Below, piece by piece: positions 1 through 64,000 of a stretch of DNA of 64,000 nucleotides. Source of the DNA: Fimbriimonadaceae bacterium. Lineage in GTDB: Bacteria; Armatimonadota; Fimbriimonadia; Fimbriimonadales; Fimbriimonadaceae. The DNA is taken from contig JAHBTD010000002.1 in assembly GCA_019638775.1 (NCBI GenBank), positions 868,001 to 932,000 of the forward strand, in the 5' to 3' direction. Below the pieces are notes generated by a model, which worked only from the letters and a program-made list of their open reading frames with translations, searched no databases and was not told where the DNA came from. The number at the start of each line of letters is the position of its first letter. Position 1 is the first letter of the stretch. A program made the translations under genes and the position numbers.

Positions 1-425
1 CCCATCACTTCAACCGAAGTAATGCTTTGCCAGGGGGTTCCAACACCCGTCGGATCGTAGGCTTGCAACGACCATAGTGCAACGTCAACCGGATCACTCC
101 CAGATTTCAGGACTTCGATCATTGACACCCAGGAGTGACACGGGAGGACAAGCCGAGTTTCAAGGAGCTTTAGGTTATCGCTTGCATGCTCCAAGAGGAG
201 CCGGTCGGGCCGCCAATCAACCGTTCGAGATTGGAGCCGACAAGCCTTGCCGTTCTGAAAAAAGAGACCAATAAATAGTCTTTGCAACCGAACATCGGCA
301 AAATACGATTCGTCCCAAAAACCAACAGTGCTCAGCCACTGCGGAAAAACCGGTGCGTAGATGGAACCCGTACCTCCGCCCAAGAACCATTTGTCCTTTC
401 GGCGCAGTCTTTCTAACGGGTTCAT
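1..425 (-). CDS. Partial CDS, unknown function (N-terminal 141 residues)
   Basis: An open frame without a stop runs from an ATG at 425 leftwards off the window edge. It begins MNPLERLRRKDKWFLGGG and continues with an aromatic-rich stretch containing FPQWLSTVGFWDESYF and later VLPCHSWVSMIEV. I do not recognise the family. The sequence looks like a soluble protein with no signal peptide, and the tone (WDESYFADVRL) recalls carbohydrate-active enzymes, but that is only an impression. It is divergent from the S41 gene with about 100 bases between the starts, so the two probably share a promoter region. Coding is supported by an uninterrupted 141-codon frame that gives sensible composition; the function is open. 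Confidence 0.6.
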   Translation of the reverse strand, partial: MNPLERLRRKDKWFLGGGTGSIYAPVFPQWLSTVGFWDESYFADVRLQRLFIGLFFQNGKACRLQSRTVDWRPDRLLLEHASDNLKLLETRLVLPCHSWVSMIEVLKSGSDPVDVALWSLQAYDPTGVGTPWQSITSVEVM

Positions 426-524
426 GTGCAGATTTTATACGCACGCGGTGTATCTGCGCCGAGAATAATACGTATCATCATTGACAACACCGAACACGCC
501 GTTGAATCGGTTTCGAGGATCTTT

Positions 525-1802
525 ATGCGACTGCTCCAAAGAGTTTTAGTTTCGTTCGCCATTATCGCCACCGCCCTCCCAGTGCTCGCACAGGAAACGA
601 CGGGGCAGCAAGGCATGTCCGCCGAGGCAAAGAAAGAAGTTATTGCTGGCTTGACAAACGTCGTCAAGGAGCGAGCTTTCGTTCCCGGAGTCGATTTCAC
701 GAAGTGGGACGAGTTCATCAAGTCCAAAGAGCAAGAGATCAACGACGTGAAGTCCCCAGAACAGTTGTCTGATCTCATCAACGAAGAGATGGTCCGATTC
801 TTCAAGGCAAGCCACCTCGTGCTCATCAACCCCAAGGCTGCCGAAGCCAGAAAGGATCGATCCGCCGTCGGTGTTGGTATCCGTGTCGAAGGGCTTGAAG
901 AGGGTCTTCGTGTCGTGAAGGTTTTCCCCGACACGCCCGCAGCGATTGCTGGCATTCAGCCGGGCGATGTGGTGCTCGAAGCGGACGGCAGAAAGCTCAA
1001 AGGCGGAATGACCTTCCAGGGTCCCGTTGGAACAAACGTCGGACTCAAGGTCAAGCGTGGCGAAGACATTCTTGAATTTACGATTGAGCGCAAAAAGTAC
1101 TCCATCGACGAGCCAGACACACTAACTTGGCTCGACAATGAAACCGCCGTACTTCAAGTTCATACCTTCATGGACGGCTACAGCAGCAAGCGCATCGAAA
1201 CACTCATGACCGAAGCGCAGAAAGCAAAGCGCATCGTGCTCGACCTGCGCGGAAACGGTGGCGGCATCGTGTTAAACATGATGAACCTGCTGGGCTACTT
1301 CCTCGATCCCGACGATGCCTTCGGCTACTTCGTGAATAGCTCGATGGTTAAGAAGTACGAGAAGGACACGATGGCCGATTCGACCGACCTTAAAAAGGTT
1401 GTCGATCACGTGAAGCCAAGAGGAATGACCGCAACCAAATCCAAGCTCGGACTTTATAAAGGCAGCCTCGCCGTTCTCGTCGATGGCGGTTCGGGCAGCG
1501 CCTCCGAAATCACTGCGATGGCTCTTCGAGAGTTCCGCGGGGCGCCGGTCATCGGCTCCAAATCGGCAGGCGCGGTGCTTGTTTCCATGATTGCTGAACT
1601 GCCGAACGGTTGGCAGGTTCAATTCCCATTCATGGATTACATCTCCGCTCGTGGTGTACGCCTCGAAGGAAATGGAGTCGTCCCCGACTCTGAAGCCCGC
1701 ACACCGCGATTCGGAGAAAAGGACACCGCCCCCGAGATTGCCAAGCAACTGCTCGAAAAGAAGCCCAACGCACTCAGCGGCGGCGGCAAAATCGGAGCAT
1801 AG
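525..1802 (+). CDS. S41-family peptidase-like protein with PDZ domain
   Basis: Secreted protein of the C-terminal-processing protease (tail-specific protease) superfamily. The start at 525 gives a normal signal peptide (MRLLQRVLVSFAIIATALPVLAQ region) and has GAGG six bases upstream; an in-frame ATG at 426 would add 33 non-signal residues. A PDZ domain spans about residues 113-195 and the S41 core follows, with the GSASE motif at residues 324-328 where Ser325 aligns with the CtpA nucleophile. The general-base lysine expected 25 residues later is alanine (SKSAGAV, residue 350), as in S41 members outside the CtpA group. Activity is therefore uncertain. It probably acts outside the cytoplasmic membrane. 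Divergent from the gene at 1-425. Confidence 0.85.
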   Translation: MRLLQRVLVSFAIIATALPVLAQETTGQQGMSAEAKKEVIAGLTNVVKERAFVPGVDFTKWDEFIKSKEQEINDVKSPEQLSDLINEEMVRFFKASHLVLINPKAAEARKDRSAVGVGIRVEGLEEGLRVVKVFPDTPAAIAGIQPGDVVLEADGRKLKGGMTFQGPVGTNVGLKVKRGEDILEFTIERKKYSIDEPDTLTWLDNETAVLQVHTFMDGYSSKRIETLMTEAQKAKRIVLDLRGNGGGIVLNMMNLLGYFLDPDDAFGYFVNSSMVKKYEKDTMADSTDLKKVVDHVKPRGMTATKSKLGLYKGSLAVLVDGGSGSASEITAMALREFRGAPVIGSKSAGAVLVSMIAELPNGWQVQFPFMDYISARGVRLEGNGVVPDSEARTPRFGEKDTAPEIAKQLLEKKPNALSGGGKIGA

Positions 1803-1871
1803 CAACGCTGCATAAGACTCAGAAATCGCCGCCCCAAGTCCTACCCGTAGTTTGCGGTTGCCCGACGCTGG

Positions 1872-1877
1872 TATAAT
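1872..1877 (+). promoter_or_regulatory. -10 box of rpsD
   Basis: A perfect TATAAT lies 84 bases before the rpsD ATG, implying a leader of about 75 bases. TTGCGG at 1852-1857 is too close for a canonical -35. The leader could hold the S4 autoregulatory site known in other bacteria, but I cannot fold it convincingly. Confidence 0.5.
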
Positions 1878-1961
1878 CCCCTCTTGCGGCTGTTTGAGGC
1901 CGGAGGCGAATCCTAAGCGCCACCGCCCAATAACGTTTTCTAAGATAGAAATACAGAAGCT

Positions 1962-2570
1962 ATGGCGACTTACCGAGGAAGAAAAACCGACATCTGCCGA
2001 AAGGTGGGTTATAACATTTGGGGCAAGGCGAAGTGTCCGAGCACGAAACGCCAATACCCTGCCGGCCAGCACGGTCCTAACTTGAGGGACCGGCGACAGT
2101 CGGAATATGGCGAGCAGCTTTTGGCCAAGCAGGTCATCCGCCGCTATTACAACATGATGGAAAAGCAGTTCCGAAACACCTTCCAGAAGGCACATCGGAT
2201 GCACGGCAACAGCAGCTTGAACTTCCTTCGATTGTTGGAACTGCGATTGAGCACCATCGTCTGGCGAATGGGATACGCGAAGTCCATCTTCCATGCCCGA
2301 CAGATGGTCAACCACTGCCACATCATGGTCAACGGCAAGATGGTCAACATCCCCAGCTTTAGCTGTAAAGTGGGCGACGTGATCTCCGTCCGTGACCGCG
2401 AGTCGAGCCGAAAGATCGCTCGAACAAGCCACTTTGAAGGCGCACCGGTTCCAGCCTACATCGAAGCCGATGTACCGAACTACAGCGGCAAAATCATCGC
2501 CCTGCCCGAGAGAGAGGACTTCCCGAAGTTCTTCCAAGAGCAGCAGGTCGTCGAATTCTACGCACGCTAA
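1962..2570 (+). CDS. rpsD: 30S ribosomal protein S4
   Basis: Primary 16S rRNA-binding protein that nucleates assembly of the 30S body. The 202 residues match the usual S4 length. The N-terminal domain (MATYRGRKTDICRKVGYN) and the S4 RNA-binding fold at about residues 91-150 (LELRLSTIVWRMGYAKS, QMVNHCHIMVNGK) are clear. It stands alone rather than in an alpha-type ribosomal operon with rpsM, rpsK and rpoA. No Shine-Dalgarno is evident before the ATG. A strong intrinsic terminator follows directly, so the unit is monocistronic. S4 commonly represses its own translation; whether that applies here is not visible. Confidence 0.97.
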   Translation: MATYRGRKTDICRKVGYNIWGKAKCPSTKRQYPAGQHGPNLRDRRQSEYGEQLLAKQVIRRYYNMMEKQFRNTFQKAHRMHGNSSLNFLRLLELRLSTIVWRMGYAKSIFHARQMVNHCHIMVNGKMVNIPSFSCKVGDVISVRDRESSRKIARTSHFEGAPVPAYIEADVPNYSGKIIALPEREDFPKFFQEQQVVEFYAR

Positions 2571-2592
2571 ACTCCCTCGGGAGTTAGCCGGT

Positions 2593-2627
2593 AACCCTGC
2601 TAAGCGTTCGCTTAGCAGGGTTTTTTT
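2593..2627 (+). terminator. Intrinsic terminator after rpsD
   Basis: A perfect 14-base-pair stem (AACCCTGCTAAGCG and its complement) with a minimal loop is followed by seven T. Confidence 0.95.
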
Positions 2628-2751
2628 GTGCTGTCGACAACCGTGCTTATCGGGTGCCTGTAATCTTGGCTTTCATTGCGCAAAAGCGCGACGCACTTCA
2701 CAGTTTCAATGATTCGGTGATAGACTTGCAAAGTCCAGTCGAGGGATTGCT

Positions 2752-3984
2752 ATGAACTTCTTTAAGAAATCTCTAATCGTCATGTCGCTCGCCGCAGCGT
2801 CATTCCTCGTGTTTGCGCAGTCGCAAGACCCCGCACAAATCCTCAAACAAATTCAGGAAGAGTATGCGGCCAAGGTTAAGGAAGCCCGAGACGCGGGCAA
2901 AGCAATCAATACTGCCGAGCTCTTCGCCGACCGCAAGGCCAAGGCTCAAGCCGCCGTCAAAGACGTCGACCCGATGCACGTTGAGCCAGCTCAAGGATAT
3001 GCCTGGGCACAGCTCTTTCAGATGGCAGGCGAAGATCATAACGCTTGCATGGCAGCCGAGCGCTTCCTAACTTCTGGCCCCACAAGTGCGGCGAAATATG
3101 CAGCCCAACAGCTCATGCTGTCCTCCTGCAACAATCTGGGCGAAGCCGAGAATGTGCTGAACCTGCTTTTGGCGATGAAGCCCGAGAGCTACCCGCAAAA
3201 GCAATCTCTCGCGCTTGGCGCAATCAATCTGTACAGCGACACCGTCAACGGCAAGCTTGGTCTTGAAAAGGCTCTTCGCGTGTTCGACAGGGCCGATGAG
3301 CTTCTCGACAATATGGAGCCTGAGACCGATCAGCAAAAGCAAAGCCTGGAGAGCTACAAGGCAGCTTCTGCAACGGGCCGAGCCGAATTGCTGTATAGCG
3401 CAGACAAAAAGAAAGAAGCCAACGCGGTTCTCGACAGGGCTATCGCCAAGGCAACTCCAAAATCAGCTGGCGAGCGGAATTTGAAGAGCGCAAAGACACG
3501 CATGAACCTCATTGGAGCAACGGCCCCAACTCTCGATTTCGAACGCGGCTACGGCACATTCTCCAGCCTTGCCAATCTCAAGGGCAAGGTCGTCATCATC
3601 GACTTCTTCGCCCACTGGTGCGGCCCGTGCAAAGCCGCCTTCCCGGATATGCGCCAGATGTACAGCGATCTCAAGGATCAAGGACTGGAGATCGTGGGTG
3701 TAACAAGATATTACGGTTACTACGCTCAAGAAAATGCTAAAGAGAGGGACATGCCGAAGGATACAGAGTTCGCCAAGATGAGCGACTTCATCGCCGAATT
3801 CAAACTTCCCTGGCCCATCATCTACGGAGATGCCTCGAACTTCGACGCTTACGGAATTACGGGCATCCCAACCACGATCGTGATCGGTCGCGATGGCACC
3901 GTCCACAAGCTCCACGTAGGATATTCTGCGGCAAGCTTTAAGGCGTTCCGTCAAGAGATCGAAGAGCTTCTTAAAGTGAAGTAA
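2752..3984 (+). CDS. Secreted TlpA-like thioredoxin-domain protein
   Basis: Exported thiol-disulfide oxidoreductase of the TlpA/AhpC-TSA type. A signal peptide covers residues 1-22 (ending LVFAQ). Residues 23-255 form a helical, Lys/Glu/Ala-rich region suggestive of TPR-like helical repeats. The thioredoxin domain occupies about 260-410, with the redox motif WCGPCK (Trp289, Cys290, Cys293) and the cis-proline segment GIPTTIVI. GAGGG lies six bases before the ATG. The architecture, a long helical N-terminal part joined to a C-terminal thioredoxin fold, is common for envelope proteins that reduce or isomerise disulfides. The partner is unknown. A GC-rich hairpin at 4006-4030 follows without a T tract. 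Confidence 0.88.
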   Translation: MNFFKKSLIVMSLAAASFLVFAQSQDPAQILKQIQEEYAAKVKEARDAGKAINTAELFADRKAKAQAAVKDVDPMHVEPAQGYAWAQLFQMAGEDHNACMAAERFLTSGPTSAAKYAAQQLMLSSCNNLGEAENVLNLLLAMKPESYPQKQSLALGAINLYSDTVNGKLGLEKALRVFDRADELLDNMEPETDQQKQSLESYKAASATGRAELLYSADKKKEANAVLDRAIAKATPKSAGERNLKSAKTRMNLIGATAPTLDFERGYGTFSSLANLKGKVVIIDFFAHWCGPCKAAFPDMRQMYSDLKDQGLEIVGVTRYYGYYAQENAKERDMPKDTEFAKMSDFIAEFKLPWPIIYGDASNFDAYGITGIPTTIVIGRDGTVHKLHVGYSAASFKAFRQEIEELLKVK

Positions 3985-4005
3985 TTCCCCATTGCCCCTA
4001 ACCTG

Positions 4006-4030
4006 CCGCCCGAGTCGAAACCTCGGGCGG
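4006..4030 (+). terminator. Possible terminator hairpin after the TlpA-like gene
   Basis: Nine-base-pair stem CCGCCCGAG/CTCGGGCGG with a seven-base loop. The T tract is poor (TTCGGCTCATT), so termination efficiency is uncertain. Confidence 0.5.
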
Positions 4031-4136
4031 TTCGGCTCATTAGGACTTTGTGTCGGAAGCATCCTGCAGTTGCCCGGATTCATTGATTTATCCGGGGCAA
4101 ATACTGCATGCTTATGTGCCCCTAATATAGATTCGC

Positions 4137-4142
4137 TATAAT
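4137..4142 (+). promoter_or_regulatory. -10 box of the S1 gene
   Basis: Perfect TATAAT 33 bases before the ATG at 4176; no good -35 at the expected distance. Confidence 0.5.
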
Positions 4143-4175
4143 AGGGTTCCCAGACCGATCACCGAGAGTATCTTA

Positions 4176-6089
4176 ATGATGACCGACCAACAATCGACGC
4201 CCATCGAGAGCCAGGAAGAGGCGATTCAGCCTGACGGCATCGAGGCGTCCGTGACGAGTGAGCAAGTAGACGCCGCGAGCCCGGACACCGAGAACACCGC
4301 ACCCGGGGAGGCCGAAGCTTCTGCCGACGCAGCCGCCGGTTCAGCTCCCACGGAGCCGACACCCGACGCCGACAAACCCGAATCCGCAACTCCTGCGCCC
4401 GATCCCACGCCTGAGCCAGAAGCTCAGCCCGAACCCGTAGTCGCCGAGGCGCCTGCTCCACAGCCGGATCCCGATCCAGCCCCTGTCGAAGCTGCGCCAG
4501 AAGTCGTTGCAGAAGCCGCACCGGCCCCTGCTCCAGCGCCAGCCGCGCCAGCTAAGCCTGCCGTGCCTGGAATGAGCGACGCCGACCTGTTTGAAGCTGC
4601 GATGAACGCACTCGAAACGGGTGAGGATTCGGGAGAAGTGGAAGGAACATTCAAGCGCCTCACCAAGGGTGAGAGGCTTGAAGCGACCGTTATCCAGGTT
4701 GAGCGCGACCGGGTCTTTGTCGACCTCGGCACGAAATCGGAAGGCATCGTTCCAATCGCCGAGTTGCTGGATGACCACACCGGCGACGCCACTCAGCATA
4801 TTAAGGTCGGAGACAAGATCGACGTTATCGTCCTCAAGCCCGAGGGCGCAGACGGCAACGCAATCGTCTCCAAAAAGAAAGCCGATTTTGAGAATGCTTG
4901 GTACGACATCGAAGACAAGCACACCAGCGGAACGACCATTAACGCTCCGGTCGTTGACCGCGTTAAGGGTGGGCTCGTCGTCGATATCGGTGTGCGAGGA
5001 TTTGTTCCCGCAACGCACGTCGGCAACGGAAAGCTACGCAACATCGACAAGTTCGTAGGCGAAACACTCCCGTTCAAGATCATCGAGATTGACCGCGAGC
5101 GCAAAAAGGTTGTCCTATCGAACCGACTTGCCGAAGAGGAGAACAAGGCCGCCGCAAAGGACGAGCTGTTTAGCAGCGTCAAGGCCGCCGACATCCTTGA
5201 GGGTACCGTCCGACGATTGACCGATTACGGCGCTTTCGTCGACCTTGGCGGCGTAGATGGCCTCCTGCACATCAGTGAGATGAGCTGGATGCGCATCAAC
5301 CACCCCAAGGAGATGTTCAAGGAAGGCCAGAAGATTCAGGTGATGGTCCTGAAGCTCGACGCCAACTCTGGAAAGATCAGCCTTGGGCACCGTCAAGTTC
5401 TTCCCGATCCGTGGAATTTGATCAAGGACAAGTACGTCCAGGGTCAAAAGCTCACCGTCACCATCGGACGCATCGTCCAGAGTGGCGCATTCGTTAAGCT
5501 TCCCGAAGGTGCAGAAGCCTTCCTGCCGCTCAGTGAGATGTCGGTTCGCCGCATCAAGCGAGCTCAAGAAGCTGTCGAAGAGAATCAGGAAGTCGAAGTC
5601 CAGATTATCGACCTTCGCCCGAGCGACCGTCGCATGGTTCTTTCCATCCGAGCGTTGTTGCCCGGTGGACAGGCTGCTATCGACAGAGGCGGCTATGCTG
5701 GCCCGATGTATGAAGACGACCGCGGACGCCGTGCAGGCGGCCCGATGGGCGGCAAGAAGGGTGGCAAGAAGGGCAAGGGCGGACGCCGTGACGATGAGGA
5801 TGTTGATGATTACTTCAGCAGACCGCGTCAGTTCGGTGGCAGCGGTGTCACCATCGGCGAGCGTCTCGGAATGCTCAAGGGTCTCCTAACCCGCGACGAG
5901 GAAGTCGAGGAAGAGATCGGCGAGACGCCGATTCCCGAAATCGAATCCTCTGCGATGGACGTGGCCCCGGCTGCCGAAGTTGAGACACCGGTGATTGAAG
6001 TCGAAGCCCCAGCTGCTGAGACCGAAAAACCCGTTGCAGAAGAGCCAACTCCTGAAGAGCCTGCTGCTGAAGAAAAGAAAGAGGACTGA
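4176..6089 (+). CDS. rpsA: Ribosomal protein S1-like, four S1 domains
   Basis: RNA-binding protein of the bacterial S1 family that helps the 30S subunit engage mRNA. Residues 1-135 are a Pro/Ala/Glu-rich, disordered-looking extension. Four S1 (OB) domains start near residues 165, 250, 340 and 423, each with the usual GxF/VxDLG or GxxVxIG core (for example YGAFVDLGGVDGLLHISEM). A Gly/Lys/Arg patch (about 519-545) and an acidic Glu/Pro/Ala tail (about 575-637) complete it. E. coli S1 has six domains; four is usual in many phyla. The ATG at 4176 is immediately followed by a second ATG. The gene is monocistronic, bounded by a promoter and a strong terminator. Confidence 0.9.
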   Translation: MMTDQQSTPIESQEEAIQPDGIEASVTSEQVDAASPDTENTAPGEAEASADAAAGSAPTEPTPDADKPESATPAPDPTPEPEAQPEPVVAEAPAPQPDPDPAPVEAAPEVVAEAAPAPAPAPAAPAKPAVPGMSDADLFEAAMNALETGEDSGEVEGTFKRLTKGERLEATVIQVERDRVFVDLGTKSEGIVPIAELLDDHTGDATQHIKVGDKIDVIVLKPEGADGNAIVSKKKADFENAWYDIEDKHTSGTTINAPVVDRVKGGLVVDIGVRGFVPATHVGNGKLRNIDKFVGETLPFKIIEIDRERKKVVLSNRLAEEENKAAAKDELFSSVKAADILEGTVRRLTDYGAFVDLGGVDGLLHISEMSWMRINHPKEMFKEGQKIQVMVLKLDANSGKISLGHRQVLPDPWNLIKDKYVQGQKLTVTIGRIVQSGAFVKLPEGAEAFLPLSEMSVRRIKRAQEAVEENQEVEVQIIDLRPSDRRMVLSIRALLPGGQAAIDRGGYAGPMYEDDRGRRAGGPMGGKKGGKKGKGGRRDDEDVDDYFSRPRQFGGSGVTIGERLGMLKGLLTRDEEVEEEIGETPIPEIESSAMDVAPAAEVETPVIEVEAPAAETEKPVAEEPTPEEPAAEEKKED

Positions 6090-6110
6090 GAAGCCCTCTT
6101 CAACAATCTC

Positions 6111-6146
6111 AAACACTCCGGATGAATTCATCCGGAGTGTTTTTTT
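6111..6146 (+). terminator. Intrinsic terminator after rpsA
   Basis: A near-perfect palindrome centred on GAATTC (stem AACACTCCGGATG) runs straight into seven T. Confidence 0.95.
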
Positions 6147-6255
6147 ACTTGAGAGCGCAGCCAAGCTCATGGCTGTGTGAACTTTCACACCCAAAAACCT
6201 CCAGCAACACTTTAGATTTTTGAATTTCCCCCGATAAGAGTGCCAGGAGATCACG

Positions 6256-7782
6256 ATGGCCCTCCAGCACGAACTAGAAAACGCCCAGCCCGCCCCCACG
6301 CAACACAACCCCGCCCTCAAAGCCCGCTACCGATTTTTCCGGCAGTGCGTCGACGACAAGACTGTCTTCGATGCCAGCGGATTTCCGTGGGGAGCCAACT
6401 ACGTCACACTCTGCGCGCAGCAAGTGCAAGCGTTGGTCGCCGATCCGGTAGAAGTGATCTCGTTCAGCTCTGAGTATTCTTGCGTCGACTTCACGCCCAC
6501 CGCGCCTGCAAAGGCATGCGACATCTATGTGAACCTGAATTCCGTCACGCCAGATGAACTGAATGCGATCGGCAAGGACTACGCAGCCATAATCGTCGCG
6601 TGGAATCCTTCAACGGGCGATGTCGAAGCTTTCAAAAGCGCCGTTACCGGAGCCTTCCCAAACAAGCCCGCTCAATTCTTCTCCCAGGCCGAGAACTGGC
6701 CCCACCCCTGCACAAACGGCCTCGACTCTGATGCGACCCTTTGGATGGCCGCGATTGGAGATTGCCCCGAAGTTGTCTGGCCAACAGTTGGAATTGCGAT
6801 ACCCACCATTGACAACACCGAAGACGCCGTCTTTGCCGTCAACAAATTCATCGATCAGTATCCGGGTCAAATCCGATTCGCCATCGTCGGAAATGGCACC
6901 AACGACGTTGCGTGGGCAAGGCTCCAGCAAGCAGCTAACGATTGGGGAGCCCGCGCAACGCTCATCCGCAACGAGACAAACCAGGGCTACGGATTAGGGT
7001 GCAACCGAGGTCTGCACGCCCTGCACACGGCTGGTGAATGCGAATTCTATGCGGTAATGAACGACGACGTGGTCCCCGCCGAAGGCTGTCTCTCCGAGAT
7101 GGTCTTGGCTATGCGACAACTCGATTCGCTAGGTTACAAGCCAGGCGTTGTGGCTCCGCTGTCGGACAACATCAACGGTTGCCAGCAGATCAAACTGCCA
7201 ATCAACAGTGTCCACACCCTCGACGAAGACACCGAAGCTTTCCGTCGAGAGAAGCATTCGTCGGGCCGACAAGAGGTTCAGCTTCGCGGACTTCTGCTCC
7301 TGATCCACCCCGACTGCCTGAAAGAGGTAGGCGGCTTCGACCCCCGATTTGGAATTGGCAACTTTGAAGATGACGACCACAATCTCCGAACAAGACTTGC
7401 TGGTTTCACTCTTTGGGTCGCCGAAGGTGCATTCCTCCACCACAAAGGCTCCAAGACATTTCAGAAGTTAGGAATTGATTACAACGCCAACATCCAGCGC
7501 AACGGCGAAACATTCGGCGAGAAGTGGCAGATCATGACTCTTGAGGAGTGGCCTGCCCTGGAGACCTATCCGGACGACGTCAGCCTCCACGTCCCCCTCG
7601 ACTTTAACTTTGACGACCGCCACGTCACCAAGATCAACGGAGAGATGATCGACATCGTTCACGAAGCCGGAGAGGTTGAGTTTGTCGCTTGGGTGATGAA
7701 CGCGATGCGAGCGCACCCACGAGCCAAGCGCCGAGAAGTGATCGACTGCATCCTCGCACTCGGAACCAACAAGTCGGCGTAA
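6256..7782 (+). CDS. GT2 glycosyltransferase with methyltransferase-like N-terminus
   Basis: Inverting GT-A glycosyltransferase of family 2. Residues 1-170 resemble a remnant class I SAM-methyltransferase half-domain (RYRFFRQCVDD and VEVISFSSEY as a Rossmann-like start), though no clear SAM loop is present. The GT2 domain runs from about residue 175 (VGIAIPTIDN) to 410, with a DXD-like NDDVV (residues 269-273) and the acidic EDDDHN cluster at 371-376 followed by the VAEGAFLHHKG segment typical of rhamnosyl/galactosyl-type GT2 enzymes. No membrane helix is seen, so it is cytoplasmic. AGGAG precedes the ATG. Substrates cannot be inferred; flagellin or surface glycan modification is possible because a flagellin and two GT9 genes lie nearby. 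Confidence 0.82.
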   Translation: MALQHELENAQPAPTQHNPALKARYRFFRQCVDDKTVFDASGFPWGANYVTLCAQQVQALVADPVEVISFSSEYSCVDFTPTAPAKACDIYVNLNSVTPDELNAIGKDYAAIIVAWNPSTGDVEAFKSAVTGAFPNKPAQFFSQAENWPHPCTNGLDSDATLWMAAIGDCPEVVWPTVGIAIPTIDNTEDAVFAVNKFIDQYPGQIRFAIVGNGTNDVAWARLQQAANDWGARATLIRNETNQGYGLGCNRGLHALHTAGECEFYAVMNDDVVPAEGCLSEMVLAMRQLDSLGYKPGVVAPLSDNINGCQQIKLPINSVHTLDEDTEAFRREKHSSGRQEVQLRGLLLLIHPDCLKEVGGFDPRFGIGNFEDDDHNLRTRLAGFTLWVAEGAFLHHKGSKTFQKLGIDYNANIQRNGETFGEKWQIMTLEEWPALETYPDDVSLHVPLDFNFDDRHVTKINGEMIDIVHEAGEVEFVAWVMNAMRAHPRAKRREVIDCILALGTNKSA

Positions 7783-7842
7783 ATCTAAAGCGCAATTCCG
7801 TAATAAAGAATCAAGGGTATTCAAGTATCCTTTGATCTCAGA

Positions 7843-7878
7843 AATCAGATATCGGATATCCGATGTCTGATTTCTCTT
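7843..7878. repeat. ATATCGGATATCC palindromic intergenic repeat
   Basis: An imperfect palindrome around GATATCGGATATCCGAT with TCAGA/TCTGA arms. The same words recur at 29520-29554 and, in altered form, at 22935-23000. It can form a hairpin followed by CTCTTTT, so it may also end GT2 transcripts. Confidence 0.6.
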
Positions 7879-7897
7879 TTCGGACCGCGCCAAAGAC

Positions 7898-9601
7898 ATG
7901 AAACGCTTGCTCCTCGCTCTGCTCTTCCTCCCATCGTTCGCTTGCGCCAACCTGAACTACACTCTGCGTCCCGATCCCGCAGCCCAATCGATCCGGGTCA
8001 GCCTCACGCTCGACCAGGCAGAAGAGAGGCAAGAGTTTCGCATCCCCGCTTGGTGCCCAGGCTTCTACACGCTGCTCGACTACGACAAGAAGATGAGCGC
8101 CATCCGCGCCACCGACCCACACGGCAACGAGTTAAAGGTAGAGACTAAAGAGCGACGACTCTGGACGGTTCTGAACCCAACCAAGGGCCCCGTCACCTTC
8201 AGTTACTCGGTGCTTGGCGATGATGAGGGGCTTGGCTTTTTCCGGGTTAACGTCCGAAAGAACACCGCGTTCGTGAACGGACCCGCCGCCTTCGTCTTCC
8301 CTACCGGACGCCTCCAAGAGCCTGCCACACTCCGGGTCAATCTGCCGGGTAACTGGGACATCGCAACCGGACTCGAGAAGGATCCCGAAGGCTACTTTAA
8401 GGCAAAGGACTATGACGAGCTAATTGACTGCCCCATCGAGATGGGCATCTTCGAACGACGCCAATTTGAAGTCTCCGGCATACCGTTCGAGGCTGTCTTT
8501 GTGTCAATGGACGGCAAGTATGGCATCGACCTCAATCGAACGACGGCGATGCTCGCTCAGATCAGCGCGCCTGCAATCAAAATGATGCGCGGAGCGCCCT
8601 TCAAGCGATACAGCTACTTCATCCATCTCGCCGTTGGTGACTTCAGTGGTGGCCTTGAGCATCGAAACAGCACCGTCATGAGCATCCCGAACCGAGACGA
8701 GGACTACCTCGATGCCCTCGCATCTCACGAATTCTTTCACTCATGGAACGTAAAACAGATTCGACCCTCCGTTCTCGGCCCCTTCGACTACACAAAGCAA
8801 GCCCGCACAGCAAACCTCTGGTTCGCCGAGGGAGTCACCGACTACTACGCACACCTCCATGTCTATCAAAGCGGTGTTCGTGATTCCGGCTGGCTGCTCG
8901 AATCCTATCAAGCGATGATCCAAGAGCTTCAACGGTCAAGACAACGACTCAGAAGCACGATTGAGGAGACATCGACGAAAGCTTGGGAGAACGGCGGATT
9001 TGGCATTGGCGACCTGAGCTATTACACCAAAGGCGCTCTCATGGGCTGGATATTCGACGCTGAGATTCGGTCAGCAACCGACGGAAAGAAGAGCCTCGAC
9101 GACGTGATGAGTCTGCTTTACGCACGGCATAAGCTTCCCCAACCCGGATATCCCGAGGACGGCATTCTTAAGGCGATCAACGAAGTCTCCGGCAAGGACT
9201 TCACTGAGCTATACAACCAGATGGCACGCACGACCCAAGAGCTTCCCTACGAGCGACTTTCTGCCATTGGCCTCCGCATTCGCCAACCTGGAAAGACATA
9301 TAAACTCCTTGGGTTCACACTTAATCAAGACACCGTGCAGGACATCATGGCGAACCTGGTGACCCTGGGTTTGAGAAACGGCGACCGGATTGTAAAGGTC
9401 CTCGGAAAGCCGTTCACAGAGACTTCATTCTCCAATGTATCGCCCGATCAACCCTACGATCTCCACATCGTGCGAAACGGACAAACCATCCCCCTTCGAC
9501 TGAAGCTGCAGTCCGTCACCGAAAACGCATGGCGAATTGAGTTCGATCCTTTCGCTACGCCGAAAGCGATAGAGTTACGAAAAGGATGGCTGAAGTCTTA
9601 A
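7898..9601 (+). CDS. M61 glycyl-aminopeptidase family protein
   Basis: Secreted zinc metallopeptidase of family M61. The signal peptide is MKRLLLALLFLPSFACA. The N-terminal beta domain starts NLNYTLRPD and includes PAWCPGFYTLLDYDKK, conserved in the family. The zinc site is HEFFH (His277, Glu278, His281) followed by SWNVKQIRP and the third ligand in LWFAEGVTDYY. A PDZ-like C-terminal region covers about residues 455-540. The 567-residue length is normal. It probably trims peptides outside the cytoplasm. The ATG lacks a strong Shine-Dalgarno. The next gene is convergent, with an 11-base tandem repeat between them. Confidence 0.92.
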   Translation: MKRLLLALLFLPSFACANLNYTLRPDPAAQSIRVSLTLDQAEERQEFRIPAWCPGFYTLLDYDKKMSAIRATDPHGNELKVETKERRLWTVLNPTKGPVTFSYSVLGDDEGLGFFRVNVRKNTAFVNGPAAFVFPTGRLQEPATLRVNLPGNWDIATGLEKDPEGYFKAKDYDELIDCPIEMGIFERRQFEVSGIPFEAVFVSMDGKYGIDLNRTTAMLAQISAPAIKMMRGAPFKRYSYFIHLAVGDFSGGLEHRNSTVMSIPNRDEDYLDALASHEFFHSWNVKQIRPSVLGPFDYTKQARTANLWFAEGVTDYYAHLHVYQSGVRDSGWLLESYQAMIQELQRSRQRLRSTIEETSTKAWENGGFGIGDLSYYTKGALMGWIFDAEIRSATDGKKSLDDVMSLLYARHKLPQPGYPEDGILKAINEVSGKDFTELYNQMARTTQELPYERLSAIGLRIRQPGKTYKLLGFTLNQDTVQDIMANLVTLGLRNGDRIVKVLGKPFTETSFSNVSPDQPYDLHIVRNGQTIPLRLKLQSVTENAWRIEFDPFATPKAIELRKGWLKS

Positions 9602-9610
9602 ATCGAAATC

Positions 9611-9693
9611 AGCCAACCACCTGCCGACTACTTGCCAACCACCTGCCGACCAATTGTCAACCACCTGTCAACCACTTGCCGACTACGTGCCAA
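9611..9693. repeat. 11-base tandem repeat array (CCRACYACYTG)
   Basis: About seven degenerate copies of CCAACCACCTG / CCGACTACTTG in tandem. The last copy overlaps the stop codon of the GT9 gene on the minus strand. The same family occurs at 29131-29170, 38001-38140 and 59700-59827. Confidence 0.9.
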
Positions 9694-10615
9694 CGCTCTT
9701 CAGCGCCAACTCAACAATCTCCCCCGCCTTCACTAATGACGGCTTTCCTTCCGGTGCAGCGGTGGGATAGTGCGGTCCGTAATGGTGGCCCCACTTGGAA
9801 ATCGGGTTCGGGCCAAAGACCGTAACCGTCGGGCAACCAACTGCCACGGCAAGGTGCATCAGGCCGGTATCGCTCCCAATCATCAGCCTGAGATTGGACA
9901 GCACAGCAAGAGTCTGCCGGATAGAGCACTTCCCAACGAGATCAACTACTGGAGCGCCAACTAAACTTTGAAACTTAACCGCATCTTCCACCTCGTCCGG
10001 CCCGCCAAGCATCGCGATTTGCAAACCTTTTTGCTGCAGAGCGCTGGCAACTTCGGCGAGCGTTTGGATGGGGAGTTGCTTTTCAGGATAGCGCGCCCCC
10101 GGCTGAACGCCGACCGTAGCGCCGCCCAATAAGCCACAGGCTGATTCCTTTTCCTCTTCCGTGACCGTCAAAGATGGCAGACTCACCGACCGTTTGATTC
10201 CCAGCGGTTCAAGCAGATCAAGGTAACACTCCGCCTCGAACCGAGCCTCATCGTAGGGGATGCGATGGGTGAGCAGGAATCCGCGCCCCTCTGTCGCATG
10301 CCCGATTCTGATCGGCACGCCGGCAAAGCGAGCCGCCAAGGCCGAACGGAAACTGCGATTCACCAGCAACATTGCATCCGGATTTTCGGCTCGCAGCTCT
10401 TTTGCGGCTTTCAGGATCGCGCCCAAGCCGCTGATCTTGCCACCCGTCACAAACCAAACCTTGGCCGCACGGTCGGCAAGAACCTGCTGGACGATCGGGC
10501 TCGCTCGCACAACGACCTGAATATTGGCGTCGATCATGCTGTCGATCATCGGGCAAGCCATGACCGCATCGCCCAAAAACTGCGGCTTTAGCCAGACAAA
10601 GACCTTCTCAGACAA
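9683..10615 (-). CDS. GT9 glycosyltransferase, heptosyltransferase II-like
   Basis: GT-B glycosyltransferase of family 9 that would transfer a heptose or similar sugar to a lipid-linked or surface acceptor at the inner face of the membrane. It begins MSEKVFVWLKPQFLGDAVM, the typical GT9 start (the GD segment binds acceptor and donor). The donor-site motif IGSDTGLMHLAVAVGCP and the following VFGPNPISKWG are complete. The 310 residues are slightly short. Its start overlaps the end of the upstream GT9 gene by eight bases, so both are translated from one message. Its stop codon lies inside the 11-base repeat array. Confidence 0.88.
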   Translation of the reverse strand: MSEKVFVWLKPQFLGDAVMACPMIDSMIDANIQVVVRASPIVQQVLADRAAKVWFVTGGKISGLGAILKAAKELRAENPDAMLLVNRSFRSALAARFAGVPIRIGHATEGRGFLLTHRIPYDEARFEAECYLDLLEPLGIKRSVSLPSLTVTEEEKESACGLLGGATVGVQPGARYPEKQLPIQTLAEVASALQQKGLQIAMLGGPDEVEDAVKFQSLVGAPVVDLVGKCSIRQTLAVLSNLRLMIGSDTGLMHLAVAVGCPTVTVFGPNPISKWGHHYGPHYPTAAPEGKPSLVKAGEIVELALKSVGT

Positions 10616-11606
10616 TGCCGCTCAGCGCCCCCTTTACGGTCTCTACACTGATCTCCGAAACCGGACTGCTTTCCCCAGCGGTCAACGCCGTGATCTGACC
10701 AAACGGCGGACACCAAAGGCGATGGATGCCATGCCGGAATAAGGCGACAGTTGGAGTGCTCGTCGATGCGGCGAGGTGCATGATGCCGTTGTCGAGCGTA
10801 AACACGGCTTTGGCGGCGTCGATGGCTCCTACGACGCCCGGCAGCGTAAAAACGCCTCTAAGGTCCGCTACAAGCCCCGCATCGACCAATGCCTGCTCGT
10901 CGGCAGCGCCCATCCAGAACTTCGATTGATCGGTAGGCTTTGCTCCGAGGAGTCCAACGCTCAAACCTCTTCCATTCAGCCAACCCATAATTTCCTTCCA
11001 ATTCTCAAGGGGCCAGAGTTTTTCTGGGAGGCTGGCGGACATCGCGATCAGAACGTCTGGCACTTCCCTGTTTGGCTTTGATGAGGGAAGTTGATAAGGG
11101 AGGATGTCGCCTTTGAGATAACAAAGCCGGGCGAAGATCTCAACGATGAAGCCGGATTTGAGGAACGGATACTTACCAACGATATCTTCGGCGATCCATT
11201 CTTGGTCTTGCCAGAGTTTGCCTTCGAGGTCGTTAGGATAGGGCAATCCGGCACAAGGCCCACTGACCAAGCAGTCTCCCCCCGCCAAACTCGCTGCAAG
11301 CTCCTGAGCAGTCTCGGAAATTTCAAGGTTCACGACCAGATCGATCTGACCAGAATGCCTTGCTCGGATCTCACCCTGCTTGCTATCTGGCAGCCCCCAG
11401 TAGGGATAGGAAATGTCCTCCAGCTTAGATTCAGTTTGGAACTCGGCTACCCGCATTCCCCCAAAATAGATCAACTGCGAAGGCTTGAGCTCTGCCTTGA
11501 TCATCGCCAAAATCGACGTCGCGATCGCGTAATTCCCAATGGCGTCGTTGGAGATCAGGGCAATGCGGGGGTTTTTGGGTAAGGGTTGGCCCTGATAGCG
11601 GATCAC
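10608..11606 (-). CDS. GT9-like glycosyltransferase
   Basis: Second GT9-type protein, first gene of a two-gene operon. The N-terminus IALISNDAIGNYAIATSIL corresponds to the GT9 GD(A/T) loop. The C-terminal donor motif is LDNGIMHLAASTSTPTVALF, which replaces the usual SxTG with LDNG. The GTG start at 11606 lies exactly six bases after TAAAAT (complement of 11613-11618), so the message is probably leaderless. The divergence from canonical WaaC/WaaF and the pairing with another GT9 gene suggest assembly of a lineage-specific surface glycan or LPS core. Confidence 0.8.
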   Translation of the reverse strand: MIRYQGQPLPKNPRIALISNDAIGNYAIATSILAMIKAELKPSQLIYFGGMRVAEFQTESKLEDISYPYWGLPDSKQGEIRARHSGQIDLVVNLEISETAQELAASLAGGDCLVSGPCAGLPYPNDLEGKLWQDQEWIAEDIVGKYPFLKSGFIVEIFARLCYLKGDILPYQLPSSKPNREVPDVLIAMSASLPEKLWPLENWKEIMGWLNGRGLSVGLLGAKPTDQSKFWMGAADEQALVDAGLVADLRGVFTLPGVVGAIDAAKAVFTLDNGIMHLAASTSTPTVALFRHGIHRLWCPPFGQITALTAGESSPVSEISVETVKGALSGIV

Positions 11607-11612
11607 AGAGAG

Positions 11613-11618
11613 ATTTTA
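11613..11618 (-). promoter_or_regulatory. -10 box, leaderless GT9 operon
   Basis: TAAAAT on the minus strand, six bases before the GTG at 11606. A start this close leaves no room for a Shine-Dalgarno in the transcript. Confidence 0.5.
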
Positions 11619-11637
11619 CCGGTTCAAAGCATAAAAG

Positions 11638-11835
11638 CCCTCCCCTTCATTTTTCCGGAAATGGAGGGGAGGGTTGGGTGGGGAGGTCACCTCCGCGTCC
11701 AACAGGAGATCTATTCTTGGTCCTTTGCGAATAACCATTCACGTCGATCAAGAAAGACCGGCCCCTCTTTGCGTCCTTTGCCCCTTTGCGGACTTTGCGA
11801 GAAATCCCTCACGACTCACGACTCACGACTCCCAA
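11638..11835. repeat. Composite intergenic repeat
   Basis: In order: a hairpin of CCCTCCCCTTCA and TGGAGGGGAGGG around TTTTTCCGGAAA, a GGGGAGGTC segment, AGATCTATTCTT, a TTTGCG-rich stretch (TTTGCGGACTTTGCGAGAAA), and three copies of CGACTCA. The same modules appear in similar order at 49555-49793. Confidence 0.8.
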
Positions 11836-11868
11836 CAATATGTTATACTTTTATCACGTATTGACGTC

Positions 11869-12648
11869 GTGGAACAGGAAACCGTTTGGCGAGCGCTGTC
11901 CAGCCAGCACCGCAGGAAGATTCTCGACCTGCTGCGCAGTGGCCCAAAAACCACGGGTGATCTCACCCGTGCCATGCCGGGTCTAACCCGGTTTGCGGTC
12001 ATGCAGCATTTGGGAGTTCTGGAAGAGTCCGGACTGGTTTTAGCCCGAAAAGAGGGCCGAAACCGGTACAACTACTCCAACCCGGCGTTGCTAAGGGACT
12101 TATACGAGCAATGGGTAAACCCGATTGCGTCGAGCGCGGCCGAAGCGGCCCAACACTTGAAGCGATACGCACAAACTCAACACGAGGCAATACAAATGAA
12201 TGAATCATCGTATCGGATGGTGAAAATTGAAATGGAAACGCGCATCCGCGCTCCAAAGAGCGTGGTGTATCATGCGCTAACCGCTGGGTATCCGGAGTGG
12301 TGGCCGCACAAGTTCCACGCCGATTCAACACTCTATTTTGACAATGTGGTTGGCGGGACACTGGGAGAACGGTTTGCCCGGGGAGGTTCCGTCGCCTTTG
12401 GCACAATCATGATGCTCAAACCGGATGAGCAAGTGATCGTCGTCGGGATTGGCTTCATGGGGAACTTCTCAGCCAAAAACTCAGAAACGCTCAGCCAAGA
12501 CGGAGAATTCACCGTATACAAGAAACAGCTCAGCATGTGGGGAGAGGTGCCAGAAGAGCTTGAGAAGATGCTGGAAGAAGGTTCTCGGCAGCTGATGGAG
12601 GATGCATTGAAGAAATATTGCGAAGCAAAAGCGGGGGGTGCAGCATGA
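11869..12648 (+). CDS. ArsR-type regulator fused to SRPBCC domain
   Basis: Transcription factor with a winged-helix ArsR domain at residues 1-90 (WRALSSQHRRKILDLL, recognition helix around LTRFAVMQHLGVLEESG) and a C-terminal SRPBCC/AHSA1-like hydrophobic-pocket domain from about residue 115 (KIEMETRIRAPKSVVYHAL). Such fusions are usually ligand-sensing repressors of the adjacent operon. The GTG at 11869 was chosen because the frame upstream reads through the intergenic repeat; TATACT at 11844-11849 is a plausible -10. The ArsR domain lacks the metal-binding CxCxx cysteine pair, so a small organic ligand is more likely than a metal. The downstream gene overlaps by four bases (ATGA). Confidence 0.85.
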   Translation: MEQETVWRALSSQHRRKILDLLRSGPKTTGDLTRAMPGLTRFAVMQHLGVLEESGLVLARKEGRNRYNYSNPALLRDLYEQWVNPIASSAAEAAQHLKRYAQTQHEAIQMNESSYRMVKIEMETRIRAPKSVVYHALTAGYPEWWPHKFHADSTLYFDNVVGGTLGERFARGGSVAFGTIMMLKPDEQVIVVGIGFMGNFSAKNSETLSQDGEFTVYKKQLSMWGEVPEELEKMLEEGSRQLMEDALKKYCEAKAGGAA

Positions 12649-13265
12649 AAGTCGAAATCAAATCACAAAATCCGATTACGGACGAAGCTTGCAAGGCCGC
12701 TACCGGCAAAACAATGCAAGAGTGGTACGCCGAGATCGAAGCCAAAGGACTGGAATCCCAAGGCCGACGCGAGATCAACAACTACCTCTATGCCGACTGC
12801 AAAGTCGAAGCTTGGTGGGCGGGCACGCTCAGCGTAAGCTACGAAGAGCATAAGGGCAAGAAGGAGAAGGACGGCAGGCTGAAGGGATACTTCATCTGCT
12901 CCACCAAGACCATCAACGCACCGGTCGATGCCGTTTACAAAGCCTGGACCGACTCTTCCCTACTCGGCAAATGGATTGGCTCAGGCGCAAAGGTCGACCC
13001 CAAAGAAGGCGGGTCGCTTGACGACGGGGACGGCAACAAAGGAACCTTTAAACGCGTCCGCGAGAACAAAGACCTTCGTTTCTCTTGGCATACAGCCGGA
13101 GGAGACGAAAGCCTCGTCGATGTCGTTCTCACCGACAAGGGCGGAAAAACCGGCCTCCTCGTCAACCACGACCGAATTCAAACACGGGCTGAAGCCGATG
13201 GCATCCGCGAAGCTTGGTCAACGTCTCTCACGACACTCAAAGACATTTTGGAGAAAGGATCATGA
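12645..13265 (+). CDS. SRPBCC (AHSA1-like) domain protein
   Basis: Two-part cytoplasmic protein. Residues 1-75 contain TGKTMQEWYAEIEAKG, a DUF4287-like segment, and residues 90-206 are an SRPBCC ligand-binding domain (STKTINAPVDAVYKAWTD, SLLGKWIGSG). The ATG at 12645 overlaps the stop of the regulator gene, and its own stop overlaps the next start, so three genes are translationally coupled. The function is unknown; AHSA1-like proteins bind hydrophobic small molecules, and sitting next to a regulator with the same fold suggests a shared ligand. Confidence 0.82.
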   Translation: MKVEIKSQNPITDEACKAATGKTMQEWYAEIEAKGLESQGRREINNYLYADCKVEAWWAGTLSVSYEEHKGKKEKDGRLKGYFICSTKTINAPVDAVYKAWTDSSLLGKWIGSGAKVDPKEGGSLDDGDGNKGTFKRVRENKDLRFSWHTAGGDESLVDVVLTDKGGKTGLLVNHDRIQTRAEADGIREAWSTSLTTLKDILEKGS

Positions 13266-14329
13266 TCTCAACACTGCTCGCAACAGCATTCATCATCGCC
13301 GCCGACGCCGCTGCGCTCAATGGCAATGACCCTGTCGAACTCTGCAAAGGCCACAGCGTAGCCGGAAAGGCTGACCTGACATACAAGCATGGCCTCTACA
13401 CCTACACATTCTCAAATCAGAAGAACCTTGATCTCTTCAAAGCCGACCCCGAGCGTTGGGGAGTGCAGATCGGTGGCGCGTGCGGAAGCATGGGGCCACT
13501 GAGCGGACGGGGAGACGGAACCCGATTTACGGTCTACGACGGCAGGATCTGGCTCTTTGCCTCACTGGGCTGCAAAGCTTCGTTCGAGCGCGACCCGGCA
13601 AACCATGTCGACAAGCCAGACGTTGACCTAAAACCCACAGCTGAAGAAGCAAAGGCCGCCAAGGCCATACTTGACAAAGCAGTCGAAGCGCATGGTGGCT
13701 GGCAGGCGATCTCTGGAATCAAGAGCTTCGTCTGGGAAACCTCCTCGCCGTACAAGACCTCAGACGGCAAGGATGCGGCGCACATTCGGACCTACGGAAT
13801 GAAACACCCCGGACATTTTTACTCCGGCTCGGTCTGGGAGGGCGGCGGCGCCTGGAACTGGGGAACGACCAGCGAAGGCAGGGCGCACGATGGGCGCGAT
13901 ACCTTCAACCTTGGAGGGCAGGAACTTGGCTACCTCCAACGCGATCTGATCAAGCAGCCGATCATGCTCCTGCGCTCCAGCCGTGACACGACGTTCCGCG
14001 CCAAGCCGGTTTCGATCTCCAGCACCGGCTATAACGGGACCGGCGATGCGGTGCAGGTGCAGATGCTGGGCAAGACGGTGACGATGATCCTCGATCCCAA
14101 GACGCATCGGATCATCGCGACGATCAGCCGGGATCGGGCATCAGGGCCTTACACGGCGGTGACTCGCGCATGGTCGAACTATCAGAAAATCAGCGGCGTC
14201 GAGGTGCCGATGACGATTACGGTCAGCTATAAGGGGATGCAGACGGACCCCGCGCCGCGATCCTACTCTTCCGTGCGGATCAACGATCCGCTGGATGAGA
14301 AGCTGTTCGTAAAGCCAGCCGGGCTGTGA
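13262..14329 (+). CDS. Secreted protein with YHS-like N-terminal region
   Basis: Third gene of the ArsR operon, beginning in an ATGA overlap at 13262. A short signal peptide (MISTLLATAFIIAADAAA) is followed by a YHS-like metal-site region (GLYTYTFSNQKNLDLFKADPE, GGACGSMG) at about residues 30-110. The remaining 250 residues resemble a beta-rich outer-membrane-lipoprotein-like domain (AKAILDKAVEAHGGWQAISG is typical of such proteins). It probably acts in the periplasm. Function unknown. The C-terminal 120 codons are somewhat more GC-rich than the rest. Confidence 0.75.
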   Translation: MISTLLATAFIIAADAAALNGNDPVELCKGHSVAGKADLTYKHGLYTYTFSNQKNLDLFKADPERWGVQIGGACGSMGPLSGRGDGTRFTVYDGRIWLFASLGCKASFERDPANHVDKPDVDLKPTAEEAKAAKAILDKAVEAHGGWQAISGIKSFVWETSSPYKTSDGKDAAHIRTYGMKHPGHFYSGSVWEGGGAWNWGTTSEGRAHDGRDTFNLGGQELGYLQRDLIKQPIMLLRSSRDTTFRAKPVSISSTGYNGTGDAVQVQMLGKTVTMILDPKTHRIIATISRDRASGPYTAVTRAWSNYQKISGVEVPMTITVSYKGMQTDPAPRSYSSVRINDPLDEKLFVKPAGL

Positions 14330-14337
14330 TTCACTTT

Positions 14338-14395
14338 TCCCCTCCTTGTCAAGCCGAAGGATTGATGGGGAGGGGATAAAAGGCGTGGGGTAAAC
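14338..14395. repeat. CCCCTCC...GGGGAGGGG inverted repeat
   Basis: CCCCTCCTTGTC is followed after a short spacer by GATGGGGAGGGG and a G-rich GGCGTGGGGTAA tail. The family also occurs at 24993-25047, 48450-48512 and inside the glycosylase gene at 53913-53967. Confidence 0.75.
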
Positions 14396-14398
14396 GTT

Positions 14399-14495
14399 GT
14401 CTCCAGACGAAGCGTCTGGAGACAAAATGATCCCCCCATATCTTTCGATATGAGGGGATCAGAAAGCGCGGATAAATCCGCGCACTCCCAAAAAA
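14399..14495. repeat. REP-type palindrome cluster
   Basis: Three successive hairpins: 14399-14423 (GTCTCCAGACG arms), 14429-14460 (GATCCCC/GGGGATC arms) and 14466-14483 (GCGCGGAT/ATCCGCGC). The last one ends in CACTCCCAAAAA, the same flank found beside both REP palindromes of the transposase at 57128-57658. Confidence 0.8.
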
Positions 14496-15521
14496 CTAGG
14501 AAGCTACAGCCGTCTTCGCCAGATTGATCACTTCGGTGCTGTACTCCTTCGTGCAAGCCTTTCCACCAAGGTCAATCGTCAAACACTGCCCTTCCTGACA
14601 AACCCGCAGAACCGAATTCTGAATCCGATCTGCCTGCTCGTGATGCCCCAGATAGCGAAGCATCATCAGCGAGCTAAACAGCAGCGCCGTCGGGTTGGCA
14701 ACTCCCTTGCCTGCGATATCCGGCGCCGAGCCGTGCACCGCTTCAAACACTGCGCAATCTGCTCCGATGTTGGCCCCAGGGGCAAGTCCGAGTCCACCCA
14801 CCAAGCCCGCACAAAGATCGCTGATAATGTCGCCGTACAGGTTCTCAGTGACAAGCACATCAAACGTCTCGGGTCGAGTAACGAGCTGCATACAGCAGTT
14901 GTCGACGATGATATCGTCGGCCTGGATATCTTTATTCAGGTCGGCGGCCTTGTAAAACTCTTCGAGGAAAAGGCCGTCGCTGAGCTTCATGATGTTGGCC
15001 TTGTGGACCACCGTCACACGCTTGCGACCCTGCTTTCGCGCCATGTCGAACGTGTATTTGAAAAGCCGAGCGCTTCCCTGCCGGGTGATGACCTTGATCG
15101 ACTGCGCCACATCCGGATGGGGCTGATACTCGATGCCCGCATAAAGGTCTTCGGTGTTCTCGCGCACGATGATGATGTCGATATCTTTATCGGCAAACGG
15201 TCCCTTCACTCCGGGAAGTGTCTTGATCGGGCGGACGTTCGCAAAAAGATCGAGAGCCTTGCGCAAAGCGACATTCGCGCTGGTGTGCCCACCACCGCTT
15301 GGGGTTGTGGTCGGCCCCTTAATCGCAACACCGATCTCCCGAATCGCTTCAATGGTCGCCGGCGGCATCGCCGACCCACACTTCTCGATGGTGCCAAGGC
15401 CCGCGTCAAGATAGACCCAATCAGCCTCAAAACCAGTCGCTTCGAGGATCCCGATGGTGGCCTCCATGATCTCAGGGCCGATACCATCGCCGGGTATCAC
15501 GCCAATGCGCTGCTTACTCAT
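14496..15521 (-). CDS. NAD-dependent isocitrate dehydrogenase-type protein
   Basis: Oxidatively decarboxylates isocitrate to 2-oxoglutarate in the TCA cycle, by family. The 341 residues match the IDH3-like/IPMDH-like class. Seen directly: the nucleotide-fold start RIGVIPGDGIGPEIMEA, the substrate loop PTTTPSGGGHTSANVALRK, where the Ser and Asn fit an IDH rather than isopropylmalate dehydrogenase, RENTEDLYAGIEY, and the acidic metal site ENLYGDIISDL. The adenine pocket GSAPDIAGKGVANP suggests NAD. Homoisocitrate dehydrogenase is the alternative. Upstream bases CACAAT-ACTAAT-ATG again place a weak -10 six bases before the start. Confidence 0.85.
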   Translation of the reverse strand: MSKQRIGVIPGDGIGPEIMEATIGILEATGFEADWVYLDAGLGTIEKCGSAMPPATIEAIREIGVAIKGPTTTPSGGGHTSANVALRKALDLFANVRPIKTLPGVKGPFADKDIDIIIVRENTEDLYAGIEYQPHPDVAQSIKVITRQGSARLFKYTFDMARKQGRKRVTVVHKANIMKLSDGLFLEEFYKAADLNKDIQADDIIVDNCCMQLVTRPETFDVLVTENLYGDIISDLCAGLVGGLGLAPGANIGADCAVFEAVHGSAPDIAGKGVANPTALLFSSLMMLRYLGHHEQADRIQNSVLRVCQEGQCLTIDLGGKACTKEYSTEVINLAKTAVAS

Positions 15522-15565
15522 ATTAGTATTGTGGCAATTCTGCTGGGTGTTCGGTAGGTAGGAAT

Positions 15566-15795
15566 GAGCAATCGGCGATCAGAGATAAGCTATCAGCTAT
15601 CAGCTATCAGCTATCAGTTATCAGCGATCAGCGATCAGCTATGGGTGATCGCCGTCAGCTATCTACCCCACCACCCACCACCCACCACCCACCACCCAAC
15701 GCCCAAAAGCCCGAACGCCCAAATGCCCGAAAGCCCGAACGCCCGAACGCCCCAACACCCAACAATCCAAAATCCAAAATCTACAATCCTCCCCC
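15566..15795. repeat. Composite of short tandem repeats
   Basis: This 350-base gap (15522-15871) holds no gene. It contains, in order, a seven-base tandem CTATCAG/CGATCAG array (15589-15645), CACCCAC triplet-like repeats (15665-15700), GCCCGAACGCCC variants (15701-15760), and AATCCAAAATCC copies (15765-15790). TAGAAT at 15849-15854 is a probable -10 for the next gene. Confidence 0.85.
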
Positions 15796-15871
15796 TGGTC
15801 CCATTGACTAAAATTCGTCCAAAACGCGGCATTGGCCCAATCGTTTGATAGAATAGACACAGGACTTTGCT

Positions 15872-17254
15872 ATGAACACATTCCGAATTCTAAGTATCGC
15901 TGCAGCAATGGCGCTCGTAGTAGGCATGTCACATGCCGACGACGAACTCGGGAAAAAGCCTAAGCCAAAGCCACCAACCCAGGGTGGCGGCGGTGGACCG
16001 GAGACCAAGCCTCCGCCACAGACTAAGCCTCCCGAAAGCAAGCCACCCCAATCAAAGCCCCCAGAGAGCAAACCGCCTGAGAGCAAGCCTCCTCAGACGA
16101 AGCCCCCCGAAAACAAACCACCCCAGAACAAGCCACCGGAGAGCAAGCCCCCACAGAATCGGCCTCCAGAGAATAAGCCCCCGACTTCGGGTGGCGGTGA
16201 CGATGGCGGTCTAGGCAAGAAACCACGACCTGGTCAAGGCAGTGGTTCTGGCAACGGCGGCGGCTCCGGCAGTGGAGGATCAGGCAACGGGAATGGCGGG
16301 TCCGGTAACGGAAACGGAAACGGCAATAACCGACCTCCCATCATTATCGGTGGCGGAAACCAGGGTAACGGCGGCAATAGCGGCGGAAACCGTGGCGATG
16401 ACAAGCTAGGACGAATTGACAACAGCAATCAAGGCCGCCCTGGTCAAGGTAACGACAGCGACCTTGGCAAGAGCAACCGCCGAGACCGCGTGTACAACAC
16501 CGTCAACAACAGCAACCGTGGCGAGCGCAACTCATCCCCGGGCCGAATCGGGAACGCCCCGATCGACGTGATCGCAGGTTCATTAAAGAATCAGGTGCTG
16601 CGCGAGGACAATCCCCGTGCACGCCACCCTTCGCCCGACTATCGGCGCGGATATTACAGCTATCACAACGGCTGGTGCGATGACGACTTTTGGTACTCGC
16701 ACTATGTGTTCACGCCCACCGTGAACTGCTACGTCTCGCCGTGGTACTACTACAACCATCTGCCCGGATATCTCCAGGTCAACAACATTATCGTTCTGAG
16801 CGGCAATCAGAACTATAACTGGAGAGGGTCGTACTACAACTATCGCCCGTATTACAACAACAGCGGAAGTTGGTTTAACGACAACCGGAGCGATCTCGAC
16901 TACGCCGTCGACGATATCGTGAGCATGTTCGAGCGACAAGATCGCCGAGCGCTTAGCCGATTGCTTCCCCGACGTGGCAACATCGACATCTACTTCGATC
17001 AGAGGTATTCGTACTCTCTGGATTCAGATGAGTTCTACGATCTGATGCTCGACGGCATCATGACCACCCGAACTCGCCGCTACGAAGTCGTGCGTGTCGA
17101 GAGAAATCGCGACGAAGTCGAAGTTCAGGCTCGCCACCAATACGTCGATCCTTGGGGACGCTCAGAAAGCGTGTTCCACTGGTATCGACTGAAGTGGGAG
17201 CGCGACGGCTACGTGATTACCAAGTTCGGTACAACAAACCGTTCAGCCTGGTAA
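15872..17254 (+). CDS. Secreted proline-repeat, glycine-rich protein
   Basis: Exported protein of unknown function. Signal peptide MNTFRILSIAAAMALVVGMSHA. Residues 30-110 consist of about fourteen degenerate KPPESKPPQ/KPPENKPPQ repeats, a rigid polyproline-II-like stalk that could span the envelope or cell wall. Residues 115-185 are Gly/Asn/Ser-rich (GSGNGG words), followed by an Arg/Asn-rich linker. The C-terminal 190 residues are a compact aromatic-rich domain with Trp, Tyr and two Cys (NGWCDDDFWYSHYVF, NCYVSPWYYYNHL) and a final alpha/beta-like part. The layout of stalk, flexible linker and globular head fits a surface-exposed protein. Strong terminator downstream. Confidence 0.8.
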   Translation: MNTFRILSIAAAMALVVGMSHADDELGKKPKPKPPTQGGGGGPETKPPPQTKPPESKPPQSKPPESKPPESKPPQTKPPENKPPQNKPPESKPPQNRPPENKPPTSGGGDDGGLGKKPRPGQGSGSGNGGGSGSGGSGNGNGGSGNGNGNGNNRPPIIIGGGNQGNGGNSGGNRGDDKLGRIDNSNQGRPGQGNDSDLGKSNRRDRVYNTVNNSNRGERNSSPGRIGNAPIDVIAGSLKNQVLREDNPRARHPSPDYRRGYYSYHNGWCDDDFWYSHYVFTPTVNCYVSPWYYYNHLPGYLQVNNIIVLSGNQNYNWRGSYYNYRPYYNNSGSWFNDNRSDLDYAVDDIVSMFERQDRRALSRLLPRRGNIDIYFDQRYSYSLDSDEFYDLMLDGIMTTRTRRYEVVRVERNRDEVEVQARHQYVDPWGRSESVFHWYRLKWERDGYVITKFGTTNRSAW

Positions 17255-17272
17255 AAGCCACTTACGGCTATG

Positions 17273-17309
17273 AAAAAGACCCCAGTCCAACAGGACTGGG
17301 GTCTTTTTT
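17273..17309 (+). terminator. Intrinsic terminator
   Basis: AAAAAGACCCCAGTCC and its complement around AACA, followed by six T. The A run upstream makes it potentially bidirectional. Confidence 0.95.
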
Positions 17310-17371
17310 GCGTCTTGGACCGCAAAATTTCAAAATCTTGCCCAATTTGTGAGGTTTCTTTAGCCGCAATC

Positions 17372-17398
17372 TAAAGTTGTTCCACATATCGCCAACCA
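17372..17398 (+). promoter_or_regulatory. Sigma-28-like flagellin promoter
   Basis: TAAAGTTG, then exactly 11 bases, then GCCAACCA. The sigma-28 (FliA/SigD) consensus is TAAAGTTT-N11-GCCGATAA; the -35 half matches 7 of 8 and the -10 half 5 of 8. It lies 77 bases before the flagellin start. A small hairpin (GGTTTTTT/AAAAAAACC) at 17419-17437 sits in the leader. Confidence 0.65.
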
Positions 17399-17474
17399 TT
17401 TCACATGAAATCTACGGGTTTTTTCAAAAAAACCTCAATCACGGACGATACGACACGAGAAGGGAGACATTGAA

Positions 17475-18932
17475 GTGAGTCTGAGAATTAACACGAATGT
17501 TGCGGCGATGAATGCCTTGCGCAATCTAGGCAACACGCAAATGGAGCTTACGGGCACAATTGGCCGTCTGAGCACAGGTTTGCGCATTAACAGCGCAGCC
17601 GACGACCCCGCTGGTCTCATCATCAGCGAAGGCATGCGCGCCCAAATGAAGGGCCTTGAGCAAGCGATCCGCAACTCGCAGGATGCTGTCAACATGTCCA
17701 AGACGGCAGAATCCGCCCTCGACGAAGTGCAGCGGCTTCTCACGAACATCAGAGGTCTGGCTGTACACGCCGCCAACACCGCTGTTGTCGATTCGTCCGG
17801 CCTTCAAGCCGACCAAACACAAATTCGCTCTACCATCCAGTCGGTAAACCGAATCGCCCAGCAAACCCAGTTTGGAACCAAGAAACTGCTCGACGGTACT
17901 GCTGGCGTAATGGCGAACGTCACCAGCGTCAACGACGTATCCAGCCTCTACATCGGTGGAACGTTCGCTGGAATGGGCACCGCAACCGGCCCGATCACAA
18001 TTTCACGAGTCACTCAGGGAACCGTCGCATCGATCTCGCTCGGCCAGACGTTTGCAAACACAAGCAGCATCGTCCCAACCGCAGGCGCTTTCGTTATCAA
18101 CGGCTACTCCTTCACCACCGACGGCAACGAATCGGTCAACGCGCTGCTCAGCAAGATCAACGCGATGTCCGGCACAACCGGCGTCACCGCGCAGGTTTCC
18201 GGCAGTGGTCCGATCTCCATCAACCTCGTGCAGAATCAGTACGGTTCGCAGCACAATATCAGCTTCTTCGACCCGACGAATATCCTACACACATCGGCCA
18301 GTGGCAGCGCCAGCGGTATCGACGCTGTGTTCAACGTCACGATCACCACTCAATCGGGCGTCACGACAACGCTGTTCACAGGCGGACGCGGCCCGCAGGA
18401 ATCGGGTCTGAGACTCACCGATAACTACGGCAACGCAATCACATTGACCGAACAGGGCAACCAGTCCATCACAGGAGCCGGAGCAGTCGTTGGCGAAATC
18501 ACCGCCGGCAATGTTCAGTTCCAGATTGGCGCGAACCAAGGTCAGGCCGTTCAGTTCAGCATGCCGCCAGTCTTTGCAAATCGACTTGGTACCGGCGTTG
18601 TCAGCGGAATGAGCCTTGCCGACATCGATGTAACCACCCAAACGGGCGCAACGAACGCCATGCGCATTATCGACGACGCGATCCAGCAGGTCGCCCGAAT
18701 GCGCGGCGAACTCGGATCGTTCCAGAAGAACTTCCTTGAATCGACGGTTCGGTCGCTGGGTATCTCGCAAGAGAACCTCGCCGCGACCGAGAGCTCGATT
18801 CGTGACGCAGATATGGCAAGCGAGATCACGCAGATGACTCGATTGCAGATTCTCAACCAGAGCGGTATGTCGGTTCTGGCGCAGGCCAACCAAATTCCGC
18901 AAGGAATCTTGAGCCTTTTAAGAGGCGGCTAG
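17475..18932 (+). CDS. fliC: Flagellin
   Basis: Filament subunit of the bacterial flagellum. The N-terminal D0/D1 domain (residues 1-150: SLRINTNVAAMNALRNLG, RLSTGLRINSAADDPAGL) and the C-terminal D1/D0 domain (about 385-485: RGELGSFQKNFLESTVRSL, ending QANQIPQGILSLLRGG) are highly conserved. The 485 residues include a variable D2-like middle (about 155-380), rich in Ser/Thr/Gly and exposed on the filament. The start is GTG, with AGGGAG eight bases upstream. The gene is alone, with its own sigma-28-like promoter and terminator. No other flagellar gene is in the window, so motility genes must lie elsewhere. Confidence 0.97.
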   Translation: MSLRINTNVAAMNALRNLGNTQMELTGTIGRLSTGLRINSAADDPAGLIISEGMRAQMKGLEQAIRNSQDAVNMSKTAESALDEVQRLLTNIRGLAVHAANTAVVDSSGLQADQTQIRSTIQSVNRIAQQTQFGTKKLLDGTAGVMANVTSVNDVSSLYIGGTFAGMGTATGPITISRVTQGTVASISLGQTFANTSSIVPTAGAFVINGYSFTTDGNESVNALLSKINAMSGTTGVTAQVSGSGPISINLVQNQYGSQHNISFFDPTNILHTSASGSASGIDAVFNVTITTQSGVTTTLFTGGRGPQESGLRLTDNYGNAITLTEQGNQSITGAGAVVGEITAGNVQFQIGANQGQAVQFSMPPVFANRLGTGVVSGMSLADIDVTTQTGATNAMRIIDDAIQQVARMRGELGSFQKNFLESTVRSLGISQENLAATESSIRDADMASEITQMTRLQILNQSGMSVLAQANQIPQGILSLLRGG

Positions 18933-19084
18933 GTTAAGACGAGCAGAGCAGCGTCTTTGGGGAGGCGCTCCAAACTCCAAGACGGCACGTTCCGAGACGC
19001 CCAGGCGCCCCGGAGCGGAACCGTTCGGAGCGAAAGCAAAGTGCGGCGAAGCTCGGATCACTTAACGTGACCTCCTCTCATCGT

Positions 19085-19110
19085 AAGCCCCGATCACCCG
19101 TCGGGGCTTT
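19085..19110 (+). terminator. Terminator after flagellin
   Basis: AAGCCCCGA/TCGGGGCTT stem of nine pairs with a seven-base loop. The preceding 18933-19080 contains no gene but has GC-rich self-complementary words (GGAGGCGCTCC and GAGACGCCCAGGCGCC). Confidence 0.8.
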
Positions 19111-19214
19111 ACAGTTTGTTAGAGGTCCACATTGACCAGGGAATTTTGCCAGGATCGCTTCTCTTGTCTCAAAGAGTACAGAACCTTCATCTCTTACTGA
19201 AGCAGAACGTTGGG

Positions 19215-19220
19215 TATGAT
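19215..19220 (+). promoter_or_regulatory. -10 box, leaderless PfkB/AAA gene
   Basis: TATGAT, six bases before the ATG at 19227. An alternative TTG start at 19116 lies directly after the flagellin terminator and is less likely. Confidence 0.45.
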
Positions 19221-19226
19221 GCGCGC

Positions 19227-21959
19227 ATGGATGGAGGCAATAGTTCAAACGTACTAGTCATAGGAGACTGGTATGTTGATGCACACTGGGTTGTAGCACC
19301 GCACGAATCGGATACTGCTAGTCGGCCCGGCGACGTTCAAAGCCTATCTATACATGAAGTAGAGGCCACTGTCCGAGCCCTATGCGGAGCTGGCCAAGTC
19401 GCTAGCATTCTCGAAGCTGGAAGTCATAGAGGACTGTATGGAGAAATCTATGGCGTGGGCAGCTGGGCGATAGGGGATGATCCACTCATTCAGGCAATGA
19501 TGCGCGGCAAGAACATCGGGGACAATCCGCTGCACCTGAAATCAAGGATCGAATACCAACCGATAGGCACGAAGAATCCGCAAAGGGTCTACAACCTTTC
19601 AACATCTGCTAAAAGCGGCACTAGCCGCGTCATTAGAGTCTATCGCCAAACATCCTCCAACGAATACAAAATAGTCCATCGAATTGACTTTGAGACTCCA
19701 GCGCCGTCGGGCGAGCATCGACGTTCATTTCACGATATTCAGAAAGCAATCCCGGATATCAAATACATCCTTGTGAAAGATCATGGGCATGGAATTGTCA
19801 CTAAGGATCTTATCAAAGAGCTGATCAAATGCTATCCAGATGCCACCTGGTATGTCTCAACAAAGCAATGGAATGCGGACTGGATTTCAGAGCTTAAAAG
19901 TCAAAAACTCAGGCTTGTTTTGTATCAATATGAAGCCACAGCGAAGGCCACAACGAACGATGTACTCGCCAAAGAGGTCCGACACTGGTTTATCGACGGA
20001 AAAGCGCCTACTCGCGCAGCATTGCAGGCCATTGATCTTAAGTTCCGTGATCTGTGTCCTGACATGGAATATGAGACGAGCAAAAATGGCCCTGTAGTTA
20101 TCGCCCTTCCCGGTCGCAATTCGCTCATTGCACGAATCCCTGAGGACCCCGCTTTCGGGTGCTTTCATCAAATGATGGAAGAAAAACAGCCTGAATCCTT
20201 TATGCCTCGTGCTTCTGCGCTGTTTGCCGCCCTTTTTCATTCAGACGTCGTCTGCAATGATGAGGATCATTGGTGTTCCGCAATTGCTCGTGCCTTAGAA
20301 TTTACAGGCATATGGGTTCAGGAAGAAGCAGGTCGAATCTCCAAGAATGATTGGAAGGAAAACTCGGCTAGGCTTGCCGATACGAAAACTGGGGACGCCT
20401 GTGGGATAACGACTATAAAAGGGAACCCGGCAGATAAGCTACACAAAAGGATACAGGCACTGGAGACTGACAAGCATGTCAGCTTTGCATGGAACCATCT
20501 TCTGAAAGAATACAAGGATTCTTTTACAGCCTGGCCAGGCTTAGGAGCGATCAGGCGGAACGGCAGGATGTACCTCGAAGTGTGGCGCGCAATGAGCGAC
20601 ATTCCCGGCGTGATTAGTGTTGTGCGCACAAAGAGGCACACGCTGAATCAACTGTCCCTTGAACTTGACAGATTTGTGCGCTCAAACCGACAGCATCACA
20701 AAAGCTTTATGATCGTTGACGATCCTGGCGGAGGCAAGTCAACGCTTGTGAAGCAGTTAGCAAGGTTTAAAGGACTGAGGGTGCTGCAGGTTAACATCAC
20801 TGAGCTGTCTCGCAAGGAGGATCTGCTTTCCTTCTTCGACACGATCGTCACCTCTCAGGCGCAAGACCCTACCTCCCCCATACTCGTGTTCGTCGATGAG
20901 ATAAACGCACTCCTTGACAACCAGAACGTTTACAGCGCCTTTCTAGCACCTCTTGAGGATGGGCACTACAACCGCGAAGGAAAATCCTTCACGATACACC
21001 CTTGTGTCTGGGTTTTCGTAGGTACGGAAGACCTCAAGCAGACGCGACACCAGCCAAGGACAGTCAGGCATTTGGAGGAGACAAGAGACCAGCTAGTGGC
21101 AGAAATTGACAACTTTCTTGCGACTCATGCATCTGGCAGCGACAGAGGTTTCCCCAGCTATGCTCTCGTCGAAGGCGACCACGAACCCGCGCAGGTCGCA
21201 ATCGCGGGGAAATCGGAAAACTCTCAGTGCGAGGATGGAACCGCAGTCACTATAGGCCTAAAGCACAGTTCCCCCCTAACCGAATTCCATACAAAGACAG
21301 AAAGAGAGTCCTACGAGGCCTCTGACCGCACACTCAAAAAGAGCGACTTCCTGTCAAGACTTACATCGCCACCCTTCTTGCTAAATGAGGCGTTGACTGT
21401 AGGAGACGAGATCCGCAACCAGATGCCTGTTCTTTGCGCAGAGCTGAAAAAGCTAAGAGATCAGGTAGCGATAGGCAACGACTTTGCTTACGAAGAGTTG
21501 CTTGAACTGAGAGGTCGCCAGCTTGGAAACGAACCTGCTCAGTATGCGAGACTTATGATTCTCAGCCGGATGGCCCGCGAAGGGCAGGCTCTGGAGAGGA
21601 TCTACATCGGTACACACATGATAACAAGCATGCACCCTGAAGTTACAAGGATTAGCCTAAGAGTTCTGAAGGCCTTCGCCATGCTTGAAGACAGCTTCAC
21701 TTTTCGCGATTTGAGGCATGATCTCGAAAGGCTGGTAAACGTACAGCGCGGCGAGGTGAAATGGCACAATCTGCCAGCCCGCTTCCACCAGCATACGGGT
21801 ATCGAAAGGGTCGCGAACGGGAAGATAGTCATCCTCAATAGTCCTCGCAAACCCCTCGATCAGTTATGCCCCGAGGATGACGACGCTACCATGGTTGAAA
21901 TCGTCCGGTCAGTTTCGCAAAGCGATTCGGGTTGGACCGGGATGGCTGTCCGTGACTGA
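19227..21959 (+). CDS. PfkB-like domain fused to AAA-type ATPase
   Basis: Solitary 910-residue protein, unfamiliar as a whole. Residues 8-335 resemble a PfkB/ribokinase-type sugar kinase close to the ADP-heptose kinase HldE: VLVIGDWYVDAHW at the start, VGSWAIGDD, and LVKDHGHGIVTKDLI at about 183-197. The GAGD anion-hole motif with its catalytic Asp is replaced (FMPRASALFAALF, about 324-336), so phosphotransfer is unlikely. Residues 460-840 are an AAA-type ATPase: Walker A DDPGGGKST (498-506), Walker B ILVFVDEIN (Asp557, Glu558), a sensor-1-like WVFVGTEDL, a 90-residue insertion, then DFLSRL with a possible arginine finger. The C-terminal 70 residues look helical. Chosen start ATG 19227: TATGAT ends six bases before it. 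The gene is AT-richer than its neighbours (two rows counted at 40 and 42 percent GC against 55 in flagellin), a sign of transfer. Function unknown; a sensor coupled to an ATPase, possibly for defence, is inference. Confidence 0.85.
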   Translation: MDGGNSSNVLVIGDWYVDAHWVVAPHESDTASRPGDVQSLSIHEVEATVRALCGAGQVASILEAGSHRGLYGEIYGVGSWAIGDDPLIQAMMRGKNIGDNPLHLKSRIEYQPIGTKNPQRVYNLSTSAKSGTSRVIRVYRQTSSNEYKIVHRIDFETPAPSGEHRRSFHDIQKAIPDIKYILVKDHGHGIVTKDLIKELIKCYPDATWYVSTKQWNADWISELKSQKLRLVLYQYEATAKATTNDVLAKEVRHWFIDGKAPTRAALQAIDLKFRDLCPDMEYETSKNGPVVIALPGRNSLIARIPEDPAFGCFHQMMEEKQPESFMPRASALFAALFHSDVVCNDEDHWCSAIARALEFTGIWVQEEAGRISKNDWKENSARLADTKTGDACGITTIKGNPADKLHKRIQALETDKHVSFAWNHLLKEYKDSFTAWPGLGAIRRNGRMYLEVWRAMSDIPGVISVVRTKRHTLNQLSLELDRFVRSNRQHHKSFMIVDDPGGGKSTLVKQLARFKGLRVLQVNITELSRKEDLLSFFDTIVTSQAQDPTSPILVFVDEINALLDNQNVYSAFLAPLEDGHYNREGKSFTIHPCVWVFVGTEDLKQTRHQPRTVRHLEETRDQLVAEIDNFLATHASGSDRGFPSYALVEGDHEPAQVAIAGKSENSQCEDGTAVTIGLKHSSPLTEFHTKTERESYEASDRTLKKSDFLSRLTSPPFLLNEALTVGDEIRNQMPVLCAELKKLRDQVAIGNDFAYEELLELRGRQLGNEPAQYARLMILSRMAREGQALERIYIGTHMITSMHPEVTRISLRVLKAFAMLEDSFTFRDLRHDLERLVNVQRGEVKWHNLPARFHQHTGIERVANGKIVILNSPRKPLDQLCPEDDDATMVEIVRSVSQSDSGWTGMAVRD

Positions 21960-22009
21960 CCATTGTTGCGACGCTGCTTTCAAAATGCCGTAGAATAGAA
22001 ACAGAGCTA

Positions 22010-22106
22010 TCCGCATGGGGGGCCGCAAGGCTGAGATTTCGTACCGGGGAACCGGGCGATGACCCAAATAACCTGATCCGGGTAATGCCGGCGTAGGGAT
22101 TGTGGA
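22010..22106 (+). promoter_or_regulatory. TPP riboswitch (thi element)
   Basis: Carries the conserved cores GGGGGGCC, GGCTGAGA and ACCTGATCCGGGTAATGCCGGCGTAGGGA (22071-22099). The P1 helix closes as TCCGCA (22010-22015) with TGTGGA (22101-22106). TAGAAT at 21991-21996 is a plausible -10. This element binds thiamine pyrophosphate and normally controls thiamine synthesis or transport genes. Confidence 0.95.
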
Positions 22107-22123
22107 AGGCGTTCACCGCGGTG

Positions 22124-22160
22124 GTTGAGCTGCCTTTGCAATCGTCAAAGGTGGCTCAAC
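22124..22160 (+). terminator. Expression-platform hairpin of the TPP riboswitch
   Basis: Fifteen-base-pair stem (22124-22138 with 22146-22160, two G-U pairs) around a seven-base loop, then TTATTT. It lies between the aptamer and the Shine-Dalgarno GAGGTG (22167-22172), so TPP probably controls read-through into the pseudopilin gene. Confidence 0.7.
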
Positions 22161-22179
22161 TTATTTGAGGTGAACAAAA

Positions 22180-22932
22180 TTGAAACGCAACGCATTTACG
22201 CTCATTGAGCTTCTTGTCGTCATCGCCATCATCGCCATCTTGGCGGCCATTCTCTTCCCCGTTTTCGCTCAAGCGAAGGTCTCGGCTAAAACAACTGCCG
22301 ACATCAGCAACGGACGCCAAATCGGCATGGCGGTGAAAATGTATCTCACCGACTACGACGACACCATGCCGATCTTTTATGCTTACAATAGCGCCCCTCC
22401 CGGCTGGCAGCCAGGACACAAAGGCGTCGAGGTCCTCCTCCAACCCTACTGCAAGAACCAGAACATCTTTAAGAGTCCGTTCGATATCGGAGGACCATAC
22501 ACGTCAGTCGATGTTCCCGGCTCCGACTCTTATTGGAAGGCTTACGGCAGTTCCTACCGCTTCACAAAGTGCCTTTACACGGTCGTCGCCGGAGAGTCCT
22601 CCACCAATAACAACCCAACAACCGACAACTGGGTCGTTCAAGAAACCCAGATCGAGTTCCCTTCCGACTCCCGGGTTATGCGCTCGGAGATGTTTCCGTT
22701 CTTCGACAAGCGCATCGACATCAACTGCGAAAAGTACGGCTATGATTGCCCGTCTCCGTGGGACTATTACAAACAATGGAGCCCACGTGGAGGCATCTTC
22801 ATCTTTGCCGACGGCAGCGCTCGGCACATCGTCGCCCCTGGCCAATTCGACAACGCCCGTGTGAACCCAGAAGGCAAAAAATCGGGCGAAGCGCACCCAA
22901 CCGCCGGAACTTGGTATTGGGCATGTGACTGA
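22180..22932 (+). CDS. Secreted pseudopilin, H-X9-DG type
   Basis: Type IV pilin-like protein. The N-terminus KRNAFTLIELLVVIAIIAIL has the prepilin peptidase site and Glu5-equivalent, so it is cleaved, methylated and anchored through one helix. The 250 residues end with FIFADGSARHIV, the H-X9-DG-type C-terminal signature of pseudopilins from Armatimonadota and Planctomycetota. The region between is aromatic with several Cys. The start is TTG at 22180, with GAGGTG seven bases upstream. Preceded by a TPP riboswitch, an unusual context for this family. Its surface or secretion role is not known. Confidence 0.88.
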   Translation: MKRNAFTLIELLVVIAIIAILAAILFPVFAQAKVSAKTTADISNGRQIGMAVKMYLTDYDDTMPIFYAYNSAPPGWQPGHKGVEVLLQPYCKNQNIFKSPFDIGGPYTSVDVPGSDSYWKAYGSSYRFTKCLYTVVAGESSTNNNPTTDNWVVQETQIEFPSDSRVMRSEMFPFFDKRIDINCEKYGYDCPSPWDYYKQWSPRGGIFIFADGSARHIVAPGQFDNARVNPEGKKSGEAHPTAGTWYWACD

Positions 22933-22934
22933 AG

Positions 22935-23000
22935 CAAGCTATCAGCGGTCTGCTATCGGCTATCTTGGAATGTGATCGCCGATAGCTGATCGCCGACCGC
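22935..23000. repeat. CTATC/GATAG short repeat cluster
   Basis: Words CTATCAGCGG, CTATCGGCTATC, GATCGCCGATAGCTGATCGCC; related to the seven-base array at 15589-15645. Confidence 0.6.
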
Positions 23001-23009
23001 CATATCGTC

Positions 23010-23015
23010 CATAAT
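23010..23015 (+). promoter_or_regulatory. -10 box, leaderless accB
   Basis: CATAAT six bases before the GTG at 23022. The same words CCATAATATC precede trpB at 44324. Confidence 0.5.
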
Positions 23016-23021
23016 ATCCCC

Positions 23022-23480
23022 GTGTCCGACATCAATACGCGCGTCGATGAGCTTGCCGAGATCATGTCCGAGTTCAACCTGTCTGAGGCTGAACTAAAGG
23101 GCAACGACTGGAGGGTGGCTCTAAGAAAGAACCGACCTGCTCCCACAGCAGCACCGGCGGTATTGCACGATGGGCACGCCGATATGGACGGGATGGCAAG
23201 CGAAACTGTCACTCCCGAACCTGCGCCAGCAGCAGAAAAGCCTGTCGGAATGCCCATCAACAGCCCGATGAACGGAATCTTTTACGCCGCGCCAAGCCCA
23301 ACTGCGGCCCCCTTCGTGAACGAGGGAGACGTTGTCGAGGCTGGCCAGGTCGTCGCACTCATCGAAGCGATGAAGGTCTTTAACGAGATCGTCGCGCCGA
23401 TGGCCGGAACAGTCCAAAAGATAGCGGCTAAGAGCGGTGATATCGTCAACCAAGGCGACCCCCTCCTATACGTGAGCTGA
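23022..23480 (+). CDS. accB: Biotin carboxyl carrier protein of acetyl-CoA carboxylase
   Basis: Carries the biotin that shuttles CO2 from biotin carboxylase to carboxyltransferase in the first step of fatty-acid synthesis. The N-terminal dimerisation part (MSDINTRVDELAEIMSEF) is followed by a Pro/Ala-rich hinge (about 38-75) and the biotinyl domain (about 75-152) with the EAMKVFNEI motif; Lys118 is the biotinylation site. The 152 residues are typical. The start is GTG with no Shine-Dalgarno. accC, normally adjacent, is absent here. Spacing to hom is 176 bases, so they are probably separate units. Confidence 0.95.
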   Translation: MSDINTRVDELAEIMSEFNLSEAELKGNDWRVALRKNRPAPTAAPAVLHDGHADMDGMASETVTPEPAPAAEKPVGMPINSPMNGIFYAAPSPTAAPFVNEGDVVEAGQVVALIEAMKVFNEIVAPMAGTVQKIAAKSGDIVNQGDPLLYVS

Positions 23481-23656
23481 AATCCTTTTGCTCGGCCCCA
23501 TCCAATCCAAGATTTCAACCTGCTCGCCGAACATTCTTAGCCATTTTGGCTGTGCGGACTGTGCTTCTTAGGCAAAGTAGAGTCAGCACGTTTGACGGCA
23601 AACGCAATTGGGTCTAACTCGACGAAGCCATGGTGCGGGCTTCATAATTGAGCCTC

Positions 23657-24985
23657 ATGAACGCTGGCGAGGCTTCCTCATTTTTGTCCACGGGTGTTCA
23701 ACCGCGTACCCTTCGCATTGGATTGCTTGGTTTTGGCACGGTTGGCGAAGGTGTGTACCGTATGCTCGAAGAGAACCGAGAGACCATCGAGGCTCGCGCG
23801 GGCATGGGTCTTGAGATCGTGACCGCAGGCATTCGCGACCAAGCAAAAACAAGGTCCCTTCCCTCTTCATTCTTTACGACCGACCTTGATTCCATTGTCG
23901 AGTCCGCCAACGTCGACGTTGTGGTTGAGCTCATAGGTGGCTGTGATCCCGCAGAACGCCTCATCGAAAAAGCTCTTTCGCTCGGCAAAAGCGTCGTCAC
24001 CGCAAACAAAGAACTGATGGCCAAGCAGGGCGGACGCCTGGTCAACCTCGCCAAATCCAAGGGTCTCGACCTCCATTACGAAGCCGCTGTCGGCGGGGGC
24101 ATCCCACTTATCCAACCGCTCAAACATCAGCTCTCCGGCAACGATCTCGTCAAGATGATGGGAATCGTCAACGGCACCACAAACTACATCCTCAGCAAAA
24201 TGGCAGAGGAAGGCGCCGACTTTGGCGAAGTCCTCCGTGAGGCGCAAGAAAAGGGATACGCCGAGGCTGACCCCACCGCCGATGTCGAAGGTTTCGACGC
24301 CGCTTACAAACTCGCCATCCTCGCCTCAATCGCCTTTGGCAGCCAGGTCGACGTCGAAGATATCTATCGCGAGGGCATCACAAAGGTCTCCAGCGTGGAC
24401 ATGCACTATGCCGATGTGCTTGGCTATCGAATCAAGCTCCTTGCCATCTGTGAGCCCTGGGACGATGGCAAAGCCATCTGCCGGGTCCACCCCGCCATGA
24501 TCCCCAAAGCCCACCCTCTCGCCACGGTCAGCGATGTTTACAATGCTCTCTGGTTCCAAGGCGATTACGTCGGCAGCGTGATGCTCAGCGGCAAGGGAGC
24601 GGGCTCAAAACCCACCGCCTCAGCCGTTGTGGGAGATGTGATTGACGTGGCTCGAAACCACATGGTGGAGGGTCCTGGCAGCGCCATTCCTTGGGCGGCA
24701 GATTTCCGCCTTGCCACTATCGGAGCGCTGCGGACCGCTTACTATTTCCGAGTCCGAGTCAAAGACCAACCCAAAGTCCTCGGCGCAATCGCCAACACAC
24801 TCGGCGACGCCGACGTCTCCCTCGCCGCGATGGAGATGCGCGTTGTTGATCCAGAGCAAAACATCGGCGAGATCGTTTTCCTCACCCACACCTGCCAAGA
24901 GTCAGACTTCCAGCGAGCCCTAAGCGTTATTCGCGATCTTCCGGTGGTGCTGGATGTCTGCTCCGCGATCCGGGTTGAGGAGTAA
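23657..24985 (+). CDS. hom: Homoserine dehydrogenase
   Basis: Reduces aspartate semialdehyde to homoserine, the branch to threonine and methionine. An N-terminal Rossmann domain starts RIGLLGFGTVGEGVYRML. The catalytic domain has TANKELMAKQGGRL, EAAVGGGIPLI and GIVNGTTNYILSKM, with conserved catalytic Lys and Asp positions. A C-terminal ACT domain (about residues 370-442: YFRVRVKDQPKVLGAIANTL) gives feedback control, usually by threonine. ATG at 23657 was chosen over TTG 23648 because CATAAT (23643-23648) sits eight bases upstream of it. Monofunctional, not fused to aspartate kinase. asd of the same pathway lies at 46816. Confidence 0.95.
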   Translation: MNAGEASSFLSTGVQPRTLRIGLLGFGTVGEGVYRMLEENRETIEARAGMGLEIVTAGIRDQAKTRSLPSSFFTTDLDSIVESANVDVVVELIGGCDPAERLIEKALSLGKSVVTANKELMAKQGGRLVNLAKSKGLDLHYEAAVGGGIPLIQPLKHQLSGNDLVKMMGIVNGTTNYILSKMAEEGADFGEVLREAQEKGYAEADPTADVEGFDAAYKLAILASIAFGSQVDVEDIYREGITKVSSVDMHYADVLGYRIKLLAICEPWDDGKAICRVHPAMIPKAHPLATVSDVYNALWFQGDYVGSVMLSGKGAGSKPTASAVVGDVIDVARNHMVEGPGSAIPWAADFRLATIGALRTAYYFRVRVKDQPKVLGAIANTLGDADVSLAAMEMRVVDPEQNIGEIVFLTHTCQESDFQRALSVIRDLPVVLDVCSAIRVEE

Positions 24986-24992
24986 GCAGCAT

Positions 24993-25047
24993 TCCCCCTC
25001 CTTGTCTGAGCGGAGCGAAGATGGGGAGGGGGTGCAGGGGGTGGGGT
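24993..25047. repeat. CCCCTCC...GGGGAGGGGG repeat
   Basis: CCCCCTCCTTGTC, a spacer with GAGCGGAGCGAAG, then GATGGGGAGGGGGTGCAG and GGGGTGGGGTAA. Forms a hairpin and could end hom transcripts. Confidence 0.75.
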
Positions 25048-25119
25048 AACTGAGTCAGATATCCTTTTCGGATGGTAGTCCAGTCTCGCTACCCAATTCT
25101 CTTCTGTCAACATAGAGAA

Positions 25120-25941
25120 ATGCGCGTCGCCTGCTGCCAGCTCACAGTTGCCTTCAACGATCCCCAAACCAACGCCGACCGGGTTTGCGCGACCGTCCGC
25201 GAGCTTTCCAAAAAAGGCGTCGAACTGGCCGTCTTCCCCGAGTGCTTCCTCACCGGCTACGCCGCCGCATCCGCCGAAGAAGCCCGCAGCATTGCCATCT
25301 CCGAAACGGACCACCCCGTCCACACCCAGATTCAAGCGGTCGTTGAGGAGACGGGGATCGTGGCCATTGTCGGTTTTGCTGGAATCGACTCTGAGGACAA
25401 GCTTCGCAACACAGCCGGCCTCTATGAGCCGGGCATGCCGATGCGGCGCTATAGAAAGGCTCACCTGCTTTGCCTGGGTTATGACCGCTTTGACGAAGCG
25501 GGAGACGAACTGGAAGTCTTCGATACCAAGGTCGGCAGAATCGGCATCCTCATCTGCTACGACCTGCGTCCTCCCGAAGCTGCTCGCGTCCTAACTCTGA
25601 AAGGTGCAGAGATCATTTGCCTGCCGACGAACTGGCCGATCGGAGCCGAAGTCTCCGCACAAAGTGGCTCGATCTCGCGTGCGGCAGAGAACCGGGTCTT
25701 CATGGCTACAGCGGATCGTGTGGGCCAGGAAAAGGGCACAACTTTCATCGGACATAGCCGGATCATCGCCCCCAGCGGCCAGATTCTTGCGGCGGCGGAC
25801 CATCGGGATGAAGCGATCGTTATCGCGGACTGCGATCTCGCCCAAGCTCGGCAAAAGCATGTTGTGAACATTCCGGGGGAGTATGAGTTGGATGTGATCG
25901 CCTGCCGCAGACCGGAGCTGTACGGAGTGCTCGGGGAGTAG
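25120..25941 (+). CDS. Carbon-nitrogen hydrolase (nitrilase family)
   Basis: Cytoplasmic amidase or N-carbamoyl hydrolase of the nitrilase superfamily. The catalytic triad is visible: Glu41 (FPECFLTGYAA), Lys113 (YRKAHL) and Cys146 (LICYDLRPPE). The 273 residues match a single-domain nitrilase homologue. ATG 25120 is favoured over 25072 because MRVACCQLTVAFNDP is the usual start of this family. The substrate cannot be read from the sequence; candidates include omega-amides and carbamoyl amines. The following gene is close (49 bases), and both may share a message. Confidence 0.9.
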   Translation: MRVACCQLTVAFNDPQTNADRVCATVRELSKKGVELAVFPECFLTGYAAASAEEARSIAISETDHPVHTQIQAVVEETGIVAIVGFAGIDSEDKLRNTAGLYEPGMPMRRYRKAHLLCLGYDRFDEAGDELEVFDTKVGRIGILICYDLRPPEAARVLTLKGAEIICLPTNWPIGAEVSAQSGSISRAAENRVFMATADRVGQEKGTTFIGHSRIIAPSGQILAAADHRDEAIVIADCDLAQARQKHVVNIPGEYELDVIACRRPELYGVLGE

Positions 25942-25990
25942 CCAGTTAACCCCAGCGAAACGCGCATAAAGATAGAGCGTCAACTCCTCG

Positions 25991-26944
25991 ATGCTCGGTC
26001 TTTCCTACTTGCTCTGCACCTGTCTCCTCAATACCGCCGACGTCGCGTACGTCGCACGAAATCTGAACTCAGACAGCAAACTCGGCAGAGATATTGCACA
26101 GGTTTACATCTGTGATAAAGACGGAAGCAACACGCGACAAATTACAAGCTCGAAGGCGGCCTGTGTCCAAGTGCGCTGGGAGGGCCGGGATGCCATAGCA
26201 TGGACGACGCGCTCGAACGGTGGCAAATTCTCGCTTTGGTACGCGAAAGCCCCATTCAATAACCCCAGGAAGCTTGCTGAAGGCGAGACAATCTCCGCAA
26301 TCGACCCGCGTAACTTCGGCAGCAGCTACCGTGAACCGATCTTCAATATCCGGCCAACACTTTCAGAGAACTTTTTCTCTCCGGTCGGATACGTCATTGA
26401 CGTTGATGGCGACCTACAAGGGAGACGTATCGAATACCTCCCAGTCTTCATGTGGAAGCATCAGCGAGTAAGAGACAACCGAGAAACCCAAGACGACTCT
26501 GTTCGCTGGATCACCGCTGGCGGATACGGCCCGTCGGTTGGAGTCGTCTCGTCGATAGGCAAAGCGCGTTCTGGCCTCATCCTTGAGCGAGATGGCAAGC
26601 AGTATTCCTGCCCCAATTTCGAGGGCATTCCCATCTCGGCCTGGAACAAGAAGGGGGCAACTTCGTCGTGGATCTACTCGATCAGTTGGTTAAAGGGCGA
26701 TCCTGTCGAGAGCTTGCACCAAATGAACTGGCTAACCGGCGAGTTTGAACTGGCTGCATTCGGGCGCGAACTAGACGCCGATGTCGAAAACGAGATAGCC
26801 GCTTCTTCGCTCGACACCGATGGCTCAATCCGTCATAAACCTGTGTCGGGAACATCGACATCTCATGATCTTCGTGCCCGAAAAAGCTACCGATTCACAT
26901 CGGCTGGGATGCGTGTTCGGTCGCTAAGTCTTAGACCGCGTTGA
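25991..26944 (+). CDS. Secreted beta-propeller-like protein
   Basis: 317-residue protein with a short signal peptide (MLGLSYLLCTCLLNTADV). The sequence YICDKDGSNTRQITSSKAACVQVRWEG resembles one blade of a TolB/WD40-like (PD40) propeller, and FSLWYAKAPFNNPRKLAEGE another. Later blades are weaker. There are no catalytic motifs. Probably periplasmic. The function is unknown; TolB-like repeats usually mediate protein contacts. It may be transcribed with the upstream nitrilase gene. Confidence 0.65.
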   Translation: MLGLSYLLCTCLLNTADVAYVARNLNSDSKLGRDIAQVYICDKDGSNTRQITSSKAACVQVRWEGRDAIAWTTRSNGGKFSLWYAKAPFNNPRKLAEGETISAIDPRNFGSSYREPIFNIRPTLSENFFSPVGYVIDVDGDLQGRRIEYLPVFMWKHQRVRDNRETQDDSVRWITAGGYGPSVGVVSSIGKARSGLILERDGKQYSCPNFEGIPISAWNKKGATSSWIYSISWLKGDPVESLHQMNWLTGEFELAAFGRELDADVENEIAASSLDTDGSIRHKPVSGTSTSHDLRARKSYRFTSAGMRVRSLSLRPR

Positions 26945-27010
26945 AGCAGTGGATAGAGCGCTCACATCACGCCTGCACTTGCAGGTCAGGGCATCGCAGT
27001 TATCATGTTC

Positions 27011-27046
27011 TAAGTCCAAAATCTAAAATCCAAAATCCAAAATTGG
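27011..27046. repeat. AAAATCC short tandem repeat
   Basis: Copies of TCCAAAATCTAAAATCCAAAATCC directly upstream of the GH127 start. The family also occurs at 15765-15790, 37954-37981 and 45596-45660. Confidence 0.8.
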
Positions 27047-27059
27047 TATCCTCCTCCCC

Positions 27060-29066
27060 ATGCCCTTTCGTCGCCGCATGCGCTCGCTGCCCCTGTCCTC
27101 CGTCCGCATCACCGACCCCTTTTGGTCAAAGTGGCAAGACACCGTATCGGGCACCACCCTGCTGCACATCCACAAGCAGCTTGAGGAGACTGGGAGGCTG
27201 GAAAACTTCCGCAAGGTCGTCCGGGGCGAGAGCGGCACGCACAAGGGGCTCAAATTCGACGACAGCGACGTTTACAAATGGCTCGAAGCCTGTGCGTACA
27301 GCCTCGCCATCCGCCCGAACCACGAAGTCGGAAAAGCGGCCCGCGAAGCGATAGATCTCATCGCCCAAGCCCAAGAGGCCGACGGCTATATCAACACCTT
27401 TTTCCAGCTCAACTACCCGCAATACAAGTGGGCCAACCTCTCCGCAATGCACGAGATGTACTGCATCGGGCACCTCATCGAGGCCTGCGTAGCGATGGCC
27501 CAATACCACAGCGACGAGGCCCTCCTGAACGTCGGCATCAAAGCCGCCGACCATGTGCTTTCGATCTTCGGACCCGAAGGCAGGCTGGGATTCTGCGGGC
27601 ATGAGGAGATCGAACTCGCATTCATCAAACTCTCGAACATCACCGGCGACCCGAAGTACCGCGAACGAGCCCGCTGGATGGTGGACATGCGTGGTCAGCG
27701 ACCCTCACCGTTCGAGACTGAGCTGGACACAGGAGCCACCAATGCATTAGCGCCGTGGCTTGCCGGATTCATGAATGCCGACGGCAAGTACAGCGGCGAG
27801 TATGCGCAGGACCACGCCCCCGTGCGCGAGCATGACAAGGTCGTTGGACACGCCGTGCGAGCGATGTACCTCTACATCGCCGCCGCAGACCTCGCCGATG
27901 GACAAAACGACCAGGCTCTCGAAGACGCGCTTACCCGCGCCTGGACCAACCTCACCAAGCGTCGCATGTATGTGACGGGGGGCATTGGGCCGTCGGGGAG
28001 CAATGAAGGATTCACCACGGACTATGACCTGCCCAACCTCAGTTCCTACGCTGAGACCTGCGCCGCGATCGGGCTGTTTCTTTGGGGCCATGCCATGCTG
28101 GAGCAGACGGGAGAGGGCGACTACGCCGACGTGATGGAGCTTGCGCTCTACAACGGGCTCCTCAGCGGCATCTCGCTCAGCGGCGACCGCTTCTTCTACG
28201 CTAACCCCCACGAAAGCCACGGAACGCATCAGCGCGTGCCGTGGTTCACCTGCGCCTGTTGCCCGCCGAACATCGCCCGCGTGCTGGCGAACTTGGGGAG
28301 CTATGCGCTCGGGGCTTACGGCTTCGAGGAGCGTGGCTTGGGCGTCCCGCCCAAGCGTCACACGGGCGTCTCGCCCGTGGATTCTGATATCCATGACCGG
28401 GACGGTCATGGGACGCATGGGCGAGACGCCCATTCCACTTCTGACAAGACCGTCTGGATTCACCTCCCCATCGCGATGCAGGCTGAGGTCGCGCCGGGGC
28501 TCAAGATCGAGATCGTCGGCGATTATCCGCGGTCCGGAGAGGTTGAGGTCAAGGTCGATCCCACCGAAGGGATGGAGTTTGTGGTGAAGGTGCGCATTCC
28601 TCTGTGGTGTGGGAATGTCGAGGTCGAGGGTTTGGACGAAGAGGCCGACTATGACGGAAACTACATCCTGATCCGCCGTCGGTGGAAGCCGGGCGACACC
28701 TTTCGTGTGAACTTCGACGTTCAGCCGAAGTGGGTTCGGTGCAACCCGAAGGTTGCGGCAAACCTCGGTCGGGTCGCCCTCATGCGCGGGCCTGTCGTCT
28801 ATTGCCTGCAGTCCGGGGCCGAGGATCGCACCCCACTCCTGGCAAAGGTCAACACCGACACCGAGATTGCCGAGCGTCCGAGCCAGAGCTTCAACGGTTC
28901 GGTAATGCTGTCTGCGCCAGGCTTCCGGGATGCCGACTGGGAGGATGAAGAGCTGTATCTCGACTCTGAGCCGGAATCGGAGAGCGCCGAATTCGAGTTC
29001 ATCCCCTACTACGCCTGGTGCAATCCTGGGCCGAACACGATGGCGGTTTGGGTGAGGGAGAGGTAA
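27060..29066 (+). CDS. GH127 beta-L-arabinofuranosidase family protein
   Basis: Glycoside hydrolase of family 127 (DUF1680), which removes beta-L-arabinofuranose from plant glycans. Of 668 residues, an (alpha/alpha)6 barrel covers about 1-425 and beta domains follow. The zinc/nucleophile site of the family is intact: Glu332 and Cys334 (YAETCAA), Cys400 and Cys401 (CACCPPNIARV). By analogy with HypBA1, one of the CC pair is the nucleophile. No signal peptide, so the substrate would be an imported oligosaccharide. Residues 427-458 (LGVPPKRHTGVSPV onward) are a foreign-looking insert encoded by four REP-like palindromes. TATCCT ends seven bases before the ATG, so the message may be leaderless. 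Confidence 0.9.
   Translation: MPFRRRMRSLPLSSVRITDPFWSKWQDTVSGTTLLHIHKQLEETGRLENFRKVVRGESGTHKGLKFDDSDVYKWLEACAYSLAIRPNHEVGKAAREAIDLIAQAQEADGYINTFFQLNYPQYKWANLSAMHEMYCIGHLIEACVAMAQYHSDEALLNVGIKAADHVLSIFGPEGRLGFCGHEEIELAFIKLSNITGDPKYRERARWMVDMRGQRPSPFETELDTGATNALAPWLAGFMNADGKYSGEYAQDHAPVREHDKVVGHAVRAMYLYIAAADLADGQNDQALEDALTRAWTNLTKRRMYVTGGIGPSGSNEGFTTDYDLPNLSSYAETCAAIGLFLWGHAMLEQTGEGDYADVMELALYNGLLSGISLSGDRFFYANPHESHGTHQRVPWFTCACCPPNIARVLANLGSYALGAYGFEERGLGVPPKRHTGVSPVDSDIHDRDGHGTHGRDAHSTSDKTVWIHLPIAMQAEVAPGLKIEIVGDYPRSGEVEVKVDPTEGMEFVVKVRIPLWCGNVEVEGLDEEADYDGNYILIRRRWKPGDTFRVNFDVQPKWVRCNPKVAANLGRVALMRGPVVYCLQSGAEDRTPLLAKVNTDTEIAERPSQSFNGSVMLSAPGFRDADWEDEELYLDSEPESESAEFEFIPYYAWCNPGPNTMAVWVRER
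28337..28433. repeat. Four palindromes inserted in frame in the GH127 gene
   Basis: Hairpins at 28337-28355 (CTTGGGC arms, loop GTCCC), 28361-28379 (CACGGGC, loop GTCTC), 28392-28410 (CATGACC, loop GGGAC) and 28417-28433 (ATGGGC, loop GAGAC). Arms differ but stay paired; loops alternate between two complementary types. Confidence 0.9.
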
Positions 29067-29130
29067 GAGAGGGCAACGCTTCGTCGTCGCCTGTTCAGAA
29101 TCCGCAGATGCATCTACCCAACCGCAACCC

Positions 29131-29170
29131 GCCAACCACTTGCCAACAACCTACCAACCACTTGCCAACG
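29131..29170. repeat. 11-base tandem repeat array
   Basis: Three to four copies of the CCAACCACTTG family upstream of the NifU-like gene. Confidence 0.85.
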
Positions 29171-29231
29171 CTTCCCCCTAACGTTTCCCACCAAAGTTTC
29201 CGTATAAGTAAGTATAGTTTAGGGGTACCGA

Positions 29232-29516
29232 ATGACTCTTCTTCAGCGCTTATTCAGAAACGGTGAACCGCAGGACCCAGCATCAATGGGCCCGCTGTAT
29301 GCCACCGTCAAAGAGGTCATGCAGGATGTCCAGGCTTACGCCCGATCCCACGGCGGCGACATTCAACTCCTGAGCGTGAATGAAGAAGGCGACGTCAAGA
29401 TCAAATTCCGAGGAACATGCGTAGGCTGCCCAATGTCGGCAGTGACGCTGAAACTAGGGATCGAAGAGCGGCTGCGGGAACTAGTCCCTGGCGTTCGAAA
29501 AGTCATTCAGGTTTGA
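29232..29516 (+). CDS. NifU-like iron-sulfur scaffold
   Basis: Small NifU C-terminal-domain (Nfu-type) protein that carries a [4Fe-4S] cluster for transfer to apo-proteins. The 94 residues include ARSHGGDIQLLSV and the cluster-binding CVGCPMSAVTLKLGIE, with the CxxC pair conserved. TATAGT at 29213-29218 is a likely -10, 13 bases before the ATG. It faces a lipoate-ligase-like gene; lipoate synthesis needs Nfu in some bacteria, but the genes are convergent, so co-regulation is not implied. Confidence 0.92.
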   Translation: MTLLQRLFRNGEPQDPASMGPLYATVKEVMQDVQAYARSHGGDIQLLSVNEEGDVKIKFRGTCVGCPMSAVTLKLGIEERLRELVPGVRKVIQV

Positions 29517-29519
29517 TAA

Positions 29520-29554
29520 GAGAAATCTGATCTCCGATATCAGATATCCGATTT
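29520..29554. repeat. GATATCAGATATCCGAT repeat
   Basis: AAATCTGATCTCCGATATCAGATATCCGATTTTT, split as 29526-29544 and its T-rich end; a palindromic element shared with 7843-7878, and a plausible shared terminator for the two convergent genes. Confidence 0.6.
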
Positions 29555-29555
29555 T

Positions 29556-30290
29556 TCACCCGGCAAACCCAAACGTTTCCCGCATTGTGCTTTCAAGCGC
29601 ATTCTGAAACGCGTTCGCATCGAGCTTGATAAAGAAGCCCTCATGCGCCTCTTCAAAGACCATTTCTGGATCTACCAAAGGCCGCCGACAAGGAATACTT
29701 GCCTGCAGCAAAACCGCCGTATCCGTTAGCCGCAAGGCACAGCCGCAAACCTTCTTGCCGCTCCCCGCATCCACAATGTCGTTCGGGGAGACGTGCATAA
29801 AGCAATCGCTCGACCGGCCTTCGGCGCGCAATTGCTCTGTCTCCTCTCCCAAGAAAGCGTCCACTCCCCCAGAGCGTAGGGCTGAGATCAGCGGTCGGGC
29901 CAAGAATCGATAGACCTTTGCAACCGACTTCGCATCCAGCTCTTCTCCCAATACGCGAGAGATCGCTGACAGCGGCACACCGATCGCCACCGTCACGTCG
30001 TGCCCATGCAGAACGGCCTTCCCGCCCGTCGGACGCACAACCCAAGGAATATCGCAGCTCACACGCAGAGCCTTATCCGGGTCTTGGTTCATTCCCAAGC
30101 TCACCCAAGGGCCGCTCCATCCATAAACTCGACAGCCGACAAAACCCCTCTCAGCGTCGATGAGGAGTTGGGCGTCGCGAGCCATATTTACTTGGCCAAG
30201 ATGAGCCCCTTCGTTGAAGAATATGAACTCGGCATCCTCTCCGCCTTGGAGAGACCGATAGCATCGTTGGTGAGCGGTCTCTGTCTGCAT
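29556..30290 (-). CDS. Lipoate-protein ligase / octanoyltransferase family protein
   Basis: BPL_LplA_LipB-fold protein that attaches lipoyl or octanoyl groups to carrier proteins such as GcvH. Visible motifs: NMARDAQLLID, RVYGWSGPWVSLGMNQD, VVRPTGGKAVLHGHDVTVAIGVP (28943-type RRxxGGGxVxHD variant), and SDCFMHVSPNDIV followed by GSGKKVCGCALRLT with the conserved Lys. The Cys in SDCF aligns with the LipM nucleophile, so an octanoyltransferase LipM is as likely as LplA. 244 residues is normal. A partner in the window is gcvH at 38141-38518. Confidence 0.85.
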   Translation of the reverse strand: MQTETAHQRCYRSLQGGEDAEFIFFNEGAHLGQVNMARDAQLLIDAERGFVGCRVYGWSGPWVSLGMNQDPDKALRVSCDIPWVVRPTGGKAVLHGHDVTVAIGVPLSAISRVLGEELDAKSVAKVYRFLARPLISALRSGGVDAFLGEETEQLRAEGRSSDCFMHVSPNDIVDAGSGKKVCGCALRLTDTAVLLQASIPCRRPLVDPEMVFEEAHEGFFIKLDANAFQNALESTMRETFGFAG

Positions 30291-30357
30291 GTTGAACCTG
30301 AGCTTACCTAATAGACGGACTTATCAATCCTGATGATCCTTGTAAAAAATTGACTAT

Positions 30358-31392
30358 TTAATTCTGTTTGTTAAATGTGAAGTCAGCAATCACCATCCGA
30401 TGGTCCGAGTTTAATGTCTCAGCCGCCCAAACCCGCTTCGGCGTTAACTCCTTGGAATGCCAGATTTGATCGATTCGAACTAGCGGATAAGCGTTCACTC
30501 CGGTGTTGCCCCACCCAACTCCCGCCTTGTTGAAGGAGTCCTCAAGCCACGGTCGTAAAGCGTTCTGCACCGACGCATCGGGTGGTGTATTGAAATCCCC
30601 GCCTACGATCACCAAAGTGTCCTTGGAAACGGCTAGATCGTCCAAAGTTGAGCGTAGCTCGATCAGTTCTTGCCTTCTGCTTCGTCGATTCTCGGCAAGC
30701 CCAGTCCAGCAGTCGGGGCTTATAAAGTTGAGATTAAAGACCGGCGGTTGGAGCCGAAGGCTGACAACTAGCAGCTTCTTCCCACTTCCGAGGTTGAAGA
30801 GCGCCGCAGTTGCGTTGGCAACTGTACGGTTAGAGCCAACAAACGGAATGAAAACAGCCTCCTTCTTCCCTCTTGCCACGATGGAGCAATCGGGTCCGGC
30901 AAAGGCTACACCCTCTTCACCGAATATCTCTTTGGCAAGAAGGTCAAGCTCCGGCTGGCTCGGCGTCTCTTGAAAGAGGACGACATCCGGCTTGTAGGCC
31001 AAAACCTCTTTCGCCGCATCAAACGATCCCCCTTCGCAGTTCAGGCTGATCACTCGCAGATCGCCGCGCTTGTCATCGGCGAAAAGCCCTCGACCCAGCG
31101 AAATCCATTCTTGGGAGAATAGCAACACTGGGATCAGCCACAATCCCGCCCATGCAGCCTTCCTTCTCCAGTTCCTCTTGCGCAGGCTCACCAACAGGCA
31201 CAGCCAAGCAACAAAGCTCCAAACCCACACAGGCAAGATCGCCAGAGCCCAAAGGATGTCCGGCTTGAAGGCATAGAGGAGGCAGTCAAGGAGAATGAGA
31301 GCAAGCCAAATGGAGTGCGCCCTAACGGGCCTACTCTTTCGTGATGTCCGGACATCACTTTCGGGCACGTCAACAGACTCTGCATCACTCAC
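30358..31392 (-). CDS. Membrane-anchored endonuclease/exonuclease/phosphatase family protein
   Basis: A charged N-terminus is followed by two to three membrane helices (about residues 28-105), then an EEP (exonuclease/endonuclease/phosphatase) domain outside. EEP motifs: VISLNCEGG, VVLFQETPS (metal-binding Glu), VIVGGDFNTPPDAS (Asn/Asp pair) and LNSDHRMVIADF (catalytic His). Likely a phosphodiesterase for lipid, nucleotide or DNA substrates, but specificity is unclear. GTG start at 31392; TAAGCT lies six bases upstream on the same strand (31399-31404), consistent with a leaderless message. Confidence 0.85.
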   Translation of the reverse strand: MSDAESVDVPESDVRTSRKSRPVRAHSIWLALILLDCLLYAFKPDILWALAILPVWVWSFVAWLCLLVSLRKRNWRRKAAWAGLWLIPVLLFSQEWISLGRGLFADDKRGDLRVISLNCEGGSFDAAKEVLAYKPDVVLFQETPSQPELDLLAKEIFGEEGVAFAGPDCSIVARGKKEAVFIPFVGSNRTVANATAALFNLGSGKKLLVVSLRLQPPVFNLNFISPDCWTGLAENRRSRRQELIELRSTLDDLAVSKDTLVIVGGDFNTPPDASVQNALRPWLEDSFNKAGVGWGNTGVNAYPLVRIDQIWHSKELTPKRVWAAETLNSDHRMVIADFTFNKQN

Positions 31393-31502
31393 GTAATTAG
31401 CTTATCCATTTCGTAAACATCAAGTCTGATCCCTCCACAGCTGCTGTTGTAGAGGGTACAAAACTGCCTCCAGAGTACGAATCCCGGGGCAACCATTTTC
31501 AG

Positions 31503-32120
31503 TCAAAAGATCTCTGGCACACCACGAGCGGCCGGCGCAACCAAATCCTTCAACCTGTCCGAATGATTGACTTTCCATTTTCGGACAAACTCCAGCTTGC
31601 CCCGTTTATTGATTCGATAAAGGAGGTGGTGGAAGGGTGCCGTCGACTCCTTAAGATCGTAATGCAAGTAGTAGTCGTAATCGTCGAACACCCAATGATC
31701 GGGCTGGCCTTTCCAGTTCACTAGACCTCCATATTCTCCGCCGTTCTGGACTGCCCTCCCCATCTGGAACACTTTGCCATTCCGAAATCCAAGGAAAAGC
31801 GTATCCTGTCCGTGTCCAGCGCCTGAGTGTCCACGCACAGCAGCAACCTTAAAGGGTGCTTTCACAACTGGTTCAAAGACTTTGAAAAAGCGACCATATA
31901 CATACTGCCCTTTTTTGAACTCCACTCCCTCTTCGGGCATCCCATATCCAGCGACTCTCTTTCCATTCTTGTAAAGAAGAACGAAATGCTCGTCATTGAG
32001 CCGTGCATTCATGACATCGAAACGCCACTTCACGCCGGATTCGGTGAACGTAAGCCGTTGCTCGACGACCGTATCGTATGTCGTTTGCTGGCTTATCAAT
32101 AGGGCGAATGGGATGAGCAT
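31503..32120 (-). CDS. Hypothetical secreted protein
   Basis: 205 residues from the ATG at 32120 (an ATG two codons earlier, at 32126, would overlap the promoter). A weak signal peptide MLIPFALLISQQ is followed by a beta-rich sequence with paired motifs (YVYGRFFKVFEPV, VFDDYDYYLHYDL). No family was recognised. The -10-like TAGAGT (complement of 32127-32132) ends six bases before the chosen ATG. Neighbours are the EEP protein and an SLH protein, suggesting an envelope-related group, but spacing is too wide to call an operon. Confidence 0.6.
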   Translation of the reverse strand: MLIPFALLISQQTTYDTVVEQRLTFTESGVKWRFDVMNARLNDEHFVLLYKNGKRVAGYGMPEEGVEFKKGQYVYGRFFKVFEPVVKAPFKVAAVRGHSGAGHGQDTLFLGFRNGKVFQMGRAVQNGGEYGGLVNWKGQPDHWVFDDYDYYLHYDLKESTAPFHHLLYRINKRGKLEFVRKWKVNHSDRLKDLVAPAARGVPEIF

Positions 32121-32158
32121 TTCCATACTCTAATTCGATGATTGGTCAAGGCGCTCCT

Positions 32159-32734
32159 TCAAGGCTTCGGCTTTCCAAATTCTCCAGATGGATAACCCAC
32201 AAGGATGCCCGCGTTGCGTAGGTTCGCAACCGCACCAGTCGCCCAGTGATCGGAAGGAACGTCAGGAAATGGACGAGCAAACCCTGGATACTCTGCGGCC
32301 CAATGCGCTGATAGCTCGTCCACTCTCTTCAGCAAGTCTTCAGGATCGCATGGCCTGTCTTCATAGGAGTTCGAAATCTCCTGAAGCTCCTTCGACACGT
32401 ATCGAATCAATCGCTTCAGTTGCGATAGCTCCCAACCTGTACCTGGAGCAACGGTATCTCGATAAGATTTCTGTTCTTGAGAAGTTGCCGACCAAACCTG
32501 ACTGTATTTCATCACCAGAGCATTCGCCGTCACCGCAAGATCCCATTTCGACGGGAACTCACCCCTGACATGACCAGCGGAGCCATCTGGATAGCCAGCC
32601 AACATGCCCTTGTTCTGGACCACACGGATAAACGGCCTCGCCCACTCAGTCCCTTTGTTCGTCCACTGTTGGGATGATGAGCCGCTGGCAAAAGTCAGCG
32701 CCAAGCCAGCAACAACTACGCGAGTGACCTTCAT
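32159..32734 (-). CDS. SLH-domain secreted protein
   Basis: 191-residue exported protein with signal peptide MKVTRVVVAGLALTFASGSSS. It has two S-layer homology modules, WARPFIRVVQNKGMLAGYPDG (about 31-51) and FPDVPSDHWATGAVANLRNAG (about 154-175, followed by ILVGYPSG). SLH modules bind pyruvylated cell-wall polymer and anchor proteins to the surface. Between them is a helical spacer rich in Glu and Arg. Two modules instead of three is common in SLH proteins of this phylum. Its stop lies 38 bases from the gcvPB end side, on the same strand. Confidence 0.85.
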   Translation of the reverse strand: MKVTRVVVAGLALTFASGSSSQQWTNKGTEWARPFIRVVQNKGMLAGYPDGSAGHVRGEFPSKWDLAVTANALVMKYSQVWSATSQEQKSYRDTVAPGTGWELSQLKRLIRYVSKELQEISNSYEDRPCDPEDLLKRVDELSAHWAAEYPGFARPFPDVPSDHWATGAVANLRNAGILVGYPSGEFGKPKP

Positions 32735-32773
32735 GCTTGAAGGACGGTTGGGAATACCGGAAGATTTCGGTGC

Positions 32774-34285
32774 CTACGCAATAACCGCAGTCTTCGCAGG
32801 ACGCCAACGCACGTCTAAATCCTTCACCGCTTTCGCCTCATCCAACCGCCCCACGATCTGCGTCGACGGCGCGTTGTGCAGCAGCTCAGGATCGGTCTCC
32901 GCCTCTTTGCAGATCGCAATCAGCGCATCGCAGAACGCGTCCAAGGTCTCCTTGCACTCCGTTTCCGTCGGCTCGATCATAAAGCACTCGGGAACGATCA
33001 ACGGGAAGTAGTTGGTGGCCGGGTGGAAGCCATAGTCGATCAACCGCTTGGAGATATCCAGCGCCCGCACGCCGAACTGCTTCTTATAGCGTTCCGCCGT
33101 CAAGATGCACTCGTGCGTGCAAGGTCGATCATGCGCGGGAGGAAGAACCTCTTTCAGCCGAGCACGCAGATAGTTGGCGTTCAGGACCGAATACCGGCTG
33201 ATATCCGGCAAATACTCCTTGCCCATCGCAAGCAGATATGTATAAGCCCGCACTGCCATCAATGACTGCCCCCAGAACGAGCTAACGCGCCCAATGCTGA
33301 GCGGACGGTTCTCGTCCACATACGCCTCCGTTGCGCTCAACCCAAGCTTTGCCGACTGCTTCTTGCTCACGATCACTGGCCCAGGCAAAAACGGCTCCAG
33401 ATGTTTCATCAAGCCGATCGCGCCGCACCCCGGCCCGCCGCCTCCGTGAGGGGTCGTAAACGTCTTGTGCAGATTCAAATGCATGCAGTCGAACCCATGA
33501 TCGCCGGGGCGGGTGGTGCCCACCATCGCGTTCATGTTCGCGCCGTCGCAGAAAACCTGTCCGCCGACCGCGTGCACCATCTCACAAATCTTGGAGATGT
33601 TGGTCTCAAACAACCCGAGCGTGGATGGGTTTGTGACCATAAAGGCCGCGACCGTGTCATCCAACAACGCCTCAAAGGCCTTTAGATCAGTATTACCGCT
33701 GGCATCCGTCGGAACGGTCTTCACATCGTAACCACATCGCGCCGCCGAAGCCGGATTGGTGCCGTGAGCCGAGTCGGGAATCAACACGATTCGGCGCTTC
33801 TCCCCTTCCCCACGCGACTCGTGATACGCCTTGATGAGCATCAAACAGGTCTGCTCACCGTGCGCCCCCGCTACCGGCTGCATCGTGATCGCATCAAAGC
33901 CGGTGATCTCAATCAGAAAGTCTTGAACGCCCGCAATGACCTCAAGAAAGCCCTTCACCGTATCCAGCGGTTGCAGCGGGTGAATCTGGGTGAAGCCCGC
34001 CAAGCCTGCCGTGCGCTCATTGATGCGCGGGTTGTATTTCATGGTGCATGAACCGAGCGGATAGAAGCCCGTGTCGATGCCGTAGTTGATGTGGCTCAGG
34101 TTTGTGAAGTGGCGCACCAGGTCCATCTCACCTATCTCCGGCAGATGCAACTCCGTGCGCATCTCTCCAACAGTCGCCTTGAGATCGACTTTAGGCGTGT
34201 CGCAACGGGGAACGTTGCATCCAACGCGGCCCGCGCGGGATTTTTCAAAGATGAGTTGCGGCTGAGGAACGGTCTTTGTGGGCAT
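32774..34285 (-). CDS. gcvPB: Glycine dehydrogenase (decarboxylating) subunit 2
   Basis: PLP-containing subunit of the P-protein of the glycine cleavage system: decarboxylates glycine and passes the aminomethyl group to lipoyl-GcvH. 503 residues, typical of the two-subunit form. Landmarks: YPLGSCTMKYNPRINE, PVAGAHGEQTCLMLIKAYH, DSAHGTNPASAA and the PLP lysine in LNLHKTFTTPHGGGGPG. Its partner subunit gcvPA is not adjacent: a 2 kb cassette (34393-36339) separates them. TAAAAT lies 14 bases before the ATG, giving a short leader. Confidence 0.97.
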   Translation of the reverse strand: MPTKTVPQPQLIFEKSRAGRVGCNVPRCDTPKVDLKATVGEMRTELHLPEIGEMDLVRHFTNLSHINYGIDTGFYPLGSCTMKYNPRINERTAGLAGFTQIHPLQPLDTVKGFLEVIAGVQDFLIEITGFDAITMQPVAGAHGEQTCLMLIKAYHESRGEGEKRRIVLIPDSAHGTNPASAARCGYDVKTVPTDASGNTDLKAFEALLDDTVAAFMVTNPSTLGLFETNISKICEMVHAVGGQVFCDGANMNAMVGTTRPGDHGFDCMHLNLHKTFTTPHGGGGPGCGAIGLMKHLEPFLPGPVIVSKKQSAKLGLSATEAYVDENRPLSIGRVSSFWGQSLMAVRAYTYLLAMGKEYLPDISRYSVLNANYLRARLKEVLPPAHDRPCTHECILTAERYKKQFGVRALDISKRLIDYGFHPATNYFPLIVPECFMIEPTETECKETLDAFCDALIAICKEAETDPELLHNAPSTQIVGRLDEAKAVKDLDVRWRPAKTAVIA

Positions 34286-34346
34286 AGGTGTTGGAGGAGA
34301 TTTTACCTGCGCAGTTGTGCAATCGCGAGCAGCCCAAAAAGAAGGC

Positions 34347-34366
34347 CCACTCCAATTCTGGAGTGG
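34347..34366 (-). terminator. Terminator of the Cys-rich cassette
   Basis: Eight-base-pair hairpin CCACTCCA/TGGAGTGG, read on the minus strand into CCTTCTTTTT. Confidence 0.8.
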
Positions 34367-34392
34367 ACCCTCTCATGCAACAAGACCTAACG

Positions 34393-34863
34393 TTACTCAT
34401 GCGCCACAATCGGTTCTGGCAAAGGTTTTTGCGGGCAGGTTGTACAAGGCGGGATCAGCTCAGGAATCACATCATCCGGCCCTGTAGGATTGCATTTCTC
34501 GTCGGAACAGTTGAGATTTAGAGGTGTAGCATCGTACGGGGTTCCCCTGATACAAAATTGAAGTGGTCCCTCACCGCATCGAAAGGAAATGTACTTCACC
34601 CTAAACCTCGTGCGTTGATTGCATTGTGCTCCAGCAGGTGAACATTGAGTTGAATGACTATTGCAGCTGTACATAAAGCCATCCAATTCTTCGCTAACAT
34701 CACGATAGGTATATAGCCCACCTCCGCAGGGATCTCCCTCTCGTATTGGCATCGGACATTCTGGGTATGTAGGTGTGCACGATCCATCACTAGCCCAGGC
34801 TATTGTCGCTATTCCCAACACGGTGATTATCAGGCAAATAATGCCAAATCTATTTGTTTTCAT
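34393..34863 (-). CDS. Cysteine-rich secreted protein, unknown family
   Basis: 156 residues. Signal peptide MKTNRFGIICLIITVLGIATIAWA; the mature part holds twelve cysteines, an even number fit for six disulfides (for example SCTPTYPECP, DPCGGGLYTY, CSPAGAQCNQR, NCSDEKCN, CTTCPQKPLPEP). It has no match I recognise. It is the last of three genes in an operon with a pseudopilin and a membrane thioredoxin protein, 13 bases after the pseudopilin, so it may be the oxidised and exported substrate of that apparatus. The block is AT-richer than its flanks (one row counted at 38 percent GC against 55 and 62 in gcvPB and gcvPA). Confidence 0.75.
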   Translation of the reverse strand: MKTNRFGIICLIITVLGIATIAWASDGSCTPTYPECPMPIREGDPCGGGLYTYRDVSEELDGFMYSCNSHSTQCSPAGAQCNQRTRFRVKYISFRCGEGPLQFCIRGTPYDATPLNLNCSDEKCNPTGPDDVIPELIPPCTTCPQKPLPEPIVAHE

Positions 34864-34876
34864 TTCGCCTCCACAC

Positions 34877-35512
34877 TTATTGGAGCGGTCTACCGCTCTT
34901 CCGCGCTCTCAGCCTTTCATCCATCTCTTCTTTCACGGCACCCATCGAATAATATGCTGCTTCATCTTCCCAGTCGCTAAGCATAGGGCACCATTTAACA
35001 TGTCCATCTAAGTATCCACCTAAGACTTCGAATGCTTCAGTTTTTGAAATAGAGTTAGCAAATCCTTGTTTAGGACTCGAAAAATATCTCTTATTGATAA
35101 AACCTAAGCTTCTCGGGAAAAATTCAGCTTTTACAATTGGATCCGAGACTGGATCAAATTTTGTTGTTAGTGGACGCCTTTTTTCCGCGATGCGAACACC
35201 CCAATTGTAAGTCAGTGAATATTCTGGCAACCCATGTGAACCAGGATAGTCCGCAAGCTCTGGGCGACCCTTAACATACTTATAAGAGCCCTCTAAACTA
35301 TGCAAATAATTCGGATAATTGCCGTCATAATCAGACATATACAGATTGATTGCGGAAACATTTTGCTTTAAATCCACTCTAATCGCCGTCTCATGCGATT
35401 TACGCATCACTACAGGCCTCAGAAGCAGCGTAAGTGTCACACAAAGAATAGCTATTATTGCTATTACGATTAGTATTTCAGGCAAGGTAGCGCCTCTTGT
35501 CTTCTTCCTCAT
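34877..35512 (-). CDS. Divergent pseudopilin
   Basis: 211 residues. The prepilin-type N-terminus RGATLPEILIVIAIIAIL has the cleavage Gly, the Glu5-equivalent and the hydrophobic helix. The C-terminal part contains LGGYLDGHVKWCPM, a DGHVK element as in H-X9-DG pseudopilins. Its start overlaps the stop of the upstream gene by four bases (ATGA), so translation is coupled. It probably forms an exported membrane-anchored fibre or adaptor. Its sequence is clearly different from the pseudopilin at 22180. Confidence 0.85.
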   Translation of the reverse strand: MRKKTRGATLPEILIVIAIIAILCVTLTLLLRPVVMRKSHETAIRVDLKQNVSAINLYMSDYDGNYPNYLHSLEGSYKYVKGRPELADYPGSHGLPEYSLTYNWGVRIAEKRRPLTTKFDPVSDPIVKAEFFPRSLGFINKRYFSSPKQGFANSISKTEAFEVLGGYLDGHVKWCPMLSDWEDEAAYYSMGAVKEEMDERLRARKSGRPLQ

Positions 35513-36339
35513 TTCCCCTCTCCCTCACTCGAAGCATCAAAGCTTTCGCTCACCTTTCCGTTTTCAAAAATCATAATATAAGGAATGCCAGCCGTGCGGA
35601 CGTTAAACATCGAAAAGAATTCAGGATCGGCATGTCGGATGACGGTCTTGTTTGCCCATACCGGATCATCTGCTCCGTCTAAAACAAAAACTTGCAACGG
35701 ATATTGTTGATACTTCTGCCTTAGCTGGCCTATTATCTTCTCCATCCTGCCCGACCAACAGGTCGGACATTTTGCTGAAAAGATCGCAACTGCATTCTGG
35801 CCTATTATTCCAGTTTCAGGCAAAGCGGCTCCAACACGTAGCCCCTCGGCCTCTATGAAATTATTAGAAGCAATCGTCCTGGCGCTTGCTCGCACGAAGG
35901 GAGACATACTGAGCGCAACTACGCAAAACGTGGCTGTAAGAATAGCTACACTGCCAATTCTTGCAAGTTTCCGATTTTCAAGAATAACCTCAAGCAACAG
36001 TACTCCCCACAAGAACCAAAAGGTAAGACACATAAGGCAAGGCTGCACACCAAGCAAGTAGCCCGTCGAGAGGAGCAAGACACCAGTGACTGATCCAAGA
36101 ACAACAATACAGTCGCTCCACAGACCTCGCAGAAAATTCAAGCTTAATGCAACCGTAAAGCCAATTAGCGGCAATAGGACTGCCTTAAAATATTGAAAGG
36201 GACCAGGCTGCGTGCATGCTGTACAAAAGCTAAGGAGAATGATTGCAGGAGGAAGTGGAAGAATCCACTTGACGATTGTCCCTATCTTCAAGACTCTTCT
36301 TTGAACTGCGATTTCCCCAATAACACATTCCTCAGCCAT
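35509..36339 (-). CDS. DsbB/VKOR-like membrane protein fused to thioredoxin domain
   Basis: 277 residues from ATG 36339 (a TTG at 36360 adds seven residues). Four to five membrane helices cover about 20-150 and contain two CxxC pairs: Cys39/Cys42 (FCTACTQ) and Cys101/Cys104 (QPCLMCLTFW, in a VKOR/DsbB-like position). Residues about 165-277 form a thioredoxin-like domain with AIFSAKCPTCWSG (Cys191, Cys194) and a cis-Pro segment GIPYIMIFENG. The natural reading is a quinone-linked thiol oxidase that drives disulfide formation in one polypeptide. First gene of the Cys-rich cassette. TATAGA (complement of 36366-36371) is a plausible -10. Confidence 0.82.
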   Translation of the reverse strand: MAEECVIGEIAVQRRVLKIGTIVKWILPLPPAIILLSFCTACTQPGPFQYFKAVLLPLIGFTVALSLNFLRGLWSDCIVVLGSVTGVLLLSTGYLLGVQPCLMCLTFWFLWGVLLLEVILENRKLARIGSVAILTATFCVVALSMSPFVRASARTIASNNFIEAEGLRVGAALPETGIIGQNAVAIFSAKCPTCWSGRMEKIIGQLRQKYQQYPLQVFVLDGADDPVWANKTVIRHADPEFFSMFNVRTAGIPYIMIFENGKVSESFDASSEGEGK

Positions 36340-36525
36340 GTGCAAACTCCGAACAGTCAAGACGCTCTATAAATTATCACATAGGACGCGAAATGTAAAG
36401 AGATGTTCTCAAGAATTTTTTGGTTAACGCTAAATTAGATTGCAACAATTGGTAATTGTGCCAGTAGTTTAGCCTGAAATTAGTTTCTCTATGTCTACTA
36501 CTGCCAACAATTTGACCAAGAATCA

Positions 36526-36551
36526 TTGAGACTCAAAGAGTTGTGTCTCAA
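36526..36551. repeat. Inverted repeat upstream of the cassette
   Basis: TTGAGAC (36526-36532) and GTCTCAA (36545-36551) in the AT-rich 36340-36611 spacer. Nothing else is recognised in that spacer. Confidence 0.5.
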
Positions 36552-36611
36552 AGAATAGACAAGAGATTGGCAGGCATTGCAGATATTCTTGAGTGCTATC
36601 AAAGCAGCCAG

Positions 36612-37952
36612 TTAAGCAAGTTCAAATGATAGCTTCGTCGCAAAATCATCGATCTGCGCTTTCGTCCGGGTCTCCGTCACCGCAACAAGCAAGCAGTTCT
36701 CCATCCCTTGATAGAACTTACCAAGAGGAAGACCGGCAAGGACGCCCTTCTCCATCATTGCGCGTTGGACGGTTTCAGCGCTTTTGGGCAGCTCCAATAC
36801 AAACTCCCCAAAGACCTTGCCCGAATACTTCACCCTCGCCCCCGCCTCCGAAAGCTTCGACATCGCGTACTGTGTATTGCGGACCGTCGATTCGGCAACC
36901 GTTTGCATACCGTTCTTGCCAAGCGCCGACATGTAAATCGTTGCCGCCAAGGCCATAAGCGCTTGGTTTGTACAGATATTGGAAGTCGCCTTTTCTCGGC
37001 GAATATCCTGCTCTCGCGTGCGCAGAGTCATCACATAGCCTGGATTGCCGTCGTGGTCCAACGTCTTACCAACGATTCGGCCCGGAATTCGGCGGACAAG
37101 CTCGGTCTTACACGCAAACAGTCCAACCACCGGTCCACCAAAGCCCATCGCCACACCCATCGGCTGGCCCTCGCCAACAACGATGTCAGCGCCGTATTCG
37201 CCCGGTGGCTTAAGCAGCGCGCAGGCGATAGGATCGGCAACAACCACGAACATCGCTCCAGCTTGGGTAGCCGCTTCCCTTGCTTGGGCAAGGTCTTCGA
37301 TCGTGCCAAAGAAGTTGGGATATTGGACGATCACACAAGCTGTGTCTTGGTCGAGCTTCGAATAATCCGTCGTCGCGCCATCTTCATGGTTGATCACAAC
37401 CACGTCCAGCCCAATCGACCAGCAATAAGTCTCCAGAACCTGCCGATAGTGGGGATGCACGGCATCGCTCACCGCGATCTTTTGCCTGCCATTCACTCCG
37501 TGGCAAAGAATCGCCGCTTCAGCCGTTCCCGTCGCCCCGTCATAGAGCGACGCATTGGCAATCTCCATCCCGTAAAGGTCAGCGACCATCGTTTGAAATT
37601 CGTAAATGGTTTGCAGGTAACCCTGCGATAGCTCGGGCTGATACGGCGTGTACGCGGTCAAGAACTCGCCACGCGAGATCAGAGCGCCGACCGTCGCCGG
37701 AATATATCGGTCATAAATCCCTGCGCCAAGGAAGCACACAAGATCGGTTAGGAGATTTTTATTCTTGCGTGAAAGCTCAAAGAGGTGACCCAGGAGTCTG
37801 TGTTCATCAAGCGAAGCCGGAACATCCAGCTGACCCTTGAGCTTCAGGTCATCGGGGACCTCTCGGAACAGCTCCTCAATGCTGCCCGCACCGATGGTGG
37901 CGAGCATCTCTTTAACGTCTTCTTCGGTGTGGGGGATGTATGGGCGGGACAT
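36612..37952 (-). CDS. gcvPA: Glycine dehydrogenase (decarboxylating) subunit 1
   Basis: N-terminal-half subunit of glycine decarboxylase, working with GcvPB and GcvH. 446 residues. Recognised by SRPYIPHTEEDVKEMLATIG at the start, PYQPELSQGYLQTIYEFQTM, NASLYDGATGTAEA and VVGEGQPMGVAMGFGGPVVG. The -10-like TAAAAT (complement of 37957-37962) lies four bases before the ATG and is part of an AAAATCC-type repeat. gcvPB is 2.3 kb downstream beyond the low-GC cassette. Confidence 0.97.
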   Translation of the reverse strand: MSRPYIPHTEEDVKEMLATIGAGSIEELFREVPDDLKLKGQLDVPASLDEHRLLGHLFELSRKNKNLLTDLVCFLGAGIYDRYIPATVGALISRGEFLTAYTPYQPELSQGYLQTIYEFQTMVADLYGMEIANASLYDGATGTAEAAILCHGVNGRQKIAVSDAVHPHYRQVLETYCWSIGLDVVVINHEDGATTDYSKLDQDTACVIVQYPNFFGTIEDLAQAREAATQAGAMFVVVADPIACALLKPPGEYGADIVVGEGQPMGVAMGFGGPVVGLFACKTELVRRIPGRIVGKTLDHDGNPGYVMTLRTREQDIRREKATSNICTNQALMALAATIYMSALGKNGMQTVAESTVRNTQYAMSKLSEAGARVKYSGKVFGEFVLELPKSAETVQRAMMEKGVLAGLPLGKFYQGMENCLLVAVTETRTKAQIDDFATKLSFELA

Positions 37953-37953
37953 T

Positions 37954-37981
37954 TCGATTTTAGATTTGGGATTTTGGATTG
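37954..37981. repeat. AAAATCC repeat upstream of gcvPA
   Basis: On the minus strand, AATCCAAAATCCCAAATC followed by TAAAATCGAA. It supplies the -10 of gcvPA. Confidence 0.75.
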
Positions 37982-38000
37982 ACGATTCTTCAGAGGCGTT

Positions 38001-38140
38001 GTCAGGTGGTTTTCAAGTGGTTTTCAAGTTGTTGTCAAGTTGTCGGCAGGTGGTTCTCAAAGTTTCGGCGTGCGGTTGGTAAGTGGTCTTACAACTTGCC
38101 GACTACTTGCCGACCACTTGACAACAACTTGTCGACAACC
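38001..38140. repeat. 11-base repeat arrays in both orientations
   Basis: 38001-38062 has the repeat in the minus sense (CAAGTGGTTTT, CAAGTTGTTGT, CAGGTGGTTCT); 38093-38140 has it in the plus sense (CCGACTACTTG, CCGACCACTTG, ACAACAACTTG). The two blocks are arranged head to head and could pair. Confidence 0.9.
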
Positions 38141-38518
38141 CTATCCAAGCACTCCCTTATAACCATCCGCATCCAACAAACCGTCAAATGCAGCGGCATC
38201 TCCGACCTTCACTTTGAACATCCAGCCATCGCCGTACGGGTCGCTGTTCACCAGTTCCGACCTAGCGCCAAGCGCTTCGTTCGTCTCAACGATCTCTCCA
38301 CCCAAAGGCGAATAGATATCGGATACGGTCTTCACGCTTTCAACCGATCCGATCGCCTCAGCGGCGTTTACTGCTCGGCCAACGTTGGGAAGATCGACGT
38401 AGACGATGTCGCCGAGTTCCGACTGGGCAAACTCGGTGATGCCGATGGTGGCGACGTCGCCGTCGACACGAATCCATTCATGGGTTGGGGTGTATTTGAG
38501 GTCGCTGGGTACGTTCAA
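38141..38518 (-). CDS. gcvH: Glycine cleavage system H protein
   Basis: Lipoyl carrier that shuttles the aminomethyl intermediate from GcvP to GcvT. The TTG at 38518 (MNVPSDLKYTPTHEWIRV) has AGGAG eight bases upstream and gives the normal 125 residues; an upstream TTG at 38545 would add nine. Lipoyl Lys lies in GSVESVKTVSDIYSP. The C-terminus ends GLLDADGYKGVLG, slightly unusual but within family limits. Followed by 11-base repeats and then gcvPA. gcvT is not in the window. Confidence 0.95.
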   Translation of the reverse strand: MNVPSDLKYTPTHEWIRVDGDVATIGITEFAQSELGDIVYVDLPNVGRAVNAAEAIGSVESVKTVSDIYSPLGGEIVETNEALGARSELVNSDPYGDGWMFKVKVGDAAAFDGLLDADGYKGVLG

Positions 38519-38661
38519 TGCGGGGTCTCCTGATGGGAATGGCAAAGTTTACCAGTGCCCCACCGTATCATGTGGACTTTGGGACGCCGTTTGGGTCGAC
38601 GTTGGCAAGCTGTTCCAAGCGTCGTCGTCAAGAGCCAAGCCGCGCCGAACCACAAGCAGGT

Positions 38662-38667
38662 TAAAAT
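38662..38667 (+). promoter_or_regulatory. -10 box, leaderless EVE gene
   Basis: TAAAAT, six bases before the ATG at 38674. Confidence 0.55.
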
Positions 38668-38673
38668 ACGCCT

Positions 38674-39132
38674 ATGGGATATTGGCTGATGAAGTCAGAG
38701 CCGGACACATATGGCATCGACGACCTGGAAAAAGAGGGCACAAACATGTGGGAGGGCTGTCGCAACTACACCGTGCGGAACTTCTTCCGAGACAGCATGC
38801 AGATCGGCGATCTCGCTTTCTTTCACCACTCTAACGTTGATCCAGCGGGAATCGTCGGCGTAATGGAGATCGTCAGCGAGGCTTACCCCGACCCCACTCA
38901 GTTCGATCCCAAGTCGCACTACTACGACGCCAAGAGCCCAAAGGATGCCCCCCGATGGCTCGTCCGTGATGTGAGGTTCGTCCGCAAGTTTAAGCGCACC
39001 GTCTCCCTCGCTGAACTCCGTGAAACACCCGGCCTTGAAGATATGTGGGTGACGCGCAAGGGCCAGCGCCTGAGCGTGATGCCCGTAACCGAGGCAGAGT
39101 GGAACATCGTCATGGGGAAAGAAGGGCTATGA
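38674..39132 (+). CDS. EVE-domain protein
   Basis: 152-residue cytoplasmic protein of the EVE (PUA-like) family, named for thymocyte nuclear protein homologues that bind modified bases in RNA or DNA. Begins GYWLMKSEPDTYGIDDLEKE and contains the WEGCRNYTVRNFFRDSMQIGD pocket and HHSNVDPAGIVGVMEIVSEAY. No start leader; the next gene (ggt) overlaps by four bases. Some EVE proteins are linked to modification-dependent defence, but no such partner is present here. Confidence 0.93.
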   Translation: MGYWLMKSEPDTYGIDDLEKEGTNMWEGCRNYTVRNFFRDSMQIGDLAFFHHSNVDPAGIVGVMEIVSEAYPDPTQFDPKSHYYDAKSPKDAPRWLVRDVRFVRKFKRTVSLAELRETPGLEDMWVTRKGQRLSVMPVTEAEWNIVMGKEGL

Positions 39133-40901
39133 AGGCTCGGCTGCGACTAAACCCCCTCCTTGCTTCGACGAAGGAGAAATGGAGAGGAGTGACGCATTCC
39201 ACAGGCAAAGCATTCCGATTGTGCAAAGCTGCTGCTCTCATTGTTGCGATCGGATGGGCCTCTCCGTCTGCCCAAGCCCAATCTCACGCCCCCCAATACT
39301 TCGAAAAAGCCTGCGTCGTCAGCGATAGCGCCATCGCTTCTCAAATCGGCGCCGAAGTCATGCGCAAAGGTGGCAACGCCGTCGACGGCGCAGTGGCGAC
39401 TGCTTTTGCCCTCGCCGTCACTCATCCCACAGCTGGAAACATAGGCGGTGGAGGCTTCATGGTCGTCCGCATGGCTGACGGCCGCACCATTGCTATCGAC
39501 TACCGTGAAACCGCGCCAGCCGCGTCATCGCGAGAGATGTACATGAACGCCCCCCAACCCGGGGCTTCCCTAACCGGACAGATGGCATCGGGAGTCCCCG
39601 GCACGGTTTACGGAATGTACGACGCCCACAAACAGTTTGGAAAGCTCCCCTGGAAGGACGTCGTCGAGCCCGCCCGCAAGCTCGCACAAAACGGCTTCGT
39701 CGTTAGCAAGAGCCTCGCCGATGAACTCAAATCCCAGGCCGCCCGATTCCGACCCTTCCCCGACAGCTACCGAGTGCTCAACAAAGACGGAAAGTTTTGG
39801 GGTTGGGGCGAAACCCTAAAGCTGCCGGACCTCGCCAAGACACTCGGCCGCATCCGAGACGAAGGACCTGCTGGATTCTACGAAGGCGAAACCGCCAAGC
39901 TGATCGTTGCCGAGATGAAGCGCGGCAACGGCATCATCACCCTCGAAGACTTAAAGAACTACCGTAGCGTATCTCGTCAGCCGCTCAAGGCATCCGCTTT
40001 TGGTTACGACATCATCACCATGCCCCCACCAAGCTCCGGTGGGATCGCTCTCGTCCAAATGCTCAATATCCTCAGCGGTTACGAACTGAAACCGATGGGC
40101 TGGGGGAGCGTCTCCTACAACCATATCCTGATCGAAACAATGAAGCGGGCATTCGCCGACCGAGCATACAACTCGGGCGATCCGGCCTTTTTCAAAGTCC
40201 CTACTCAAACCCTAACTTCAATGGCATACGCAGACAGCCTGCGCGAGGCGATCAAACTCGACAAAGCCACCCCCTCAGCCGAAATCAAACCCTTTGACTC
40301 GGGAATCAAAGAGGGCGACCATACCACTCACTTCTCGGTCGTCGATCAGTGGGGCAACGCCGTGGCGAACACCTACACCCTCAACACTGGCTATGGAAGC
40401 GGGGTGATGGTCACGGGTGCAGGGTTCCTCCTAAACAACGAGATGGACGACTTCATGACCGCACCCGGCAAACCAAACGTGTTTGGCCTCATTCAAGGCG
40501 AAAACAATGCCATCGCCCCTGGCAAGCGCCCAGTCTCGTCAATGACACCGACAATCGTATTGAAAGAGGGTGAGCTGTCCATGGTGATTGGTTCGCCCGG
40601 CGGACCCACCATCATCAACACCGTGATGCAAACCTTCCTGAATGTCGCGCTCTTCAACATGGACATTCAGCGAGCCGTGTCCGCACCTCGAATCCATCAT
40701 CAATGGATGCCCGATTCGATCTCCTGGGAGTCCTTTGGAGTTGCCCCAGATACCAAGAAGATGATGGAATCCATGGGGCACAAGTTTGCTGCACGCCCGT
40801 CAAACATGGGATCGTGCATGTCGATCCTTGTCGATTCGAATGGCAACAGACGAGCCGGAGTAGACGCTCGCAGCGACGACGCCGGAGCAGCCGGATTCTA
40901 A
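39129..40901 (+). CDS. ggt: Gamma-glutamyltransferase
   Basis: Exported Ntn-hydrolase that cleaves gamma-glutamyl bonds of glutathione and related peptides. The proenzyme splits at the TTHFSVVD motif (Thr399 counted from ATG 39129), whose leading Thr becomes the nucleophile. Other landmarks: EKACVVSDSAIASQIGAEVM, VTHPTAGNIGGGGFMVVRM, MPPPSSGGIALVQMLN and SMTPTIVLK. The signal peptide is FRLCKAAALIVAIGWASPSAQA. Its N-region is long from 39129; the GTG at 39189 would give a normal signal peptide, and the sequence between includes a G/C-rich dispersed repeat, so GTG 39189 is a serious alternative start. ATG 39129 overlaps the EVE stop. Confidence 0.92.
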   Translation: MKARLRLNPLLASTKEKWRGVTHSTGKAFRLCKAAALIVAIGWASPSAQAQSHAPQYFEKACVVSDSAIASQIGAEVMRKGGNAVDGAVATAFALAVTHPTAGNIGGGGFMVVRMADGRTIAIDYRETAPAASSREMYMNAPQPGASLTGQMASGVPGTVYGMYDAHKQFGKLPWKDVVEPARKLAQNGFVVSKSLADELKSQAARFRPFPDSYRVLNKDGKFWGWGETLKLPDLAKTLGRIRDEGPAGFYEGETAKLIVAEMKRGNGIITLEDLKNYRSVSRQPLKASAFGYDIITMPPPSSGGIALVQMLNILSGYELKPMGWGSVSYNHILIETMKRAFADRAYNSGDPAFFKVPTQTLTSMAYADSLREAIKLDKATPSAEIKPFDSGIKEGDHTTHFSVVDQWGNAVANTYTLNTGYGSGVMVTGAGFLLNNEMDDFMTAPGKPNVFGLIQGENNAIAPGKRPVSSMTPTIVLKEGELSMVIGSPGGPTIINTVMQTFLNVALFNMDIQRAVSAPRIHHQWMPDSISWESFGVAPDTKKMMESMGHKFAARPSNMGSCMSILVDSNGNRRAGVDARSDDAGAAGF

Positions 40902-40980
40902 CGGAAACGCGCCTTGTCTTATCCAAGCGCCTTTGGCATAAACTTTGCTTCAATCCTTCGGCGGGACCGAGGGCACACAC

Positions 40981-41385
40981 ATGCAGTTTCCGACCGACAA
41001 GAATCGACGGCAAGACCGTCCTCTCGACGATCTACCCACCTTCGAAGAGTGCCGGCTGTTGCTTGCGATTTTGGAAGAGACGATAGAAGCCGGCGATTAC
41101 GAAGTTTTCTGGGCAAGCTATCGCTCACTCGAACCGACCGCAAAACTCCTCACCGAGTGCTGCATCGACTACGAGATGAGCGTCCCGACCGTCGCATTCC
41201 TCTTTGGCTTGGATTCGTCGATGATTATCGACATCCTCATGCTTGAGTGGCTGATCGCCGGAATGGGCGAGCCCCAGCCCGAAAAAGTTGTCTCCATCGC
41301 TTGCTACTTAAGCAAGGATAAATTGGCTCGCAAACGGGCCGTACGCAACGCAACACTGAAGATGATTCTCGAAAGCGCGGCCTAG
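40981..41385 (+). CDS. Hypothetical protein
   Basis: 134-residue soluble, helix-rich protein (PTFEECRLLLAILEETIEAG, LTECCIDYEMSVPTVAFLFG). I do not recognise the family. GAGGG lies eight bases before the ATG at 40981. Downstream is a small membrane protein on the same strand, 42 bases away, so they could be co-transcribed, but a separate -10 is present. Confidence 0.7.
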   Translation: MQFPTDKNRRQDRPLDDLPTFEECRLLLAILEETIEAGDYEVFWASYRSLEPTAKLLTECCIDYEMSVPTVAFLFGLDSSMIIDILMLEWLIAGMGEPQPEKVVSIACYLSKDKLARKRAVRNATLKMILESAA

Positions 41386-41414
41386 GCTGTCAGCGACCGC
41401 ATCACGCGCTTGGG

Positions 41415-41420
41415 TAGCCT
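41415..41420 (+). promoter_or_regulatory. -10 box, leaderless membrane-protein gene
   Basis: TAGCCT, seven bases before the ATG at 41428, fitting the TANNNT pattern seen at other genes. Confidence 0.4.
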
Positions 41421-41427
41421 CAAAAAC

Positions 41428-41754
41428 ATGAACTGGGTGCAAATGGTTGGAGCGGCTTTCGGAGCTCTAAACGTCGTTTTGGGTATCGCTGGCGCAGCTA
41501 GCGGCAGCATGGTCTCACTGTACGCAGGTGGCGCCATTGGCGTACTCGCCATAGTAGGGGCGTTCGTAGCAAAAAACAGCACGATTCTGGGCTATGCCAT
41601 CGTCGCCATTGCATGCATTGCAATCCTGGGCCGATTTGGGCGAAAGCTGATGTCCGAGCCCGCAGTCTATCCTGGGGGAATTCTAGTCGTGGCTGCACTC
41701 ATCACCCTCGCATGCCTCATCTACGGGCTTGTTTCGATGCGCTCAAGCGCCTAA
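41428..41754 (+). CDS. Small four-helix membrane protein
   Basis: 108 residues with four hydrophobic helices (MVGAAFGALNVVLGIAG, GGAIGVLAIVGAFVA, LGYAIVAIACIAILG, GGILVVAALITLACL). No family was recognised. ATG 41428 is preferred over TTG 41410. The gene is convergent with ppa, ending one base from it. Confidence 0.75.
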   Translation: MNWVQMVGAAFGALNVVLGIAGAASGSMVSLYAGGAIGVLAIVGAFVAKNSTILGYAIVAIACIAILGRFGRKLMSEPAVYPGGILVVAALITLACLIYGLVSMRSSA

Positions 41755-41755
41755 A

Positions 41756-42265
41756 TCATTTGTCCGTCCGGTATTTCTCAATCAGTTCCAGCGCAACGTC
41801 TTTGCCCTTCCAGCCAAAGACCTCAACAGTTTTGTCTTCCAGCAGCTTGTAAATCTCGAAAAAGTGGTGAATCTCATTGAGTGTATGAGGATTCACCTCA
41901 TCCATCGACTCACGATTTCCAAATCGCGGGTCCTTCGAGGCAACGGCGAGGATCTTCTCGTCCGACCCCTTCTCGTCGTACATTTCCAAGACGCCAATCG
42001 GCTTCGCCTCAACCACACAGCCCGGAAAAGTGGGATGCGAACACAGCACCAGCACATCGATGGCGTCCCCATCCAAATACTTTGTTGACGGCAAAAAGCC
42101 GTAATCCCACGGATAAAACAGCGGCGAAAAGAGCACCCGGTCGAGCCGGATCATGTCCAAAGCCGGATCGTATTCGTACTTGTTGGTGCTGTACCGCGGC
42201 ACCTCAATAATCGCGTTGAATTCTTGGGGAGCGTTCTTTCCGAGAGGCAATGTGAGAAGACTCAT
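41756..42265 (-). CDS. ppa: Inorganic pyrophosphatase
   Basis: Hydrolyses pyrophosphate to drive biosynthesis. 169 residues, family I. Landmarks: ECHFNAIIEVPR-type start (EFNAIIEVPRYSTNKYEYD), YPWDYGFLPSTKYLDGDAIDVLVL with the metal-binding acidic residues, and FGNRESMDEVNPHTLNEIHHFFEIYK. TACTCT on the minus strand is eight bases before the ATG at 42265, so the message may be leaderless. Confidence 0.97.
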   Translation of the reverse strand: MSLLTLPLGKNAPQEFNAIIEVPRYSTNKYEYDPALDMIRLDRVLFSPLFYPWDYGFLPSTKYLDGDAIDVLVLCSHPTFPGCVVEAKPIGVLEMYDEKGSDEKILAVASKDPRFGNRESMDEVNPHTLNEIHHFFEIYKLLEDKTVEVFGWKGKDVALELIEKYRTDK

Positions 42266-42498
42266 TTACGGCTAGAGTACCGTGAGAGCCCAGCCACCCC
42301 CAGGGCTTCGGACAGGGGGATACCAAGTCAAGGCGTCAATGGGAAACGATGAACGATCATGGATGAGAGATGAATCAGGAGCGGAAATCAAAAAATAGTC
42401 GGAAACGAGGCGCACCAGAACTGCGCGCCTCGCCCCTCAGCTGGCTATGCTTATAATCCCCTATGACATCCCAGCTCCATACACCCCGCTCCCAGCTA

Positions 42499-44259
42499 CT
42501 ACCCACCTCCAATCCCCGGCGGCGTATGAAGCTGTAGCTTAAATTGACGTGTTCCCGTACTCGCTCGAAGCCAAAGACGGTGTCTGCCCGATTTCGTCGG
42601 CACGAAGTAATGGACCTGCACCTTGTCAAACTGCAACCACTGCGCCCGCAGAAACTGTCCGTCGTCGTCAAGGAGATCAACCCGGAGTTGAGTCCCTGGC
42701 TGATCAACGATGAACTCATAGCGCTTTCCTGCAACAAGGTCAACCGCATAAAGACCGAACTTGCCGCCTTCGAAGGTAAACGTTTCCGGCCGATCCAGCG
42801 TGTACTTTGTCGCCGTCACTTCGTCTCGACGCAGTTCAAAGTCCCCCGATCCACCATTGCCTTCACAAGAAAACCGAATGATAAAGGTCTTGGCCTCCGG
42901 AAAGTAGAGGTCATCGGCAGAAACAAGCGTTTCCCGGTTTACAATGCTGTTCTCCAGCTTGCCCGTTAGACTGAAAATGTCAATCTTCGTCAAAAAGTGG
43001 GCAGCCTTGGCAAAGACACGCATAAGTTCCGACTTGTTGGATTCAATGAGAAACAGCTTCGACTCGCCAATCTCCAGCGTATCTTTGATCGCCTTACCGT
43101 CCTCCCAGGTTGGCAAAGACTCGGTGTTGGAGATGGTGATCTTGCTCGACTTGGTCGACATCGAGCGCAGCACAAGCTGCGCGGTCCCTTCAGCTTGAAA
43201 CACCCTAACCACATCGTTTGGATTCGAAACCTTCACCAGAAACCATAGAAGATCGCTATCAACGCCGTAAGAGTCATCTGCTGTTGAGATCTCCTCTTGT
43301 TTGCCCTTGGGGGCCGTGAAGGCCTGTCGAAACTTACCTCCGACGATGGTCGTCCGCACAATCTGACTTTCCGTCACGGGAAACTCAACCACCGCCAACT
43401 CGTCCTCCTGGAGTTCGAAGTCGGTTTTGTCTGCAGGTTTGATTCGAATAGGAACGACTTCGTGGAATTCTGTAGTCAAGCGCTTGGTCTCGTACACGCC
43501 GTATTCAACAAAGTAGGCTCCGTCAGCAAGAGCTTTAAAGGCGACCGATCCATCAGGCGTCCTAATTTGTTGAAAGTCAGATGCCTCCACTCCGGTCGGG
43601 CCGACAACTCGCACAAAGCTAGCTTGTGAAGTGTAGTTGCCTTCAGAATACACGCGTCTCAGGTCATACAAGCCGTTCTTTTTCGCTGCCATTGAAACCC
43701 AGATTCGATTGGTGTCAGAAACTTCCGGAGGAATTGAGTCATGCTTCTTCTGCCCAAAAGGCGCATCCAGTGGCATAAAGGTCCGCGTTTTAAGAGTGAA
43801 CTTTCCACCCGCCACCGGCTTGTAGCAGACCACTTTTAGCTTGTAGGTGCCCGCTTCGGTAAAGCGGTAGATAATAAACGGGGATTGATCACCCTCCACC
43901 CGATCATCAACCTCTTTGAGCTTGGTGCCCTTTTCATCCTCAATGACAAGCACAGGGTCGAAGGCGTCACTCGTGGCCCCCGCCATAAGCGTCTCTCCCT
44001 TCTTGACTTTGTAGGTGAATTCAACGCGGTCTCCCGGCGTGAGGACAGCCGATCTTGAAGTCCAGAGGTGCGGCACGCGAGCATCGTTGTCTGGACTTGA
44101 TGAAGTCTTCTCAGCATCATCTCGTCCGATTGCTGCGCCTGCTCCTCCACCACCAAATCCGCCACCTTGGCCATAGCCTGCCGCACTGCCTTGCGGAAGA
44201 GCCTGCGTAGCGATCAAGACAAAACTAAGAGATGCGAGATAGCGAGCAAAATACCTCAT
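42499..44259 (-). CDS. Large secreted beta-rich protein, unknown function
   Basis: 586 residues. Signal peptide [20 protein letters not shown], a Gly-rich stretch ([16 protein letters not shown]), then repeated beta-sandwich modules of the pre-peptidase C-terminal (PPC) type; the visible ones contain [28 protein letters not shown] and [21 protein letters not shown]. It is probably cell-surface or extracellular. No catalytic signature. Its start is about 80 bases from the trpB start and divergent. Confidence 0.8.
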
Positions 44260-44324
44260 GGCTTGCAGACGTACCGCCGACTCATTTGGTTACTTACGAA
44301 CAGCCGTACCCGAACCGCCGAAGC

Positions 44325-44330
44325 CATAAT
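44325..44330 (+). promoter_or_regulatory. -10 box, leaderless trpB
   Basis: CATAAT six bases before the ATG at 44337; the surrounding CCATAATATC is identical to that upstream of accB. Confidence 0.55.
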
Positions 44331-44336
44331 ATCAAC

Positions 44337-45518
44337 ATGCCCACTCAGCCCGACGCTACCGGACGCTTTGGCGATTTTGGCGGACGCTATGTCCCCGAAA
44401 CCCTAATCCCGGCTCTCGACGAACTCGAAGCCGAATTCAAAAGGGCGTGGTCAGAGGACACGTTTCGGGCTGAATTTGATCGCCTCCTCCGTGAGTACGT
44501 GGGCCGCCCCACCCCGATCACCGAAGCCCGCCGCATTTCGGAGGAGCTCGGGCTGCACGTCGTCATCAAGCGCGAGGACCTTAACCACACGGGCGCGCAC
44601 AAGATCAACAACGCTCTCGGGCAGTGCCTGCTTGCGCAGCGGATGGGCAAGAAGCGGATCATAGCCGAAACTGGAGCCGGACAGCACGGCGTGGCGACGG
44701 CAACGGTCTGCGCTCTGCTGGGGATGGAGTGCGAGGTCTACATGGGCGAGGAGGACTGCGCCCGCCAGCAGCTCAACGTCTTTCGGATGCGGCTCCTCGG
44801 GGCGAAGGTGATCCCCGTTTCCAGCGGCACGAAGACGCTGAAGGACGCCTTGAACGAAGCGATGCGCGATTGGGTCACCAATGTGACCAACACCCACTAC
44901 GTCATCGGCACAGCAGCCGGCCCGCACCCCTACCCCTACATGGTGCGTGAGTTCCAGTCCGTCATCGGAAACGAAGCCCGCGCGCAGTATCTGGAAAGGT
45001 ACGGCAGACTGCCTGATGCCGGTATAGCCTGTGTTGGCGGAGGCTCAAATGCCATCGGGTTCTTTGCCGCTTTTCTTGGAGACACCGACATACGGCTGTA
45101 CGGCGTGGAGGCAGGGGGGCACGGGATCGAGTCAGGTCAACACGCGGCTCCGCTCACGGCAGGCTCGCCAGGGGTACTGCACGGGTCATACAGCTATCTG
45201 ATGCAGGATGACGACGGCCAGGTTATCGGCACGCATTCAGTGTCGGCAGGGCTGGATTACCCAGGCGTTGGCGCCGAGCACTCGTATTTGAAGGATTCAG
45301 GACGGGTCGATTACACGTCGGTCACCGACAAAGAGGCTCTGGACGCATTTCAGTGGCTCGCCAAAAAGGAGGGTCTTATCGCCGCCTTTGAATCGGCTCA
45401 CGCCTTCGCGCTCCTGCGAGACACGTCGCGATTCAAGCCCGGCGACCGTGTGCTTGTGAACATGAGCGGCCGCGGAGATAAGGATATGGAGTCAGCCGCA
45501 AAGCTGTTTGACCTATGA
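44337..45518 (+). CDS. trpB: Tryptophan synthase beta chain
   Basis: Joins indole and serine to make tryptophan with PLP. 393 residues from ATG 44337; an upstream in-frame start at 44232 would overlap the divergent gene and is rejected. The PLP lysine is Lys89 in [24 protein letters not shown] and the phosphate loop [10 protein letters not shown] are complete. trpA is not in the window, so trpB may be a standalone unit. No Shine-Dalgarno. Confidence 0.97.
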
Positions 45519-45595
45519 TTGAGCACTTCTTAGCGTGGTCAGTACGAGCATGAGATCATCAAAAGATCTATATCTGCCCGATCCAGACACACGTT

Positions 45596-45660
45596 CAAAC
45601 CAATCCCAAATCCCAAATCTACAATCCAAAAAATCTAAAATCCAAAATCCAAAATCGTAA
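45596..45660. repeat. AAAATCC repeat array
   Basis: Words AAATCCCAAATC, CAATCCAAAAAATC, TAAAATCCAAAATCC in tandem between trpB and the AraC gene. Confidence 0.8.
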
Positions 45661-45672
45661 ATCGTAGATTCT

Positions 45673-46572
45673 CTACTCTCCCGGATCAGGATCACTTCTC
45701 AGCTCAGAAGGCACTAGCCCCAGGTATTCCTTCACCGATTCACGCAAGCCCTGCGTTGTTCCAAAGCCCGCCGCTGTGGCGATCACATCGATAGGGGAAT
45801 CTGTCGTGCGTAGCAACTCCACAGCCATCTCCGTCCGACACCGGTCCACAAACTCATGGAAGCCATACCCAACGCTGGCCTTAAACACACGTGAGAAGTG
45901 GAAGGGGGAGTACCCGACAAAATCGGCGGCATCTTTGAGAGGCCAGGCCTGCTCGGGGTTCTTCCGCACGGCTTCGGTTAAGTCCACAATGCCCTCGGCA
46001 AGATCAATCGGCAACGGTGTTAGACCAAAGCTGCTGACCCCCGTCTTGAGGTACGCACAGGATTCATAAATCACAGAAAACAGCAACGCCTCGACATCGC
46101 CACGCTTCCCGTTCAGCGCCCGATTCAACCGATCCACAGCTGTCACAAAAAGCGGGTTTACAGGCTGCGTCATCACGCTCAGGCGATCGCTCGGTTTAGC
46201 TGGGTCAATCAGGGCGTCATCAAGCAGACCAGGTGTTGAGGGTAGCGCCCAAGTTAGAATCCGGCATTCTTGTTCGCCTCTAGCGACGCGAAGTGTGAGG
46301 TTTGCCGGGCCGCGAAGGAGCGAGACACTTCCAACAGGGAGGATGCTCCAGCGCGTGTCAGATGGCGTACGCAACAGGATTGTTCCCTGCCGCTTGAACC
46401 ATAGACAGGCCGTATTCGCAGGTACATCCATCGTCGTTGTTGACGTGGCTCGAATGGTAGCAGTGCGCACGATTGCGCGAAGCTTGTCCGACTCGAACAA
46501 CACCTGACTACGAAACTGTGCTGAACCGCCCTGCTCGTCTGCCCCCATAGCTGCCGTTCCAAATAATCGCAT
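45673..46572 (-). CDS. AraC-family transcriptional regulator
   Basis: 299 residues: N-terminal cupin-like sensor (about 30-110, WSILPVGSVSLLRGPANL), linker, and C-terminal AraC double helix-turn-helix (about 205-285: WPLKDAADFVGYSPFHFSRVF, IDVIATAAGFGTTQGLRESV). The first helix-turn-helix has the conserved SPFHFSRVFK signature. The cognate target is unknown; neighbours are trpB and asd. The DNA-binding domain ends in ELRSDPDPGE. Confidence 0.9.
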   Translation of the reverse strand: MRLFGTAAMGADEQGGSAQFRSQVLFESDKLRAIVRTATIRATSTTTMDVPANTACLWFKRQGTILLRTPSDTRWSILPVGSVSLLRGPANLTLRVARGEQECRILTWALPSTPGLLDDALIDPAKPSDRLSVMTQPVNPLFVTAVDRLNRALNGKRGDVEALLFSVIYESCAYLKTGVSSFGLTPLPIDLAEGIVDLTEAVRKNPEQAWPLKDAADFVGYSPFHFSRVFKASVGYGFHEFVDRCRTEMAVELLRTTDSPIDVIATAAGFGTTQGLRESVKEYLGLVPSELRSDPDPGE

Positions 46573-46815
46573 CGCCCTTGTACATCAGAGCATGAAGCCT
46601 TGGGCATAAATTTCGCCAGGTCTTTTGCCAGACCTTTAGAAAAAGCCGCCCACTAGCAACAGGGCCATCCTTGATTGCTGATTCAAAACAATCAAAACTG
46701 CCCGAGCCCATTTAGATTACTTTTGTTAGTGTAACACTCCTCACAAAAGGAATCGCAGCGGTTTGTTCCTAAGCCCGCAAATTTCCTTCGTTCTTTCATA
46801 GGGTATCACTTTCCT

Positions 46816-47850
46816 ATGCCCCAAGGTTTATCCGTGGCTGTCCTCGGCGCAACTGGCGCTGTCGGCCACGAATTCTTAAAGCTCTTTGAAGATCGGCGGT
46901 TTCCGGTAGGGGACCTTCGTCTGCTCGCCAGTGCAAGGTCCGCCGGTAAGACCCTGAGTTTTCAAGGCCGTGATGTCGCTGTCGAAGCGGTCTCGCCCCA
47001 AAGCTTTGAAGGCGTTGACGTTGCCTTCTTCAGCGCCGGAGCCACCCGCTCAAAGGAGTTTGCGCCACATGCCGTCGCCGCAGGTTCCTACGTGATCGAC
47101 AATTCAAGCGCCTTCCGAATGAATGAGGAAACCCCATTGGTGGTGCCCGAAATCAACACAGCCACGATCGGAGATGCGAAGGTGCTCGCTGTTCCCAACT
47201 GCACCGCAATCATCCTCCTCATGGCGACATCCCCACTCTTCAAGCTCGGCAAAGTGAGTCGAATCGTGGTGAGCACCTACCAGAGCGCCAGCGGAGCCGG
47301 AGCCGCCGCGATGGAAGAGCTCAGAGAGCAAACGCGCGACGTACTGGAGGGCAGACCCGCCGTACCCAAAATCATGCCTCACCCCTACGCCTTCAACGTC
47401 TTTAGCCACAACACCGCCATCAACGAGCACGGTTACAACGACGAAGAGTGGAAGGTCATCCAAGAGTCGCGCAAGATCATGGGCATCCCCGATCTGCGCA
47501 TCAATGTCACATGCGTTCGAGTGCCCGTTCTTAGAGCACACTCGGAGTCCATTACCGTGGAGTTTGAAGGCGCAGCCCCGTCAGAGCAGGCAGTCCTCGA
47601 AGCGCTAAGCGCAGCTCCTGGAGTTCGGATTGTCGACGACCGAGCCGGAAACGTCTTCCCTATGCCGCTAGATGCCTCAGGCCAGTACGACGTCTTGGTA
47701 GGGCGAGTCCGAAAGGATGTTTCCCACCCGTCCGCAATCTCACTCTTTGCCAGCGGTGATCAACTCCTAAAAGGCGCAGCCCTGAACGGTGTACAGATAG
47801 CCGAAAAACTGATCGAGTTGGGCAAGCTAAAGGTCGCCGCAACGCTCTAA
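46816..47850 (+). CDS. asd: Aspartate-semialdehyde dehydrogenase
   Basis: Makes aspartate semialdehyde for lysine, threonine and methionine synthesis. 344 residues. NADP-binding start AVLGATGAVGHEFLKLFED; catalytic Cys129 in VPNCTAII; substrate-binding region STYQSASGAGAAAMEELREQ; catalytic His in VPVLRAHSES. TATCAC lies six bases before the ATG, so it may be leaderless. Hom of the same pathway is at 23657. Confidence 0.96.
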   Translation: MPQGLSVAVLGATGAVGHEFLKLFEDRRFPVGDLRLLASARSAGKTLSFQGRDVAVEAVSPQSFEGVDVAFFSAGATRSKEFAPHAVAAGSYVIDNSSAFRMNEETPLVVPEINTATIGDAKVLAVPNCTAIILLMATSPLFKLGKVSRIVVSTYQSASGAGAAAMEELREQTRDVLEGRPAVPKIMPHPYAFNVFSHNTAINEHGYNDEEWKVIQESRKIMGIPDLRINVTCVRVPVLRAHSESITVEFEGAAPSEQAVLEALSAAPGVRIVDDRAGNVFPMPLDASGQYDVLVGRVRKDVSHPSAISLFASGDQLLKGAALNGVQIAEKLIELGKLKVAATL

Positions 47851-47860
47851 TAAAAAAACT

Positions 47861-48003
47861 CCCCTCCCTCGTCAACGTCGAAGACTTGGTTTCAACTCAA
47901 CACTCCCCTCCCTCGTCAATGTCGAAGACTTAATTTCGACTCAAAAATTCCCCTCCCTCGTCAACGTCGAAGACTTGATGAGGGAGGGGGCAGGGGGAGG
48001 GAG
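47861..48003. repeat. 44-base triple tandem repeat
   Basis: Three copies of a 44-45-base unit starting CCCCTCCCTCGTCAACGTCG at 47861, 47905 and 47950, ending with GATGAGGGAGGGGG at 47977. The final G-run pairs with any of the C-rich unit starts, so the array could work as a terminator for asd and the DUF559 gene. Confidence 0.9.
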
Positions 48004-48016
48004 ACTAGCGATCTTG

Positions 48017-48415
48017 TCAGAACGGCAGCTTTCCTTTTCTACCCGCTCTTTCTTCACAAGCCCGAACGATCAGGGTGACCCACTCAACAAGCTCAGCGCC
48101 AGTGTGTTCAAAGAGATCGAGACTTGGCAATCGAAATGTATCGATGCCTACCGATCTCAAATACTCATCTCTTGCCTTATCCTTAGTTTGCCGTTGTGCG
48201 TGTTGTTCACCGTCAACTTCGACACAAAGTTTTGCTTCCGGGCAATAGAAATCGAGGAAGTAAACGCCAACCGGAACTTGCTTCTTAAAAAGAAAGCCCG
48301 TCTTCTTTTCCCTTAGCCAGTACCACAACCGCTTTTCGCTTACGCTCATCGACTTGCGCAGTTCGCGAGCACGAGCCCTGGCTTCTGGCGAGTGGTTATA
48401 GCTTCCCCGGCGCAT
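48017..48415 (-). CDS. DUF559 endonuclease-like protein
   Basis: 132-residue protein of the DUF559 (restriction-endonuclease-like, Vsr-related) family. The segment RRGSYNHSPEARARARELRKS is typical at the start; YFLDFYCPEAKLCVEVDGEQH carries the D-(x)-ExD core and DEYLRSVGIDTFRLP is the conserved tail. ATG 48415 was chosen because TAGAAT (complement of 48422-48427) lies six bases upstream; an upstream GTG at 48421 overlaps that box. Its biological role is uncertain; members are often near repeats and phage genes. Confidence 0.85.
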   Translation of the reverse strand: MRRGSYNHSPEARARARELRKSMSVSEKRLWYWLREKKTGFLFKKQVPVGVYFLDFYCPEAKLCVEVDGEQHAQRQTKDKARDEYLRSVGIDTFRLPSLDLFEHTGAELVEWVTLIVRACEERAGRKGKLPF

Positions 48416-48449
48416 AGTCACATTCTAACTGGGCTAAAAGCTTCTTGTC

Positions 48450-48512
48450 TCCACCCCCTACCCCCTCCTCATTAAGGCTACGCAGTTAATGAGGAGGGGG
48501 AGCATGAGCAAG
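48450..48512. repeat. CCCCTCC...GAGGAGGGGG repeat
   Basis: CCCCCTACCCCCTCCTCATTAA, then GCAGTTAATGAGGAGGGGG; perfect-arm hairpin, related to the 24993 family. Confidence 0.75.
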
Positions 48513-48524
48513 GGGAGGGGAAAC

Positions 48525-49469
48525 TCACTCCTCACAGGCTTTCAAGCACAGCTCCGCATTCCGCCTAAGCCCCACAAGACCAGTCCTCCTCACAGCAGAC
48601 CCCCGCGTCAAATCATCCCATGCATCCGACTGTATCACCGCCAACTCCTTCAGAGCAGGCCACTCTCGCCGGTTCAGGAAATCTGGTTCTTCGGTAATTC
48701 GGGCGCGCAAGGGCTGGTTCTCACTGGGTTGATTAAACGGGCAAACCTCTTGGCAGACATCACACCCAAACGTCCAACCGCTGAGCCTCGACGCAAGGTC
48801 ATCAGGAATCGGCCCCTCATGCTCGATGGTCAAATAGCTTATGCATTGCCGAGCATCAACGTGATAGCGCCCGTCTTCATGCTTTATCGCTCCTGTTGGG
48901 CAGGCGTCGATGCACTTCGTGCAGGTGCCGCAACCTCCGACCGCCGGAGCATCCGGCGCAAATCGCTTTGTCACGAGCAGCAGCCCAATGAAAAACCAAC
49001 TTCCCCGTCGAGAGTCGATAAGGCAGGTGTTCTTCCCATACCAACCAAGTCCAGCAAGCTGGGCAAATTCACGGTCCATGATCGGGGCGCTGTCCACGCA
49101 AGGCCTTGTCTCTATACCGGGATACTCCGCCTTCAGCCATTCCGAAAGCCGCCTCAGCTTCCCCCGAATAACCTTGTGATAATCACGACCCAAGGCATAC
49201 CGCGCAATGCGCGGAAAGCCATCGTCGAAGGGGTTAGATTGGTTGTAATTGAGAGAAACCGCCACCACCGACTGGACTCCCGGCAGCAGCCTCTCCGGAT
49301 GCTCCTTCAAAGGGAGCTGTTCGGCAAGGTAGTCCATAGTCCCTTGATAACCCTTGGCAAGCCAGCTCTTGTAGGTGTCTAGGTTAGGGGGCGACACCGC
49401 ATCGCAAACCCCGACGGTGTCGAAGCCAAGTTCGAGGGCTTTCTCCTTGAGCGGTGTAGGGTCCAGCAT
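48525..49469 (-). CDS. queG: Epoxyqueuosine reductase
   Basis: Cobalamin- and Fe-S-dependent reductase that makes the queuosine tRNA base from epoxyqueuosine. 314 residues from ATG 49469 (LKEKALELGFDTVGVCDA matches the usual QueG start; a GTG at 49493 adds eight residues). Two [4Fe-4S] ferredoxin motifs are visible: CGTCTKCIDACPTGAI and CDVCQEVCPFN. Length is short compared with E. coli QueG (about 380) because the C-terminal HEAT repeats are reduced. Its convergent neighbour is DUF559. Confidence 0.9.
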   Translation of the reverse strand: MLDPTPLKEKALELGFDTVGVCDAVSPPNLDTYKSWLAKGYQGTMDYLAEQLPLKEHPERLLPGVQSVVAVSLNYNQSNPFDDGFPRIARYALGRDYHKVIRGKLRRLSEWLKAEYPGIETRPCVDSAPIMDREFAQLAGLGWYGKNTCLIDSRRGSWFFIGLLLVTKRFAPDAPAVGGCGTCTKCIDACPTGAIKHEDGRYHVDARQCISYLTIEHEGPIPDDLASRLSGWTFGCDVCQEVCPFNQPSENQPLRARITEEPDFLNRREWPALKELAVIQSDAWDDLTRGSAVRRTGLVGLRRNAELCLKACEE

Positions 49470-49554
49470 TTCTGGTTGAGGTGGCAAGAACACATCTTCC
49501 GATGTGCAATTCCGGTCTCCATCAAAGGTGACGCTCCTCTACGAGTGTGGCACG

Positions 49555-49793
49555 ATCCCCTCCCCTTCCATTTTTCCTGAAATGGAGGGGAGGGGCAGGG
49601 GTGGGGAGGTCCCGGGCGCGCTCAGCCCTTCAGCAGATCTATTCTTCCCGTCGCGTCTCCCGGAGAAAGGGATCAGAGATCGAAGATCGGAAATCGGAGG
49701 TCACTTGCGGATCACGAATCACGGATCACCTTCCCCCTTTGCGGCTTTGCGCCTTTGCGAGAAAGACTCTGATGGCGGATCACCGATCACGAT
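49555..49793. repeat. Composite intergenic repeat
   Basis: Same modules as 11638-11835: CCCTCCCCTTCCA hairpin, GGGGAGGTC, AGATCTATTCTT, then GATCGAAGATCGGAAATCGG, GATCACGAATCACGG, TTTGCGGCTTTGCGCC and GATCACCGATCACG. Confidence 0.8.
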
Positions 49794-50624
49794 TCACCTC
49801 CCCAAAACCGACAATCGATACAACTCCCGCCACTGATCCAAAGTCAAAGACTGCGGACGGGCCAAGGCCGACAACCCAGCTTTCTCAATCAACGCCTCCG
49901 TTCGCGGACGCTCTATCCCATACCGAATCAAGTTGTTCGCCAAAGTCTTCCTCGGCATCGCAAAGCACCCACGCACCAGCTTAAAAAATCCCGGCTCTTC
50001 CTCAGCCGACAAGCCGGTCTCCACCGGCACAAACTCCAGCACGATGCTCTGAACTTTCGGCGGTGGCAAGAACGCCCCCGGAGGCACGTCGCACACCTTG
50101 TTGATCTGAAACTGAGTCTGCAAGTAAACCGACAGCGATCCCCTATTTGAATCCCCAACCGGCGCAAGAATCCTTACGCCAACCTCTTTTTGCATCATCA
50201 AAACCGCTTTCACATATTGCTTCCGCACCTCAGCAATGCGTGTGATCAACGGCCCCGTGATGTGATAGGGCATGTTCGAAACAACAGAACGCGGCTCTGG
50301 AAGCTCGAAAAGCACCGACCCAAGATCGGCCTCCAGCGCATCCAACAAACGCACATCAGCAAGGGGAGCCGACTCCGCCAACACCTCGGGGAATCTTGTA
50401 TCCACCTCAAGTGCGATCACCTTCGACGCTGCTTCGGTAAGCATTCCAGTAATAGCGCCTGGACCAGGGCCGATCTCAAGAATGCCCTCGATGCCATCCA
50501 AACGCGAGCGGATCGCATTCAGAACTTTGGGGGAGCAGAGAAAGTGTTGAGCGAGCCCCTTGCGTGCCCAAAGACCGTGTTTGGCCAGGAACGCACGAAG
50601 CTCGCTCTGATCGTGTAGGTTCAA
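49794..50624 (-). CDS. rsmA: 16S rRNA dimethyladenosine transferase
   Basis: Dimethylates two adenosines near the 3-prime end of 16S rRNA, a late small-subunit assembly step. 276 residues: SAM motif EIGPGPGAIT, VIALEVDTRF, and the NMPYHITGPLI active-site motif. Begins TTG at 50624, one base after the stop of the 3D-domain gene, so it is probably translationally coupled to it. No Shine-Dalgarno of its own. Confidence 0.95.
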   Translation of the reverse strand: MNLHDQSELRAFLAKHGLWARKGLAQHFLCSPKVLNAIRSRLDGIEGILEIGPGPGAITGMLTEAASKVIALEVDTRFPEVLAESAPLADVRLLDALEADLGSVLFELPEPRSVVSNMPYHITGPLITRIAEVRKQYVKAVLMMQKEVGVRILAPVGDSNRGSLSVYLQTQFQINKVCDVPPGAFLPPPKVQSIVLEFVPVETGLSAEEEPGFFKLVRGCFAMPRKTLANNLIRYGIERPRTEALIEKAGLSALARPQSLTLDQWRELYRLSVLGR

Positions 50625-50625
50625 T

Positions 50626-51312
50626 TTAGCTAAGGACGTGGACCTTAACCTTTTTGCGTCCGAATTTCAACGCAGCGGCGCGTGTTGGGAAACAAAGGTC
50701 GATCTTGTAGCCCTTGATAGCGCTGCCCTTATCGCAGGCCAAAGCCATGCCATAACCCTCGATATACAACACTGTACCGAGTGGAATCACACTGGGATCG
50801 ACGGCGGCAACGCCCATTTCAGCCTTTTGTCCGGTAGCTGTGCGGAACGTTGCGTTCTTGCCGCGCCCCGCGCTGGGATCGTATGCCGAAGCCTCCATCT
50901 CAATGCTCTTGGTCCGCGAATAATTACCGCGACTCATCTCGAATCTTGGCTTGCCGACGTGAAAAATCTGGCTCATGGGCTCCACGCGGTCGGTCCGCAC
51001 CAGAGTCATGACTTCCTTCCCATCCTTCTCCTCAATGCGATAAACATCGACGAGACGGCCTTTCGTCCCCGGCTTCTCCTCCTTCATTCGTCCATGCGGA
51101 AGGGAGCGTGTGAGAACATACTCAACAGGGAAAGGGATCTCTTTGCGAACGACAAAGAACTCTCTTTCGTTCGCCTTCTCGTCCGTACCGGCTTGTTGAG
51201 CGGAGTGCTCGCTTTGGCTGCGAACTCCTACCGGTAGGTCTACTTGTGCAACCACCGTTACGGTGGCAATTGCGATACCCAACCCAAGGGTAAATCGCTT
51301 CATGGCGCTCAT
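50626..51312 (-). CDS. G5- and 3D-domain secreted protein
   Basis: 228 residues from ATG 51312, which has a perfect AAGGAGGTGA Shine-Dalgarno five bases upstream. Signal peptide around MKRFTLGLGIAIATVTVVAQ. A G5-like segment (about residues 60-115) is followed by a 3D domain (about 140-228) with the metal-binding Asp motifs ASAYDPSAG and VDPSVIPLGTVLYIEGYG and ACDKGSAIKGYKID. By family it is a wall-hydrolase-associated domain (as in RpfB or YuiC). Next gene rsmA is in the same operon. The unusually long leader (51313-51873) is described separately. Confidence 0.88.
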   Translation of the reverse strand: MSAMKRFTLGLGIAIATVTVVAQVDLPVGVRSQSEHSAQQAGTDEKANEREFFVVRKEIPFPVEYVLTRSLPHGRMKEEKPGTKGRLVDVYRIEEKDGKEVMTLVRTDRVEPMSQIFHVGKPRFEMSRGNYSRTKSIEMEASAYDPSAGRGKNATFRTATGQKAEMGVAAVDPSVIPLGTVLYIEGYGMALACDKGSAIKGYKIDLCFPTRAAALKFGRKKVKVHVLS

Positions 51313-51873
51313 TGGGGTCACCTCCTTCTGCGCGTCAGAATCGAAGTTCGTACTGTACCAAGGAATCTCAACCGGAGGCAAACCGAAGGAGCCGGAGATA
51401 TCCTGGGTTATCCTGGGTTATCCTGAGATAATGGAGTTATCCTTTCGTTTTCAATCTTCACAAATCTTCGTTTTTTGCGTGTTTTCTTGATTTTTCGTCA
51501 AATCGTTTAGGTTCAAACGAACCGGAGATTGCGGTAGGCCGTGGGTCCCGGTTTGAAGCTGCGATAGCGCATGTTTTTGCATGCGAAGAAGCTGAAGCCC
51601 AAAGGCTGAGCTTGGGTTCAATCAGGTTGAAATCAGTCCTCACGCGTACGCACATGCGCGAACTCTATTAAATGTGAAGAGATGAGTGTAGACGAATTGA
51701 CCGCAAGTGCCATTTCCTCCCCTTACAATCCTTACTCTTTACAACCTTTACAGGTACGAAGCCGTTACCTGACCGTCAGGCTGAATAAGCACGGTCGGAG
51801 CTGCCGATGAGGGAGAATTTGGAGAGCATTACGATAGAGGCACTGGGTCTGTTTGGATTGCACCCCGTTGTGA
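51313..51873 (-). other. Long unexplained leader or intergenic region
   Basis: 561 bases between DUF5615 and the 3D gene. It contains the decamer repeat, stems such as GCATGCAAAAACATGC (about 51570) and GACCGT/ACGGTC (about 51770-51797), and an open frame 51458-51655 without a convincing start or match. I see no known riboswitch core. Confidence 0.5.
51394..51430. repeat. TCCTGGGTTA decamer repeat
   Basis: Three tandem copies (51401, 51411, 51421), of which the last is TCCTGAGATA. On the minus strand they read CAGGATAACC in the 3D-gene leader. Confidence 0.75.
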
Positions 51874-52203
51874 TTACGGGATTGCTAGGAGTACTTCAGT
51901 TGTTGATTCTGCCAGCTGGCTAACGAGCTCAAACTCGGTACGCAGCAACAATGCGACCGCTTCAGTTCGACAGTTACCCAGCCTGATCAGAATGACCTTG
52001 CGCGGCGGACCGCCCAGGAAAGCCAAGCCTTCGAAGTCGTCATCCTTGGTCACGACTATGTAGTCTTGCGCCAGGGCAAAGGCAAGAATATCCACGTCTG
52101 GAAGAGTCAGTCCAATCTCCAGAACGTGCTTCGAATCAGGATATTGATCACGAAGCAAGTCCACGAGCTTCGGCGACAGATTCGCGTCGAAAAGCAGCTT
52201 CAT
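51874..52203 (-). CDS. DUF5615 PIN-like toxin
   Basis: 109-residue PIN-like protein of DUF5615: MKLLFDANLSPKLVDLLRDQ with the first Asp of a PIN active site and TKDDDFEGLAFLGGPPRKVI with the acidic cluster. Its ATG follows the DUF433 stop with no gap, the usual arrangement of DUF433-DUF5615 toxin-antitoxin pairs. It would be an RNA-cleaving toxin by analogy with PIN/VapC; activity is not proven for DUF5615 in general. Confidence 0.87.
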   Translation of the reverse strand: MKLLFDANLSPKLVDLLRDQYPDSKHVLEIGLTLPDVDILAFALAQDYIVVTKDDDFEGLAFLGGPPRKVILIRLGNCRTEAVALLLRTEFELVSQLAESTTEVLLAIP

Positions 52204-52425
52204 TTAGATTCTGGAAATCAATTGACGTTCCCGGTCAGCAGCAAACGCAAGGCAAGCTGAAATATCGTCGTTCGTCACGTACGGATAGTCGGCGATGATC
52301 TCCTCGCGAGACATCCCCGCCGCCAGCCAACCCAAGACGTCTGAAACAGTCACACGAAGGTCTCGAATGCAGGGCTTCCCGCTTCGCTTGCCTGGCTCGA
52401 TAGTGATGATTGACCGATAGTCCAC
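52204..52425 (-). CDS. DUF433 antitoxin
   Basis: 73-residue DNA-binding antitoxin with a helix-turn-helix-like fold (GKPCIRDLRVTVSDVLGWLA, MSREEIIADYPYVTNDDIS). GTG start at 52425; TACAAT (complement of 52432-52437) ends six bases upstream, so the pair is transcribed leaderless. It neutralises and probably autoregulates with the adjacent toxin. Confidence 0.9.
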   Translation of the reverse strand: MDYRSIITIEPGKRSGKPCIRDLRVTVSDVLGWLAAGMSREEIIADYPYVTNDDISACLAFAADRERQLISRI

Positions 52426-52431
52426 TGTGCT

Positions 52432-52437
52432 ATTGTA
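52432..52437 (-). promoter_or_regulatory. -10 box, leaderless toxin-antitoxin operon
   Basis: TACAAT on the minus strand, six bases before the GTG. Confidence 0.55.
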
Positions 52438-52474
52438 CGATATCTATCCTTTCCGAGCGTGAATAGCCTTGCGA

Positions 52475-53380
52475 CTATCTGACTGGAACCACCGACACCC
52501 GACACGGCGTAAACTCGCTCGTCGTCAGAATCTTCTTCCCATCAAGCGCATAGCAGATCGCCTCGCCTTGCATCTCCACGTTCAGCTTCACCGGAACCGG
52601 CTTTGCCTTAAACCAATCATCGAAGTTCGCCGGTGCCGCAAACTCAAATCCACCAGAATAGGTTCGCACCATAACGTACTTCCCATCGGGAGAGATATCC
52701 CCTGCCGTAGTCAGTCGGGAGGCCTCCATCGCCCCCGACGGCGTGATCTTTCCAATCTCCTTCAGTGTATGGCTTCCCGGACCGGACGAACCATCGAGCT
52801 TAAACACTTGCCAATCTCCCGCCGAAACCTTGGTAACGATATACATATCGCCCGTTTTGGGGTGGACCATGAAGCTCTCGGCGTTGTGTGCGCCGTCGGG
52901 ATATTTCAAATCCCATTTCTCGAACGCAGAAATATCCCCACCCGACCCCGATGGCTCCTCAACCCGATAAATCTGGACTGAGGCCCGCCTGCTGCTGTTG
53001 TCCCCAATATCCGCCAGATAGACATAGTTCTTTCCGTCCAGGCTCGCGCTCGCCATATCCTCCCAATCCACCGCTCCCGCGCCCTTGATGTTGAAAGGCC
53101 CCTCGATCGTCCCTTTCAGGTCGAATCGCCAAAACCGCGCCGTGTCTCCGCTATCGTTGTGCGTGAGGTACCAGTCGGGTTTGAGATAGCTCGGTGCAAT
53201 CCCAGAGCTTTCGTTGATCGCCTTATCCTGCAGAGTCACGGCAAGACTTGGCTCTCCAAACGAACGCCCGGTCGATGCCTCAGACGTCCCCGTCGTGCCC
53301 TGCGAAGAGGGTTCAGTGCAAGAGAATCCCGTGACCAGTGTAAAGGCAGCAACGGCGGAAAGCAGCCACTTCGTGTTCAT
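52475..53380 (-). CDS. Secreted protein, beta-propeller-like
   Basis: 301 residues. Signal peptide (MNTKWLLSAVAAFTLVTG) with a following Cys (FSCTEPSSQG), possibly a lipoprotein although the lipobox is not canonical. The mature sequence has HNDSGDTARFWRFDLKGTIEG, WEDMASASLDGKNYVYLADIGDN and MVHPKTGDMYIVTK, the rhythm of a beta-propeller with Asp-box-like turns. Function unknown. TAAGCT (complement of 53387-53392) ends six bases before the ATG. Confidence 0.75.
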   Translation of the reverse strand: MNTKWLLSAVAAFTLVTGFSCTEPSSQGTTGTSEASTGRSFGEPSLAVTLQDKAINESSGIAPSYLKPDWYLTHNDSGDTARFWRFDLKGTIEGPFNIKGAGAVDWEDMASASLDGKNYVYLADIGDNSSRRASVQIYRVEEPSGSGGDISAFEKWDLKYPDGAHNAESFMVHPKTGDMYIVTKVSAGDWQVFKLDGSSGPGSHTLKEIGKITPSGAMEASRLTTAGDISPDGKYVMVRTYSGGFEFAAPANFDDWFKAKPVPVKLNVEMQGEAICYALDGKKILTTSEFTPCRVSVVPVR

Positions 53381-53389
53381 GCTTGGAGC

Positions 53390-54397
53390 TTACTTCCTGC
53401 GCTCGCGCCAGTTCAGCAAGTTCTCCAGGAATAGGTACTGATGCGCCCAGCCCGCCCACGGACCGCAACGCTCCCTCAATATCTGTCCTGCCTCTTTGTA
53501 GCGTGCGTCGGTCACTGACTTCCCCGCCCATTCAGGCCGATACAGCCGGGTCACCGCTTGCCACATGTGGGTGTCGATAGGGGTTGCCTGCTGGAAGTGC
53601 AGGCCGAAGAGGGCGATGCAGTCGGCGAGCTTGGGGCCGATCCCCTTGAAGCGGCAAAGCTCGGCATGAGCCTCTTTATAGCTGGCCCCTTTGAGGCTTT
53701 CCAGCCAACCGGTCGGCCTCTCCAACAGCTGTTGGGCAACGTGGGGAATGGTCGCCGCCCGGTAGCCAAACCCCTTCGCGCGGAGTTCCGATTCGGGGAT
53801 GGCAGCAATGCGATCGGGAGTTGGGAATCTTGTAAGTGTTGAGTGTTGGGTGTTGAGTGTTAAGTTATCGAAGTTCAGATCGCTGATCGCAGATAGCCGA
53901 TCGCTCTTAGCCACCTCCTCGTCCGTGCGAAGCACTGATGGGGAGGGGGTGCAGGGGGTGGGGTAATCCCTAAGCGGCTCTCCATAGCTCGCCAATGCTC
54001 TTACCATCGGCACGATCCGGTGCAGGTTGTTGTTCGCCGAGCATAGGAAGCTAAAAAGAACCTCTTCAGGGTCGGAACAACGCAAAACCCGCAAACCACC
54101 AAGCAACGCCAAATACGGCTTCAGTTCCGGACCATTTTCAAGGATGGAAGTCAGGATTTCCGGCAACGGATGACCCAATTGAAAAAACCTCTCAAAGTCT
54201 TGTTGAGTCGCATTTGATTCCACCTCGTGCTGTGTGTTTTCACCTACCGTTGAAAGTCGAACCAAGTACCAATGTGGCCCATCCACACCCAACCAGCGCC
54301 CATCCTCCAACTGCTCCCACCGGAAGACCTGCCCACTGGTAATACAGCGAACGAAGTCAAGCTCAAGGTTGGGGACGGTGAGGGTAAAGGAATTCAA
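53390..54397 (-). CDS. OGG1-like 8-oxoguanine DNA glycosylase
   Basis: 335 residues of the HhH-GPD superfamily, close to eukaryotic and bacterial OGG1: the N-terminal beta domain (FVRCITSGQVFRWEQLEDGRW), then the helix-hairpin-helix RFKGIGPKLADCIALFGL with the catalytic Lys in GPKLADC, and Asp in TPIDTHMWQ. It removes oxidised guanine by Schiff-base chemistry. A stretch of about 45 residues before RFPTPDRIAA is encoded by intergenic-type repeats (53833-53967) and is absent in the usual family, making the protein longer than expected. TTG start at 54397. Confidence 0.88.
   Translation of the reverse strand: MNSFTLTVPNLELDFVRCITSGQVFRWEQLEDGRWLGVDGPHWYLVRLSTVGENTQHEVESNATQQDFERFFQLGHPLPEILTSILENGPELKPYLALLGGLRVLRCSDPEEVLFSFLCSANNNLHRIVPMVRALASYGEPLRDYPTPCTPSPSVLRTDEEVAKSDRLSAISDLNFDNLTLNTQHSTLTRFPTPDRIAAIPESELRAKGFGYRAATIPHVAQQLLERPTGWLESLKGASYKEAHAELCRFKGIGPKLADCIALFGLHFQQATPIDTHMWQAVTRLYRPEWAGKSVTDARYKEAGQILRERCGPWAGWAHQYLFLENLLNWRERRK
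53833..53967. repeat. Repeat composite inside the glycosylase gene
   Basis: Contains GTTGAGTGTTGGGTGTTGAG, GATCGCTGATCGCAGATAGC and GATGGGGAGGGGGTGCAG words known from intergenic repeats, here read in frame. Confidence 0.8.
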
Positions 54398-54555
54398 TTC
54401 TGGTTTCTCAATGCAATTGTGGCGACATCCCTATTGTGGTGCAGGCATCGTTACCGGCTCCTTTTTCAAAGAGATCTCGCAAAGTCACCAAGGACCACAA
54501 AGGCATGAAGCACTTCCATACGATTTGAGTGAGGGCACCAGCACTACGACGCCTT

Positions 54556-55020
54556 GAATAGACTTTGCGACTTGGCGTCTTTGCGAGAAATCTGATCTAA
54601 CTTTGTGGCTTTGTGGTTCTTTGTGTCTCCGTGAGAAATCTAAGCTCAAGGAGAGCAAGCACAATGCCCACTCCACAACCTCAGATTCTAGCCACTGCGT
54701 TCTTTGCATCTTTGCGCACTTTGCGTGAAATCTGATCCCACTCTGTGACTCTGTGGTTCTTAGTGTCTCTGTGAGAAAAATCCCCACTCACAGGAATGCC
54801 TCACACAACTGTTGGGATACCCTCGGCATCTTTGCGAAGAATCTGATCAACTTTGTGGCTTCGTGGCTCTTTGTGTCTTTGTGAGAAATCTAAGCTCAAG
54901 GAGCGCAAGCACAATGCCCACTTCACAATCTCAGATTCTAGCCACTGCGTTCTTTGCTTCTTTGCGCACTTTGCGTGAAGTCCGATCCAACTTTGTGACT
55001 CTGTGAGGAAAACCCCACGA
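54556..55020. repeat. Tandem 190-base duplication rich in TTTGCG
   Basis: The gap 54398-55023 holds no gene. Two copies (about 54590-54745 and 54838-54990) share TCTAAGCTCAAGGAG, GCAAGCACAATGCCCACT, CTCAGATTCTAGCCACTGCG and TTTGCGCACTTTGCGTG. Words such as TTTGTGGCTTTGTGG recur. Confidence 0.9.
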
Positions 55021-55023
55021 AAA

Positions 55024-57054
<2,031 letters not shown>

Positions 57055-57060
57055 TTACTC

Positions 57061-57119
57061 TTTGGGAGTGCGCGAATTTATTCGCGCTTTCATACGACCC
57101 GATTTATCGGGTCGCCTTC
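57061..57119. repeat. REP palindrome pair, left of the transposase
   Basis: TTTGGGAGT flank, hairpin GCGCGAAT-TT-ATTCGCGC (57070-57087) and hairpin CGACCCGAT-TT-ATCGGGTCG (57095-57114). The TTTGGGAGT flank is the complement of that at 57728 and 14484. Confidence 0.9.
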
Positions 57120-57127
57120 TTAAAAGA

Positions 57128-57658
57128 TCAAAAGTCATCGAGGACGTTGACGCGGCTCGTATCAAAGCTCAGGACAGACTCGACAAAAGGGCGGTCCCCC
57201 TCTTCTTGTAGCCAACGGGCGGAACACCACCTGTATTCAATCGCATCGGTGACAATTCCATGCTTCACCGGATTGTTATGAACATAAGCAAGTCGAGCTA
57301 AATAGGACCTCTCAAAGGTAACCCTGGTGTCCCATGATCGGTACCAGACTGTTCTTCCAGGCTGACCGTCAATTTTATTCAGCTGTTGAGCAGTCATTGC
57401 GTGTAGGGCCTTCGTTAACTGACGTACTGCCCCGTCATGCTCTGGCGAGAATCCAACCAAGTGGTAATGATTCGGGAAGATTGCCCAGGCTTGTAATTGC
57501 CACCCCTGCGCCTCCACTGTTGAAAACAGAGCGTCCATTAACAAGTCGAGCTTTGCTGCTGAGTCAAACAGTTTGAGCTTGTGATAAGTCGCCGCCGTGA
57601 TAATGTAAGTCCCTGGATGGGTCACGACCTTTGATGGTGCATGCGGCCAAGTCTTCAC
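57128..57658 (-). mobile_element. REP-associated tyrosine transposase (RAYT)
   Basis: 176-residue single-domain Y1/HUH protein (TnpA_REP). HUH motif FPNHYHLVGF and the tyrosine/asparagine segment YVHNNPVKHG are intact. RAYT proteins nick at REP palindromes and are thought to spread them in trans. It is flanked on both sides by REP palindromes in inverted orientation, as in a complete REPtron. No insertion-sequence partner is present. Likely domesticated, single copy in this window. Confidence 0.93.
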
Positions 57659-57680
57659 CTAACTTTATCCTCCTCAGAGG

Positions 57681-57735
57681 GATCGGCGATAACTCACCGA
57701 TCCGGAAAAGCGCGAATGAATTCGCGCACTCCCAA
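57681..57735. repeat. REP palindrome pair, right of the transposase
   Basis: GATCGGCGATAACTCACCGATC hairpin split as GATCGG/CCGATC (57681-57702) and GCGCGAAT-GA-ATTCGCGC (57710-57727), followed by ACTCCCAAAAATA. Confidence 0.9.
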
Positions 57736-57907
57736 AAATATACTATAATAGTAGACAAATCAGTACTATAGGAGTTTTCCTACTTTTCCACGTGCAAAAG
57801 ATGTGTCTTGAAATCTCCCACAACCGCCCCGCACACTGGTCTCATCCCCGGCCAACCGAAGTCAGCCGGAGTTAATTCACAGAACTTCAATCATCAAAGA
57901 AAAGAGC

Positions 57908-59263
57908 ATGCGCACCATCACGGAAGAACTGGTCCCATTGCATAGCCTGGAAGCGGAAATGAGCGCTCTAGGCTCGATGCTTTTCGGTGAGCGGCCTGCC
58001 GACGAGGTTTTCGCCATCCTCGATGAAGAGGATTTTTATAGGCCGGCTCATCGCGAAATCTACAGAGCCACGCGCCAATTGCAAAGGGACTCCAAGGCCA
58101 TCGATCTGGTGACCTTGAAGCAAGAGCTCGTGCGTCGCGGGACATTGGAGGACGTCGGGGGCGAAGAGTATCTCATTCGCATCGCCGAGTTCGTTCCGAG
58201 TCCCGCGAACGCGGCTTTTTATGCGCAAATTGTTCAAGAAAACGCCACTTTAAGAAAGCTTGAAGGTGCAGGCCACGAAATCGTCAAAGTCGTGCGCGAC
58301 CCGGAAGTTGACCTTCAAGGCAAAATCAACCGGGCCGAATCCGAAGTTTTTGCTGTAGGCCAAAAGCGGCTCGGGCGCGACTTCTTCTTGATGCGCGACC
58401 TCGCAAGAGACGTCATGCTCGACATCGACACGGTTCTCGAAACCGGAGTCGAATCGCATGGCCTTATGTCAGGTTTCTACGACCTTGACGACATGACGAC
58501 CGGCTTTTACCCCGGCGACTTCGTCATCGTTGCCGCCCGCCCCGCGATGGGAAAAACATCGCTCGTCTTGCGAATGGCCCTCAACGTCGCCGAGAAAAAT
58601 CAAGGCGCCGTCGCCGTCTTCTCCCTCGAAATGAGCGCGATCCAGCTTGCCAGAAGGCTCGTCTCGATGCTCAGCCGAGTGAATTCGCACGTCATGAAGA
58701 AGCCAAGCCTTGAGCCCTCCACACTCAAAAGGCTCGCCGACGCCTGCGAACACTTATATAGCCTGCCCCTCTTCATCGACGAAAGCTCAGATATCTCTGC
58801 CATGGAAATGCTTGGTAAGTGCCGACGCCTTGCCAAAGAACAAGGGCTATCCATGGTGATCGTCGACTACCTTCAGCTTATGCGAGGACACCGCCGAAGT
58901 GAAAACCGCGTACAGGAGGTCAGCGACATTGCGCGAGCATTGAAGACGATGGCAAAGGAACTCAAAGTCCCCGTCATCGCCCTAAGCCAGCTCAGCCGAG
59001 GCGTCGAACAACGCGACAACAAACGCCCCCAGCTCTCCGACCTTCGTGAATCGGGCTCCATCGAGGCCGAAGCCGACATGGTCATGTTCATATACCGCGA
59101 GCAGTATTACAAAGACCGAGATGCCGGACCAGACGATGAGCAGGTGCGTGAACCGGTTGAGCCCGCCGAGGTCATCATCGGCAAGCACCGAAACGGTCCG
59201 ACGGGGACGGTACGGCTTGGCTTTGAGGCAAGCTACGCACTGTTCTCAAATCTGGCGAGATAA
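57908..59263 (+). CDS. dnaB: Replicative DNA helicase
   Basis: Hexameric 5-prime to 3-prime helicase at the replication fork. 451 residues: N-terminal DnaB domain (LHSLEAEMSALGSMLFGE), and RecA-like ATPase domain (about 180-440) with Walker A in AARPAMGKTSLVLRM, Walker B in VIVDYLQLM, and a DnaB-type GxxxQxNxxE-like DESGSIEAEADMVMFI arginine-finger region. AAAGAG precedes the ATG. Not adjacent to other replication genes except ligA. Confidence 0.97.
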   Translation: MRTITEELVPLHSLEAEMSALGSMLFGERPADEVFAILDEEDFYRPAHREIYRATRQLQRDSKAIDLVTLKQELVRRGTLEDVGGEEYLIRIAEFVPSPANAAFYAQIVQENATLRKLEGAGHEIVKVVRDPEVDLQGKINRAESEVFAVGQKRLGRDFFLMRDLARDVMLDIDTVLETGVESHGLMSGFYDLDDMTTGFYPGDFVIVAARPAMGKTSLVLRMALNVAEKNQGAVAVFSLEMSAIQLARRLVSMLSRVNSHVMKKPSLEPSTLKRLADACEHLYSLPLFIDESSDISAMEMLGKCRRLAKEQGLSMVIVDYLQLMRGHRRSENRVQEVSDIARALKTMAKELKVPVIALSQLSRGVEQRDNKRPQLSDLRESGSIEAEADMVMFIYREQYYKDRDAGPDDEQVREPVEPAEVIIGKHRNGPTGTVRLGFEASYALFSNLAR

Positions 59264-59346
59264 TGCGCTGACAGGTAGTTGTCAATTTGTCGCGAGTTAT
59301 TTACTGGTGACGGTAAAACTCCGCGTTGGCTTACTTGGATGTGTCG

Positions 59347-59703
59347 CTAAGACTGTCGTGTAACCGGACCCGTGGTAATCGTTAAACTGCGACCACCAAC
59401 TGCCGATCCTCGAGTTACCACCGAACTCGGCGTTTCCGATGCGTGCACTTTGGTCCACACTGGTCCGACAACATGAACTGCTAAGAACCGTTCAAAGCCG
59501 TTCATCGATGCAAGAGACGCGCCAACGTGTTGTTCCGCCCAGTACCACAGACCGAACACCACCGCAAAACCACTGAATATTAACGCCAGAATTGCCTGTC
59601 CGACCTTCACAGCAATATTGTCGGGAGTTCCAGTGTGTTTTTTACACCCAAGTTTTGGGACTGTATCGTCTATATGACCAAGTTGAACCCCTACTTTAAC
59701 CAC
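59347..59703 (-). CDS. Possible small membrane protein
   Basis: Open frame of 118 residues with one clear membrane helix (GQAILALIFSGFAVVFGLWYWAEQ). Family not recognised. A GTG at 59610 would give 88 residues starting just before the helix. The N-terminal portion of the longer frame is not convincing. Existence is a moderate call; it lies between dnaB and purD on the opposite strand. Confidence 0.4.
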   Translation of the reverse strand: MVKVGVQLGHIDDTVPKLGCKKHTGTPDNIAVKVGQAILALIFSGFAVVFGLWYWAEQHVGASLASMNGFERFLAVHVVGPVWTKVHASETPSSVVTRGSAVGGRSLTITTGPVTRQS

Positions 59704-59827
59704 CTGCCAACCACTTGCCGACTACCTGCCCACCACCTGCCAACCACTTGCCGACTACCTGCCAACCACCTGCCGACTACCTGCCGACTACTTGCCGACA
59801 ACCTGCCAACCACCTGCCAACAACTTC
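59700..59827. repeat. 11-base tandem repeat array, longest copy
   Basis: Eleven to twelve tandem copies with an 11-base period (CCAACCACTTG, CCGACTACCTG, CCCACCACCTG and variants) just before purD. Confidence 0.95.
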
Positions 59828-59832
59828 ATAAT
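59827..59832 (+). promoter_or_regulatory. -10 box of purD
   Basis: CATAAT eight bases before the ATG at 59841. Confidence 0.5.
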
Positions 59833-59840
59833 AGAAACCA

Positions 59841-61091
59841 ATGCGGATTCTTGTCATCGGTTCGGGCGGACGTGAGCACGCCCTCGTATGGAAACTCGCT
59901 CAAGAAGCGGAAGTCTTTGCTGCCCCCGGCAACCCCGGCATCGCACAAATCTGCGAGTGCTTCCCTGTGTCCCCAACCGATCACAAAGCCGTCATTGACC
60001 TTGCCGTCAAGCTAACCGTTGACTTTGTCCTTGTTGGACCGGAGAACCCCCTCATCGACGGGCTTGGTAGCTCTCTCATAGAGTCAGGGATCCCCGTCGT
60101 CGGGCCCAACCCCGACGGCGCCCAGCTCGAAGGTTCCAAGGCTTTCTCCAAAGAGCTGATGGCCGATGCCCACATCCCCACCGCCGAATTCCAAATCTTC
60201 ACTCACCCCGAACCCGCCAAGGATTACGTCAAGACTATGTTCGATGCGGGACGACAGGTGGCCGTCAAGGTCAGCGGGCTCGCCCTCGGCAAGGGTGTAA
60301 CCGTCTGTTCAACCCTCGAAGAAGCCACTGAAGCGATCGACGCTGCAATGGTCGAGAAAGTCTTCGGCGATGCCGGGCATACATTGGTCATTGAGGAGCG
60401 GCTTACAGGCCGGGAGTTCAGCCTTCTCACACTGTGCAGCGGCACACACTTTCGTAGCCTGCCCGTAGCCCAAGACTACAAGCGGATTTTTGATGGCGAC
60501 CGCGGCCCAAACACCGGGGGCATGGGCACATTCAGCCCCGTGCCCTGGATTACCGACGATATCGTTCGCCAAACAGAAGCAGCAGTTGTCGCTCCACTTC
60601 TCAATATGCTCAAGGACAGAGGCATCGACTACCGTGGTGTCCTCTTCTCAGGGCTGATGTTCGACGGCATGAAGATCAAGTGCCTTGAGTACAACGTTCG
60701 ATTCGGAGATCCCGAGACTCAAAGCGTCATGAAACGGCTTGGTTCCGGGTTTGCCGCGGCTCTGTACGCTGTCGCAAAAGGGGAGCCGATACCCGCCTTC
60801 CAAGTGAAGCCAAATGCTGTGGTAACTGTCGTCCTCGCCAGCGCAAACTACCCCGCCGCTCCACAAACCAGCTTCCCGATCACGCTCCCTGAAACCATCC
60901 CCGATGGGCTAAATATCTTCCACGCAGGTACGAAAATCGTCGATGGCACACTCACGAACTCCGGGGGGCGCGTTCTGGCGGTATCTGCCGAAGCCCCCGA
61001 TCTTGGACAAGCCCGCGAGACAGCTTACGACGTGGCAAAGCAGATCGCTTTCGAAGGTGTCCAGTACCGAACAGACATCGCCTCAATCTAA
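59841..61091 (+). CDS. purD: Phosphoribosylamine-glycine ligase
   Basis: Second step of de novo purine synthesis: joins phosphoribosylamine and glycine with ATP. 416 residues with the GARS N-domain (MRILVIGSGGREHALVWKL), ATP-grasp (VAVKVSGLALGKGV, DYKRIFDGDRGPNTGGMG) and the C-domain (RVLAVSAEAPDLGQARETAYD). The start lies directly after the 11-base repeat array. No other purine gene is in the window. Confidence 0.96.
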   Translation: MRILVIGSGGREHALVWKLAQEAEVFAAPGNPGIAQICECFPVSPTDHKAVIDLAVKLTVDFVLVGPENPLIDGLGSSLIESGIPVVGPNPDGAQLEGSKAFSKELMADAHIPTAEFQIFTHPEPAKDYVKTMFDAGRQVAVKVSGLALGKGVTVCSTLEEATEAIDAAMVEKVFGDAGHTLVIEERLTGREFSLLTLCSGTHFRSLPVAQDYKRIFDGDRGPNTGGMGTFSPVPWITDDIVRQTEAAVVAPLLNMLKDRGIDYRGVLFSGLMFDGMKIKCLEYNVRFGDPETQSVMKRLGSGFAAALYAVAKGEPIPAFQVKPNAVVTVVLASANYPAAPQTSFPITLPETIPDGLNIFHAGTKIVDGTLTNSGGRVLAVSAEAPDLGQARETAYDVAKQIAFEGVQYRTDIASI

Positions 61092-61128
61092 GGCCCACAT
61101 CGGCAACTGGAACCCCTAAAAGCAAAAT

Positions 61129-61151
61129 GCCCCGCGAATAAATCGCGGGGC
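61129..61151 (-). terminator. Terminator of the first secreted paralogue
   Basis: GCCCCGCGA/TCGCGGGGC hairpin; on the minus strand it runs into ATTTTGCTTTT. Possibly also used by purD. Confidence 0.85.
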
Positions 61152-61168
61152 AAATGCATGCGGACAGC

Positions 61169-61777
61169 TTAGTAAAGCTCGAATGCGAGGTCGTCCTTTC
61201 GTCCGTTGCAAGGGTCGATCAGCGGCTGATAAATCATGCCATTGTAGTCCACCTGGACTGCTGGGCAAAGATTTACACGCTGGTGTGCCGACCAAGCGAA
61301 GTCAGGGCGATCCGGATGTGCGCTCTCTGCATCATCCTCAGAAATCTGAAGCCAGAGCTTCGCGCCGCCAGGATACAGATAGTTCCACGGATTCAGCGGC
61401 TGCTTGAACCGGAAAACCTTCTGACCCGTGCAGTCTCCATCCACAAACTCCCAATACGGCTTGAGACAGTCGCTCCAAACCAACGCGTTCATGTCGGGCT
61501 GGCAGTTGCCATTGTCCTTATAGACCGCATAGTACATCGGTCGGCCAAGTTGGGCATCCGAGGAAACCGTCCCCCAATAGACGATGGTGCTGACAAGCAC
61601 ATCGTTGATGATGTAGAAATCATCAAGGGCGACCAGCTTGTAAGGCTTGGGATTGTCACATGAACGAACGACCGATTCCCAAGAAGCCAGCGGCCTTGTC
61701 CAAGGCTGAGACCAAACCTGCGAGAGCGCTCCCGAAGCCGTCATAACGGCAATCATCAATACTACGAACTTTTTCAT
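61169..61777 (-). CDS. Secreted protein, paralogue 1 of 3
   Basis: 202 residues. Signal peptide MKKFVVLMIAVMTASGALS, then QVWSQPWTRPLASWESVVRSC, YKLVALDDFYI, TIVYWGTV, MYYAVYKDNGNCQP, WEFVDGDC, FRFKQPL, and LQISEDDAESAHP. Six Cys are conserved in all three copies. No family recognised. GGGGAGGT lies before the ATG. Each paralogue has its own terminator, so they are separate monocistrons. A 23-base palindrome sits in its leader. Confidence 0.85.
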   Translation of the reverse strand: MKKFVVLMIAVMTASGALSQVWSQPWTRPLASWESVVRSCDNPKPYKLVALDDFYIINDVLVSTIVYWGTVSSDAQLGRPMYYAVYKDNGNCQPDMNALVWSDCLKPYWEFVDGDCTGQKVFRFKQPLNPWNYLYPGGAKLWLQISEDDAESAHPDRPDFAWSAHQRVNLCPAVQVDYNGMIYQPLIDPCNGRKDDLAFELY

Positions 61778-61792
61778 CTCATTACCTCCCCT

Positions 61793-61815
61793 AAGACTTG
61801 TATATCACAAGTCTT
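61793..61815. promoter_or_regulatory. 23-base palindrome upstream of paralogue 1
   Basis: AAGACTTGT-ATATC-ACAAGTCTT, nine-base arms and five-base centre, in the leader or promoter. It may be an operator or an RNA hairpin. Confidence 0.5.
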
Positions 61816-61993
61816 TCTTGAGTAACAGATTCTATTATATACATTCTCTTCTACAAGAGATACAATTGTTATATTTAATTAATCCTATTTTTTATCGATC
61901 TGTATAATGTTAAATAATTCTACGGTATATGATTCTCTCAATAACATTATACTCTTATATCAATTGACTATTCCGTAGTAGGACAATAAAAAA

Positions 61994-62014
61994 GCCCCGA
62001 GCTCTTCTCGGGGC
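61994..62014 (-). terminator. Terminator of paralogue 2
   Basis: GCCCCGAG/CTCGGGGC stem; minus strand continues into CTTTTTTATTG. Confidence 0.9.
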
Positions 62015-62030
62015 AAAGTTTCAGATTTTC

Positions 62031-62636
62031 CTAGTACAGTTCAAATGCCAAGTCGTCCTTCGCCCCGTTGCACGGGTCTTGCAGCGGTTGAATGAAATTA
62101 CCATTCCAATCCCACTGCAAAGCAGGACATAGGTTAACCGATTGATGCGAAGACCACGCAAACTCCGGAGCTCCCGGATTGGCGCTGTTGCTGTCATCCT
62201 CCGCAATCTCAATCCAGTAGTGACCCGAGGAAAGGCGAAGAATGTTTAGCGGACTAAGCGCTTGCTTAAACCGAAAAACAAGCTGGCCCTGACAGTCGCA
62301 GTCCACAAACTCCCAATCGGGCTTGAGGCAGTCTTTCCAGACAAGAGAGTCGATAGCCGGCTGACAGTTGCCGTTATCCTTGTAGACGGCATAGTACATC
62401 GGGCGGCCGAGTTGAGCGAGATCGCGTACCGTTCCCCAATAGACGATCGTACTGATTCGAACGTCGTCGGTGCGGAAATCATCAAACGCGGCCAATTTGA
62501 ACGGCTTTGGATTATCGCAAGAACGCACGACCGACATCCACGCGGGTAACGGACGAGTCCAAGGCTGTGACCAAACCTGAGACATTGCGGTGGAAGCAGC
62601 CATCGCAATCCCCAATAGTGCAATGATTCTCTTCAT
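62031..62636 (-). CDS. Secreted protein, paralogue 2 of 3
   Basis: 201 residues, signal peptide MKRIIALLGIAMAASTAMS, then QVWSQPWTRPLPAWMSVVRSC and the same blocks as paralogue 1 (FKLAAFDDF, STIVYWGTVRDLAQLGRP, FVDCDCQGQLVFRFKQAL, LQWDWNGNFIQPLQDPCN). GGAGATG lies before the ATG. A short -10 TATAGT is present in the upstream palindrome ACTATATAGT. Function unknown. Confidence 0.85.
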   Translation of the reverse strand: MKRIIALLGIAMAASTAMSQVWSQPWTRPLPAWMSVVRSCDNPKPFKLAAFDDFRTDDVRISTIVYWGTVRDLAQLGRPMYYAVYKDNGNCQPAIDSLVWKDCLKPDWEFVDCDCQGQLVFRFKQALSPLNILRLSSGHYWIEIAEDDSNSANPGAPEFAWSSHQSVNLCPALQWDWNGNFIQPLQDPCNGAKDDLAFELY

Positions 62637-62837
62637 ATCGTTACATCTCCATTTGCGAGCAGTGCCCGCTTCTTCCGACTATATAGTACTTCACATTTCT
62701 TTCATGTTTCACGATAACAGAAAAGAAATTTTAGAATCATTTTAGAGTCTTAAATCATAAGAACCATTACATTTTTACGTTAAATTAACCAAGCCTAAAC
62801 TATTGCTTCCTAAATAGGCGGGTGAATCAAAAAGAAA

Positions 62838-62859
62838 GGGCCCGCCAAAAGGCAGGCCC
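62838..62859 (-). terminator. Terminator of paralogue 3
   Basis: GGGCCCGCC/GGCAGGCCC imperfect hairpin; minus strand continues CCCTTTCTTTTTGATTC. Confidence 0.85.
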
Positions 62860-62874
62860 TGACTCAGATTGACA

Positions 62875-63486
62875 TCAATAAAGCTCGAAAGCGAGATCGT
62901 CTTTCTGCCCGTTGCACGGATCAATCAAAGGCTGAATGATCGCCCCTGTCGAGTCAAACTGCACAGCTGGGCACAGGTTGACTGGCTGGTGTGACGACCA
63001 AGCAAACTCCGGCACATTCGGATTCGCGCTCTGCGAATCGTCTTCCGAGATTTGCAGCCAATACTTGCCGAATGTCAGGAACGGCAGGTTGCCAACCGTA
63101 AGCGCTTGTTTGAACCTAAACACGCGCATGTTTTGGCAGTCGCCATCAACAAACTCCCAATCGGGCCGCAGGCAATCACGCCATACCATCGAATTCAGAT
63201 CAGGCTGACAGTTGCCGTTATCCTTGTAGATCGCATAGAACATCGGTCGCCCAAGTTGAGCGAAGTTCGTGACGGTCCCCCAGTACACAATCGTGTTGAG
63301 AGTCACATAGTGATGATTCACCATAAAGTCGTCAAGCGCCATCAGACGATAGGGCTTGGGATTCGTGCAAGAACGTACCACCGACGTCCATGCTGGAAGC
63401 GGCCGCGTCCAAGGTTGCGACCATACCTGTGACATTGCGCTCGAAGCCACCACCGCAATGCCCAAAATACACAGTAATTTTTTCAT
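62875..63486 (-). CDS. Secreted protein, paralogue 3 of 3
   Basis: 203 residues from ATG 63486 (an upstream frame adds eight non-signal residues). Signal peptide MKKLLCILGIAVVASSAMS, then QVWSQPWTRPLPAWTSVVRSC and conserved blocks as above (YRLMALDDFMVNH, LNTIVYWGTVTN, GDCQNMRVFRFKQ, DPCNGQKDDLAF). The three copies are head to tail, about 850 bases apart, in AT-rich spacers. Probable recent duplicates; function unknown. Confidence 0.85.
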   Translation of the reverse strand: MKKLLCILGIAVVASSAMSQVWSQPWTRPLPAWTSVVRSCTNPKPYRLMALDDFMVNHHYVTLNTIVYWGTVTNFAQLGRPMFYAIYKDNGNCQPDLNSMVWRDCLRPDWEFVDGDCQNMRVFRFKQALTVGNLPFLTFGKYWLQISEDDSQSANPNVPEFAWSSHQPVNLCPAVQFDSTGAIIQPLIDPCNGQKDDLAFELY

Positions 63487-63789
63487 CTCCAATTTCCTTC
63501 CAATAGCCACAGATTGTTGTGTACATTGGAATATACAGATTACAACACTAATCTACATATTATCAGGATTCTTGGCATGAATATTTATTGAGATATTTGA
63601 ATAAGAATGATCAAATATTAAACTATAGACGTTGCGTGATTCGCAAGCAAGATAATAACATAAAGAGAATTCGTTGCCATCTTCATGCTTTATGATTACT
63701 GATTAAATCAAATAAGTACAACGAATAATCTCAAACGTACGTAAAGATTTCCAGAAGTAGGAGTTCTGCAATCACGACCGCATTCCGGC

Positions 63790-63844
63790 AAAAAAGTCCC
63801 GAACGACGCACGCAGAACCCAGCCCAAAACGCCTATCGTTCGGG
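63790..63844 (-). terminator. Terminator of the right-edge gene
   Basis: CCCGAACGA (63798-63806) pairs with TCGTTCGGG (63836-63844) across a 29-base loop; minus strand continues into CTTTTTTG. Confidence 0.65.
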
Positions 63845-63857
63845 CCAGAAGAGTGGA

Positions 63858-64000
63858 TTATCGCGGATGACGCACCAGGGTCAACCCCTGCTCGCCATAC
63901 TCGCTCTTGTTGTATTCGACCGCCTTGAGAGAGTCGCCATCCAGAACGAACACATACCGATCCTCGGTACCTGGTGGCACGGTCACAAGCGCTTCGACAA
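63858..64000 (-). CDS. Partial CDS, C-terminal end, unknown
   Basis: The last 46 residues read VEALVTVPPGTEDRYVFVLD and onward to a TAA at 63858. No family is recognised; the GTEDRYVFVLDGD phrase suggests a beta-rich repeat. AT-rich 63487-63789 between this gene and paralogue 3 holds no gene I can support. Confidence 0.6.
   Translation of the reverse strand, partial: VEALVTVPPGTEDRYVFVLDGDSLKAVEYNKSEYGEQGLTLVRHPR

Follow-up and report, generated by a model that had tools for sequence, protein, structure and literature searches.

A 64,000-nucleotide stretch of DNA from a Fimbriimonadaceae bacterium (the window) contains a conserved and previously unnamed unit of three consecutive genes. On the minus strand, these encode a membrane thiol oxidase, a pseudopilin, and a secreted cysteine-rich protein. 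The best explanation of this cassette seems to be a self-contained module that folds the Cys-rich protein and then exports or displays it (we put the probability at roughly 55%). The parts of this proposal differ in strength. That the Cys-rich protein is oxidized by the cassette's enzyme appears well supported, by co-occurrence and by cysteine patterns. A pairing of the pilin's head with its partner is moderately supported, as the two seem to have been duplicated and varied together. Export or display by a pseudopilin is what we infer from the gene pairing and from precedent.

The features of the locus are listed in Table 1. The oxidase and pilin genes share 4 bases, and 13 bases separate the pilin gene from the Cys-rich gene. 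A GGAG ribosome site precedes the ATG of the oxidase, and there is a strong ribosome site before each of the other two genes. (An upstream TTG at 36360 was rejected as the oxidase's start codon; it has no ribosome site.) The terminator is a 16-pair hairpin with a T-rich tail, and no shuffled sequence folds as well. A simple scan had missed it. In the AT-rich region upstream, there is no consensus promoter above chance expectation. The co-transcribed layout described in an initial annotation of this DNA, with its two spacings and a single terminator, was accurate, and we confirmed both the coordinates and the hairpin. That annotation also raised the alternative that the Cys-rich reading frame is an in-frame part of a larger gene. 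This is ruled out: the gene carries a signal peptide, a ribosome site, and a stop codon of its own, and its homologues begin and end alike.

Table 1. Features of the three-gene cassette and its flanks, in window coordinates.
Feature	Position	Strand	Details
Membrane thiol oxidase gene	36339-35509	-	276 aa; ATG at 36339, stop at 35509
Pseudopilin gene, divergent type IV pilin-like	35512-34877	-	211 aa
Secreted Cys-rich protein gene	34863-34393	-	156 aa
Intrinsic terminator, 3' end of cassette	~34374-34339	-	fold -33.9 kcal/mol, z = -3.9
AT-rich region upstream of cassette, presumed promoter location	36361-36611	-	37% GC
gcvPA (glycine dehydrogenase subunit 1), upstream flank	36612-37952	-	context only
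gcvPB (glycine dehydrogenase subunit 2), downstream flank	32774-34285	-	context only

We examined the oxidase for functional residues. It has about five transmembrane helices, with the motifs CTAC (residues 39-42) and CLMC-xx-FW (101-108). The C-terminal part is a thioredoxin-like domain that carries CPTC (191-194) and P253, a proline that is invariant and is likely the cis-proline. When the oxidase is aligned with three homologues, 11 positions are invariant, and six of these are the cysteines of the three CxxC pairs (C39/C42, C101/C104, and C191/C194). The alignment of the four oxidases also shows F-W after the second pair and the proline 59 residues after the third. The topology is of the VKOR type: an outer cysteine pair, a CxxC at the start of the fourth transmembrane helix, and then the thioredoxin-like domain. 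Hydropathy and the order of the cysteines resemble those of the genome's own housekeeping VKOR-DsbA fusion (G000:C2:1050262, where G000 is the window's genome). Since the genome already has this fusion, the cassette's oxidase is probably a second, dedicated enzyme.

The oxidase belongs to no family in Pfam or NCBIfam, Pfam's VKOR profile (PF07884) does not match any of the four oxidases, and there is no significant alignment with the genome's true VKOR. One homologue has a weak match of the DsbB type (E = 0.019). Its structure was predicted with low confidence (pLDDT 56), as helices followed by a thioredoxin-like half; the best PDB neighbors of this weak model are mostly thioredoxins, below significance (E ~0.1). 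A profile of the oxidase had only chance-level matches to the sequences of solved structures. Because the profile matches are not significant, we call the oxidase VKOR/DsbB-like by its cysteine motifs, its membrane topology, and its thioredoxin-like C-terminal half, rather than a proven member of either family. The original label, DsbB/VKOR-like with a thioredoxin domain, holds for those three properties but not for a match to the Pfam family or to the genome's own VKOR. Known VKOR-thioredoxin and VKOR-DsbA fusions likewise have about five transmembrane helices, the same order of cysteine pairs, and a C-terminal thioredoxin-type domain with a CxxC. Unlike these fusions, the cassette's oxidase has no profile match, and a CxxC takes the place of Cx5C as its first pair. 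Also, those fusions are general enzymes, whereas this oxidase appears to be tied to one client gene.

The Cys-rich protein has a Sec-type signal peptide (at about residues 1-25) and 13 cysteines, with one in the signal peptide and 12 in the mature chain. Ten cysteines align between the window's protein and the copies in another genome, G002, and nine are invariant once a copy from a third genome, G165, is added. So the mature chain does have the twelve cysteines that were first reported, but the conserved core is 9-10 and not 12. By sequence or by fold, the protein has no match in Pfam, NCBIfam, PADLOC, or PDB. A fold search with its predicted structure (pLDDT 66) found nothing significant (the best E was 1.1), and its profile had only chance-level matches to the sequences of solved structures.

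Another cluster with a small cysteine-rich product is mau, which has a membrane redox protein, a thioredoxin domain, and a small protein that contains some 12 cysteines. Given the similar division of labor, the cassette could instead mature a cofactor or a redox protein, as MauD and MauE do, with the Cys-rich protein as an enzyme subunit. In both cases, dedicated redox proteins would serve one disulfide-rich secreted protein (the methylamine dehydrogenase light chain, in the case of MauD/MauE). But the Pfam family for that light chain is unmatched, there is no fold match, and neither Pfam nor the fold search found any sequence relation to the Mau proteins. Furthermore, the mature Cys-rich chain lacks the conserved tryptophans that would form TTQ, no gene for a partner enzyme is present, and the cassette has no sign of a cofactor and has an added pilin. 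We consider this explanation barely credible.

The window encodes other secreted proteins as well. At 61169-63510, there are three tandem paralogues of 202-211 amino acids with a common QVWSQPWTRP start and a sub-threshold match to DUF7901; they lie near the end of the window, and the array may continue. At 32159-32734, there is a secreted protein with a single C-terminal S-layer homology domain. It ends soon after this domain and is possibly truncated.

The middle gene of the cassette had been described as a divergent pseudopilin, and its N-terminal prepilin motif agrees with this. The motif is G|ATLPE, and the protein scores above the cut-offs of both PF07963 (N_methyl; 22.2 bits vs. 21.2) and TIGR02532 (17.3 bits vs. 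16.3). The C-terminal end is LDGHVKW. The protein scores far below the cut-off for GspG, the major pseudopilin (15.2 bits against the equivalog model TIGR01710, which has a cut-off of 88.85), and it has no score against the Verru_Chthon models (TIGR02596 and TIGR02599). Prepilin peptidase is present in the genome, with three matches to PF01478 above the cut-off. One of these is a 377-aa protein on contig C1. The other two (G000:C13:19865 and G000:C28:8820) are equal 186-aa frames on separate contigs, which could be due to duplication or contamination. The pilin of G165 has a degenerate prepilin motif, with no glycine at -1 and with glutamine at +5, which argues against a uniform mechanism.

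We then asked where else the cassette occurs. We used single-protein searches of 61 genomes, profile searches of 291 genomes from the phylum, and searches of 85 genomes from the family. The single-protein search with the Cys-rich protein found one relative, in G002, and it lies inside the same cassette. At one G002 locus (C42), the oxidase is followed by a pilin (4-base overlap), a Cys-rich gene (4-base overlap), and a second pilin. At another (C20), where genes overlap as well, the oxidase is followed by three pilin/Cys-rich pairs in tandem and a fourth pilin at the contig's end. The oxidase profile led us to the same trio, with overlaps of 1 and 4 bases, in G165, which is from another genus. 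Thus, the gene order that the initial annotation suggested looking for is intact at three loci, which belong to two further genera of the family, and there is a broken remnant in a fourth genus (G141:C54, L064:5771-7679). In the remnant, the pilin has an open frame, but the oxidase is divided between two frames, and stops and frame changes interrupt the Cys-rich region. The cassette may have decayed here, or the breaks may reflect sequencing or assembly errors. The recurrence of the gene order in other genera, together with purifying selection on the Cys-rich copies (pS of 0.76-0.80 and pN of 0.22-0.29), implies that the cassette is not a chance arrangement.

The oxidase and the Cys-rich protein have the same distribution. 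Our first profile for the Cys-rich protein found it only in G000 and G002 among the 291 genomes of the phylum. With G165 added to the profile, it is found in 3 of the 85 genomes of the family, and strong matches to the oxidase are in exactly the same three. If the two genes were independent, the chance of this would be about 1e-5. (Weak matches to the oxidase in G146, G007, G031, G039, G057, G023, and G135 look like chance, and the cassette is absent at the weak-match loci of G031, G146, G007, G023, and G135.) Pilins of the same subfamily, which we recognized by their C-terminal head, occur more widely, without the partners, in G011, G157, and G145 and as a lone copy in G002 (C46). Therefore the oxidase and the Cys-rich protein are the inseparable part of the cassette, and its pilin is one of a more widespread subfamily, in which some pilins come with a client. 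A caveat is that the first profile missed the Cys-rich gene of G165, so other diverged members may be missed too. There was no match in GTDB genome contigs beyond G002's own record, none in IMG/VR with the Cys-rich and oxidase profiles, and none in the plasmids that were searched with the Cys-rich protein.

The four places where the pilin subfamily stands alone, with no need of the other two proteins, raise a different reading: the oxidase might fold the Cys-rich protein for the periplasm or for an ordinary type II system, with the pilin as a loosely associated neighbor. However, every intact Cys-rich gene that we found is directly downstream of a subfamily pilin, with an overlap or a short gap, and the two genes have been duplicated and varied as a pair (see below). 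We think that a loose association is rather unlikely. Cys-rich homologues that live apart from both the oxidase and the pilin would refute the original interpretation. We found none in the profile searches of the phylum and the family, except for a fragment at the end of a contig (G002:C34, L048). There, the Cys-rich fragment is followed by a pilin that breaks off at about codon 38, where unrelated sequence takes over. It looks like a truncated array unit, with the start of a pilin still beside the Cys-rich fragment.

If the oxidase is dedicated to this cassette, which protein is its client? Two cysteines, about 40-45 residues apart, are present in the head of most subfamily pilins, so the oxidase might form the pilin's disulfide, with the Cys-rich protein as an accessory. 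Pilins of another type do need disulfide-forming enzymes, as a report on VKOR and MdbA from Actinomyces oris describes (PMC5478893). But the window's pilin lacks the two cysteines, although the oxidase beside it retains all six catalytic cysteines. Conversely, the pilins of G011 and G157 retain the pair in genomes with no such oxidase. This double mismatch indicates that the client is likely to be the Cys-rich protein. Also, the housekeeping VKOR-DsbA would be available to a pilin. A role for the oxidase in folding the pilin is therefore very improbable in our judgement. The initial annotation's suggestion of an oxidase dedicated to the Cys-rich protein looks right, given the shared distribution and the cysteine patterns.

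The tandem array in G002 gives evidence about the pilin and its partner. At C20 (L029:1-5200), codons 1-90 of the pilins are 90-100% identical in DNA (80-100% at third positions), but from codon 91 to the end they are just 41-66% identical (22-53% at third positions). The identical block starts ahead of the pilin, within the final bases of the Cys-rich gene before it, and continues across the spacer. Between two constant blocks lie a single pilin head and the greater part of a single Cys-rich gene, so the head and its partner vary together. The two pilins at C42 show the same pattern, with 96% identity over 209 bases. Between C20 and C42, the 5' part of the pilin is only 59-72% identical, which implies that similarity is maintained within each array. 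Gene conversion or unequal exchange would be the simplest explanation of this homogenization. The pattern may represent paired diversification of the head and its partner, but it could also follow from relaxed constraint. This evidence is from a few copies in one genome, a metagenome assembly with one 407-base gap in the array. As the contig end and the gap lie in or next to the repeats, more units may exist.

A bolder extension is that constant pilin stems and a shared oxidase serve variable two-protein modules, in a modular and recombining system for secretion or display. In that case, the modules (a pilin head with its disulfide-rich partner) would have spread and duplicated, with reshuffling between the conserved blocks. 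This would resemble antigenic-variation or polymorphic-effector systems, but with two proteins as the variable unit. We regard the extension as doubtful, if possible.

The cassette also appears to be an insertion. In 10 of the 11 comparable relatives, the gap between gcvPA and gcvPB is 9-188 bp; in the window it is 2.3 kb and holds the trio. (Comparable relatives are those in which both genes were observed next to each other; in three others, gcvPA was not seen in the flank.) The eleventh relative, G007 (L116:462-2042), has an unrelated gene at the same junction, encoding 526 amino acids with a CxxCH motif of the cytochrome type and a stretch that resembles a sugar dehydrogenase. The window's trio has a GC content of 45.4%, with a third-position GC of 0.37-0.44 vs. 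0.54-0.78 for the other long frames in the window. The remaining trios are also lower in GC than their surroundings, and all are in different neighborhoods. We did not find terminal repeats of the insert or, for the G165 locus, a clean empty site within its own genus. The cassette fits a horizontally moving accessory unit, although low GC alone could have other causes.

Patchy distribution and foreign composition, along with tandem diversified copies of a small, secreted, disulfide-rich product, would also suit an antibacterial or anti-predator protein that is stabilized by disulfides and carried on a pseudopilus, with the tandem pairs as a repertoire of variants. However, the cassette contains no immunity gene, PADLOC's models (of anti-phage defense) are unmatched, and there is no fold match. 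Such a role in antagonism seems improbable to us.

The closest precedents for the preferred reading, folding followed by export or display, are CofB/CofJ and TcpB/TcpF. In these systems, a type IVb minor pilin recognizes the secreted protein of its own system but not the one from another (PMC9565799). One operon encodes both the pilin and its cargo, the match is specific to the pair, and extension of the filament exports the protein. The cassette resembles them in having a pilin and its putative partner, a secreted protein, in one operon. It differs in having a dedicated thiol oxidase, a Cys-rich partner from a different family, and tandem arrays of pairs; also, no pilus operon surrounds it. 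By this analogy, pilin-linked secretion with a private folding enzyme would be the most economical description. A related member of the Armatimonadota, Fimbriimonas ginsengisoli, has 79 PulG-type pseudopilin genes and a type II system (PMC4072686). The pseudopilin expansions in Armatimonadota and the Verru_Chthon cassette are similarly large families of N_methyl pilin-like proteins, with mostly obscure roles, but the cassette's subfamily is set apart by a distinct C-terminal head and by fixed partners. As the initial annotation stated, no named system with this composition could be found. We found no paper that joins pseudopilin, cysteine-rich protein, and vitamin K epoxide reductase, and no relevant paper that joins DsbB, pseudopilin, operon, and thioredoxin. 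The annotation's overall interpretation is supported in part: the cassette, the apparently dedicated oxidase, and the absence of a named counterpart have stood up.

We propose that the module would work as follows. First, the Cys-rich protein would pass through Sec to the oxidizing side of the envelope, where the VKOR/DsbB-like protein, with its fused thioredoxin domain, would form its disulfides (up to five conserved pairs). The electrons would probably go to the quinone pool, an acceptor that is suggested by the class of enzyme. Second, the folded protein would be recognized by the globular head of the neighboring pseudopilin, with each head matched to its own partner. Third, the pseudopilin would be processed by prepilin peptidase and enter the pseudopilus of a resident type II secretion system or type IV filament. 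The pseudopilus would then carry or push the Cys-rich protein outside, as for CofB/CofJ and TcpB/TcpF. Fourth, the pilin and the Cys-rich protein would be the unit that is duplicated and diversified, with one oxidase serving several pairs, as the DNA pattern in one relative suggests.

Armatimonadota genomes contain dozens of pseudopilins with no assigned role, and the cassette links one subfamily to a secreted client and a private disulfide-forming enzyme. This makes it a concrete and testable case of what such a pseudopilin may do. The cassette suggests the purpose-built folding and export or display of variable small proteins. If the pairing is true, then these bacteria would have a filament-linked route for export or display with its own catalyst of oxidative folding, and the arrays of constant and variable segments would show how that route has diversified.
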